A DNA stretch of 41,618 nt from Halegenticoccus soli. Its GTDB lineage: Archaea > Halobacteriota > Halobacteria > Halobacteriales > Haloferacaceae. Every line of letters starts with the position of its first letter. The stretch's first letter is position 1. The notes beneath the pieces were generated by a model. The model saw only the letters and a list, made by a program, of their open reading frames with translations, was not told where the DNA came from and searched no databases. The position numbers and the translations under genes are program-made. Location of the stretch: contig NZ_PEND01000014.1 in NCBI RefSeq assembly GCF_002844195.1, positions 1 to 41,618 on the forward strand. The letters are read 5' to 3'. Of this stretch, positions 1 through 41,618 are shown piece after piece.

Positions 1-177
1 AGCAAGGCCACCTTCTCGCGCACCAAAACCCGCCTCGAAGACATGGGCCTCATCGACACCGAAAAGGTCCCCATCGACGTCGGCCGCCCCCGCCTCCGGC
101 TCAAACTCGGCGACGACCGCCTCCGGCGGGCCGACGCCGGCGACCTCGCGGGTGTCGCCCAGAGCTTCCTCCAGTGA
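1..177 (+). CDS. C-terminal end of a winged-helix regulator, probably TbsP type (partial)
   Basis: Frame 1 is open from the window edge to TGA at 175-177, giving 58 residues; the start lies outside. The peptide begins SKATFSRTKTRLEDMGLID and continues with EKVPIDVGRPRLRLKLG, which reads as the recognition helix and wing of a winged helix. This matches my memory of the end of the haloarchaeal TbsP family, a regulator acting with TrmB on sugar metabolism genes. The HTH assignment is solid. The TbsP name is from recall and less certain. Codon use is strongly GC-rich, unlike the mobile debris that follows. Confidence 0.75.
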   Translation, partial: SKATFSRTKTRLEDMGLIDTEKVPIDVGRPRLRLKLGDDRLRRADAGDLAGVAQSFLQ

Positions 178-393
178 CGGACGCCCGGACCGTCGGGCGA
201 CTGCCTCTTTCGCGGGGGAGTGGACGGAGAGGAGAATCGGGCGGAACGGAGAGCGGACGAATACGGAGAACGGAGGGACTGCATTCACCCCCGGACTTCG
301 CTGGGAGGTCGAAAACCGGTCGGCCGCCACTTTTACAGGCGGAGGGGACCGAGTGTCTCAGGGTTATACGGAAATTTTCGATTTCTGTGATGA

Positions 394-414
394 CGAGACG
401 CCGATGGCGTCTCG
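394..414. repeat. Perfect hairpin, probable IS200/IS605 element remnant
   Basis: A 9-base stem (CGAGACGCC) with a GAT loop and its perfect complement. It lies about 36 bases downstream of the decayed TnpA reading frame on the minus strand. Strong hairpins of this kind sit beside tnpA in IS200/IS605 elements and are the sites the transposase binds. The rest of 178-449 has no convincing gene. Confidence 0.45.
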
Positions 415-449
415 AACCACTTGACCCGAGGTGAAGGCCGTACGCTCCG

Positions 450-697
450 CTAAACGTGTTCCGTTCGCTCGATATACCGCTCAATTGTGTCAGTCGAAAC
501 ATCGCCCGCTGTTCCGACGTAGTACGATTCCTCTCAAAATCCGCCACGCCGCAAGTAGTCCTCCAAGAACGGTTTGTGCTGTTCCCACGTCTCTCACGCC
601 GTGATATTCTTGACCGCTCACACAATCTCGCTCGGCGCGTGCTTCGAATGGGCGGGCAGGAACAAGTGTACGTAGTCAGGTGAGATGTGGAGTGACA
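450..697 (-). pseudogene. Decayed IS200-type TnpA (Y1 transposase) fragment
   Basis: Read on the minus strand, one continuous frame gives LSLHISPDYVHLFLPAHSKH, then blocks containing APSEIV, WEQHKPFLEDYL, EESYYVGTAGDVS and TIERYIERTEHV, ending at a TAG (450-452). It contains the SPD-VHLF block with the His-x-Phe neighbourhood of the HUH nuclease and the later YY region of IS200/IS605 TnpA. Three in-frame TGA codons sit where Arg, Arg and Trp would be expected, so each is explicable by one transition. The N-terminal half is missing: homology stops at the left end of the IS5-like element at 698 and does not resume beyond its right end. It is therefore inactive. Confidence 0.75.
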
Positions 698-1732
698 GGC
701 TCTGTTGAAACCCTCAGCAGCGGATACAAACAACGTGCCGAATAAAGGGGTTCGGCCTTGTTTAGACGCTCAAACGTTAGCAGTGTAGAGTCGATCGAAC
801 TCGTATCGCCGTGCTAGTAGCTCGGGGAAAATACCAAATTTACTAGGAAGTGAAGCGGGACGAGTTCGTTGTGCACACGAAGACCTCCCGCTTCACAGAG
901 AAGGTTGTATCGCTCGCCCAAAAAGCCGTCGTTGGTACGCCAGCTCCGGCCTACCGTCCGGGAGAAGAAGGCTACGCTGACTGGGTGATTCTCGCCGTTC
1001 AGGGATTGAAAGAGTATCTCGGCCATCCGTACCGGAAGCTGATGGACGTCCTCCACGAGATGCCGAGAGTGACGGAATCACTCGGCTTGACGCCTGAAAC
1101 GATCCCACACTGCTCGACGGTGTGTACGCGAAAGCAGGCGATTCCGATGAAGCGGTGGCGAGTGATCCTCGATCAGTCCGTTGAACTGTATGATCTCGGT
1201 GATATGCAGGCGATCGACGCAACCGGTGTCGATCGCGTCCAGGCCAGCCAGCACTACGCAAAACGGACGGACTACACGTTCGAGGCGGTGAAGACGACGC
1301 TGCTCGTCGATTGTGAAACCAGTGCGATTTTCGATATACACTGTTCAATGAAACAACCGCACGATACGCAAGTCGGCTGGCAGGTGTTAGTGCGGAATCT
1401 CGACGATTTGGCGACTGTCGCTGCCGATAAGGGCTACGACTGGGAAGAGCTTCGCACGAGGTTGCGTGCGGAAAGTATCACGCCGCTGATTCCGCGGCGA
1501 GATCCTGGGATGTGGGGATGGGCGAGAAATTTGCTCATCAAGGATCGGGCGTATCACCAGCGCTCGAACGCTGAATCGGTGTTTTTCGGGCTCCGACGCA
1601 GATACGGCGATACGCTCTGGTCGAGAACCTGGTTCGGGCAATTCCGTGAACTTGTCATGAAATCCGCCGTCCGCAACATCGAACGCGCCATCGAGGACTC
1701 ACACCCGTGAAATCACGCGTTCAAATAGGGCC
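698..1732 (+). mobile_element. IS5-like insertion sequence with imperfect terminal inverted repeats
   Basis: The transposase gene at 850-1710 lies between GGCTCTGTTGAAA (from 698) and TTCAAATAGGGCC (to 1732). These are imperfect inverted repeats, about 12 of 13 positions allowing one inserted base. No clear target duplication is visible (flanks are AGTGACA and CAGAGTA). The left end abuts the decayed TnpA frame, but the right flank does not continue that gene, so a deletion or recombination followed the insertion. The exact ends are uncertain by a few bases. Confidence 0.65.
850..1710 (+). CDS. IS5-family DDE transposase
   Basis: A 286-residue protein with a full set of DDE features: Asp123 in MQAIDATG, Asp193 in AADKGYD, and Glu242 in NAESVFFGLRRRYG, followed by the C-terminal REL-MKSAVRNIER helix usual in this family. 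The start is GTG at 850; an in-frame GTG at 871 is an alternative. The length is normal for haloarchaeal IS5-group transposases and no stop or frameshift interrupts it, so it may be active. It would cut and paste its own element by acting on the inverted repeats at 698 and 1732. Confidence 0.9.
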   Translation: MKRDEFVVHTKTSRFTEKVVSLAQKAVVGTPAPAYRPGEEGYADWVILAVQGLKEYLGHPYRKLMDVLHEMPRVTESLGLTPETIPHCSTVCTRKQAIPMKRWRVILDQSVELYDLGDMQAIDATGVDRVQASQHYAKRTDYTFEAVKTTLLVDCETSAIFDIHCSMKQPHDTQVGWQVLVRNLDDLATVAADKGYDWEELRTRLRAESITPLIPRRDPGMWGWARNLLIKDRAYHQRSNAESVFFGLRRRYGDTLWSRTWFGQFRELVMKSAVRNIERAIEDSHP

Positions 1733-1842
1733 CAGAGTATGTATATAGTAGACGGCAACCGTTTGTTTCAGTTTTTCAGTGAGAGATAGACATTAAGTTA
1801 GCCTGCAAGTTTAACAGGAGAGCCATCCAATCAAATGGGCGG

Positions 1843-2469
1843 TCAGCGACCGTTTCGGATTCCCAACAGTCGCCGAAGAAGCTCTAGAAGGTCCTCGAAT
1901 GACGGTTTGCCACCGTATACCGAGACAGTATCGACACCGGAGTAGCCGTGTTCACCAGACTCGTCGCGTTCCCAGTAGAGCCAGGCAGTGTCATCCCCGC
2001 TGTCGAGCCCCGTCTCTCCAACCGGGAAGGACAATGTGAGGACCTCAGTTGTCTGCTTTTGGTCGCCGTGCTCTGTAGTCGTTGTCGTGACCTCACCGTC
2101 GTCAACTGGTCGGGCGCCCGCTCCATCGTCGAGTGCGCTTCGAGAGCCGAAGCGATATCTGACATCCCTCTCGGTCGGGTCAAACGTCTCTCGCTCGCCG
2201 TCCGAGTTCAAGAACTCTGAAGAGTGGACCATGACCGAAACCTGGCCGTGTTTATTGAGGTCGATAAAGTTGTCTTCGTTTTCGGGCTGGACGTCGATAT
2301 CCAGCTCGACCGGGAAATGCGCCGCTGCCACACCACTAAGCGCAGGGATAGCAGCCACACTAGCAGCAACACCGGCTGTTCCTTTGAGGAATCGACGGCG
2401 GTTGAGCACGTTAAGAACATTCTCTTCTGTATGAACAGGAGTATCTTCTGACATAGTACTAGCAGACAC
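1843..2469 (-). CDS. Tat-exported protein with an IDIKPGS-like domain
   Basis: A 208-residue protein. Residues 23-50 are a Tat leader: NRRRFLKG, a hydrophobic stretch and an Ala-rich cleavage region (VAAAHF). The mature part follows the plan of the widespread extracellular 'IDIKPGS' domain: ELDIDVQPENEDNFIDLNKHG, then a VSVMVHSSEF strand, FDPTERDVRYRFGS, a charged loop, and LTLSFPVGETGLDSGDDTAWLY with a final GVDTVSVYG. That fold is usually a small beta-sandwich in secreted proteins and its function is not known. The C-terminal tail (FEDLLELLRRLLGIRNGR) is an amphipathic helix. An internal Met at residue 6 could be the true start. It stands alone, next to mobile debris. Confidence 0.75.
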   Translation of the reverse strand: MSASTMSEDTPVHTEENVLNVLNRRRFLKGTAGVAASVAAIPALSGVAAAHFPVELDIDVQPENEDNFIDLNKHGQVSVMVHSSEFLNSDGERETFDPTERDVRYRFGSRSALDDGAGARPVDDGEVTTTTTEHGDQKQTTEVLTLSFPVGETGLDSGDDTAWLYWERDESGEHGYSGVDTVSVYGGKPSFEDLLELLRRLLGIRNGR

Positions 2470-2534
2470 CTAGATGGAACGAGATTAATGATTCTGGTAC
2501 GATTGACGAACCCACAACAGCATTCGTCCAGCTA

Positions 2535-2555
2535 GCGAAAAGCTTTGCTTTTCGC
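2535..2555. repeat. Perfect 9-bp hairpin upstream of the Tat protein gene
   Basis: GCGAAAAGC, a TTT loop and GCTTTTCGC form a perfect stem 66 bases upstream of the minus-strand start at 2469. It could be a structural element or a protein-binding site. No U-tract follows on either strand to make it a clear terminator. Confidence 0.4.
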
Positions 2556-2633
2556 GTTGCCAAGGAGTGTCACTCATTGAGCACCTCATGGTCGTCCGAG
2601 GCGGTTCACCTGCGCGCGGCGTCCACTCGTCGT

Positions 2634-2777
2634 ATGACCTACCGAACGACCGTCGGCTAGGCGCTCGTCAGTTCGGGAATCGTCACTCTCGCTCTCGCGT
2701 TCCTTCCGGGTGACTCCGTGTGGTGGGGAATCAGCCATCTCGTACTGGGGATGATTGGCCTGTTCGTGCGACGGTAG
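2634..2777 (+). pseudogene. Broken small two-helix membrane protein gene
   Basis: From ATG at 2634 the frame reads MTYRTTVG, an in-frame TAG at 2658-2660, then ALVSSGIVTLALAFLPGDSV, WWGISHLVLGMIGLFVRR and a final TAG. The two hydrophobic stretches separated by PGDSVWW look like a typical small haloarchaeal integral membrane protein of about 47 residues. One substitution (TAG from a sense codon) explains the loss. A sequencing error or a start further downstream cannot be excluded, but no good alternative start is seen. Function unknown. The following 2778-3047 has no convincing gene. Confidence 0.4.
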
Positions 2778-3047
2778 TCGACGCTTCGGTTGGCCGACGC
2801 GCCGCCTCAATTCAAGGAGTGACCGACCGCCGCAAGGCGGGAAGGAGCGAGTAGAACGGAGTAGTTTACTCGCGCAACGCTCTCTCGGAATCCCCACACG
2901 ATTCACGACCAATCCGCTGTTCCACGGGAGCGACGGCCGCACGAGCGAGGGATCAAACTTGGACGGACCGAACGATGAGCCAACAGGAACGACCTGGGTG
3001 TATGTCTCAACCATCCGAGTTCGACGTAAGGTATCGGACCGTGGTCC

Positions 3048-3569
3048 CTAGCCGAGCAAATACCGCAACCAGGGATTGTTCCGCACCAGAGGCGTGTTCT
3101 CGAGGTACCGGTCAAGTCCGCCAATTCGGCCGGCGCCGAATGCGACGAGGCCCATAAGCACTGCAATGTAAACGATGTGTTCGTCGACGAAGATAGCGTG
3201 TTCGAGCGGTAGACTACTGGCCCAGAACATCACCATCATGAACGCCGCCCAGAACGCGTTCCATCGAACGAACGCGCCCAGGAGGAGGCCGAGGCCGGTA
3301 AGCGTAAGACCCCATTGGACCAGCACGTCGACGAGCGGAAGGGTGGCAAAGACAGGCCAGAGTCCGCCGAACGGGTTCGCCTCGGGCACGGCATGCTGAA
3401 GGTATCCAGATGCTGTCCAACTTGGATCGAAGAGTTTCGTAATGCCAGAGTAGAAAAACACCCAGCCGAGAACGACACGGAGGGTAAGAACGGCGAGTCG
3501 CATGAAGGACATCTTGGACACTCCGGGGAGACCGTATCCGATGTCGGTAGACGATATTTCGTCGGTCAT
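3048..3569 (-). CDS. DoxX family membrane protein
   Basis: A 173-residue protein with four predicted membrane helices. The DoxX signature is clear: LRVVLGWVFFYSGITKLFDP at residues 30-49, then WGLTLTGLGLLLGAFVRWNA and a closing helix IVYIAVLMGLVAFGAGRIGG. DoxX/DoxD proteins are integral membrane proteins; some are subunits of thiosulfate:quinone oxidoreductase and others take part in redox homeostasis, so the substrate here is unknown. An in-frame Met at residue 20 (MSFMRL) is a possible shorter start; the longer one is kept because GGAG sits just before its ATG. A FilR1-type regulator is divergent upstream, as with the second DoxX gene at 7525. Confidence 0.85.
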   Translation of the reverse strand: MTDEISSTDIGYGLPGVSKMSFMRLAVLTLRVVLGWVFFYSGITKLFDPSWTASGYLQHAVPEANPFGGLWPVFATLPLVDVLVQWGLTLTGLGLLLGAFVRWNAFWAAFMMVMFWASSLPLEHAIFVDEHIVYIAVLMGLVAFGAGRIGGLDRYLENTPLVRNNPWLRYLLG

Positions 3570-3575
3570 AGCTCC

Positions 3576-3764
3576 CTACCCCTCAGTGAGACGATAAGTG
3601 AGCGTCGTGCCGTCAATGGTTGTGTTCGTCGCCAGTTCGTCGGATGCTGCGTCGGATAGATGGCTCTCATACGTACCTCTTGACTGCCGTAGCTGTGTGC
3701 CCCGATCGCCTGAACCGTTCAGTTTGGCGATCGTCAGGTCACAATTGAACTCTCGTTCGTAACT
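3576..3764 (-). pseudogene. Coding-like open frame, probably the tail of a lost gene
   Basis: On the minus strand a frame is open for 62 codons between TAG at 3765-3767 and TAG at 3576-3578, seven bases before the DoxX ATG. It contains NCDLTIAKLNGSGDRGTQL and TTIDGTTLTYRLTEG, which have the composition and strand-turn pattern of a real secreted beta protein. No ATG or GTG start exists in the frame. I read it as the C-terminal remnant of a truncated gene, once in operon with DoxX. It may be chance; I do not recognise the family. The remainder to 4016 holds the FilR1 promoter. Confidence 0.3.
3703..3733. promoter_or_regulatory. Inverted repeat between DoxX and FilR1 genes
   Basis: CGATCGCC and GGCGATCG form a perfect 8-bp inverted repeat enclosing TGAAC-C-GTTCA, a second inverted repeat. 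This nested symmetry in the divergent DoxX/FilR1 intergenic region would suit a dimeric regulator, perhaps FilR1 itself. It also overlaps the coding-like remnant on the minus strand. The regulatory role is inference only. Confidence 0.3.
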
Positions 3765-4016
3765 CTATTACTTTCACGGGAAAGACGATTAGACTGAGGT
3801 CGGACCCGTGTTGACATGGCGGACGAGTTTCGGTGGGCAAATCGTACTATATTATCGTTTCGCTGGTTGATATAGCGCATTCGAACCGTCTGAAAGAATC
3901 GGTCGACTCAAGCGTGACAACAGTTTCTTCTTCGTAAAAGTGTGGTTATGTTATGTAGTATTCGATATACCTTTAACAATTAGTCTTATTTCCTCCGAAC
4001 GGCAGCCTACAGGCAG

Positions 4017-4907
4017 ATGGACGGAATCGAAGATGACGTTGGATTCCAAAGTGATTCCGACGTTGCAGGACGGCGAGCGGTTCCGGCCCGGTGGGGCATC
4101 GGTTCAGGAGAAAACAGCCCGGACCCCTGGGAGGTGCTCGACGCCGTGTCGCGTCGGGCCGACTTTCTCGCTCAGCTAACGATAGAGCCGAAGCACAAAC
4201 CAGCGCTTCAGTCTGATCTGGGTGTCTCCCGATCGACCGTGTACAAAGCGATCCGGGAGCTCGAGGAGCTTCACCTGGTAGAGCGGACGGACGAGGGGTA
4301 TCGCCTCAGCCTGATTGGCCGGCTGCTCCTCGAACAGTATGATCAGTTCTGTACGGACGTTGAGAGCATCTGCCGGCCCGCAGGACTTCTCTCGGTGTTG
4401 TCATCGGACAGCCGCGTCTCCGTCGATTTGCTTCGGGACGCAAAAATCATCTACGCCGAACGACACGCACCACACCGACCAGTGCGCACGCTCGAACGGA
4501 TCCTTGACCGGTCGACGATCGTCCATGGAATGTCGCCGGTGGTGTTGCCGAGCTATATCGAGTTATTCCGCGAACAACTCGTCTCTGGCTCTCTTAGCGC
4601 GGAGTTAGTACTCGGTCGCCCTGTGGTTCAGTGTTTGCTTTCCGACTATCGTGACGACTTTACAGAAGCGCTTGAAACCGGAAATCTAGTCGTGTGGGAG
4701 ACGAACGAATGGCTTCCCTTCGGGCTCATCGTCTCTGAGAAGCCGACGAATCAGGTCGCAATGTTTGCCTACGACTACCGCGGTGATTTACGAGGACTCA
4801 TCTCGAACGACTCGCAGCGCGCCGTCACCTGGGGTCGATCCACCTGGGAGCAGTTCCGGGCGAACTCGACAAGGGTATCCGTTGACCAGGGGGAACATAA
4901 TGGGTGA
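4017..4907 (+). CDS. Winged-helix regulator with FilR1-type sensor domain
   Basis: A 296-residue protein. Residues about 45-110 form a winged helix: LQSDLGVSRSTVYKAIREL is the HTH and LVERTDEGYRLSLIGRLLLE the wing. The rest matches the FilR1 middle domain (formerly DUF1724) of archaeal regulators such as the methanogen filament regulator, including SPVVLPSYIELFREQL, LSAELVLGRPVV, LPFGLIVSEKP and a closing GLISNDS segment. It probably controls its own operon and perhaps the divergent DoxX gene. Its stop overlaps the next ATG by eight bases (ATGGGTGA), so it is translationally coupled to the response regulator. A paralogue lies at 8144. A TATA-like CCTTTAACA is seen at about 3970-3978. The ligand is unknown. 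Confidence 0.85.
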   Translation: MDGIEDDVGFQSDSDVAGRRAVPARWGIGSGENSPDPWEVLDAVSRRADFLAQLTIEPKHKPALQSDLGVSRSTVYKAIRELEELHLVERTDEGYRLSLIGRLLLEQYDQFCTDVESICRPAGLLSVLSSDSRVSVDLLRDAKIIYAERHAPHRPVRTLERILDRSTIVHGMSPVVLPSYIELFREQLVSGSLSAELVLGRPVVQCLLSDYRDDFTEALETGNLVVWETNEWLPFGLIVSEKPTNQVAMFAYDYRGDLRGLISNDSQRAVTWGRSTWEQFRANSTRVSVDQGEHNG

Positions 4908-5511
4908 CGATCCGACGATCCTCATCGTCGAGGACGAGCCGCAACTTGCAGAGATGTATGCTGAGTGGCTGGCGGAGACGTACACAGTCGAGGTCGCGTA
5001 TAATGGGAGGGAAGCTCTCGACCGACTCAGCGAGAGCGAGGGCACCGATGTCGTACTACTTGACCGGCTGCTGCCCGATGTGCCTGGCGAAAAGGTCCTC
5101 CGTCGGATCCGAACGCAGGGTCTCGACTGCCGAGTGGCGGTCGTCACCGCAGTCGAACCTGATATCGACATCATCGAAATGGGATTCGACGATTATCTCG
5201 TCAAGCCTGTCTTCGAGGCTGACCTGTATCACGTTGTAGAGACACTGCTTGTAAGGTCGACCGACAACGAGGAACTCCGGGAGTACCATGCACTGACAGG
5301 AAAGCGAACCGTTCTAGAGGCCGAACTGCCACGGACGGAGCTCGAATCTAACGAGCAGTATCGGAAACTGTCACAAGACGCCACGGAACTTGAACAGCGC
5401 CTCCGCGGAGCACGAGCGGAGCGAGCAATGCAGGAAAGCGCTGACGCGGTGTTTCGGCGACTAGCGCGTCGAATCCGTACTGGAGCCGAGGATGACTACA
5501 TCGCCGAGTAA
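4900..5511 (+). CDS. HalX-type response regulator
   Basis: A 203-residue protein. Residues 1-118 are a receiver domain with the acidic pair Glu11-Asp12, phosphoacceptor Asp55 (VVLLDRLLPD) and conserved Lys102 (VKP). The C-terminal part from about 130 (LTGKRTVLEAELPRTELESN, then a helical segment) is a HalX domain, a haloarchaeal output module. No DNA-binding wing is visible, so output is likely by protein contact. The start at 4900 is chosen because it overlaps the FilR1 stop and gives the canonical receiver N-terminus (TILIVEDEP). Its end overlaps the histidine kinase start by 20 bases, which makes the kinase its likely partner. Confidence 0.9.
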   Translation: MGDDPTILIVEDEPQLAEMYAEWLAETYTVEVAYNGREALDRLSESEGTDVVLLDRLLPDVPGEKVLRRIRTQGLDCRVAVVTAVEPDIDIIEMGFDDYLVKPVFEADLYHVVETLLVRSTDNEELREYHALTGKRTVLEAELPRTELESNEQYRKLSQDATELEQRLRGARAERAMQESADAVFRRLARRIRTGAEDDYIAE

Positions 5512-6703
5512 CTCAATCGACGAGTCGCGCAGCCGTCTCGAACAGACCCTCGGGGCAGGAATGATAAGCGGACTCGGACTGCTTCTAGCCTTAGTCGAGA
5601 TCTGGCATGCCTTTGAGATGGAGACGACACTTGGCGTCATGCTCGAAGCAGTGCTTCCGCTGCTGCTGGCGATTGCGCTGATCTACGCCGGGTACTGGCT
5701 CTCCTGCAGTGGACTCGACAGTACTGGCATCGGACGGATTCTTGGATGGTTCACAGCCGGAACGATAGGAATGCTGCTCGTGACGGCGTGGGTGATCAGT
5801 CACCAGTTGATTCGCGGGTTGCCGTTCCCTCATGCAATGTTTGTGGCGATGAACACAGTGACCGTGGGCGGAATCGGCGGTTTTCTCATCGGTGTGTACG
5901 ATGTCCGGAGTAGACGCCGCGCGGAACGATTGGCACGAGAGCGGCGCAACGTCGCCAGGGAGCGCGAGCGGATAGCGTTCCTGAACCACTTACTCCGACA
6001 CAACGTCTTGAACGAAATGAACGTCGCCCTAGGTCGAATCGACTCAGTAAGACCCCACGTCCAGCCGGATGGACAGAAACATCTTGAGACTATTAGGATC
6101 TGTGGAGAGGACATCGTTACGCTCGTTCAAAAGGTCAAGACATTCACGCGAATCGTCTCTGATGGTTGCGACACGGCATTACGAACCGTCGATCTCTCAC
6201 GCACCCTCGAACGCGAACTTGAAAAGCTCCGATTGTCCTTCGGTGAGGTAACTGTAGTCGCGGATGTCCCACCAGACGTCCACGTTATCGCCGATGATCT
6301 CCTTTCGGAGGTCTTCGAGAATATCCTCTTGAACGCAGTACAGCACAACGACGCCGCCAAACCAGTCGTTCGCATATCCGTCGATGATGCCGCAGACAGA
6401 GTCAGGGTAACCATCGCTGACAACGGTCCAGGATTTCCTGAGCAATTAAAAGAACGAGTATTCGTCGTCGAAGGGGCGAACACCTACGCGGCGAGCCACG
6501 GTGTTGGGCTCAAAATTGCGAATGCACTTATCGAACGATACAGAGGGGTTATTCGCGTTGAAGATAACAAGCCGACGGGCACTCGAGTTCACATTGAATT
6601 CATCAAACCAACAAGTGTTGGTGAAATTGACTCAAGAGCGAAACCTCACTTAGCCTGGGCAGCCACTAGAAGATCGACGAAAGGCGATAGGGATGCGGTT
6701 TAA
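5492..6703 (+). CDS. Four-helix membrane sensor histidine kinase
   Basis: A 403-residue protein. Residues 21-136 carry four membrane helices with almost no extracellular domain, so the stimulus is probably sensed in the membrane. A charged coiled linker (140-162) leads to the H-box LNHLLRHNVLNEMNV with likely phosphoacceptor His170. The ATPase part has an N-box (ENILLNAVQHN, about 276-286), DNGPGFP at 310-316 and SHGVGLKIANALIERYRG at 335-352. The start overlaps the response regulator gene by 20 bases, making a three-gene coupled operon with FilR1 and HalX. The tail after 375 is basic and probably disordered. Confidence 0.9.
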   Translation: MTTSPSNSIDESRSRLEQTLGAGMISGLGLLLALVEIWHAFEMETTLGVMLEAVLPLLLAIALIYAGYWLSCSGLDSTGIGRILGWFTAGTIGMLLVTAWVISHQLIRGLPFPHAMFVAMNTVTVGGIGGFLIGVYDVRSRRRAERLARERRNVARERERIAFLNHLLRHNVLNEMNVALGRIDSVRPHVQPDGQKHLETIRICGEDIVTLVQKVKTFTRIVSDGCDTALRTVDLSRTLERELEKLRLSFGEVTVVADVPPDVHVIADDLLSEVFENILLNAVQHNDAAKPVVRISVDDAADRVRVTIADNGPGFPEQLKERVFVVEGANTYAASHGVGLKIANALIERYRGVIRVEDNKPTGTRVHIEFIKPTSVGEIDSRAKPHLAWAATRRSTKGDRDAV

Positions 6704-7037
6704 GCCCTATGAGCGGAGACGAAAGCCGATATTCGCGAATGACAAGATGCATCTCGTATGGACGGAGATTTCACCCGTCAGAGCTCCGAGATAGTGGCTA
6801 TTGTAGCTGCCAGAAGCGCAATTGTAAGACGGGCGCAGATCTCTATGATCGAATTCCACCACTTATATTCCCGTTCTGATGTAAGGACCCTCATTGCGCT
6901 CTCATCAGCTTGATATTACAGCCATCAACCGTCTTGTGCGCTGTATTCGTCACAGAGTGGAGACCAGTTGTGATGAATTTACCCCGCGAAGTGAATTCGA
7001 AGCATCTATGTAATCGTATATCAAGCGCTATCTCAGC
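6704..7037. other. Intergenic stretch with one weak small ORF
   Basis: No convincing gene. ATG at 6709 opens 56 codons to TGA at 6877-6879, encoding a Cys-containing peptide (SGYCSCQKRNCK) that might be a small zinc finger, but codon choice and start context do not support it. From about 6890 a frame in phase with the next gene is open apart from a TAA at about 7010, which hints that the gene at 7038 was once longer. Base composition is markedly AT-richer than upstream. Confidence 0.2.
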
Positions 7038-7367
7038 ATGCGAGAGAGACACACGCGTAGGTTCGGAATGACTGTCAACCCCCTAACCCAGAGGTCTCAC
7101 AAAGTGACAGAGGTAGTGCTCTGGGACTCTTCTAGAGTAGCCACACATACTCTAGGGTCTGGAACGTTAGCTGACGCCGGTACGCATGTTACTCTGTCTC
7201 TTCCTGGTGACTCTTCGCATCTCTCGACGGAGTCTCTTTTAGGTGCTGATCTCGTGGCCACGCTTCAAGACGGTCGACGATACGCCGGCGAAGTCATCGA
7301 GGCGGCATACTGTTCTTCCTCGGGCTCTCTCTGGCTTGACTGCCGTCCGGGAACCGATTTAGAGTAG
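7038..7367 (+). CDS. Hypothetical protein, 109 residues
   Basis: I do not recognise the family. The N-terminus is basic (MRERHTRRFG). The body reads as a beta-rich domain: VTEVVLWDSSRVATHTLG, THVTLSLPGDSS, LLGADLVATLQDGRRYAGEV and a final strand SLWLDCRPGTD. Codon use is mixed and less GC-biased than the histidine kinase gene, like the rest of 7000-9000. No good TATA box is seen. The start is uncertain: an internal ATG at residue 11 is possible. The gene lies just before a transposon-end hairpin pair and may be part of an acquired block or be decaying. Confidence 0.45.
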   Translation: MRERHTRRFGMTVNPLTQRSHKVTEVVLWDSSRVATHTLGSGTLADAGTHVTLSLPGDSSHLSTESLLGADLVATLQDGRRYAGEVIEAAYCSSSGSLWLDCRPGTDLE

Positions 7368-7374
7368 TTACGAA

Positions 7375-7440
7375 ATCAAGGAGAAAGCCCACGACTTCAG
7401 TCGTGGGAGTAGTCACGCCCGCCGTAAACGGCGGGATTCT
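7375..7440. mobile_element. Solo IS200/IS605-type end: two adjacent hairpins
   Basis: GAGAAAGCCCACGAC leads into a perfect palindromic stem (7388-7396 with 7399-7407, CCCACGACT/AGTCGTGGG). A second stem follows at 7418-7435 (CCCGCCGT, AA, ACGGCGGG). The first is nearly identical to the left boundary of the TnpB relic at 25957-25982 (GAGGAGAAAGCCCACGAC) and to its right hairpin at 26824-26843. No tnpA or tnpB remains here, so it is a solo end or a small non-autonomous derivative. Confidence 0.6.
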
Positions 7441-7483
7441 CGCCTTGCGAAAAGACAGGTTACTAGAGGTCTTCTGAGTAACA

Positions 7484-7491
7484 TTTAATAT
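7484..7491 (+). promoter_or_regulatory. TATA box candidate for the second DoxX gene
   Basis: TTTAATAT lies 33-41 bases before the ATG at 7525, in an AT-rich stretch directly after the transposon-end hairpins. The spacing suits a nearly leaderless archaeal transcript. A transposon-derived promoter is possible. Confidence 0.35.
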
Positions 7492-7524
7492 TTTAGATGA
7501 CAATAATGATATGGTGATTCTGTA

Positions 7525-8013
7525 ATGGAAACACAAACATCAGAGAGGATGTACACTCAGTGGAGCCCAGTATTCATGCGATTAGGGTTAGGTATCATTT
7601 TCATTGTTGCGGGAGCAGGCAAGGTTTTCGGTATTGGACCGAAATCGACCGGAGGTATTAGTGGATTCGCTGGCTTCCTCGCACAGCTTGGTGTACCTGC
7701 GCCAGAGCTCTTCGCTTGGATAGTTGCACTGGTTGAGCTAGTTGGAGGGTTATTCATTCTCGCGGGGCTCTTCACTCGGTACATGGCCGCTCTCGTTGCA
7801 ACTGACATGGCAGTGGCAATCTGGCTTGTACACATCCCGAATGGGTTCGCTGTTGATAATGGCGGCTACGAATTTCCCCTCGCGCTTCTCCTGCTCGCGA
7901 TCGCTTTAATTCTTAGTGGACCAGGAGCTCTCTCGCTCGAACGTGCCATCTTCGGCCACGAACTACTTCCCAAAACCCGCCGCCGGGCTCATGAGGAGTA
8001 CACTAAAGCATAG
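7525..8013 (+). CDS. DoxX family membrane protein (second copy)
   Basis: A 162-residue protein with four hydrophobic helices: FMRLGLGIIFIVAGAGKVF (17-35), LFAWIVALVELVGGLFILAG, a third around MAALVATDMAVAIWLVHI, and LALLLLAIALILSGPGALSL. The RLGLGIIFIVAGAGK start and the E-x-x-G-G-x-x-x-x-x-G second helix are typical of the common DoxX branch, closer to bacterial DoxX than the gene at 3048. It is probably cotranscribed with or adjacent in function to the FilR1 regulator that follows 130 bases downstream. The physiological role in redox balance is inferred from the family only. Confidence 0.85.
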   Translation: METQTSERMYTQWSPVFMRLGLGIIFIVAGAGKVFGIGPKSTGGISGFAGFLAQLGVPAPELFAWIVALVELVGGLFILAGLFTRYMAALVATDMAVAIWLVHIPNGFAVDNGGYEFPLALLLLAIALILSGPGALSLERAIFGHELLPKTRRRAHEEYTKA

Positions 8014-8143
8014 ACAAAGTACTTTTTAAATCGAACAATGATTTTAATTATTACTAGTGTGGTAAGATATAAATGATAAACAATCATGTTAAAATGGGAA
8101 CAAGCTTATCCAAAGGACCTGGCTCATCACTGAATAGAGCACT

Positions 8144-8953
8144 ATGCCGGAGGAGAACGATCAAGCTAGTCCGTCTGAGCTACTTACTGTTGTTATGCAG
8201 CGAGCAGAGTTCGTCGAATGCTTATTGGCGGGTCCAAAGTTCCAACCGGAACTTAAAGAGGAACTGCAAGTGTCTCGCTCAACAACTTATAAAGCAACTC
8301 GAGAACTACTTTCTCACCGTCTCATTATGCAGGCTGATAACGGATATAGGCCAACGATTCTTGGACGCCTGATTTTTGAAGAGTACCAGCGGTTGTTGGC
8401 AAATATTGAACGTATTAGTTCCCCAGCACGACTTCTCTGGCCAATTTCGGCAAATTTAGATATGACCATCGCTGCATTAACTGACAGTCAAGTCATTCTC
8501 CCTGAACATCATCATCCGAACCGACCGATACATGAAGTTGAGAAGTTAATCCGGGAAGCTTCACATTTAAAGGGAATTGCACCTGTTGTACGACCTCAAT
8601 ATGTTACGTTATTCAATAACCAATTCAAGATGGAAAAGTTAACAGCTGAACTCGTGACTGAGACACCTGTTCTGAATTATCTAACAGAGAATTATGCGAC
8701 GCAATTTTGTGAACCACTTCACTCAGGGGCTCTAACAGTGTGGGAAATGGGTGAGCCGCTCCCATTTGGGCTGCTCTTAGTTGAGAGGCCGACTGAGCAA
8801 ATGGGGCTTGTTGTGTATGAGCCTGATGGTGGAATTCGAGGACTAGTCGTCACAGGGTCCACAGATGCAGTCGAATGGGCACAGCACACTTGGCAGCAAT
8901 ATCAATCTCAAACAAGACGTGTCGAACCAACGTCTTTGTGTGGGGATAGCTAG
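8144..8953 (+). CDS. Winged-helix regulator with FilR1-type sensor domain (second copy)
   Basis: A 269-residue paralogue of the protein at 4017. The HTH is LKEELQVSRSTTYKATREL with a wing ending YRPTILGRLIFEEY. The sensor part repeats the same blocks: IAPVVRPQYVTLF, LTAELVTETPVL, LPFGLLLVERP and GLVVTGS. The gene is much AT-richer (many TTA, AAT and CAA codons; 8581-8640 is about one third G+C by eye) than the rest of the window, which suggests transfer from a lower-GC haloarchaeon. The ATG at 8144 is the first in frame before the HTH. It follows the second DoxX, mirroring the first DoxX/FilR1 pair; it probably regulates that gene. Confidence 0.85.
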   Translation: MPEENDQASPSELLTVVMQRAEFVECLLAGPKFQPELKEELQVSRSTTYKATRELLSHRLIMQADNGYRPTILGRLIFEEYQRLLANIERISSPARLLWPISANLDMTIAALTDSQVILPEHHHPNRPIHEVEKLIREASHLKGIAPVVRPQYVTLFNNQFKMEKLTAELVTETPVLNYLTENYATQFCEPLHSGALTVWEMGEPLPFGLLLVERPTEQMGLVVYEPDGGIRGLVVTGSTDAVEWAQHTWQQYQSQTRRVEPTSLCGDS

Positions 8954-9187
8954 TATTTCAGTTTAAGTGTTACGATCTGAACGACTCCCCAGTTCGTTAA
9001 CCTGCCGAAACCAGGAGGAGGTAGCTTCTTTAAATATGCCATATTCTCTTCGCCAACCGTATACATAATGAATTAAATATGCTTAATAAATTAATAACAG
9101 AGACTATATATTTTCAATATCGATTAGTTACAGTTCTTTTCAGTTAGTGTCACTTCTAATAGTACTCTCAGCAGCGTTTCTCCAACC

Positions 9188-9193
9188 AAAAAA
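9188..9193 (-). terminator. T-tract downstream of the multicopper oxidase gene
   Basis: Six A on the plus strand, that is T6 on the coding (minus) strand, lie 56 bases beyond the stop of the 1590-residue gene, with another T-rich patch (TTCTCTTTTGGTTTT on the minus strand) nearer the stop. Archaeal transcription often ends in such T runs without a stem. The rest of 8954-9248 is AT-rich and holds no gene. Confidence 0.35.
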
Positions 9194-9248
9194 GATCACT
9201 GAAGCCGTGGCCGAAAACCAAAAGAGAACAGGCCAGGTCGGAGGACGG

Positions 9249-12200
9249 TTAGCGGACCTTGGTGGGACACCCCTTGACGGTAAGCCGGGTCCGCTCACCG
9301 AGCGTTACGGTCAGGTCTCCCGGTCCCTCGCCGGAGGCTCCGCTCATCGAGACATCGAACGCGACCATCCGTTCGTCACGCTTGCCACCGCCCGAGACGG
9401 CGACGCGCGCCTTCTCGGCCTTACGGAGTTTGTCCAAGTCGAGGTCGCAGAACACCTCGCGCGCGGCCTCGCAGTTTTCGAGTTCGAGCTCCCCGCCGGA
9501 CAGTAGCGTGAGGAGCGAATCGACCGTGTCGACGCCGTGCTTCCCGTCGACGTGGACGTCGAGGTGGAGACAGTGACAGTCGACGTGGCCGACCATGCGG
9601 ACATCGGCGTCCGAGAGGTCGCAGATCTCGTTTTTCTTCACCGGGCCGAGGAACACGTAAAGCGCGCTCGCCCCGCAGGGGCCGTGGACGCTGTCGGGCA
9701 CGGCGATGACCACGTCCTCCTTTCCGTCGCCGGTGACGTCGCCGCACGCGGTGACCCAGCCGCGGCGATCCTTCGGGCGGATCTTGCGCTTGCGCGCCAC
9801 CTCGGGGAGCGGCTGGACGGGTTCCTGGAAGTCGTCGGGACCGTCCCCGACGCGGAAGATGCCCCACATGCCGGATTCGAGCCGGCGGCGCTCTTTCAGC
9901 TCCTGGTAGATGTGGTCGCCGACGCTGTCGGCCCGTCCGCCCGCACCGCCGAGGAGGTTGAACCCGAGCCCCTGTCCGGGCGTCAGACGGTCGTCGACGC
10001 CGACGTCGTCGGACTCGGGGAGGCCGCGGAAGAAATTCCACTGGTGGGCCGCGACGTGGTAGCTGAGCCCCCGCGCCCTGTCGGCGGTCATGTGGACCCG
10101 CAGCTGAACCGGGTCGTCCAAGAACGCGTTCAAGACCGGCGTGTTCGGATCGCCGTGGACCTTTGAACTATAGACCAGGTGCTGCTCCGGGTTCTCGTCG
10201 AACCGGCGGATGAACGGTTCCGAGCGGTAGTTAATCGCCCCGTACCCCTGATCTTCGGCGCCGACGTTCTGGTTGCACGGCGCGTCGGGATCACCCTCTT
10301 CCTCGTCGAACCCGGCCGGGACGACGCACGTGTCCGTGTTCGGGTTGACGATGTACTGCCCGTCGGCGAACGCGAGCGCGAACTCGCGGAAGTCCGGGCC
10401 GTCCGGGTTCTTGATGATCGCCTGAGAGCTGGTAGTGGTCGGCTCTCCTGTCCGGGAGTCGAGCCAAACAGTTCCTGGGGGTTCAACGATAAGGCGACCA
10501 TACGCACCATGGTGGCGATGGCTCCGGATATCGGCCATGTCGTACAGTACACTCGTCTGATCGTCCTCTTCGGCAAACCAGCGGTAGGTAATCGTCTCGC
10601 CAGGCTCGACTGTCTGGTCCCAATTGAAGCCGACGGTCGCCCCGTCGGAGGCATTCACGTCAAAGCGAATGTGCACAGGGTGCAGCGAGATCCGGTTGGA
10701 CTCCTCCCAGGGCTTGTTCGTCCGCATTTGCGGGTGAGCGTGTTCGGGACGATCCTCCGGAAGTTCGTTCGTGAGGTTGATCTCGATGCAGTCACCACCG
10801 TGCGCGCGGATCAATAGCGGCTCCGGTTCGCAGCGGCCGGCTTTGATGTCCTCAACGTTTTCATCGAGTGCATAGACAACCCCGAGCGGGTCCTGATCGC
10901 CGTAGTCGTTGTACGGGATCGTCGTCTCGAAGGCCGTGATGTTGTACACCCGATCGGGTTCCTGGTCGCTGTCCGGACACGGATCGCCGGGCGACGGCGC
11001 CTTCGGCGGGGGACTTCCCGTAATCGAGGGATTCTTGCGGGCATCCTTGTCCGGTGGGAAGCGGCGGTCGTCGTCCTCGTCGTAGAGGAGGCGAGCTTTC
11101 TGGCCGATCTTCCCGCGGTCGTCGAACGCCGCCGGAATCCCCGCATCCTTCAGCTGCTTCCGGGTGATCTTCTCGTCCGGTGCCTGCTGGTCGGGGAGCG
11201 GTTGCAGGTGGTCGACCTGTTTGCCGTAGATGCGGATAAGCCCCCACATCCCGTCCCAGAGGTCATCCGTGATTCCAGAGCCGTAAAGGTAATCACGGAT
11301 GGGAAGCCCATCGGGATTGTCGATGCGTTCGAAGTTCCCCTGTCCGGGGGTGCCGGTCGTGCGTTGATTCGGCGGAGCTCCGGTTGGGACCGTATTTTGG
11401 TTCTGTTCCCGAGCTCGGAACGTGAACGCCTCAGAGGTACCGAATTGTTGGGTGATAGCATCTTCCGAATCCAACTGAGTGGAATTGAAGTGCATCCCAT
11501 GGATTTGGAAGTTGTGCTGCTCCTCGTAGGCGGTCTGGACGAGCCGGATGCGGATAGGATCCTCGGGATAGGCTTCGAACACCGGCGTCGACGGGTCGCC
11601 GTGGACGTGGGAACTGTGGACGTACGCCGGATCCGGGTCCTCGCGGATGTAGTAAGGCGTGTTGCGGTAGTTGATCGCCATCACGCCCTCGTTCACGTTG
11701 TGCTCGAAGTCCGGGTTCACGAACTCGCCGTCGCGGTCGACCAACGGGGCGAAGTCGTGGAACAGGAGCGCCTGCTCGCGGAAGTCCTCGCCGTTGGGAT
11801 CCTTGATCATGGCCTGCGTCCCGCTGCGGATCGGATCGCCTGTGTACGGGTCGAGCCACTCGGAGTCCTCCGGTTCGACGATGAGCGAACAGAACGTCCC
11901 GTTCATCACGTCGTCGATGCCGGTGATGTGGTCGTGGAAGAAGATCGTCCCCTCCTCGTCGGCGTACCAGCGGAACTGGGCCTCGTCGTCGGGCTCGGCG
12001 TACTGGCTGTAGTTATACCCGGTTTGTAACGAGTCCGATCCGAGCACGTCGTAGGAGACGAAGTGGATGTGGTTCGACTTGCCGTCCCCGCCGGGGATCT
12101 CGTTTTTGAGCGTGATGTCGACGCAGTCGTTGACGTTGGCGCGGATCACCAGCGGTTCGGGGTTCATCTCGCCATTCCGCACGGCCTCGGCGTCCTCTTC

Positions 12201-14021
12201 GAGGACGTACACCTTGCCCTCGGGGTCGTGGTGGCCCGCGTCGTTGTACACGATGTCCGCCGGAAGCCCGACGATCGTGTACTCGCGGACCTCCCCGTCC
12301 TCGGGAGCCGGGCCGCCGAACTGCGTGTTGTCGACGTCCGGTTCGCACGGGTCGGTGTACGGCGCGCCGGGGACGATAGGCCCCTTCCGCGTCAGCGCCT
12401 GCTCCTCTTCGGGCGTCGGCTCGCGGACGCCCTCGTAAGGCGGGAACGGCGGGAGGACGCCGATTTCGCCCGGAATAAACTCGGGGAAGCCGGGCACGTC
12501 CGAGTCCTCGGAGATCGGCGGCTCGTTGCTCGGGAGCTCGACGAGATCGTCGCGCTCCTTGTCGTGGACGCGCATCATCCCCCACATCCCTTCGCCGTAG
12601 TGCGGGAAGAGGTGGCAGTGGAAGAGCATATCTCCGGCGCTGCCGTGCGCACCGCCGGCGCCGACTTCGAACGCCTCCTCGAACGTCATGTCCGGCCTGG
12701 CCGAACCCGATCCGTTCGCGGCGACGATGAACGCCTCGATGGTCGACCCCATGCCGATCGTCTGGGAGTCGATCGTGTCCGAATCTTCGACCCGCCGCTC
12801 TTCGAACCACCGGTGGTTGTGCAGGTGGTGGACGTGATTCTCCTCGGCGGAGGCGCCGACGACGGCGAACTTCACGGGGTCGCCGACGTAGGCCTCGTAG
12901 ACGTTGTCGCCGCCGCCGGGATCGCCGTGAGCCCACGAGTTGTAGAAGCTCGCCTCCCGATCGCAGTCGGGGCAGTCCTCGCGGAGGCGCTGGCCCGTCG
13001 GGTCCGCGCGGTAGTTGATCGCGTGCGTCGTCTGCTCTTCGTCGCTGTTCGGGAACGTGACCTGTCCGCCGTCGGCCGTTTCGATCCCCTCCGGCGTGTG
13101 GTAGAAGACGACGACCTCGCGGTAGTCAGGGATATTCGGCGGGTGGATGTCCGCCTGGAGGCCGCTGCGGAGCGGTTCGCCCGTGTGCGGATCCGTGTAG
13201 GTGGTCCCCGGCGGATGCACCGTGATCGCGCCGAACAGCCCGCGGGTGAACAGATTCGCCTCTTCGGGCGGTTCGTCGGCGCTGTCGTACGCCTGGTTCG
13301 CGCCGTCGAAGAAGAAGTGCGTCCCCTGGCTGTCCGCCTGCCACGTGTAGTGGATGGTCTCGCCGGGGGCCGCCGTCGTGTCCGGGTTGAACCCGACGGC
13401 CATCCCGTCCGAGTCTTCGACCTGGTAGGGCAACGCCGTGTTGTGGATGGACGCGTGACGGTCGAGGTGGTTCTTGAAGCAGATCTTGACGGTGTCGCCC
13501 TCGTTGGCGCGGATGACCAGCGGCTCGATGATCCGCGTGTCGACGTCCTCGTCGGGGCAGTCGTCCTCGCCGCTCGATTTGTCGTCGTGCTTGACGTCGC
13601 ACCCGCACGCGCCGTCATTCTTCTTCTGTTCGCCACCGTCAGCCGCGCCTTCGTCGCCGTCGTTCCCGTCTTCGACGAGCGCGTACGCGTCGTCCGGGAC
13701 GACGCCGGAGGCGCGGCGCGCCTCTTCGAGGTTCTCCTCGAGGACGTACATCGCTCCCGGAGGCTGATGCAGCCCGTACTTGTTGTAGACGATGTCGACC
13801 GGGATGGCGTGGATCGTGAACTCCCGGACTTCGCCGGTCTGCTGGTCCTGTCGAGCGCGGTCCGTCACTCCGGTGGCATCCTCGGGAAGCGCACCGTGGC
13901 CGCCGTAAAGCATCGCGGACGATGCCAGTAGCCCGCTCCCTTTGAGGAAGTTCCGACGTGACGTGACCGGAGTCGGTTCGTTCGTGCGTTCGGTATCGGC
14001 TGTGTCGGTTTCAGTTGTCAT
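9249..14021 (-). CDS. Giant Tat-exported multicopper oxidase, three two-cupredoxin units plus FG-GAP-like tail
   Basis: A 1590-residue secreted protein. Residues 21-45 are a Tat leader (SRRNFLKGSGLLASSAMLYG). Three units of about 360-430 residues follow (about 64-490, 576-933, 1024-1392), each opening with a VREFTI/VYNITAF strand, a PYND/VYND-G-x-x-DP turn and PLVIRAN, and each ending in GMWG-x-x-R. Unit 1 carries HVHHLHNH (396-403) and HCHLFPHYGEGM (468-479), the type 1/type 3 copper signature; unit 2 opens with HIH (651-653) and HDH (696-698). Units 2 and 3 lack HCH at their ends. Residues 1425-1460 (GDVTGDGKEDVVIAV) resemble an FG-GAP repeat; the last 125 residues are unassigned, with Cys and His. 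An insert at 115-160 is Asp/Gly-rich. The layout resembles six-domain ceruloplasmin-like oxidases. Likely substrates are metal ions or phenols; unknown. Bases 10450-11520 are less GC-rich than both flanks. Confidence 0.85.
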   Translation of the reverse strand: MTTETDTADTERTNEPTPVTSRRNFLKGSGLLASSAMLYGGHGALPEDATGVTDRARQDQQTGEVREFTIHAIPVDIVYNKYGLHQPPGAMYVLEENLEEARRASGVVPDDAYALVEDGNDGDEGAADGGEQKKNDGACGCDVKHDDKSSGEDDCPDEDVDTRIIEPLVIRANEGDTVKICFKNHLDRHASIHNTALPYQVEDSDGMAVGFNPDTTAAPGETIHYTWQADSQGTHFFFDGANQAYDSADEPPEEANLFTRGLFGAITVHPPGTTYTDPHTGEPLRSGLQADIHPPNIPDYREVVVFYHTPEGIETADGGQVTFPNSDEEQTTHAINYRADPTGQRLREDCPDCDREASFYNSWAHGDPGGGDNVYEAYVGDPVKFAVVGASAEENHVHHLHNHRWFEERRVEDSDTIDSQTIGMGSTIEAFIVAANGSGSARPDMTFEEAFEVGAGGAHGSAGDMLFHCHLFPHYGEGMWGMMRVHDKERDDLVELPSNEPPISEDSDVPGFPEFIPGEIGVLPPFPPYEGVREPTPEEEQALTRKGPIVPGAPYTDPCEPDVDNTQFGGPAPEDGEVREYTIVGLPADIVYNDAGHHDPEGKVYVLEEDAEAVRNGEMNPEPLVIRANVNDCVDITLKNEIPGGDGKSNHIHFVSYDVLGSDSLQTGYNYSQYAEPDDEAQFRWYADEEGTIFFHDHITGIDDVMNGTFCSLIVEPEDSEWLDPYTGDPIRSGTQAMIKDPNGEDFREQALLFHDFAPLVDRDGEFVNPDFEHNVNEGVMAINYRNTPYYIREDPDPAYVHSSHVHGDPSTPVFEAYPEDPIRIRLVQTAYEEQHNFQIHGMHFNSTQLDSEDAITQQFGTSEAFTFRAREQNQNTVPTGAPPNQRTTGTPGQGNFERIDNPDGLPIRDYLYGSGITDDLWDGMWGLIRIYGKQVDHLQPLPDQQAPDEKITRKQLKDAGIPAAFDDRGKIGQKARLLYDEDDDRRFPPDKDARKNPSITGSPPPKAPSPGDPCPDSDQEPDRVYNITAFETTIPYNDYGDQDPLGVVYALDENVEDIKAGRCEPEPLLIRAHGGDCIEINLTNELPEDRPEHAHPQMRTNKPWEESNRISLHPVHIRFDVNASDGATVGFNWDQTVEPGETITYRWFAEEDDQTSVLYDMADIRSHRHHGAYGRLIVEPPGTVWLDSRTGEPTTTSSQAIIKNPDGPDFREFALAFADGQYIVNPNTDTCVVPAGFDEEEGDPDAPCNQNVGAEDQGYGAINYRSEPFIRRFDENPEQHLVYSSKVHGDPNTPVLNAFLDDPVQLRVHMTADRARGLSYHVAAHQWNFFRGLPESDDVGVDDRLTPGQGLGFNLLGGAGGRADSVGDHIYQELKERRRLESGMWGIFRVGDGPDDFQEPVQPLPEVARKRKIRPKDRRGWVTACGDVTGDGKEDVVIAVPDSVHGPCGASALYVFLGPVKKNEICDLSDADVRMVGHVDCHCLHLDVHVDGKHGVDTVDSLLTLLSGGELELENCEAAREVFCDLDLDKLRKAEKARVAVSGGGKRDERMVAFDVSMSGASGEGPGDLTVTLGERTRLTVKGCPTKVR

Positions 14022-14780
14022 TGTTTGATTGCGTTGTGATGAGCTGTCTCTCAGCTCCGAATTAGGAGATTCAGTTGCTGTCTATGGGATCACAATTAAC
14101 GAACGAACCTTGTGTCACTTTGTAAATTCGTGGATACAGGTCGAAAGCCGATTCCTACTATTCACAGGCTCAGATGGGTGAATAACACGTAATAAAGAAT
14201 GTAATTTGTATTGATAATATTCCGCCACGATACTATTGGAGATGATGTTGAATATTGATAAAATTGAGGAGAAAATATATCAGCTGGGCACGCCGCTGAG
14301 TGGCGTCAGGTTTGATCAATTGCTCAGACTCCGACGAATGCGCGTTTCAGAGGTTCCTGTCGATGCGTACTAACCGAGGTAATGGTCAGAGCGAATGGTT
14401 GTGATCATCAGCCCCAGAAGTCCCTCGAACAGGAAAAGCGGTGAATTCGTTGATCCATCGTATTTACGCTGCTCCATTTAGGCCGGAAAGATAGTAGTAA
14501 AACAGAGTGTGGGAGCGCGTTGTTACTCTATTTGTAACCGTATGCAGCCCGAACGTTCTCCAATCGGATTGAAATTCAAGTGGTCCGTAATAGCACGGTA
14601 GAGGACACATAATCAACGCAGATAGTCGTATACGCGCGTCTGTTCTCCGTGCCGCCGCTTGCTTTCTTCCTCTTGAAGACAGTATTTTTATGAGAAACAT
14701 GCAGAAGTCGAGTACAGACATTTTTCGAAGTAATCAAAGAATAACAATAGCACATCAATACGTGATCAACAGGTGCGACA
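14022..14780. other. AT-rich intergenic region with promoters
   Basis: It should hold the promoter of the multicopper oxidase (minus) and of the small gene at 14781. GAGCTG-x5-CAGCTC (14041-14057) is a short inverted repeat about 20 bases upstream of the oxidase ATG and could be an operator. On the minus strand, ATG at 14477 opens 35 codons to TAG at 14370-14372 (reading MEQRKYDGSTNSPLFLFEG, then a hydrophobic segment and TTIRSDHYLG); it looks protein-like, perhaps a truncated membrane protein, but I cannot support it as a gene. Nothing else is seen. Confidence 0.3.
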
Positions 14781-15014
14781 ATGAGTCAAACAGAAGCGAA
14801 ACTCGGGACGGTCGAACTCTCTTCGCGGATGATCGCGCGCATCGAAGCCCGGCTCCCACGGAGCGAATTCAGTTCGGTGGACGAGTACGTCACCTTCGTC
14901 TTGGAGGAGGTCCTCTCGCGCGTGGAGGACGCGACGGAAGAGGAGAATTTCGAGGCGGTCAGCCAAACTGACGTCGAAGAGAGGCTCAGATCGCTCGGCT
15001 ACGTACCGGAGTGA
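14781..15014 (+). CDS. Small CopG/ribbon-helix-helix-like protein
   Basis: A 77-residue acidic protein. VELSSRMIARIEARLPRSEF followed by SVDEYVTFVLEEVLSRVED has the strand-helix-helix plan of ribbon-helix-helix proteins (SVDEYVxFVLEEVL is very typical of archaeal examples). The end DVEERLRSLGYVPE resembles the ExRLRxLGY tail of sulfatase/phosphatase-family proteins, beside which such small genes are often found in haloarchaeal polysaccharide loci. No such partner lies next to it here; the nearest downstream gene is an ATP-grasp ligase 1.2 kb away. DNA binding is possible but not shown. Confidence 0.75.
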   Translation: MSQTEAKLGTVELSSRMIARIEARLPRSEFSSVDEYVTFVLEEVLSRVEDATEEENFEAVSQTDVEERLRSLGYVPE

Positions 15015-15145
15015 GCTGCCCCCGCCGATCTACGGCAGTTGCTCATGGTTTGAAACCGGCTCTCTCTAGTTCTACTGCACCTTTCGAGACGCCTCAGCGT
15101 CCGCAGCGAGCACACGCTCCGCGGGCGGCAATTTCAGAGCGGAAA

Positions 15146-15173
15146 CACCCCGACGTCACTGATAGTCGGGGTG
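15146..15173. repeat. Perfect 9-bp inverted repeat
   Basis: CACCCCGAC (15146-15154), a 10-base loop and GTCGGGGTG (15165-15173). It lies 130 bases after the ribbon-helix-helix gene. No T-tract follows, so a terminator role is uncertain. Confidence 0.45.
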
Positions 15174-15334
15174 CTACGTTCTCTTGCGCCAGTGAGTAAA
15201 CAAAGCAGCGCGGAGAGGGGAACAGCGTTCACAAGAGCCTCGCGCTTCAGCTGTCGACCGGAAACGCGACGCGTTTTGAGGGAGTCCGAATTGGATCACT
15301 GCCTCTCGTCTCCCTGCCGCTCCACCGTATACGG

Positions 15335-15374
15335 CTGGAGAATGAAACGTATCGCTGGAGAAGGAAGCGTATCG
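15335..15374 (+). repeat. Tandem 20-bp duplication
   Basis: Two adjacent 20-base copies beginning CTGGAGAA and ending CGTATCG, 18 of 20 bases the same. Non-coding; origin unknown. Confidence 0.6.
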
Positions 15375-15439
15375 TCGTCGAATTCAGTCACTGCCCGTTC
15401 GTCGTCCTCGCTTCACCAGCAATGGAACGATGGGTGTGT

Positions 15440-15512
15440 CCATTCCGACGTATTTACGACTCACACGACACTCAAGTTGGCTGGAGTAAAACTCGGCCAA
15501 ATCCAGTTATGC
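15440..15512 (+). pseudogene. Possible scrap of an IS5-family transposase
   Basis: The frame reads IYDSHDTQVGWSKTRPN. HDTQVGW is exactly the motif of the intact transposase at 850 (residues 171-177, in KQPHDTQVGWQVLVRN), and the DNA around it matches at most positions (CACGACACTCAAGTTGGCTGG against the copy near 1360-1381). Similarity fades on both sides. It would be a relic of a related but not identical element. Confidence 0.35.
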
Positions 15513-16016
15513 AGCAAGTAACAACAATGAAGCGCACAGTCTTTCATCTCCTTCATTTCGTCCTGAATAGATCTCCGGTGAGAAGCCGAATCAACGAAAT
15601 CGATTTTAATTCACTCCCGACGTGCCCGAGATCGCTAGACAACCGCCCGATTTGCCGACTTCCCGTGACCGCCTTCTTCAGAAGAGCCGCGGATATTGGC
15701 GTCGGTAGATGGGTTTAGAGGCTCGAGCGAAGAGATAGATGACGTTACTTTCAGAGCGGTCCGATTTTCGCACTTCCTTATATCATATTCATAGGTAGTT
15801 CGAGAAAGTCATCTAGTAGATTATTATCACGATCGTCGAAATTCTCCGTTCCGCGTTTTTCGTTCGTTTAAGACCGTAAGAAGTAGGAATAGATATTCAA
15901 CACGTATCTGCGAATTTACAAAGTAACACAGGGTTCGTTTGTTAATTGTGCTATCAATGATAGCAACCAAAACCCGGATTCGGAGCAAAGACGCAGCGTC
16001 GCCGCAATCTCGAACG

Positions 16017-16202
16017 ATGACGATCGAAACAGATACAGCCTCAGATCAGACACGCGAACCGCCGGCACGGACGACACGTCGAGACTTCCTTAGAGAAAGT
16101 GGGTTACTGACACCGCTTACGATGCTCGGTAGCGACCACGACGCGCTTTCTGGAACTAAAACCGCGGTAACGGACCGCGATCACGAGGAACAGTTCGGGT
16201 GA
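16017..16202 (+). pseudogene. Orphan Tat leader, relic of a second multicopper oxidase gene
   Basis: ATG at 16017 opens 61 codons. The peptide MTIETDTASDQTREP, TTRRDFLRESGLLTPLTMLG, DHDAL and TAVTDRDHEEQFG aligns along its whole length with the first 62 residues of the 1590-residue oxidase (MTTETDTADTERTNEP, TSRRNFLKGSGLLASSAMLY, HGAL, TGVTDRARQDQQTG). It ends at TGA exactly where the first cupredoxin strand should begin, and nothing of the oxidase follows. The ATP-grasp gene starts seven bases later. It is a truncated paralogue, probably left by a deletion that joined the leader to the next gene. The leader could still be expressed as a peptide. Confidence 0.75.
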
Positions 16203-16208
16203 TAAGTG

Positions 16209-17567
16209 ATGAGTAACGTACTCGTCCTCGACGCACAGGGTCCCGCAGCGTTGTCCGTCATCCGCTCACTCGGTGAGAAGGAGATCTCGATCACTGCCGG
16301 GAGCAGCTCACGGTACAGTCTCGGCGCACTTTCACGCTTCGCTCCCGATCGATACGTCCATCCGGATCCACGCGACGGATGTGAGGCGTTCATCGAACAC
16401 CTCCGGGAGTATTTAGCCGCGAACGATTTCGCTGCCGTCTTGCCGGTCTCCGATCAAACTACGCTGCTGTGCGCAAGACACAAGCACGAACTGGAGCAAA
16501 CTGGAACTCGCGTTGCCGCCGAAGACTGGGGTCGGTTCCGGCGGATGTTCGATAAGGGCCGGTTTTTCGACCTCGTGGCCGACCTGGACGTTCCCGCGCC
16601 CGAAACCCACCAGCCGAGGTCCCTCGCGGACGTCGCGAACCTTGCGCCAGAGCTGTCGTACCCGGTCGTCGTAAAATACCGGAGCAAAACCGCACTGGAC
16701 CGCGACACCTACTACATGGATAGTATGAGCGACGAGAATTACGTCCACTCGGAGCGTGAACTTCTCGAACGCTACGAGGAGTTGCTTGCCCAACGCGAGC
16801 ATCTCGTGCGACATCCGCCGCTCATTCAGGAGTACGTGCCGGGAACGACGACATCGACGGTCGTTCTCGCAGACGACGGCGATATTTCCGCGCATTTTCA
16901 ACAGAGACGAGTGCGGACCTACCCGACGTCCGGCGGGAACTCCGCGTTACTGGCAGCTGTTCGTGAGCCGAAAATGCTCGCGTATGCCGAGCGCGTCATC
17001 GACGCCCTCGAATGGACAGGCCCGGCGATGGTCGAGTTCATGCAGCACGGTGACGAGTTCTACGTGATAGAGATGAACGGGCGATACTGGGGGTCCGTTC
17101 CGTTCGCCGTCCAGTGCGGCGTCGATTTCCCTTGGCTTCACTATCAGCAGTTGAGGGGGAAGGAGCCGCAGCGGATATCAGAATACAGGACAGACATCAG
17201 GATGCAACGTCTGCTGTACGAGGAGCTGAAGTGGCTCAGAGAAAACGTTGCGAACGGAAACGTGACTGCGATCGGATCGTTCATCTCCGCTCTCTTCCGG
17301 GCCAAGCACAGTATTCTTTCCTGGGACGACCCGCTCCCCGCATTCAGCGCGGTAGGTTGGACAGGGGTCCTCGGCGCCCGCACGCTCGTCGATCAATTCA
17401 TGGCCGAGGATAGGGCTCGGACTACCGACGTCCAGCCCGATCCGACGACCACGATGTCCGTCGGTTCGACGTCCGAATCGAAGATCGACGGGTGGCTCGA
17501 AGCCGAGCGAGAGTACGACCGGGTGACGGACGCAGCCGAGAAAGTGGCCGCCACGATGAGTGTGTGA
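16209..17567 (+). CDS. ATP-grasp carboxylate-amine ligase
   Basis: A 452-residue cytoplasmic enzyme. It starts with a Rossmann-like pre-ATP-grasp region (MSNVLVLDAQGPAALSVIRSLG). The ATP-grasp part shows YPVVVKYR near residue 155-162, PLIQEYVPGT with an acidic loop, and FYVIEMNGRYWGSVPFAVQ, whose Glu and Asn bind the Mg ions. Such enzymes join a carboxylate to an amine through an acyl phosphate; this branch is often found in surface polysaccharide or glycosylation loci, but the substrate cannot be read from the sequence. ATG at 16209 is preferred over the overlapping GTG at 16206. The last 40 residues are a low-complexity Ser/Thr and charged tail. Codon use is normal for the chromosome. Confidence 0.85.
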   Translation: MSNVLVLDAQGPAALSVIRSLGEKEISITAGSSSRYSLGALSRFAPDRYVHPDPRDGCEAFIEHLREYLAANDFAAVLPVSDQTTLLCARHKHELEQTGTRVAAEDWGRFRRMFDKGRFFDLVADLDVPAPETHQPRSLADVANLAPELSYPVVVKYRSKTALDRDTYYMDSMSDENYVHSERELLERYEELLAQREHLVRHPPLIQEYVPGTTTSTVVLADDGDISAHFQQRRVRTYPTSGGNSALLAAVREPKMLAYAERVIDALEWTGPAMVEFMQHGDEFYVIEMNGRYWGSVPFAVQCGVDFPWLHYQQLRGKEPQRISEYRTDIRMQRLLYEELKWLRENVANGNVTAIGSFISALFRAKHSILSWDDPLPAFSAVGWTGVLGARTLVDQFMAEDRARTTDVQPDPTTTMSVGSTSESKIDGWLEAEREYDRVTDAAEKVAATMSV

Positions 17568-17637
17568 ACGTCCGTTATCGTCGGCTTTCTTCTCCGTCGC
17601 GCCTCCCCTCGCGGAGGCGCGGACTGCCGCGGAGCGG

Positions 17638-18228
17638 TCACGACGTGAACTCGACCGGGCAGCCGGCCGCGTCCCCGCCGCGCATCCCCTCCGCGAGCCA
17701 GAACGTCGAGAGCACGAGCGCGACGATGGCGAGGACGACGAATTCGAGGCCGTGGAGGGGGAACAGCGCCAGGAGCCCCGTCGCGCCGAACAGGCCGAGG
17801 ATGCCGGCGACGAGCGCCGACCCGCAAGCGGCGCAGCCTGCGCCCATCGTGCTCAGGACGACGCCGCCGACGCTGCCGGAGCTTTCGAGCAGCGAGCCGC
17901 CGTTGTTCCGGAGGTGGTACGCCAGCATCGCCGTGTTGACGCCGATGAGGACGCTCGCGACGGCGAGCAACGCCCCGCCGCCGACGCCGAATCCACTGCC
18001 GACGACTGGAAAGAGGTTGACGAGGATGGCGAACCGGGCGGCGAGGGGGAGCGGGCCGAGGAGAACGAGGTCGCGGACGATCGAAAGGTTCTGCGAGACG
18101 ACGAAGGTGGTCAGGCCGACGAGAGCGGCCACGACCGCGAGCAACGCGTACGCGGGCGTCGAGAGCACGAGGCGGGCGGCGCGAGCGATCGTTCGCCAGT
18201 CCGAGAGGGTGGTAGGGGCCGATTTCAT
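17638..18228 (-). CDS. Five-helix membrane protein with a CAAC motif
   Basis: A 196-residue protein with about five membrane helices (about 27-46, 57-75, 84-104, 121-155 and 158-180). Residues 128-137 read MGAGCAACGS: two Cys (132, 135) in a CxxC within a Gly-rich membrane segment, plus Cys190 near the C-terminus. The paired Cys could form a disulfide or bind metal. The gene is divergent from the CPSC thioredoxin-fold lipoprotein at 18524, and the two may work together in disulfide or electron transfer across the membrane. That link is inference. I do not recognise a named family. It converges with the ATP-grasp gene at a 70-base gap. Confidence 0.75.
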   Translation of the reverse strand: MKSAPTTLSDWRTIARAARLVLSTPAYALLAVVAALVGLTTFVVSQNLSIVRDLVLLGPLPLAARFAILVNLFPVVGSGFGVGGGALLAVASVLIGVNTAMLAYHLRNNGGSLLESSGSVGGVVLSTMGAGCAACGSALVAGILGLFGATGLLALFPLHGLEFVVLAIVALVLSTFWLAEGMRGGDAAGCPVEFTS

Positions 18229-18523
18229 GGGCGCGGGTTGTGGTCCGGAAAGCGCTGTGCGTACTGTTCGGGGAGTATCCGTCCGATACTAGTTACTCTC
18301 CCTGTATTAACGTTTGTGGCGAGGGTTCGTCTGAGCGGCTGATAGGACTGAAATCCAACCACCGAACGACGCCGGAGTAACGCGTTTTGGACGCCCGATT
18401 CGTCGGGGCAAGGGGCAAAATCGTGACTTTCGACCGACAGAGAAATCAACAACAATAATATAATTACGCGTGGCTCCAAGCCAAAAAATTAAACTGGTTA
18501 TTAAGCCGAACAACGGGTGAGTA

Positions 18524-19393
18524 ATGCGGGAGAAACCACGCAGGGCCGTAGTGAAAGCATCGGCGGGCGTACTCGTAGCCGGTCTCAGCGGGTGTGCCGG
18601 AATACTGGGCGACACGTCCGAAGAGGAGTCGACCCCGACGTCTTCTCGATCGACCGCCCACCCGACGACTACGCGCGAGCGAACGACGTCTCGCACGACG
18701 ACGAAAGTGAACGCGACGACCTCCGAAGAGCCGACGGAGACAGCGGAACCGACGGAGACCGAAACTGCGACACGGACGGAAACGGAAACGCCGACGCAGA
18801 CGCCCCCTCCGACAACCCGACCGGCCCCCGACATCGACCACCCGGCCGCCAACGGGATCGCGGACAATCCGCGGCTCGGACGGCCGCTCGAAGACGTCAG
18901 GGGGATCATCGTGGCCTTCGACGATCCGTCGTGCCCGTCGTGCGCGAAGTTCCACGAGGGGACGCTCCCGACGCTCAAATCCCGGCTTATCGATCCGGGG
19001 AAGGCGGCGTACGTCGCGAGGGCGTTCCCGATCGTGGAGCCGTGGGGGAACCAGGGGGTGCAGTTGCTCAAGGCGACGCACGCCCACGACGCGGAGGCGT
19101 ACTGGGACCTGAAGTCCCACTACTACGCCAACAGGCAGTCGTTCGACACCGGGAACGTCTTCGAAAAGACGGAAGCGTACCTCCGCTCGGAGACGAGCGT
19201 GGACGCGCGCACCGTCGTTCGGGAGGCCCGGCGGAAGGCCTACGACGACGCGGTCAACGCCGACGTTCGCGCGGGGCGGAGCGCCGGCATCCGCGGGACG
19301 CCGTCGTTCTACCTGTTCCGCGACGGCGAGTACAGGACGAAGGTCCTGGGCAACCAGAACGCAGCGGTGTTCGAAAACGCGCTCGGGCTCTGA
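18524..19393 (+). CDS. DsbA-like thioredoxin-fold lipoprotein
   Basis: A 289-residue exported protein. The leader (EKPRRAVVKASAGVLVAG) is Tat-like and ends in a lipobox LSGC with Cys24 as the lipid anchor. Residues 30-103 are a Thr/Glu/Pro-rich linker, probably O-glycosylated. The thioredoxin fold spans about 125-289: IIVAFDDPSCPSCAKFHEG has the active-site CPSC (137-140), an inserted helical part follows, and GIRGTPSFYLF has the cis-proline at 260. It probably oxidises or isomerises disulfides outside the membrane. AT-rich sequence at 18453-18466 (AACAATAATATAAT) lies in the divergent promoter shared with the CAAC membrane protein. Confidence 0.9.
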   Translation: MREKPRRAVVKASAGVLVAGLSGCAGILGDTSEEESTPTSSRSTAHPTTTRERTTSRTTTKVNATTSEEPTETAEPTETETATRTETETPTQTPPPTTRPAPDIDHPAANGIADNPRLGRPLEDVRGIIVAFDDPSCPSCAKFHEGTLPTLKSRLIDPGKAAYVARAFPIVEPWGNQGVQLLKATHAHDAEAYWDLKSHYYANRQSFDTGNVFEKTEAYLRSETSVDARTVVREARRKAYDDAVNADVRAGRSAGIRGTPSFYLFRDGEYRTKVLGNQNAAVFENALGL

Positions 19394-19764
19394 GCGTCAG
19401 GTTCGGGCGAACCGCGGCCGAATGGGCGTTCGGGTCGACCGCTATGGGGGGGGGGGAGCATCGGCGACGGGTCGGGTCCCCGTGCGTCGACGAACGCCTC
19501 GGTCGGCGAAAATCTGGTTCGCGCTGCCGGACGGGATCTGTCTCAGACGGAACGCGCCTCGACTTCCTGTCATATAGCCGATCAAAACGGAGCCTACGAA
19601 CGATGCGCCGCCCGATTACCTCGTTCGTCCAGGTTGGCACGAATTTTTGAATTAGAGTGACCTGGGGTGAAATCGTTACAGATTAGCCAGGTGATAACTA
19701 GTTGAAAAATTCCGGAATAGAGCGTATAATTAAAATACATCGATTCTAAATAACGAAGCGTCCA
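19394..19764. other. Intergenic region with an 11-G tract and a promoter
   Basis: No gene is seen. It contains a run of eleven G (19446-19456), a T5 patch near 19650 that may end transcription of the lipoprotein gene, and TATAATTAAAA at 19725-19735, which is 30-40 bases before the ATG at 19765 and is a good TATA box candidate for the peptidase gene. Confidence 0.45.
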
Positions 19765-21000
19765 ATGCGACGCACACTCACTACACGCCGAAAATTCCTG
19801 ACAGCGACCGGTGGACTGACGATCGCGGGACTCGCTTTGAGCGGAAACGCGACAGCCGAGGAGACGGACGTCTCTCGTTCTACCTTCAAATTGCGCGAGG
19901 GGACCGAAGAGGAGACGACCGTCTACGAGACGGTCGCGGACGAGGACGGTCCGACGGTCGTCGTGGTCGGCGGGATGCACGGCGACGAGGAGGCCGGCTA
20001 CCGGGCCGCAAATTACGTCCGGGAGTGGGCGATCGGCGCCGGGACGCTCGTCACGATCCCGAGGGCGAACGCGCGAGCCGTCGAGCGGGGCACGCGCAAC
20101 GGTCCGGACGGCGTCGACCTGAACCGCCAGTTCGAAGTGGGCGAGAGGCCGGGCACCGAACTCGCGCGGGAGATCTGGAATCTCGTCCGCAGGTACGACC
20201 CGGACATGCTGATCGACCTCCACGAGTCGAGGGGGATCTATCGCGACGACCAAGATCCGGGGCTGGGTCAGGCGGTCTTCCACTCCCAGCAGCAGAAGGC
20301 GTACGACGAAGCGGAGGAGGCCGTCAGGTACGTCAACCGCAACCACGTTTCCAACCCGCGGTACCTATTCAAAAAGAGCCTCGCGACCGGCCCGGACATG
20401 CCCCCGTACGGACTCCTGATTTACAAGGCGTCCTACGACCTCGGCGCGACCTCCCACCTCGTCGAGACGTACGAGGAGGCTGGAGGCGTCGACAAGCGCG
20501 TCGGGTGGCAGCTCCAGATCGTGAGACAGCTCATCAACGATCTGCTCTCGGGCGACAGCGACGAGGAAGTGGACGACGAGCCCGGCGGGGACGAACCGGA
20601 GGACGACACCGGCGGAGACGACTCCGACGGCGACGCCGGCGAGGGTGACGGCTCCGACGGAGACGGCGGGGACGACGGATCCGGCGGAGAACCGAACCAG
20701 GGGCCGACCGCGCGGATCGAGACGAACCCGGCGAACGCGGACGAACTCGATCTCAGTAGCGACGACGTCGTCACGCTCGACGGATCCGCGTCGTCGGACG
20801 CCGACGGCGAAATCGCCTCCTACGACTGGAACGTCGAGGGACTCGGGAAGATCGCGAACGGAGGCGGCTCCGGGGACACCGTCGACGTGACGTTCACGGG
20901 GTGCGGCGAGATGCTCGTCACCCTGACGGTGACGGACGCCGACGGAGCGACGGACACGGCGCAGGTCACCCTCTCGACGCTCCCGCCGATCCGGGAGTAG
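19765..21000 (+). CDS. Tat-exported M14/AspA-type zinc peptidase with a PKD domain
   Basis: A 411-residue secreted protein. The Tat leader is TRRKFLTATGGLTIAGLALS (8-27). The catalytic part resembles succinylglutamate desuccinylase/aspartoacylase and M14 carboxypeptidases: GGMHGDEEAG gives zinc ligands His72 and Glu75, GVDLNRQF gives Asn120-Arg121 for substrate carboxylate, IDLHES gives zinc ligand His153, and LVETYEEAG probably carries the catalytic Glu. Residues about 265-310 are a Gly/Asp/Glu linker suited to high salt. Residues about 312-405 are a PKD domain (VVTLDGSASSDADGEIASYDW, TVTDADGATDTA). It is probably a cell-surface amidase or carboxypeptidase. Substrate unknown. Confidence 0.85.
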   Translation: MRRTLTTRRKFLTATGGLTIAGLALSGNATAEETDVSRSTFKLREGTEEETTVYETVADEDGPTVVVVGGMHGDEEAGYRAANYVREWAIGAGTLVTIPRANARAVERGTRNGPDGVDLNRQFEVGERPGTELAREIWNLVRRYDPDMLIDLHESRGIYRDDQDPGLGQAVFHSQQQKAYDEAEEAVRYVNRNHVSNPRYLFKKSLATGPDMPPYGLLIYKASYDLGATSHLVETYEEAGGVDKRVGWQLQIVRQLINDLLSGDSDEEVDDEPGGDEPEDDTGGDDSDGDAGEGDGSDGDGGDDGSGGEPNQGPTARIETNPANADELDLSSDDVVTLDGSASSDADGEIASYDWNVEGLGKIANGGGSGDTVDVTFTGCGEMLVTLTVTDADGATDTAQVTLSTLPPIRE

Positions 21001-21236
21001 CGAGACCGGTTCGGGCCGCCCCCGCGACCGGTTCGGGACGCAGGGACGGCCGGTTGGGAACGCGCGTACGGACGGCTCCGGACGCGGGTGCTGTCGTCCC
21101 GGTTCCGAACCGTCGGTCAAGGACTCCGACCGGTCGGTCGAAGACCGGGAGTGACGCGGGGATTTTTCAGAGCGGGCCAAGGTGTCGATCGGTGAACTGT
21201 GCCGAGATTCATGGTGATGACGCCCGTAGGACGACT

Positions 21237-21755
21237 ATGGGAGAACAGTGGCGATACGAGTTCGAAGGGACCGAACCGGACGTCCACGACGACGCGCACG
21301 TCAGCCGGCGCGCGACGCTCGTGGGGGATGTCGTCGTCGAAGCCGACGCGAGCGTCTGGCCCGGGGTCGTGCTCCGCGGCGACGTGGCGCCCGTCCGGAT
21401 CGGCCGCGAATCGCACGTCGGCGACAACGCCGTCCTGCACGCGGTGCGCATCGGCGAGCGCGTGATGATCGGACACGGGGCGGTGCTCAACGAGTGTACG
21501 ATCGACGACGGGGCGCTCGTCGGGTTCAACGCGACGGTGAACACGAACGTCACCGTCGGAAGCCGGAGCATCGTCGCCTCGGGAACCGTCGTGCCGGAGC
21601 ACACGGAGATCCCGGAGGGATCGTTCGTCCGCGGGGTCCCGGCGAGAGTGACCCCGCTGGAGGAGACGTCGATCGACGCGGAGGCGATCTTCGAGCGGTA
21701 CTCGACCGGCGAGTACACGGGCCTCGCCGACCGCCACGGCGACCTGTTCGTGTGA
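21237..21755 (+). CDS. Gamma-class carbonic anhydrase-like hexapeptide-repeat protein
   Basis: A 172-residue left-handed beta-helix protein. DASVWPGVVLRGDVAPVRIG has the conserved Arg47 and Asp49, and VLHAV gives His68. The next metal motif reads IGHGAVLNEC: His80 is present, but Asn85 stands five residues later where gamma-carbonic anhydrases have the third zinc-ligand His. The enzyme may therefore be inactive for CO2 hydration or use another ligand or reaction. The rest is regular hexapeptide repeats ending in a C-terminal helix (DAEAIFERYSTGEYTGLA). The start at 21237 gives the usual N-terminus; the longer frame upstream is non-coding. Confidence 0.85.
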   Translation: MGEQWRYEFEGTEPDVHDDAHVSRRATLVGDVVVEADASVWPGVVLRGDVAPVRIGRESHVGDNAVLHAVRIGERVMIGHGAVLNECTIDDGALVGFNATVNTNVTVGSRSIVASGTVVPEHTEIPEGSFVRGVPARVTPLEETSIDAEAIFERYSTGEYTGLADRHGDLFV

Positions 21756-21815
21756 GGCTTCGATCCGTTCGCGTGAGGCCTCGGTCGGCGGGACAGCCGA
21801 CGACCGCCGTCGCGG

Positions 21816-22475
21816 TCAATCCACGTGATTGACCGTTCGTAGATACTCCTGTAGCAGTCCGGGAAAGTCCCGGCCCTTCAGGTACCGGAGACCGAAGTCG
21901 TCGGCCCAGCTGATGATGCCGGTGTCCTCGGTGACGACGCCGGCGTCGAGTTCCCGCGCGAGGATGAGGAGGTCGAGGTCCTCCCGCGAGTCGAGTACGC
22001 CTTTCCGGAGCGTCCGCCGGTACTCGTCCCGGAGGTCGGCGATGACCTGGTCGACCCCGGTCATGTACTCGTGGTCGTCGAGCCGTTCGACGCGGGACTC
22101 CTCCGCCTTCCGGACCGCCTTCTCGGAGATGCGCAACCCGCGGTTCACCCGGTCGCTCATCTCGTCTATGAACCCGTACACTAGCTCCGCGGGAATCATG
22201 ACTTCGAGGCGGGCGGGACTCTTTTTTATCACCCAGGTGTTGAGCTTCGAGAACGTTTCCTCCGACACCCCGCGATCTCCGAGCATCGCCGTCAGCTCGT
22301 CGTGGATCGACGGCGGCATGTAACAGGAGATGTTGAGGTCGAGCTTCGCGCGCGCGACGAGGTCGAGAAACCGGTCGATCGCCTCCTCGACGCTCTCGTC
22401 CTCGCGGCGGATCTCCTCGGTGATGAACACGGACGTGTCGAGGACGAATCGCTGCTTGAGAGGATACGAGGGCAT
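21816..22475 (-). CDS. PIN-domain RNA ligase partner protein
   Basis: A 219-residue cytoplasmic protein. [14 protein letters not shown] gives the first PIN acidic residue Asp13; [20 protein letters not shown] gives the C-terminal acidic cluster, and [21 protein letters not shown] completes the PIN fold. The sequence fits the 'RNA ligase partner' family that accompanies Pab1020-type RNA ligases. PIN domains are usually RNases, so a cut-and-seal role in RNA repair or processing is likely but inferred. The ATG at 22475 is chosen because the N-terminal extension above it is basic and overlaps the hairpin region. The ligase itself lies at 24002, separated by an alcohol dehydrogenase. Confidence 0.85.
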
Positions 22476-22597
22476 GGGAACAATTGACACCGCGGGGAGA
22501 AATACCTGACCGCTCGCGACCCGTTTCCGCCGCCGAGCGGGACGCCTCCGAACGCGCACCCGCACCGCTCGGCGTTCGTCCCGGGCGGATTCGACGA

Positions 22598-22642
22598 CTC
22601 GTCCGGAGTTTCGGTTGTCGTCGAACCGAAACTCCGGACGAG
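22598..22642. repeat. Strong perfect hairpin, 19-bp stem
   Basis: Bases 22598-22616 (starting CTCGTCCGGAG) and 22624-22642 (ending CTCCGGACGAG) are perfect complements around a 7-base loop. It lies between the divergent PIN-protein and dehydrogenase genes, 44 bases before the dehydrogenase ATG. Possible roles are an operator for a dimeric regulator, an RNA structure, or a small palindromic mobile element. Confidence 0.8.
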
Positions 22643-22686
22643 ACGACAAAGAGTTCATCGTCCCGGTTACCGTACTAGATATTCTC

Positions 22687-23757
22687 ATGCAAGCATCGAG
22701 ATATCACGGACAGCGAGACGTCCGCGTGGACGACGTTGACGACCCGACGCTCGGGCCCGACGAGGTGCGGATCGAGGTCGACTCGTGCGGGATCTGCGGC
22801 TCCGATCTGCACGAGTACGTCGCCGGACCGATCTTCGTGCCGGATCGGGATCCGCACCCGCTCACCGGCGAGCGACTGCCGATCACCATGGGACACGAGT
22901 TCGGCGGCGTCATCACGGCGGTCGGAGACGGCGTCTCGACCCACGAGAAGGGGCAGGCCGTCGCGGTGAACCCGATCGTCTGGTGCGGGGAGTGTCGGTA
23001 CTGCGTCGAGGGGAAGTACCACCTCTGCGAGTCCGTCGGGTTCGTCGGCCTTTCGGGGGGCGGCGGCGGATTCTCGGAGCGCGTCACCGTACCGGCGGTC
23101 CAGGCGGTTCCGCTTCCGGACGGCGTTCCCACCGAGCACGGCGCACTGGTCGAACCGTTCAGCGTCGGTCTCCACGCGGTCCGTCGATCCGGCCTCCAGG
23201 CGGGAGACTCGGTCGCCGTGTTCGGAAGCGGCCCAATCGGCCTCGCGGTCGTGCAGGCCGCGCGTGCGGCCGGCGCCGGTCGCATCTTCGTCTCCGAACC
23301 GCGCGAAGCCCGACGCAGCCTCGCGCGGGAGAGCGGCGCCGACGACCTCGTCGATCCGACGGAGACGGACCCAGTCGAGTACGTCCACGCCGAGACAGGA
23401 GGGGGAACGGACGTCACCTTCGAGGTCGCGGGAATAGAGACCACGTTCAAGCAGGCGCTGGAAACCGCGAAGGCCGACGGCCGAGTGACGATCGTGAGCA
23501 TCTTCGAAGGGGAGATCTCCATGCATCCGAACACGATCGTTCTCGGCGAGCGAGCGGTCACCGGCACGCTCGCGTATCTCGGCGGCCCGCTGTCGGACCG
23601 CGAGTTCGGCGCCGTCCTCCGCCTGTTCGGCGACGGAGAGCTCGATCCGGAAGCGCTCGTCACCGCGCGCATCGATCTCCCCGACGTCGTCGACGAGGGG
23701 TTCGACGAGCTATTGGACGGCGAGAGCGAACACGTGAAGATCCTCGTCAGACCGTGA
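22687..23757 (+). CDS. Zinc-dependent alcohol dehydrogenase, 2,3-butanediol dehydrogenase type
   Basis: A 356-residue medium-chain dehydrogenase. Catalytic zinc ligands are Cys37 (GICGSD), His70-Glu71 (GHEFGG) and Glu156 (LVEPFSVG). The structural zinc site has Cys100, 103, 106 and 114 ([16 protein letters not shown]). The NAD(P)-binding motif is GSGPIGLAV (180-188), with Glu at SEPREARRS suggesting NAD preference. [14 protein letters not shown] matches butanediol dehydrogenases; sorbitol or threonine dehydrogenase activity is an alternative. ATG at 22687 is used because the longer frame runs into the hairpin. A 30-bp palindrome follows the gene. It separates the two RNA-repair genes and may be a later insertion. 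Confidence 0.88.
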
Positions 23758-23836
23758 ACGACGCGACGAGCGCCCGGGAGACGGCGGGCCGTCGGCCTCG
23801 CGCGATCGCCGCGAGCGCCAGGATACGGAGAGCGAA

Positions 23837-23866
23837 CGGACGGCTCCGCGATCGCGGAGCCGTCCG
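23837..23866. terminator. Perfect 30-bp palindrome after the dehydrogenase gene
   Basis: CGGACGGCTCCGCGA followed directly by its exact complement, 80 bases after the stop of the dehydrogenase. It can form a very stable hairpin. A factor-independent stop or RNA end-protection is plausible, but no T-tract follows, so the role is uncertain. Confidence 0.5.
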
Positions 23867-24001
23867 AAGCGGGCCGCGGCGCACCGCCCCGCGATCGTAC
23901 GCCGCCGAAGGGGGGCCGCCCCTCCAGCGTCCATGGGTCGGAAGTCACGACAGGCCGCGAGTCGGGGGTCGCGACAGACCGCGAGCCAGGAGCCGCGCAG
24001 G

Positions 24002-25108
24002 ATGACGTACCACGAGCTGCTCGGCCTCTCGCGATCCGAGTTCGATGCGATCGAAGGACACTTCCGGCGGCGGGAGTTCCGCAGAACGGAGTACCGCCAC
24101 CTCCCGGACCGGCGGAAACACCTGTCGCGGGGGACGGTGCTCGTCGGGGGGACGGTCGTCCGCGGGTTCCCGAAGATCCCGCGGGCGTTCGTCCTCGACG
24201 CGGGGATTTCGCGGTACTTCGACGGGGCGTTCGTGGTCGAGGAGAAGCTGAACGGCTACAACGTCCGCGTCGTCCGGGTCGGGGAGGTGCTCGCGTTCAC
24301 GCGGAGCGGGCTCGTCTGCCCGTTCACGACGTGGAAGGTCCGCTCGACGCTCGACCTCGACGGCTTCTTCGAGGAGAACCCGTCGGCGATGCTCTGCGGC
24401 GAGATGATCGGCCCGGAGAGCCCCTACACGGCGCACGAGTACCCCGAAGTCGAGTCGCTCGCGTTCCGCGCGTTCGACGTGCGCGACCGAGCGACGGGCG
24501 AACCGCTCCCGGTGCGCGAGCGGCGGCGGCTCTGCGAGCGGCACGGGGTGCCCCAGGCCCCGCTGTTCGGCGTTCACCGAGCCGAATCGGGGGCGACGGG
24601 AGTGAGGGAAACCGTCCGGAAGCTCGACGAGGAGGGTCGCGAGGGGGTGGTGATGAAGTCCCTCGGCGGGGAGAGACAGCTGAAGTACACAACCTCGGCG
24701 TCGAGCCGCAGCGACCTGGCCTACGCGTTCTCGTACCCGTTCGACTACGGACGGGACTTCGTGTTCCGACGGCTGCTCCGCGAGGCGTTCCAGGCCGTCG
24801 AGTGGGAGGCCGACGACGCCGAGGTCGAGCGGCGGGCGCGCGAACTCGGGGAGGCGATACTCGTCCCGATGGTGCGCACGTTCCGGGGGGTACGCGACGG
24901 GGAGATCGTCGCCGAGCGGCACCGGATCAGAGGGGACCGCCGCCCGATCGAAGAGCTGCTCGACCACCTCCGGGACCAGGGGTTAGAGATCGCCGTCGAG
25001 GACGACCGCACCGAGGGCAGTGAACGCGTCGTCACGTTCGCGAAGCGACTGCGGTCTACGACCGACAAGACGAGAGCGTACCTCGACGGAACGGTCGTCA
25101 GCGAGTGA
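24002..25108 (+). CDS. ATP-dependent RNA ligase, Pab1020 type
   Basis: A 368-residue nucleotidyltransferase. Motif I is EEKLNGYN with the adenylated Lys at residue 82. Later motifs are seen in AMLCGEMIGPES (motif III/IIIa region), GREGVVMKSLGGERQLKYTT (motifs IV and V) and a helical C-terminal domain that in this family makes the dimer. It joins RNA ends through an AMP intermediate. The frame extends back to ATG at 23933, but those 23 residues are very basic and come from an imperfect direct repeat (GTCRCGACAGRCCGCGAG twice), so ATG at 24002 is preferred. Its probable PIN-domain partner is at 21816 on the other strand. Confidence 0.85.
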   Translation: MTYHELLGLSRSEFDAIEGHFRRREFRRTEYRHLPDRRKHLSRGTVLVGGTVVRGFPKIPRAFVLDAGISRYFDGAFVVEEKLNGYNVRVVRVGEVLAFTRSGLVCPFTTWKVRSTLDLDGFFEENPSAMLCGEMIGPESPYTAHEYPEVESLAFRAFDVRDRATGEPLPVRERRRLCERHGVPQAPLFGVHRAESGATGVRETVRKLDEEGREGVVMKSLGGERQLKYTTSASSRSDLAYAFSYPFDYGRDFVFRRLLREAFQAVEWEADDAEVERRARELGEAILVPMVRTFRGVRDGEIVAERHRIRGDRRPIEELLDHLRDQGLEIAVEDDRTEGSERVVTFAKRLRSTTDKTRAYLDGTVVSE

Positions 25109-25162
25109 GCGGTGGAGATCCAATTACTTTCGTCACCAGTCCGTTTTAACTAGTTATTTTAA

Positions 25163-25571
25163 CTAGTTGGTATGACTCTGTGAATATACCTGTCGGTTTA
25201 ACCGCTGAGCTCGGGTCGCGTCGATCGCCACGGCGGCGGCGACGGTCACGATCCCGCCGACCGAGATCCCCTGCAGCAGGTCGCCGAGCACGACCGACCG
25301 GGATTCCGACGCTGCCGCGCCGTGGACGAACAGCGCGACGAGGAACAGGATCGCGTCGAGGGTCGAGGCGGCGCTGACGGCGAACAGCAGCGCGAAGATC
25401 CCCCGGACTCGGGCGGCCGTTCGCGTCGCTCGAGGTATCGACCGAAACCGGGGTGAGACGATCGACGAGCGCGGCGACAGTTCGATCTGCCGGCCGCTTC
25501 CGACGAGTCACGCCAGGATCGGGAGGAAGATCAGAAGCGTGACGTTGACCCGGATCGGGATCCCTCACGCG
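25163..25571 (-). pseudogene. Relic of a site-2 protease (M50) family membrane protein
   Basis: Read on the minus strand, one frame gives GIPIRVNVTLLIFLPILA, TGA, LVGSGRQIEL, and then GIFALLFAVSAASTLDAILF, LVALFVHGAAASESRSVV and LGDLLQGISVGG to a TAG at 25163-25165. The first block is like the N-terminal GIPIRVNVTxxxFLPxLAWLxGSG of haloarchaeal M50 proteases, and the second like their last membrane segment (FVYGAAxxESR) before the CBS region. The central part with HExxH is absent, and there are at least two in-frame TGA codons. It is therefore an internally deleted pseudogene. The assignment rests on motif recall. Confidence 0.55.
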
Positions 25572-25982
25572 CGGGCGATCTCATAGCTTCTCGCTGGGGT
25601 TCCCACTCGGAGGTAGCTCTCGTTAAGGTGGAGTCGCTGTCACGACTTCGGAGACATTCGAACGAGAACGACGGGTAGCTGACGGTGTTCGGATCTTCTA
25701 GCGGAAATGGTTGGATCGGGCGCGCGAGCACCGCGTCCGGCGTGAAAACGGATGGCCGGGACGCATCGCCCGGAAGGATTGCTTCGGTTAGATCACCCGA
25801 ACCACAGACCTCGTACTGAGCATTCGGATCGCTCGTGCTACGGGAGAGAATCGTGCTCCGGGATGGAATCCGCTCAGCCGGACGGCTCGAGGTTTCCAGT
25901 CGCGGTAGCTGGCTGGTGCAAATCGTTCGGAACCGGCGGGTTACAGAAAGTTGAGGAGAAAGCCCACGACTTTACTCGTGGG

Positions 25983-26806
25983 ATGAATCTCGTGTACGAC
26001 GAACTCGCAGACACGTTCAGGGCTTTCCAACCAGTCACTATCGACAATTCTCGACTGGATTCACCACTGGCTTCCGAAGAAGCCGCTCTGGACGTTGGCG
26101 CGACAACCTCGTCGCCTGCACGACAACGACCGGCCTACAACTCCTGTACGAGGGGCGCGACTTGTTCGATAAGTTCCGTGAAACCACGGAACGAATCGCG
26201 TACTACCAGTCGCTTCTCGAAAACCAGCGCAAGTCCAGCAAGCGCATCGACCACCTGTACCGGAAGCGCACGAATCGGCGGAATCACGCTCGAGACAACC
26301 TCGTCCGCGACCTCGTGGAACACATATACGAGGAGGGCGTTTCAACGCTGTACGTCGAGGACATCAAGGGCGTTCTCTCGACGCACTGGTCGCCGTGTGT
26401 GAACGAGAAAACACACAACTTTTGGGCGTACCGCCGATTCATCAACCGCCTCGAAGACGTGTGTGAGGAATACGGCATCACAGTCGAGGAAGAATCCGAG
26501 GCGTGGACGAGTCAGGAGTGCCCCGAGTGCGGCGAACGCGAAGCAACCGTTCGCTATGAGGACTCGTTGACGTGTCCGTGTGGTTTCGAGAGGCACGCTG
26601 ACCTCGTGGCAAGTGAATCGTTCCTGAGACGGCAGAACAACGCGGTTGGGTCGATGGCACGGCCCGTGTACCTCAAGTGGAACAATCACAGTCGGCGGGA
26701 AGACCAGAGCCCGCCCTCCATCGTGGAGACAACGGCCAACGAGGAATACACAGACCAGAGTACCACGTCGAGCGGGAATGTCGCTCTCGGGGACTCTGAC
26801 GACTGA
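25983..26806 (+). pseudogene. TnpB RNA-guided nuclease, N-truncated and frameshifted
   Basis: Two frames together give the C-terminal two thirds of TnpB. The first reads [19 protein letters not shown] and [10 protein letters not shown], with the RuvC-I Asp. One base is missing at about 26102-26107, after which the other frame continues [20 protein letters not shown] and on through YVEDIKGV (RuvC-II Glu), a zinc finger CPEC...CPCG and HADLVAS (RuvC-III Asp) to TGA at 26806. The first 150 or so residues are lost. The catalytic residues survive in sequence, but no full-length product can be made. An internal start at 26162 would give a 214-residue fragment. Confidence 0.85.
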
Positions 26807-26855
26807 GACACCCACGAGAGGAATCCCACGACTGAAGTCGTAGGTGGATGTCAAG
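26690..26855 (+). ncRNA. Possible omega-RNA remnant of the TnpB element
   Basis: In IS605-type elements the guide scaffold RNA overlaps the 3' end of tnpB and runs to the right end. Here that would be the end of the tnpB frame plus the hairpin at 26824-26843, with the conserved GGTGGATGTCAA as the scaffold end and the guide starting near 26855. This is by analogy only; transcription is not shown, and the protein partner is broken. Confidence 0.25.
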
Positions 26856-27029
26856 CGTGTTCCGGACAGTTCGAAAACCGGGGAAAGTTCAACCGACGGT
26901 ACCACCCTCGTCCACTCGGCACTGAGCCGACCGCGACGAACTACCTCGTGCTGTGAGCGTCGCGGACGGGTGCGGTCGACGTTCGGCGTTCGCGTCAACA
27001 TTCATAGCGGATTACCCCGTAAAGGCGTC

Positions 27030-27449
27030 ATGGCTCGAAGACGCGTACTCGTCGCCGTCGACGAACACGAGGACAGAGCGCGGGCGCAGGCGCGAACGGT
27101 CGCGACCCTGTTCGATCCGGACGCGGCCGAGGTCGTCGTGCACCACGACTTCACCGACAACCCGGAGGGAGCGTACATCGATCAGATCGGCTCGGTCCGC
27201 CGAGCGAGGGAGGCGTTCGAAGCCGACGGGTTCGACGTCACGCTCCATGAGACCAGCGGGGATCCGGCGACGGCCATCGTCGACGCCGCGGCGGAGGTCG
27301 ACGCCGACACCATCTGCATCTACGGCCGCCGTCGAAGTCCCGCGGGGAAGGCGCTGTTCGGCAGCGTCGCACAGAGCGTGATCCTCACGGCTGACCGTCC
27401 CGTGATCGTCGCCCCCGAGCGAGCGGACGAGAAGGGAGACGCGGCCTGA
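27030..27449 (+). CDS. Universal stress protein (UspA family)
   Basis: A 139-residue single-domain protein: RRRVLVAVDEHEDRARAQAR as first strand and helix, then VVVHHDFTDNP, a helix with EAFEADGFDVTLHETSGDPATAIVDAA, DTICIYGRRRSPAGKALFGSVAQ and the end strand RPVIVAPE. GRRRSPAGKALFGS fits the Gly-rich ATP-binding loop of the ATP-binding Usp class. Start at the ATG at 27030, which removes a non-coding extension. Monocistronic, followed by a stem-loop. Its function in stress response is known only at family level. Confidence 0.88.
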   Translation: MARRRVLVAVDEHEDRARAQARTVATLFDPDAAEVVVHHDFTDNPEGAYIDQIGSVRRAREAFEADGFDVTLHETSGDPATAIVDAAAEVDADTICIYGRRRSPAGKALFGSVAQSVILTADRPVIVAPERADEKGDAA

Positions 27450-27455
27450 GTCGAA

Positions 27456-27490
27456 GTCCCGGAGCCCGCGGGCTCTCCCGCGTCCGGGAC
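27456..27490. terminator. Stem-loop between the convergent usp and sph genes
   Basis: GTCCCGG (27456-27462) pairs with CCGGGAC (27484-27490) around an inner 14-base palindrome GAGCCCGCGGGCTC (27462-27475). It lies just after the UspA stop in a convergent intergenic region. A further 240 bases to 27727 show no gene. Confidence 0.4.
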
Positions 27491-27727
27491 GCCGGGTATC
27501 CCGGACCCCTCATGCCGAATGAAATGCGAGCGGTTCGGCGGGGAAGGCCCGCCGATCTCTTTCCGGGTCGGCGTTCGAGCGGTTGTCGGCGACGCTTCCC
27601 GAATCGGCGATCTGAGACGATCGATCGAAGCGGTGAGCCGAAGCGGCTAGAGCCGCCTGACGCTCGGGTGCCGGTCAAAAATCGGAGGAGGAACGGAAGG
27701 GAAACGGAACCGAAGGAGCGGCCGGCG

Positions 27728-29692
27728 TCAGATCTCGGTGACTCGCTCGTGCTCCTGGGAGATAGCGCTCGCGTCCTCCGGGAGGAGAGCGACCACGAGG
27801 TAGTCGGCGTAGTCGTCGATGTACTCGAGGAGCGCCGCGATGCGGTCGGAGTCGATCGCTTCGAGCGAGTCGAGCAGGATGAACGGCACCGTCTCGTACA
27901 CGTCGTGCGCGAGGTACCCCGCGAGAGCGAACACGAGGCCGGTGACCTCGCGCTCCGACTCGCTCAGGTGGTCGACGGTGTCCTCGTAGACGGTGCCGGA
28001 CGCCGTCTTGCGAACGACGTGCAGGTCGAAGAACGCCCGCGTGACCTTCCGGCGACCCTCCCGGACCTCCCGTTCGGTCCGCTCGATCCAGATGCGCTCC
28101 AGGTTCGCGTACCCAAGGATGTCGAGCACCGCCTCCATGTGGTCGTTGAACTCCGAGACGGCCTGGGTTTCGATCTGCTCGATCCGCGTCCGGAGGTCCT
28201 CGATCTCGGCTTTGACCTCCTCGCGGCGGTCGGCGAGCCGGTCGCGCTCGTCCAGCCGCGACTCAATCTCGTCGATCTCGTCGTCGACGCGTTCGAGTTC
28301 GCTCTCGAGTTTCCCCAGTTCGAATTCGAGCTGGTTCGCCTCCTTGTGGAGGTCGAGAAGCTCGCTGTACTCCTCGGCTTCGAGTTCGTCGACTGCCTCC
28401 TCGAGCTCTTCGATCTCCGTCGTCAGCGACTCGCGGCGGTCCTTCAGCCGGTCGAGCGACCGCTCGCGGTCCTCGATCTCGTCCTCGGTTCGGCGGAGTC
28501 GCTTTTGAATCTGCTCGCGACGGCGCTGGTCTTCCTGGAGGGAGGACCGCTCGCGCTTCAGTTCGTCGATCCGCTCGCGGAGGCCGTTCCGGTCCTCGAC
28601 CTTCGAACGGCGGAGGTCGCGCAGTCGGTCGACCGTCCGCTCTATCTGCGCCGTCTCGACTTCGGAGCCGCAGGTCCAGCACACCACCGTCTTCGAGTCG
28701 TCGAGGAGCTGATCGGTGACGGAACCGGAACCGGAGCTTTCGGTTCCGCCGTCCTCGCGGAGCGCCTCGAGCACCTCCGTGCTCGTCCCGTCGAGCATGT
28801 CCTCGTTGAACTGGATGATGGTCTGCAGTTCGGTGATGCTCGAATCGAGGCGCTGGATCCGATCGCGGAGCCGGTCGAGCTTCGATTCGATCTCGTTGAT
28901 CTCGCCGACCGGCGCGTCGGCCATCTCCTCGCGCTCCGCTTCGAGTTCGTCCCGCTCCTCTCTGAGCGTCGACAGGCTGTCCTGTTCGGACTCCATCCGG
29001 AACCGAACGTTGTCGAGGTCGGAGCGCTTCTCGCGGAGCTGTTCGAGCTTCTCGTCGAGTTCGGCCTTCTCCTCGCGGGAGTCTTCGAGGTCGGCGTCGG
29101 CGGACTCGATCTCCGCTTCCGTCTCGGAGAGCGCCTCGCGCTTCTCCTCGATGTCCGTCGAGAGCTCCGTCCGCCGCCGTTCGAGCTCCGGGAGCCGACC
29201 TTCGAGCGATTCGAGCTCCTCAAGTTCCGACGAGAGGCGGCGCTTTTCGGACTCCAGTTGCTCGATTTCGCTCTGGATCGCCTCGGTGTCGATCGGCTCC
29301 ATGATGATCTCGCGGAGGTCGTCGCCCCGCGCGACGGCCCGACGGGCCTCGTTCGATTCGAGGAGGAACGCGAACAGGTCCGCGAGGGTCGAGTCCTCGA
29401 GGTACGGTTCGCCCTCGGTGAGGACCGCGTCGCCCTGCCGGGTCAGCGCTCGAGAGTAGGTCCGGTCGCCGATCGTCAGTTCTACCTCCCCTTCGTCGGC
29501 GTCGCCCTTGAGCGAGACGCGGTCGCTCCCGAGCGCGGCCATGAGCGCCTGGAGGAAGGACGTCCGGTTCGTGGCGTTTCGACCGGCGAGGACGGTGATA
29601 CCCGGCTCGAAGCTCACGCTCGTCCGCTCGATTCCGCCGATGTTTCGAACGTTCACTTCGACCCGCTCAGTCGAAGATTGTGCTTGACTCAT
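27728..29692 (-). CDS. Archaea-specific SMC-related protein (Sph type)
   Basis: A 654-residue coiled-coil ATPase-like protein. The N-lobe (1-130) begins VEVNVRNIGGIERTSVSFEPG and has the P-loop region GITVLAGRNATNRTSFLQAL (31-50), where the usual GxGKS/T is replaced by NATNRTS. Long coiled coils run from about 135 to 300 and 350 to 530. Between them is a CWTC motif (338-341), a single CxxC hook-like site as in Rad50. The C-lobe (540-654) has VTGLVFALAGYLAHDV and VPFILLDSLEAIDSDRIAAL (Walker B-like). It is downstream of rdfA with a 99-base gap, the arrangement of Haloferax sph3 and rdfA, which affect cell shape. The ATG at 29692 gives the standard N-terminus. Confidence 0.9.
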   Translation of the reverse strand: MSQAQSSTERVEVNVRNIGGIERTSVSFEPGITVLAGRNATNRTSFLQALMAALGSDRVSLKGDADEGEVELTIGDRTYSRALTRQGDAVLTEGEPYLEDSTLADLFAFLLESNEARRAVARGDDLREIIMEPIDTEAIQSEIEQLESEKRRLSSELEELESLEGRLPELERRRTELSTDIEEKREALSETEAEIESADADLEDSREEKAELDEKLEQLREKRSDLDNVRFRMESEQDSLSTLREERDELEAEREEMADAPVGEINEIESKLDRLRDRIQRLDSSITELQTIIQFNEDMLDGTSTEVLEALREDGGTESSGSGSVTDQLLDDSKTVVCWTCGSEVETAQIERTVDRLRDLRRSKVEDRNGLRERIDELKRERSSLQEDQRRREQIQKRLRRTEDEIEDRERSLDRLKDRRESLTTEIEELEEAVDELEAEEYSELLDLHKEANQLEFELGKLESELERVDDEIDEIESRLDERDRLADRREEVKAEIEDLRTRIEQIETQAVSEFNDHMEAVLDILGYANLERIWIERTEREVREGRRKVTRAFFDLHVVRKTASGTVYEDTVDHLSESEREVTGLVFALAGYLAHDVYETVPFILLDSLEAIDSDRIAALLEYIDDYADYLVVALLPEDASAISQEHERVTEI

Positions 29693-29791
29693 GAACTTAG
29701 CTCCGGGCTCCGGAGATATAATACTTGACGTATTGGATCGACGACCTGACACGGCTATAGCCGTCACATCGGAATCGAGGGTTGCGGGCGC

Positions 29792-30445
29792 TCATCGGTC
29801 GTCGGCTCGGCAGTCGCAGCCGCCGCTCTCCAGGAGTTCCGACACCGAGTACTGCGAGCCGCAGTCCTCACAGAGGACGCGGATGTCGACGAACACGCTG
29901 AACTCGCCGAGTACCAGGTCCTCCGCCTTTCTGAGCTGATTCAGCGTCGATTCGGTCACCGCGACGAGGCGGCTGCGGAGCCGTCGGATCGTCTCGCGCC
30001 CCTTCTCGACCCGAGCGTCGCTGTCCGGTTCGTCCGTCCGCTTGCTCGCGCCGCGGTACTTCGTGAGGTACGTGTACACCGCCTGGTGCGAGACGAAGTT
30101 TCGCCGCAATCGCTCGATATCGACCCCGTTTCGCTTCAGCGTGTTCTCGGCCTCCGTTCTGATCCCCCCGCTTATGTCGTCGTCGGTGAGAAGCCGATAC
30201 ATGTTTTCGACTTCCCCGTCGAGGGTTTCCATCCCGCGCTCGTCCATCTCTGCCTCCAGGATCTGCTGGTTGAAGTAGTCGGCGAGATCCCGGAGGCTCC
30301 GCTCCTCTCCGCCCTCGCCGGTCCAGAGCCGTTCGATCCTGGCGCCCATTCCGTCGAGATCGTACCGGTCGATCAGCCGTCCGACCTTGCTGTTCGTCGG
30401 GTCGGGAAGCGAATCGGAGGCGCTCTCCTCGCTGGACTCGTTCAT
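29792..30445 (-). CDS. rdfA: Rod-determining factor RdfA
   Basis: A 217-residue acidic protein. After a disordered acidic start, SKVGRLIDRYDLDGMGARIERLWTGEGGEERSLRDLADYFNQQILEAEM is the conserved helical core; then LLTDDDISGGIRTEAENTLKRNGVDIERL resembles a small helical DNA- or protein-binding part, and the end (VLCEDCGSQYSVSELLESGGCDC) is a zinc-ribbon-like site. RdfA is required for rod-shaped cells in Haloferax volcanii, where the next gene is the SMC-like sph3. The same order is seen here. The ATG at 30445 is preferred over the longer frame because the shorter protein starts with the usual acidic segment. The mechanism is unknown. Confidence 0.85.
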   Translation of the reverse strand: MNESSEESASDSLPDPTNSKVGRLIDRYDLDGMGARIERLWTGEGGEERSLRDLADYFNQQILEAEMDERGMETLDGEVENMYRLLTDDDISGGIRTEAENTLKRNGVDIERLRRNFVSHQAVYTYLTKYRGASKRTDEPDSDARVEKGRETIRRLRSRLVAVTESTLNQLRKAEDLVLGEFSVFVDIRVLCEDCGSQYSVSELLESGGCDCRADDR

Positions 30446-30710
30446 CGCCCCCGAATTGAGCACGAACACTATTAAACCCCCCACGTTCGAGTCCGCCGTC
30501 TCCACCACCCCAAACGAACGATCTCGACCGCCGAATGGCCGAGCCTCCCGTTCCTAGGTGATTGACCGCTCCATCCTCCAGATGGCGGAACCCCTCGTTC
30601 TCCGAGCGAGCGGTCGTTCCGCTCGAATCGATCATCTCGGCGAAGGGTCGAGGGACCGCGATCGAACAATAAAACATAGACTTATTACGTCGTGTTGTAG
30701 TAATTCGTTC

Positions 30711-31136
30711 ATGAGCAAACTGGCCGATGTCGACGACCACGACCTCCGCGACGCGTTGAGCGCCGTGTCCGAGGCGAAACCCGCGAAGCGGCTCATGATC
30801 GCTCTCGCGTACAAGGACGGCGTCCCCGTATCGACGCTGAGCGAGCGCTACGGGATCCCACGGTCGACGCTGTACTACTGGCTCGACCGGTTCGAGGCGG
30901 AGCCGATAGAGAAGGCGATCGAGGACGAGAAGCGACCGGGTCGACCGCGCAAGCTCTCGTCGGAGGAGCAGCGCGCGATACGGGCAGATCTCGAAGGAAC
31001 GCCGGACGAAGTGGGATATGAGGCGGACGAGTGGACGCCGCTGCTGCTGCGGGACCACATCGAGCGGGAGACGGGCGTGTCGTACTCGGTCGGCCACACG
31101 CGCCGGTTGCTGCGAGAGCTGACCGAACGATCGTGA
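30711..31136 (+). CDS. Helix-turn-helix protein with IS630-transposase-like DNA-binding domains
   Basis: A 141-residue protein with two HTH units. The first is RLMIALAYKDGVPVSTLSERYGIPRSTLYYWLDRFE (residues 27-62). A linker with RPGRPRKLSSEEQ follows, and the second domain is WTPLLLRDHIERETGVSYSVGHTRRLLREL (107-136). This is the N-terminal DNA-binding part of IS630/Tc1-type transposases, but it stops before any DDE domain. Such stand-alone proteins are frequent in haloarchaea and may be domesticated regulators. A TATA-like TTATTA at 30682-30687 lies 24-29 bases before the ATG, so transcription is expected. It is divergent from rdfA. Confidence 0.8.
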   Translation: MSKLADVDDHDLRDALSAVSEAKPAKRLMIALAYKDGVPVSTLSERYGIPRSTLYYWLDRFEAEPIEKAIEDEKRPGRPRKLSSEEQRAIRADLEGTPDEVGYEADEWTPLLLRDHIERETGVSYSVGHTRRLLRELTERS

Positions 31137-31795
31137 GCTGGCCGTGGCCTGCGCCTACGCTCGCGATCCGTATCTCGTGGTGGTCCCGGTGTGATCTATC
31201 CGTCGTGATCTGTGTCCATCGTAACCCGTCTCTGGCGTCGTTCAGCGCGCGGAAGGGTGGTTCCGGGGCGGGATCGGCGCCGAACGACGTCCGAATGCAA
31301 TTTGAATTGTGAAACGCGTTCGGTCGATCGACTCGCAGATTTTGTCGGGACCGATTACGAATCGCAGTGACCGCGCGGCCGAGGCGCGAAAAAGCCCTAA
31401 ATGAGGTGCGGACGAGGAGCGAATGAGGTGCGGACGAGGGGCAAACGAGGAGTAACGGAGAGCGAAAGAGCGTCGGATTCGGCCGAGCGGCACGCGTTCC
31501 GGTGGAGGTTCGGAGGGTGCAACGGACTGGCCACACCTCTCGAAATTCGGATCGGAATTAAGAATCGTGACAGTGCTAACCTCGTAACGAAAAAAGAAGT
31601 CAGACACCTGGTGGTTTCGGAAGAATGTTATTGGGAGATCGCCGTGAGGGACCGGATCGCGTCATCTGACGCTCTCATCGATTTCGGATGCTCCTGACGG
31701 TTTTCGGCGATTTCGAGGAATCTCGATGGAGTGGAATTACCCAGTCCCAACACTTTTTGCGGACATATATACAACAGCGACGCGACCCTCAGCGT
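31137..31795. other. Intergenic region with tandem repeats and a promoter
   Basis: No gene is supported. It contains 22-bp tandem repeats at 31400-31450. ATATATA at 31765-31771 lies 25-31 bases before the ATG at 31796 and is a good TATA box for the phosphatase gene. Nothing else is recognised. Confidence 0.45.
31400..31450 (+). repeat. Tandem 22-bp repeats
   Basis: Two full copies starting AATGAGGTGCGGACGAGG (31400-31421 and 31422-31443) and the beginning of a third (AACGAGG). The copies differ at two or three end positions. Non-coding. Confidence 0.65.
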
Positions 31796-32584
31796 ATGCC
31801 GACCAGAGAGGCGGTCGTGATGGAGGCCGCGCGGGCGGGGGCCGACTACGCGATGCAACGGTTTCGGACGAATCTGACAGTCGAGCGCAAGACAGGCAAG
31901 ACGGACCTCGTCACCGAGGCGGACCGAACGACCCAGCGGCGCGTCGTGTCGACGATCGAGGAACACTTCCCGGCCGACGCGATCGTCGGCGAGGAGGAAG
32001 ACGAGCGGAAGACCGTCCCGGACGAGGGATACGCGTGGATCGTCGATCCCATAGACGGGACGCAGAACTTCGTTCGAGGTCTCCACGGATGGGTGACGAG
32101 CGTGGCGGTCGTTCGCGACGGAAAGCCGATCAGCGCGGTCAACGTCGCGCCGGCGCTCGGCGAGACGTACCGGGCGACGTCGACCGGCGTGACGCGCGAG
32201 GAACGGCCGATCTCGGTGAGCGGCCGAACCGATCCCGAAACGTTCCTCGTTGCGCCCACCCTCCGGTGGGCGAGGGACGACAGCGCCGCCGTCGGGTCGC
32301 TGACCCGGGCGATCGTCGATCGCTTCGGCGAGTTGCGGCGGCTCGGCTCCGCGCAGCTGACGCTCTCGCTGGTCGCGAGCGGAGCTCTCGACGCGGCCGT
32401 CGCGTTCGACCCGCGGCCGAATCCGTGGGATACGGTCGCCGGCGCGTATCTCGTGGCGCGAGCCGGCGGAACCGTGACCGACCTTCGCGGCGACGAGTGG
32501 AGGCCGGGCGGTCCGGGGATCGTCGCGTCGAACGGCGAGGCGCACGAAGCGGTGCTCTCGGCGGTGAAAGCAGCGACGGAGTGA
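31796..32584 (+). CDS. Inositol monophosphatase family phosphatase
   Basis: A 262-residue cytoplasmic enzyme. DLVTEADRTTQ (38-48), GEEEDE (65-70) and WIVDPIDGTQNFVRGL (81-96) give the Mg-binding Glu and Asp residues, and NPWDTVAGAYLVARAGG near the end gives the last metal Asp and substrate loop. Family members dephosphorylate inositol phosphate, fructose-1,6-bisphosphate or NADP; archaeal ones often act on several. Which one applies here is not clear. ATG at 31796 is chosen because a TATA box lies 25-31 bases ahead and the family start (AVVMEAARAGADYAMQRF) follows. Confidence 0.88.
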   Translation: MPTREAVVMEAARAGADYAMQRFRTNLTVERKTGKTDLVTEADRTTQRRVVSTIEEHFPADAIVGEEEDERKTVPDEGYAWIVDPIDGTQNFVRGLHGWVTSVAVVRDGKPISAVNVAPALGETYRATSTGVTREERPISVSGRTDPETFLVAPTLRWARDDSAAVGSLTRAIVDRFGELRRLGSAQLTLSLVASGALDAAVAFDPRPNPWDTVAGAYLVARAGGTVTDLRGDEWRPGGPGIVASNGEAHEAVLSAVKAATE

Positions 32585-33318
32585 GAGCGGTTCCGAAGCG
32601 AACGTGGCGATAGTTCGATACATTCGACGAACGAAGAGGGTTCTTCACATTTCTTTTCGTACAGCGCGCGATCCGGTATCGGCGACGCATCGAACGAAGG
32701 AGCAATCGAAGTGCGCCGAAGGAGAATTGACTTACGTCAATTACGCAAGTCAGATCGAATACGAATCAGAATGGAGTAGTACTACTCGTTCGTAAATGAA
32801 TCTGCAGCGGCAACCGAGGTGAGCGGGGCCCCGAGGCATCCGTTCCCCTTAATCGGTACCGATCCGCATCTTGCCGACCACGGGAGCGCAATGCGCTGAT
32901 CGGTGCCATTGGCATATCGTTCGCGTGTCGATAGCGACAACGCGTCAATCCTTCGTCGTTCGCCGCGGTCGTCCTCCCGCCGTCCGCCGCTCGTTGAGAT
33001 CAGTACGGTCAAATCACTGACCGCAGAATAGGCCGCCGGGAACTCGATGAGAGCTACAGAGAGATATGCTAGTGGACCGCGTCGGAGCACCGTCGAAGAA
33101 CGACAGAGAACGACGACTCTTGTCTTCGGAATCGGTTCCGGGTTCGTCAGTTCCGCGCGGCGAGGAGCAGGGTGACGAGGAACTCGCGTCCGACGCGGTC
33201 GACACTCCCACACCGGTTTTCGAACGTTCAATTCCGTTTCCGTGCGCCGATTTGTTGCCGATCTAGACTCTCAACCAGGTCCGCGAGGACATTTGAAAAC
33301 CGATGTGTCCGATCGCCG
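32585..33318. other. Intergenic region upstream of the origin
   Basis: No gene is recognised. At 33066-33266 an ATG opens 66 codons of acidic, GC3-rich sequence (MLVDRVGAPSKNDRERR ... LLPI); just before it another frame reads GRRELDESYREI. This looks like a decayed gene with a frameshift, but no family is evident. GACTTACG-x7-CGCAAGTC at about 32728-32750 is an imperfect inverted repeat. The region may be part of the wider origin. Confidence 0.25.
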
Positions 33319-33340
33319 TTTCAGTCGGTACGGGGGGTCC
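33319..33340 (+). repeat. Origin recognition box 1
   Basis: TTTCAGTCGGTACGGGGGGT, plus orientation, followed by CC. It differs from boxes 3-6 by G instead of C at the sixth position of the core. Confidence 0.8.
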
Positions 33341-33388
33341 CGCGGAATCGAATGGGAGCGGGGGATCGAACGAAGCCGGACGCCCGAC

Positions 33389-33411
33389 CACACCCCCCGA
33401 ACCGACTGAAT
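33389..33411 (-). repeat. Origin recognition box 2
   Basis: On the minus strand it reads ATTCAGTCGGTTCGGGGGGT, facing box 1 with 48 bases between. It shares the CAGTC variant with box 1, so these two form a sub-class. Confidence 0.75.
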
Positions 33412-33492
33412 TGGGCGACTTCTCGCCTCGAATTCGCCGCGTCGAGGATCTTTCCCCGATGCGTCGCGTAGGGTGTAGCAGTGCACTCAGTA

Positions 33493-33524
33493 TTTGACAT
33501 CCACCCGCGCCTGAAGATGCGGGC
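33493..33524 (-). mobile_element. Solo IS200/IS605 right end inside the origin
   Basis: On the minus strand this reads a CCCGC-x10-GCGGG hairpin followed by GGTGGATGTCAAA. GGTGGATGTCAA is identical to the right end of the TnpB relic at 26843-26854. No tnpA or tnpB is attached. It lies between boxes 2 and 3. Confidence 0.55.
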
Positions 33525-33548
33525 ATGCGCTCGATTCTCTGTCACCCC

Positions 33549-33570
33549 CACCCCTCGTACCGAGTGAAAT
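33549..33570 (-). repeat. Origin recognition box 3
   Basis: On the minus strand TTTCACTCGGTACGAGGGGT, followed by GGGGGTGAC. It is an exact match to box 4 over the 20-base core, in inverted orientation across the AT-rich core. Confidence 0.85.
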
Positions 33571-33599
33571 CAAACGAGCCCCCGGGACGTTTTCAGTGG

Positions 33600-33740
33600 C
33601 GTTCGAGATAGTATATAAATGAACGTCATCAGCTTGGGGCGAATCAGTTATAAATTCGGAAAACCGGCCGACTGGTACCGAATATCGGATTCACAAGATC
33701 TGACAATAATAACCTTATCATAAAGATTTATATTATATGA
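33600..33740. other. AT-rich duplex unwinding element
   Basis: The AT-richest part of the origin: AGTATATAAATGAAC near 33609, TTATAAATTCGG near 33648, and ACAATAATAACCTTATCATAAAG to TTATATTATATGACG up to 33740. It lies between the inverted boxes 3 and 4, where the first strand opening is expected. Confidence 0.7.
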
Positions 33741-33821
33741 CGAGGATCCCGTGACTGCAGGAGAGGAAAAGCGGGAAGAAGAAGAAGAAGACGACAGTGT
33801 GAGTGAAGACGAGGGCGACGA

Positions 33822-33844
33822 GTTTCACTCGGTACGAGGGGTGT
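33822..33844 (+). repeat. Origin recognition box 4
   Basis: TTTCACTCGGTACGAGGGGT on the plus strand, then GT. It faces away from box 3 on the other side of the AT-rich core. Confidence 0.85.
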
Positions 33845-33888
33845 CTGACGTCCGTCCGACGGAGACGCGAGGGGAACGGTCGAACGTG

Positions 33889-33913
33889 ATTCACTCGGTA
33901 CGGGGGGTGGGGG
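33889..33913 (+). repeat. Origin recognition box 5
   Basis: ATTCACTCGGTACGGGGGGT on the plus strand, followed by GGGGGTGAGGG, the same G-rich extension seen after box 3. Confidence 0.85.
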
Positions 33914-34039
33914 TGAGGGTCCAACTACGGACGAGCACCCGCCTCAACGCTCGCTCGGCGCTGACCCAACGGGATCATTCGATAGTCCCCCGATGGCCTC
34001 TCGATGCCCCCTCGGTACGTCACTCGGGATCCTCACCGA

Positions 34040-34059
34040 TTTCACTCGGTATGAGGGGT
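34040..34059 (+). repeat. Origin recognition box 6
   Basis: TTTCACTCGGTATGAGGGGT on the plus strand. It ends six bases before the TATA-like CCTTTATGG (34065-34073) of orc1, so Orc1 bound here could repress its own gene. A partial copy (CCCTCGGTACGTCACTCGG) lies at about 34009-34027. Confidence 0.75.
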
Positions 34060-34098
34060 CGATACCTTTATGGCGGTACCGACAAGCCGTGTGAGTCA

Positions 34099-35334
34099 AT
34101 GACGGATCCGGACCAGGGCGTCGATGATCCGACCGAGGAACCTGCCGATCCGTTCGCGATCGGCGACATTTTCGTCCGGGAGGAACTCCTGCGCGTCGGG
34201 TACGTTCCCGAACGGGATCGGATCATCGGCCGCGACGACGAAATTCGTGCGGTAGGAAAAGCGCTCGGTCCGGCGGTTCGGGGCGGGCCGCCGCGGAACC
34301 TTCTCATCTACGGGAAGACGGGGACGGGCAAGTCGCTCGTGTCGAAGCACATGGCCCGGGAGGCGCGTTCGCGCGCGCAGCAGAACGACGTCAACCTGAT
34401 CTACCAGTACGTCGATTGCTCGAACGAGGACACCGAAACCCGCGCCGCCCGCGAACTCGCACTCGGCGTGCGCGACACGCTCGAACCCGACCTCGACATC
34501 CCCCGCAAGGGGATCGGGGCGTCGGAGTACTTCCGTCACCTGTGGGACTTACTCGACGCGCATGACGTCAGATCGCTGATCGTCATCCTCGACGAGGTCG
34601 ACAAACTCGACGGCGACGACGACATCCTCATGACGCTCTCTCGCGCCGAGGAGACCGGCAAGACCGACACCTACGTCGGAATCATCGCGATCAGCAACAA
34701 AATCCAGTACCGCGAGACCATCGGCGAACGCGTCGATTCGAGCCTCCAGGACAGGGAGTTCGTCTTCCACCCCTACGACGCGAATCAGCTCCGGCAGATC
34801 CTCGAAAACCGGCGGGACGCGTTCCGAGACGGGGTTCTCTCCGACGAGGTGATCCCGCGGGTCGCCGCGCTCGCCGCGCGGGAGCACGGCGACGCCCGCA
34901 AGGCCATCGACATCCTGCGCTACGCGGGGGCGATAGCGGAAGAGACCGAGTCCTCGACGGTGACGGAGGACCACATCGATCAGGCGATGGAACGCGCCGA
35001 GGCTGACCGCTTCTCGGAGCTGGTGTCGGGATCCACCCCGCACGTGAAGTACATCCTGATCGCGTTGGCCTCGCTGACCCTGAGCCGATCGAAGGACGAG
35101 TTCGCCAAGAAGGACATCTACACCGCGTACAAGAAGGTCTGCCGGAACGAGGGATCCGATCCGATCTCCTGGGATCGGGTCTCCCGCCTGCTGAAAGAGC
35201 AATCGTTCCTCGGGATCACCGAGAGTCGGCACACGGGGGGCGGGTACGAGAAGGGAAGCTATCGGGTTCACTCGCTGAATCGAGATCCGGAGATTGTCCT
35301 GAAGGCGCTCAATTCCGGCAAGGATCCCATCTGA
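34099..35334 (+). CDS. orc1: Orc1/Cdc6 replication initiator
   Basis: A 411-residue AAA+ ATPase. FVREELLRVGYVPERDRIIGRDDEI is the usual N-terminal lead-in, Walker A is YGKTGTGKS (71-79), Walker B LIVILDEVDKL (160-170, Asp165-Glu166), sensor 1 IIAISNKI, and sensor 2 is in REHGDARKAIDILRYAG. Residues about 320-405 form the winged helix (LTLSRSKDEFAKKDIYTAYKKVC ... LLKEQSFLGITESR) that reads origin boxes. It binds the boxes upstream and loads the MCM helicase. ATG at 34099 is chosen because a TATA-like box lies 26-34 bases ahead; the longer frame runs through the origin boxes and is non-coding. Confidence 0.95.
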   Translation: MTDPDQGVDDPTEEPADPFAIGDIFVREELLRVGYVPERDRIIGRDDEIRAVGKALGPAVRGGPPRNLLIYGKTGTGKSLVSKHMAREARSRAQQNDVNLIYQYVDCSNEDTETRAARELALGVRDTLEPDLDIPRKGIGASEYFRHLWDLLDAHDVRSLIVILDEVDKLDGDDDILMTLSRAEETGKTDTYVGIIAISNKIQYRETIGERVDSSLQDREFVFHPYDANQLRQILENRRDAFRDGVLSDEVIPRVAALAAREHGDARKAIDILRYAGAIAEETESSTVTEDHIDQAMERAEADRFSELVSGSTPHVKYILIALASLTLSRSKDEFAKKDIYTAYKKVCRNEGSDPISWDRVSRLLKEQSFLGITESRHTGGGYEKGSYRVHSLNRDPEIVLKALNSGKDPI

Positions 35335-35777
35335 CTTTCGAACGCGTTGACGCCTCGCCGAACGGTTCGATTCCCGCCGCGAGTCGGCTCGGTCGCGTGA
35401 TCGCGTCGATCTGCTGACTTCATCTGTCGCGCGCTTACATCGTCGCGTTATCGCCTCACTCATGCGAACCAGTCCGGCCGCATGTGTCAACTGGCCGCGT
35501 GCGGGTAGTTCGACCGCCCAGCGGCGGTTCCGTTTGGGTTCCGTTTGATCCCAAGCTCCGTCAGTTCGATCCGCAAGCCCCGTCAATACGACGTACCTCT
35601 CGATTTGAAAGCGCCAACGCAATCCGAAAACAGCCGAATGAGCCGTGATCGATTTCGCCCGAAGCGAAACAATCGGTATAATATACTGTTATCACGATTC
35701 GAGTATCTAAGAATCGAGATTTGCCGATACGGAAACTCAGCCGCTGTCTTTATGCTGGATCGTGATCTAGGCCCTGC
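35335..35777. other. Intergenic region between orc1 and the antiporter operon
   Basis: No gene is seen. GGTTCCGTTTG is repeated twice in tandem near 35526-35547. TCTTTATG at 35747-35754 lies 24-31 bases before the ATG at 35778, a TATA-like element suited to a leaderless transcript. The last 130 bases are AT-rich. Confidence 0.4.
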
Positions 35778-36323
35778 ATGACGATCGAGCGGTCATCGAT
35801 CGTGGAGTCCCTACCCATGTCCACCCTGATAATCGGAGGCGGACACGTCGGCTTCGCCCTCGCCGAACGGCTCGGTTCACGGCCCGGCTCCGTCCTGCTC
35901 ATCGATACGGACGCCGGCGTCGTCGAACGGGCCCGAAAACGCGGTATCGAGGCCCGGAGAGTCGAGTTCACGGACGTCAACGCGCTTCGAAACGCCGGCG
36001 TCCGCCGGACGGACGTTGCGGTCGTCGCGACGGACCGCGACGCCGTCAACCTCCTCGTCGCGCAGCTACTCAGGACGCGGTTCGACGTCGACCGCGTACT
36101 CGTGTGCGTGAACGATCCGCGGAATCGAGAACCGTTCGAGGAACTCGGCATCGACACGGTGTGCCGGGCGGACACGCTTTCGCGCGCTCTTGCGCGAAGA
36201 CTGAGCGGACCCTCCCTCGGAGCCCGACGAACCAGCCACGTCGAAGACGCTGATAACGCCGGAGGCACCGATCGGACTGAGGACCGACGAAACGGCGACG
36301 GACGATCGACGCGGGAGGCGTAA
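35778..36323 (+). CDS. TrkA-N (RCK-type) NAD-binding regulatory protein
   Basis: A 181-residue protein. STLIIGGGHVGFALAERLG is the GxGxxG NAD-binding turn and VLLIDTD the next strand with its acidic end; VRRTDVAVVATDRDAVNLLVAQLLR and RVLVCVNDPRNREPFEELGID complete the Rossmann fold of RCK/TrkA-N domains, which gate potassium or cation transporters. Residues after 150 are a charged, disordered tail. Its stop lies two bases before the GTG start of the antiporter gene, so the two form an operon and this is probably its cytoplasmic gating subunit. Met14 (35817) is an alternative start; 35778 is kept for its TATA spacing. Confidence 0.85.
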   Translation: MTIERSSIVESLPMSTLIIGGGHVGFALAERLGSRPGSVLLIDTDAGVVERARKRGIEARRVEFTDVNALRNAGVRRTDVAVVATDRDAVNLLVAQLLRTRFDVDRVLVCVNDPRNREPFEELGIDTVCRADTLSRALARRLSGPSLGARRTSHVEDADNAGGTDRTEDRRNGDGRSTREA

Positions 36324-36325
36324 CC

Positions 36326-38608
36326 GTGCAGGTCATCCAGCCGCTGGGCCACCACGAACTGCTCGTCCTGTTTCTTCAGCTGTTCCTGCTCCTCTTTGTC
36401 GCCCGTGGGCTCGGAGAGCTCGCCCGCCGCGCGAACCTCCCCTCGGTCGTCGGCGAGCTGCTCGCGGGGATCGTTCTCGGGCCGTCGATCCTCGCGGCGA
36501 TCGCGCCCGGGCTGTTCACCGCCCTGTTTCCGCAGGAGGCCGCGCAGTATCACCTCCTGGAGGTCGTCTCCTGGTTCGGACTGATCATGCTCCTCATCCT
36601 CACCGGGCTGGAGACCGATCTCGATCTTATCCAGAGCCGGGCGAAGTCGGCGACCTACATCTCGATAGCGGGTATCGTCGTCCCCTTCGCGCTCGGATTC
36701 GGGCTCGCGTACAACCTCCCCGACGCGTTCCTCGCGGGAGCCGACCAGCGCCTCGTCTTCAGCCTCTTCGTCGCCACGGCGCTGTCCATCTCTGCGATCC
36801 CGGTCATCGCGAAGGTGTTGATGGAGATGGACGTGATCCGCCGCGACATCGGGCAGATCACGCTCGCGGCCGGGATGATAAACGACACCATCGGGTGGGT
36901 GTTGCTCGCCGTCGTCGCCGGACTCGCCCGAAGCGGGGCGATCGACCTCGGTTCCCTCGGGACGACGTTGGTCTCGATGGCCGCGTTCTTCGGCCTCGCG
37001 TTCACCCTCGGCGACCGCGCCGTCCGGCGCATCTTCCGCTGGGTGGACAACGCCATCGGCGGCGTGACGGCGAAGATCACCACGCTGATGATCCTCGCCC
37101 TCGGCGTCGGCTCGATAACCCACTACATGCACCTCGAAGCGGTGCTCGGCGCGTTCGTCGTCGGCATCCTCGTCGGTCAGACCAAGCGGTTCGGCCAAGA
37201 ACCACAGCACGTCTTCGAGATCGTTACCATCGGGATCTTCGCGCCCATCTTCTTCGCGACGGCGGGCCTCCGCGTCGATCTCACCGCGATGGCCGACCCG
37301 ACGGTGTTCCTCGTCGGGATGGCGGTGCTCGCCGTCGCCATCGTCGGAAAGTTCGTCGGGTCGTACGCGGGCGCGAAGGCTGCCGGTCTCGGCGACTGGG
37401 AAGGGATCGCGATGGGTGCCGGAATGAACGCCCGCGGCGCGATGGAGATCATCATCGCGACCATCGGACTGAGCCTCAACGTGCTCACCTCCGAGATGTA
37501 CACGATCATCGTCATGGTCGCCATCGTGACCTCCCTGATGGCGCCGCCCCTGCTCAGGTGGACTCTCCCGAAGGTCGCGATGACCGACGAGGAACGGGAC
37601 CGCCTCGAACGCGAGGAGCGCCAGCGGCAGAGCTTCCTCGGAAACGTCACCCGGGTCCTGCTGCCGACGCGGTGCAGCGCGGACTCGCAGTTCGCGGCTC
37701 AGCTGGTCGGTCACTTCGCCCGCAACCGCGAGATCGAGGTGACGAACATGTACGTCCCGCGCGCCACGGAGCCGTCGCCGGGCGGCCGATCGATCGTAGA
37801 CCGGCTCCGCCGCGTGCTTCCGGGCCGAAACGGTTCCGACGCCGTCCCCGACGGCGGCTCGGCCGCGACGACCGCGGAAACGGCGGCCGCGGATCGCCGA
37901 GCGACGACGTGTCTCGGGCGGATGCGCGAGCAGCTCGCGCTGTCCAACGACAGCGTCAGGGGGATCGTCCGCCCGATCGAGGCGACTACCAGCCAGACGG
38001 TCCTCTCGGAGGCGCGGAACGGGTACGACATGCTCGTCCTCGGCGTGAGCGAACGCGCCGGTACGCCCGACGGACCGCTTTTCAACACCGAGGTGGACGA
38101 CGTGATTCTGGAGTCGCCGTGTCCGCTCATGGTCGTCAACTCCGACGTGGTCGCGACCGGGGGCACCCTCGACAAGACCGACCTCGACCGGATCCTTCTG
38201 CCGACCGTCGGGACCGAGTACAACCGCCACGCCGCCGAGGTCGCGTTCGCCATCGCGCAGGAACGCGGCGCGCTGGTTGAGGTCGTCCACGTGGTCAACC
38301 GACCGCAGCTCGACGAGCTGTTCGTCGAGGAGCCGGACATGTCGTCGGCGCGGGCGCTCGGCGAGGAGATCGTCGACCGGGAGGCCGACCTCGGTCGACA
38401 GATGGGCGCGGAAGTCACGACGCGGGTGATCGTCGGCGACGACGAACCCGAGCGCGAGATCCTCCGCCTCGCCGAGAAGAACGACGACGACCTGCTCGTC
38501 CTCGGAAGCAACATCCGGACCGTCTCCCAGCGGGCGTTCTTCGGTCACCGCGTCGAGCACATCATCCGGAACTCGGATCGCCCCGTCGCGGTCATCAGCT
38601 CGCTCTGA
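36326..38608 (+). CDS. CPA2/Kef-type cation:proton antiporter with two C-terminal Usp domains
   Basis: A 760-residue membrane protein starting at GTG. Residues about 10-395 are the antiporter part with 12 or so helices, including LPSVVGELLAGIVLGPSIL, LIMLLILTGLETDLDLI, ATALSISAIPVIAKVLMEM and INDTIGWVLLAVVAGLA with the conserved Asp pair region, then GAFVVGILVGQTKRF and GAGMNARGAMEIIIATIG. Residues about 435-595 form a degenerate Usp domain (VTRVLLPTRCSADSQFAAQL ... CPLMVVNS) and 610-760 a second (LDRILLPTVGTEYNRHAAEV ... RPVAVISSL). It exchanges K+ or Na+ for protons and the Usp part is likely regulatory. Coupled to the TrkA-N gene two bases upstream. Confidence 0.92.
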   Translation: MQVIQPLGHHELLVLFLQLFLLLFVARGLGELARRANLPSVVGELLAGIVLGPSILAAIAPGLFTALFPQEAAQYHLLEVVSWFGLIMLLILTGLETDLDLIQSRAKSATYISIAGIVVPFALGFGLAYNLPDAFLAGADQRLVFSLFVATALSISAIPVIAKVLMEMDVIRRDIGQITLAAGMINDTIGWVLLAVVAGLARSGAIDLGSLGTTLVSMAAFFGLAFTLGDRAVRRIFRWVDNAIGGVTAKITTLMILALGVGSITHYMHLEAVLGAFVVGILVGQTKRFGQEPQHVFEIVTIGIFAPIFFATAGLRVDLTAMADPTVFLVGMAVLAVAIVGKFVGSYAGAKAAGLGDWEGIAMGAGMNARGAMEIIIATIGLSLNVLTSEMYTIIVMVAIVTSLMAPPLLRWTLPKVAMTDEERDRLEREERQRQSFLGNVTRVLLPTRCSADSQFAAQLVGHFARNREIEVTNMYVPRATEPSPGGRSIVDRLRRVLPGRNGSDAVPDGGSAATTAETAAADRRATTCLGRMREQLALSNDSVRGIVRPIEATTSQTVLSEARNGYDMLVLGVSERAGTPDGPLFNTEVDDVILESPCPLMVVNSDVVATGGTLDKTDLDRILLPTVGTEYNRHAAEVAFAIAQERGALVEVVHVVNRPQLDELFVEEPDMSSARALGEEIVDREADLGRQMGAEVTTRVIVGDDEPEREILRLAEKNDDDLLVLGSNIRTVSQRAFFGHRVEHIIRNSDRPVAVISSL

Positions 38609-38844
38609 GCGGCGGCCCCGCTCTCTTCCGTTTCATCGTCTCGCTCTCCTCGTCTCATCGTCCCGCTCTCTGCCGTCTCACCGTCGTTCGACGGTCGCAC
38701 CCGAGCGATCGTCGGCCCTACCGACGATCATCGTTCGTCCCGTCGACGATCGTCCCCCTGTCGACGATCGCCGTCCGTCGCGCCGACATTCCCGCCCGGC
38801 GACGGATGTGAGCGTACATTTGAGCCGGCGTTGATCTCACACCC
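38609..38844. repeat. Low-complexity spacer rich in GACGATCGTC-like words
   Basis: The spacer begins with near repeats of CTCTCCTCGTCTCATCGTC and then has several GACGATCGTC/GACGATCG words (at about 38705-38770) in alternating orientation. No coding frame. Its function is unknown; it may be a degenerate repeat array or terminator cluster. Confidence 0.4.
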
Positions 38845-39063
38845 ATGGACGAACTTGACCGGTTAAAACGTCGAACGCGCAGACTCGAAGCGCACGTGTT
38901 CGGTGCCGAGGCGGAGGACCACGTCGATCCGCTCACGCACCGCGTCACGCTGCTCGAACGGGACGTTTACGGGCGCGAAAATCTGTCCCGGTTGGCGGAG
39001 CGAATCGAATCGCTCGAAGTCCGCTGCGACGAACTCGAACGCCGTCTCGTGGACAAACCCTGA
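38845..39063 (+). CDS. Small coiled-coil protein, 72 residues
   Basis: A very charged, mostly helical protein: MDELDRLKRRTRRLEAHVFG, then DPLTHRVTLLERDVYG and NLSRLAERIESLEVRCDELERRL, with Leu/Val at heptad spacing. The two 'RRLEAHVFG' and 'TLLERDVYG' turns look like an internal duplication. No enzyme motif. It has strong GC3 bias like a real gene. I do not recognise a family; it may be a cytoplasmic scaffold or a small interacting protein. Confidence 0.65.
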   Translation: MDELDRLKRRTRRLEAHVFGAEAEDHVDPLTHRVTLLERDVYGRENLSRLAERIESLEVRCDELERRLVDKP

Positions 39064-39183
39064 GGGTCCGAACCACTCGGCGATGCGCCGCTGTGCCCGA
39101 GACCGGAGCGAAGCGGACCTGCCGATTCCCGCCCTCCGACCGACCCCCGGGCGTGCACGCCGGCGGAGCCGCCGCGTCCTCCC

Positions 39184-39330
39184 TCACGGTGCGAACACCG
39201 CTCGAACGCGTCCGTCCTCTCTGTGCTTGAACATCTCGTAGCCGCGCGGCGCGTCCTCCAGAGAGAACCGGTGCGTCGCCAGGTACGACGGGTCCATCCC
39301 GATTTCGTCCGACGATCTCCGCCGCGACGA
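39184..39330 (-). pseudogene. C-terminal relic of a zinc alcohol dehydrogenase
   Basis: The minus strand frame ending at TGA 39184-39186 reads SSDEIGMDPSYLATHRFSLE, DAPRGYEMFKHREDGRV and RAVFAP. This is the standard end of glutathione-independent formaldehyde/alcohol dehydrogenases (YLATHRxxLEDAPRGYExFxxxEDGxxRxVxxP). Upstream of about 39330 the similarity stops and nothing of the metal or NAD sites is found. A leftover of a deleted gene, from a different dehydrogenase than the one at 22687. Confidence 0.7.
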
Positions 39331-39414
39331 CCGTCTCCGTCGTCTCGGATCCGACGAGAAAATGGTGTATTCCGTAGTTCGACCGCATAACGATGCCAGC
39401 CGCGTCAGAAAGGC

Positions 39415-41043
39415 CTACGCGCAGCCTTCCTGCGTCTGCTCGGCGGTGTTCGTCGCTTCGGCGGTGGCGTACTGCGTGTTGACGTTCTGCTGGTAGTTCA
39501 CCTGGTGAGACTCGGCCTCGCCGTTGTCCTGGGCGTACGCGATCGCGGCGTACTGCTCGTTGTAGTTCAGCTGCTCGACGTACTGGACCTGCTCGACGGC
39601 GGCCCTGGCCTCCTGCTCGTTGACCTGCCGCTGGTTGCCGTTGTCGTAGTCGACGGACCACCTGTCGTCCTCACCGTCGCTGCTCAGGAGGATCTGGGTC
39701 TGCGACCCGTCGGCCTGCGACTGCTCGCTCTCGTTCGTCGCCTCGGCGACGGCGATCTGCGCGTTCACGTTGGACTGGTAGCTCTCCTGGAACGCGGTCG
39801 CCCGACTGCAGTTCCGGGCGATCGCGACGGCGGCGGTCTGCAGGTTGACGTTCTCCTGGTCGACTTCCTGCGACTGGACCACCGTGGCCTCGGCCTCCTG
39901 CGTGTTCTCCTGTTCGGCCGCCTCCTCCGCGGCGGCCGATCTGGCTTCCGCGGAGATGTCGTCCATCTTCGAGGCGAGCGCGTCGGCCTCGTCGGTCGAG
40001 TCGTCGGACCCCGTGGACGCGACGGACCCGGCGGAGGCGACGCACGTCAGCGGGGTCTGCGCCTGCTTTTCGAGCTCGTTCGCCTGTTCATCGAGCGTCT
40101 CGATCTGCTCGTCGAGCGACTGCGTCTGTTCGTTGAAGTTCGCCGCGGACGCGGACGCGAGCTGCCTGTTCACGTTGACCTGGTAGCTCTCCTGCACCGC
40201 GAGTGCGACGCTGCCCTCGCCGACGGCGATGGCGATCGCGTACCCCTGGTCGTTGACGTTCAGCTGATCGACGTCCTGATCCTGCTCCACGGAAGCGTTG
40301 GCCTCCTGGGAACTCGACTGCTCGCCGGCCCCGTCCTGCGCCTGCTCGCTGACGTTCGTCGCTTCGGCAACGCCGACCTGGAGGTTCTCGTTAGACTGGT
40401 AGCTCCGCTGGTACGCCGTCGCCTCGCTCTTCTCGGCCGAGAGCGCGACCGCGGCGCTCTGGTTGCTGTAGTTCAGCTGCTCGACGTCCTGCTCCTGATC
40501 GACGCTGGCGTCGGCCGCCTGCGCGCTCTCCTGGACGCCGCCGCTCGTGTCGACGACGTAGCCGGAGTACTCGCGGGAGCACTCGTCGGCGAAGACGATG
40601 TGCACGTTACCGACGTTCTTGATCGACACCTCCTGCGTCTGGTCGGCGGCGTTGATCGAGTTCGCCTCGCCCTCCTGCGTGTTCTCGTTCGCCTGGTAGG
40701 TGCGCTGGATCGCCTTGGCGTCGCCGCCGTCGATGGAGATGGCGACCGCGCCGCTCTGCTGGTTGATGTTCAGCTGATCGACGTCCTGGTACTGCTCGAC
40801 GCGCGCGGACGCCTCCTGTGTGATTTCCTGTCTGTGCTCTTCGACCCATTCGGAGAGGTCCTCGGTGTCGGCGCCGAAGACGATGTACACGTCGTCGTCG
40901 CCGCTGAGCGTCAGTACTCCGTCTTCGCTCTCCTCCGCCGTGGCGACGGAGCCGACGGCGCCGGCGCCGGCGAGCGTCGAGACGAGGAGCGTTCCGAACG
41001 AGCGTCGCGATATCGGTAGCCGCTGATTCGATTTGTTGACCAT
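39415..41043 (-). CDS. Tat-exported protein with five Gln/Asn-rich repeats (curli-like fibre candidate)
   Basis: A 542-residue secreted protein. Tat leader: PISRRSFGTLLVSTLAGAGA (10-29), cleavage after SVATA. Five repeats of 58-59 residues lie at about 80-137, 179-236, 250-308, 386-443 and 481-538. Each reads AxVxQxQxVxQLNxNxQ, an AAxAxA strand, a loop with acidic residues, then QxxYQxNxNxQ, a small-residue strand and ANxxxQxQ. Regular Gln/Asn ladders with alternating Ala/Val recall curli CsgA repeats, which stack into amyloid fibres. VYIVFGADTEDLSEW (52-66) and VHIVFADECSREYSG (147-161) are a second repeated motif. Residues 309-330 form a short coiled coil. Five Cys are spread outside the strands. 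Fibre formation is inference. No CsgB/CsgG-like gene is nearby. The ATG at 41043 gives the shortest complete Tat leader. Confidence 0.8.
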   Translation of the reverse strand: MVNKSNQRLPISRRSFGTLLVSTLAGAGAVGSVATAEESEDGVLTLSGDDDVYIVFGADTEDLSEWVEEHRQEITQEASARVEQYQDVDQLNINQQSGAVAISIDGGDAKAIQRTYQANENTQEGEANSINAADQTQEVSIKNVGNVHIVFADECSREYSGYVVDTSGGVQESAQAADASVDQEQDVEQLNYSNQSAAVALSAEKSEATAYQRSYQSNENLQVGVAEATNVSEQAQDGAGEQSSSQEANASVEQDQDVDQLNVNDQGYAIAIAVGEGSVALAVQESYQVNVNRQLASASAANFNEQTQSLDEQIETLDEQANELEKQAQTPLTCVASAGSVASTGSDDSTDEADALASKMDDISAEARSAAAEEAAEQENTQEAEATVVQSQEVDQENVNLQTAAVAIARNCSRATAFQESYQSNVNAQIAVAEATNESEQSQADGSQTQILLSSDGEDDRWSVDYDNGNQRQVNEQEARAAVEQVQYVEQLNYNEQYAAIAYAQDNGEAESHQVNYQQNVNTQYATAEATNTAEQTQEGCA

Positions 41044-41457
41044 GTTGGTATCCGTGTGCTCTCTTTCGTTTTCTTCTGACTGTGTTTCCGCCTGACCAGT
41101 GCGCTGTGCAAATTCCCATATCCGGAGTAGCACATTTGTTATTAACAGCCTGGATGAAATTACGCGGAAGTTACCTAGTTGCGGCGCGGAGGAGTCCGAC
41201 CGGTACAGACAGTCTAGCCTGAAATTCAGGAAATCGTGACTGTAACGGGCGAATACGGCCCCTGCTCCCGGACAACGTAACGGATAAATCGGGGTCTACC
41301 TCCTCCGTCCTCCGGCGCTCTGGCGAGGACGAAGGATGGCCCGAAATCCCGCCTGGAGCGTTTCAAACCCGTAGTAGGGTGCACCTACGCGTCGATCAGC
41401 CCGCCGACTTTGCCGCAAAAGGGGATTTCCGGTACGCCCGCGACGCCCCCTCGACTC
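41044..41457. other. Intergenic region upstream of the repeat protein
   Basis: It should hold the promoter of the repeat protein (minus). No clear TATA box was picked out. On the minus strand, just after the epimerase stop, a frame reads GGVAGVPEIPFCGKVGGLIDA to a TAG near 41391, which looks protein-like but has no start and is out of frame with the epimerase. Nothing else is recognised. Confidence 0.3.
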
Positions 41458-41618
41458 TTACGATCTCGACGGGGGCGCTTTCGCGCCGTCTCGCTCGGCT
41501 TTGAGTTCGGCGGCGAGGTCGCGGGCGGCGCGGCGGACCGCCTCGTCGCTCTCTGTCTCTGGTTCCCACCCGAGCGCCGCCAGTTTCTCGATCGACAGCC
41601 GCATTTTCGGCACGTCGC
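41458..41618 (-). CDS. C-terminal end of an NAD-dependent epimerase/dehydratase (partial)
   Basis: The minus-strand frame from the window edge reads DVPKMRLSIEKLAALGWEPE, then SDEAVRRAARDLAAEL and a charged tail to TAA (41458-41460). GDVPKMxLxxxKLxALGWxPxxSxxEAVRxA is the usual end of haloarchaeal UDP-sugar epimerases/dehydratases of the extended SDR family. The start and the catalytic part are outside the window. Confidence 0.75.
   Translation of the reverse strand, partial: DVPKMRLSIEKLAALGWEPETESDEAVRRAARDLAAELKAERDGAKAPPSRS

Follow-up and report, generated by a model that had tools for sequence, protein, structure and literature searches.

A family of five-unit Q/N-ladder proteins in haloarchaea as candidate subunits of an extracellular fibre

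The gene at 39415..41043 on the minus strand of the window (by which we mean the entire contig 14, 41.6 kb, one of 15 contigs in the 4.6-Mb genome of Halegenticoccus soli) starts with ATG and encodes a 542-aa protein, P0001, that carries a Q/N ladder in five units. It belongs to a family that is undescribed, unnamed and widespread among haloarchaea, and small one-unit proteins accompany it, a new finding that goes beyond P0001 itself. We consider it an even call that P0001 serves as large subunit in an extracellular system of two components, a fibre or matrix that polymerises by stacking of the CsgA/FapC type. The fuller reading falls somewhat short of even in our estimate: an undescribed archaeal functional-amyloid system, convergent on curli and Fap, that is built from five-unit and one-unit subunits, occurs widely in Natrialbaceae and Haladaptataceae as well as some relatives, and has changed between Sec and Tat export in the course of evolution.

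Layout of the gene and the Q/N ladder

The features of P0001 run in the order leader, YLVFGAD element, R1, fsGWvv element, R2, R3, linker, R4, GD.SW.vsYdng element and R5. The N-terminus of the protein, MVNKSNQRLPISRRSFGTLLVSTLAGAGAVGSVATAEE, is a leader of the twin-arginine type.

40930..41043 (-), Tat-type leader, with SRRSFG at residues 12-17 (40993-41010) and a hydrophobic stretch behind it
40834..40890 (-), N-terminal conserved element VYIVFGADTEDLSEWVEEH; family pattern YLVFGAD....LE.wv..Ha, with Y53, F56, G57 and L63 invariant
40630..40827 (-), unit R1, residues 73-138
40552..40608 (-), conserved element NVHIVFADECSREYSGYVV in the R1-R2 interval; family pattern F..v..vyivFa....fsGWvv
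40333..40530 (-), unit R2, residues 172-237
40117..40314 (-), unit R3, residues 244-309
39910..40116 (-), the long linker from R3 to R4, residues 310-378, modelled by AlphaFold2 at low confidence and as partly helical
39712..39909 (-), unit R4, residues 379-444
39637..39666 (-), conserved element DRWSVDYDNG ahead of R5; family pattern GD.SW.vsYdng
39427..39621 (-), unit R5, residues 475-539, then the C-terminal ...QEGCA

The initial annotation had described five repeats of 58-59 residues. Five units of about 58-60 residues are indeed present, but linkers separate them and they follow each other at 99, 71, 136 and 95 residues, which is not a strictly tandem arrangement. Glutamine and asparagine make up about 20% of the mature protein. 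Pairs of Q/N at i,i+2 occur 52 times in P0001 vs 20.8 +/- 3.7 in 2000 shuffles (maximum 34), while adjacent Q/N pairs occur 6 times vs 20.9 in the shuffles. The Q/N ladder seen earlier in this Tat-leader protein is therefore real and far from chance. P0001 is also strongly negative, with 94 D+E vs 17 K+R, as expected of a haloarchaeal host.

Next, we compared the 190 units of 38 relatives. Alternate positions are near-invariant and those between them variable (mean top-residue frequency 0.87 for the near-invariant face, 0.32 for the variable one), a pattern given by a beta-strand with one constrained face. The consensus reads A.A.V.Q.Q.V.Q.N.N.Q..A.A.A ... A.A.Q.S.Q.N.N.Q.G.A.A.N, and its ladder positions (Q, Q, Q, N, Q ... 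Q, Q, N, N, Q) hold their residue in 96-100% of units. The ladder thus lies on one strand face, the arrangement looked for in an imperfect-repeat functional amyloid. Exactly five units were found in 38 of the 39 aligned members, at median spacings of 98.5, 66, 97 and 101 residues, and the nearest neighbour of each unit in other species was the same-numbered unit in 190/190 cases. These data mark the five-unit layout as ancestral, with no ongoing shuffling or expansion of the units; recent tandem expansion of the repeats was rejected on the same grounds, since same-numbered units are orthologous between species.

A cysteine lies within the last six residues of P0001 and of 14 of the 44 large proteins of relatives (L044, L047, L048, L051, L052, L057, L059, L064, L083, L089, L090 and L095 among them), where it might serve as a cross-link between subunits.

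Predicted fold, export leaders and surface anchors

Given P0001 and 38 relatives as input, AlphaFold2 placed long strands in all five units of the whole protein, with pLDDT of about 71-88 in the unit cores; helices were confined to one linker and the N-terminal element. The mean pLDDT was 58.5 and the pTM 0.55, and the five models varied widely in confidence. The units are accordingly modelled as all-beta. A confident prediction of helical coiled coils had been named at the outset as grounds for giving up the idea of stacked beta-arches; none appeared, and a helical coiled coil within the units is not supported by these models. A separate model of R2-R3 (mean pLDDT 71.6, pTM 0.47) repeated a long-short-long strand pattern twice (20, 6 and 21 residues), which is compatible with beta-arch and beta-hairpin topologies alike.

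The R2-R3 model was compared with PDB structures using Foldseek. FapC (E=0.023), a further FapC entry, the CsgA fibril and HET-s ranked first, followed lower down by an ice-binding beta-solenoid (FfIBP), bactofilin, Suf proteins and HELLF. The list was confined to amyloids and proteins of beta-helical or beta-solenoid type, all weak matches. The whole P0001 model gave two matches only, both to FapC entries. As none of the matches was significant (best E=0.023) and TM-scores were around 0.1, they support the fold class weakly.

With SRRSFG, a hydrophobic stretch and TatC matches in the Halegenticoccus soli genome, P0001 has the sequence features of a candidate Tat substrate. A tree of 45 proteins splits into two deep clades. 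Classed by motif alone, the leaders of the window's clade (n=18) are of Tat type in 16 proteins and of Sec type in 2. The other clade (n=27) has Sec-type leaders throughout, the 'Tat' calls of L063 and L084 having been set aside as artefacts of reading ahead of the probable start. Both types occur within single species, namely Haladaptatus salinisoli (L045/L089), Natrinema gelatinilyticum (L058/L062) and Haloterrigena salina (L051/L071). Tat is a common export route in haloarchaea, so a Tat leader by itself implies no new mechanism of fibre assembly, and the Sec-type leaders of most relatives weaken the argument from Tat. Judged by motif, the Tat leader varies at the level of lineages and does not underlie a separate way of making fibres. 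The Tat route first proposed for P0001 thus survives as a twin-arginine leader and not as a defining trait, most relatives and the small proteins being of Sec type. Members with a Tat leader nevertheless raise the question of how a stacking-prone subunit avoids assembly in the cytoplasm, and the natural contrast between Sec and Tat lets one ask whether a folded fibre subunit can be exported.

Some homologues carry a PGF-CTERM anchor at the C-terminus (L017/L046 of Halomicrococcus, L033 and L077), which places at least these on the cell surface; PGAP annotated the same anchor in two plasmid-record homologues (Halomicrococcus, Natrononativus). P0001, with its ...QEGCA ending, has no C-terminal PGF-CTERM anchor.

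Small companion proteins and distribution of the family

Four short paralogues (114-120 aa), with one unit each and the Sec-type leader MKKALRILMALVVVGTVF, are encoded in the genome of Halegenticoccus soli. A survey of homologues' neighbours had been suggested by the initial annotation. Clustering brought up small Q/N genes as recurrent neighbours of the large genes; most clusters were shadow ORFs, and only the small Q/N genes were kept, after a separate test. In that test, the flanks of 44 large genes were searched for genes of <420 aa that are Q/N-rich and have a hydrophobic leader. Within 3.5 kb upstream of the large genes there were 38 of them, at 25/44 loci, and 37 of the 38 lay on the opposite strand, that is, divergently. 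Counted against sequence length, this is 38 in 150 kb upstream vs 3 in 512 kb elsewhere in the flanks, where their density is 43-fold lower. In the sister species H. tardaugens (L044), for example, about 0.7 kb separates the large gene from a divergent small gene upstream of it. Only 575 bp of contig remain upstream of the P0001 gene, so a small neighbour on that side cannot be seen in the window; the majority of the window's clade has no adjacent small gene. On the Haladaptatus salinisoli chromosome (L094 7890-9873), five one-unit Sec-leader small genes follow each other, a local expansion.

At the genome level, a profile of Natrialbaceae-type small proteins matched 68 of the 87 genomes with a large gene and none of the 305 without one (Fisher p about 4e-59, uncorrected for relatedness).

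The large family itself was searched with a profile built from nine units, which matched 87/392 genomes and 26/96 genera of the window's order; in a phylum-wide sample, 11/11 positive genomes belonged to that same order. The closest relatives of P0001 are in Halegenticoccus tardaugens (65-71% identity; orthologues within the genus were measured at 69-70%), and further ones occur in Haladaptatus, Halomicrococcus, Halalkalicoccus and many Natrialbaceae. The family was not found in the other sampled genera of the window's own family, Haloferacaceae. Several relatives are plasmid-borne, and the plasmid records label them either 'hypothetical protein' or 'PGF-CTERM sorting domain-containing protein'. 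Sequence comparison with Pfam, NCBIfam and the PDB gave no match for P0001, and none of 39 family members has a Pfam match. The single weak PDB profile match, to the PhoQ sensor (E=0.025, 40 residues), was treated as chance. Matches to giant viruses in a viral fold library were not significant (best E=2.3e-3), and viral contigs yielded no relative that would point to a viral origin. No description of a five-unit Q/N-ladder family was found in the literature searched; nor did a known other role for such a repeat family turn up there, an outcome that would have spoken against the original proposal.

Other genes of the contig are recorded here for context. An Orc1/Cdc6-type replication initiator at 33751-35334 (+) suggests that the 41.6-kb contig may carry, or belong to, a replicon origin. 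Behind a TrkA-N domain protein at 35778-36323 (+) comes a fusion of a Na+/H+ exchanger with a UspA domain at 36326-38608 (+), and a Pab1020-type RNA ligase (PF09414 and PF18330) lies at 23933-25108 (+). The 1590-aa protein at 9249-14021 (-) looks like an unusual fusion: its N-terminal half contains multicopper oxidase domains, and close to its C-terminus there is an FG-GAP repeat. A long coiled-coil SMC/Rad50-like ATPase was recognized by eye at 27728-29767 (-), and the 738-aa ORF at 27512-29728 (+), which has no Pfam match, is apparently its shadow.

A proposed fibre system and its comparison with known amyloids

In the mechanism that we favour, P0001 would be exported by Tat and most of its relatives by a Sec-type route. 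After export, each unit of about 58 residues would fold into a long-short-long beta-strand arch, and the invariant Q/N/A face of one unit would stack onto the next to give an imperfect-repeat beta-solenoid of the CsgA/FapC type. The Q/N face would then form a hydrogen-bonded ladder, as described for CsgA and FapC (PMC10192328, PMC12822426). Large subunits could polymerise end to end via their exposed edge units, and the one-unit Sec-leader proteins may act as nucleators, caps or minor subunits; the genes of these small proteins lie divergently beside the large one in relatives, and in H. soli at other places in the genome. Polymerisation into fibres, the role of the small proteins and a function of the system in biofilms or at the cell surface are what we infer from the ladder that exceeds shuffles, the invariant face, the fixed architecture, the all-beta prediction, the companion genes and the PGF-CTERM anchors of homologues, which together support a fibre. 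Against it stand the moderate AlphaFold2 confidence, the non-significant Foldseek matches and the lack of sequence homology to known amyloids; anchored relatives could also be monomeric, and most of the window's clade has no adjacent small gene.

The strongest rival is a surface protein that does not polymerise. Five units stacked within one chain could make a rigid rod, a monomeric beta-solenoid stalk or adhesin that presents the YLVFGAD and FSGW elements or spans the S-layer, with the small proteins as separate secreted paralogues or ligands. A rod would account for the count of exactly five units in conserved order and spacing, for the conserved non-repeat elements between them and for the PGF-CTERM anchors of some members. 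However, few members have such anchors (2 of the 44 large genes taken from genome contigs), FapC polymerises despite its fixed repeat number and linkers (PMC12822426), and one-unit companions make little sense unless they cap edges or co-assemble. We therefore regard the rod as rather unlikely, if a serious contender.

The remaining confidence goes to two further readings or to an explanation that we did not consider. P0001 could be Q/N-rich material of the extracellular matrix that lacks an ordered cross-beta core, a hydrated, disordered and possibly disulfide-linked polymer in which the predicted strands reflect a bias of AlphaFold on alternating sequences. The moderate pLDDT, the wide spread of models, the strongly acidic composition and the recurrent C-terminal cysteine (14/44) speak for this, but the strict two-residue alternation across 190 units, the fixed turn region and the unit order argue for an ordered, selected fold and make a disordered matrix improbable. 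Least probable of all, and in our estimate very unlikely, is that the flat and regular Q/N face binds a crystal or polymer surface such as halite, gypsum or polysaccharide in the manner of ice-binding beta-solenoids. One face is indeed invariant and regularly spaced, and FfIBP is among the weak Foldseek matches; it ranks below the functional amyloids, however, the conserved face also holds A, V and S/T, which are expected to pack inside, and mineral-related neighbours were not found.

Returning to the fibre, if the family does form one, it would be a functional amyloid that has converged on curli and Fap and works without an outer membrane, in salt close to saturation. In haloarchaea, the biofilm matrix of Haloferax volcanii stains with Congo red and thioflavin T, and the candidate gene HVO_1403 has been called homologous to a Sulfolobus amyloidogenic factor (PMC4180959); the literature searched held no established structural subunit behind this staining. 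As our family was not found in the other sampled genera of Haloferacaceae, it cannot be assumed to explain the Haloferax volcanii result. It does offer a concrete, testable candidate that is widespread, comes with small partner genes and occurs in cultured genera (Natrinema, Haladaptatus). Among other archaeal systems, the sheaths of Methanospirillum and Methanosaeta contain extracellular amyloid-like proteins (PMC6242892, PMC10593813); these are tubular sheaths of methanogens, and no link to the P0001 family was found. The nearest mention in the literature searched is that of a single unnamed archaeal protein with regularly spaced curli-like repeats (Dueholm 2012, PMC3521004), which is possibly a member of the P0001 family.

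With curli, the family shares Q/N ladders at i,i+2, as in CsgA/CsgB, and a small companion subunit, and QxGxxN is weakly enriched in it (26 vs 12.4 +/- 3.7 expected). In contrast to curli repeats of about 22-23 residues, its units span about 58 residues with strands of about 20, and P0001 has a Tat leader. The curlin repeat PF07012 matched nothing in the whole Halegenticoccus soli genome, gave no hit above the cut-off in 27 carrier genomes and did not match any family protein, and E. coli CsgA and CsgB scored below zero bits against the family profiles. CsgG (PF03783) was likewise not found in the whole H. soli genome. The earlier remark that the window lacks Csg genes thus holds across all 15 contigs for the curlin repeat and CsgG. 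Curlin homology was thus rejected by Pfam, by the CsgA/CsgB profile search and by comparison with solved structures, and the shared family that a profile search against curlin might have uncovered did not materialize. What holds of the proposed curli-like stacked beta-arches is a secreted, Q/N-laddered, cross-beta-like protein with imperfect repeats; membership of the CsgA family is not supported.

The likeness to Fap lies in the layout. FapB and FapC almost always have three imperfect repeats that are joined by linkers and carry conserved Asn/Gln (PMC12822426), and the P0001 family likewise combines conserved Asn/Gln imperfect repeats, long linkers and a near-invariant repeat number, here five units in 38/39 members instead of three. 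The major and minor Fap subunits can be likened to our large and small proteins, and FapC is the best, although non-significant, Foldseek match of P0001. The P0001 family differs in being archaeal, without an outer membrane, surface-anchored in some members and, for P0001, devoid of a sequence match in Pfam, NCBIfam and the PDB. Clustering of the neighbourhoods showed small Q/N genes as the recurrent neighbours and no Fap operon. Altogether, homology to curli or Fap is not supported at the level of sequence, and we read the likeness as convergence, with the five-unit layout as a close analogy to the fixed three-repeat design of FapB/FapC.
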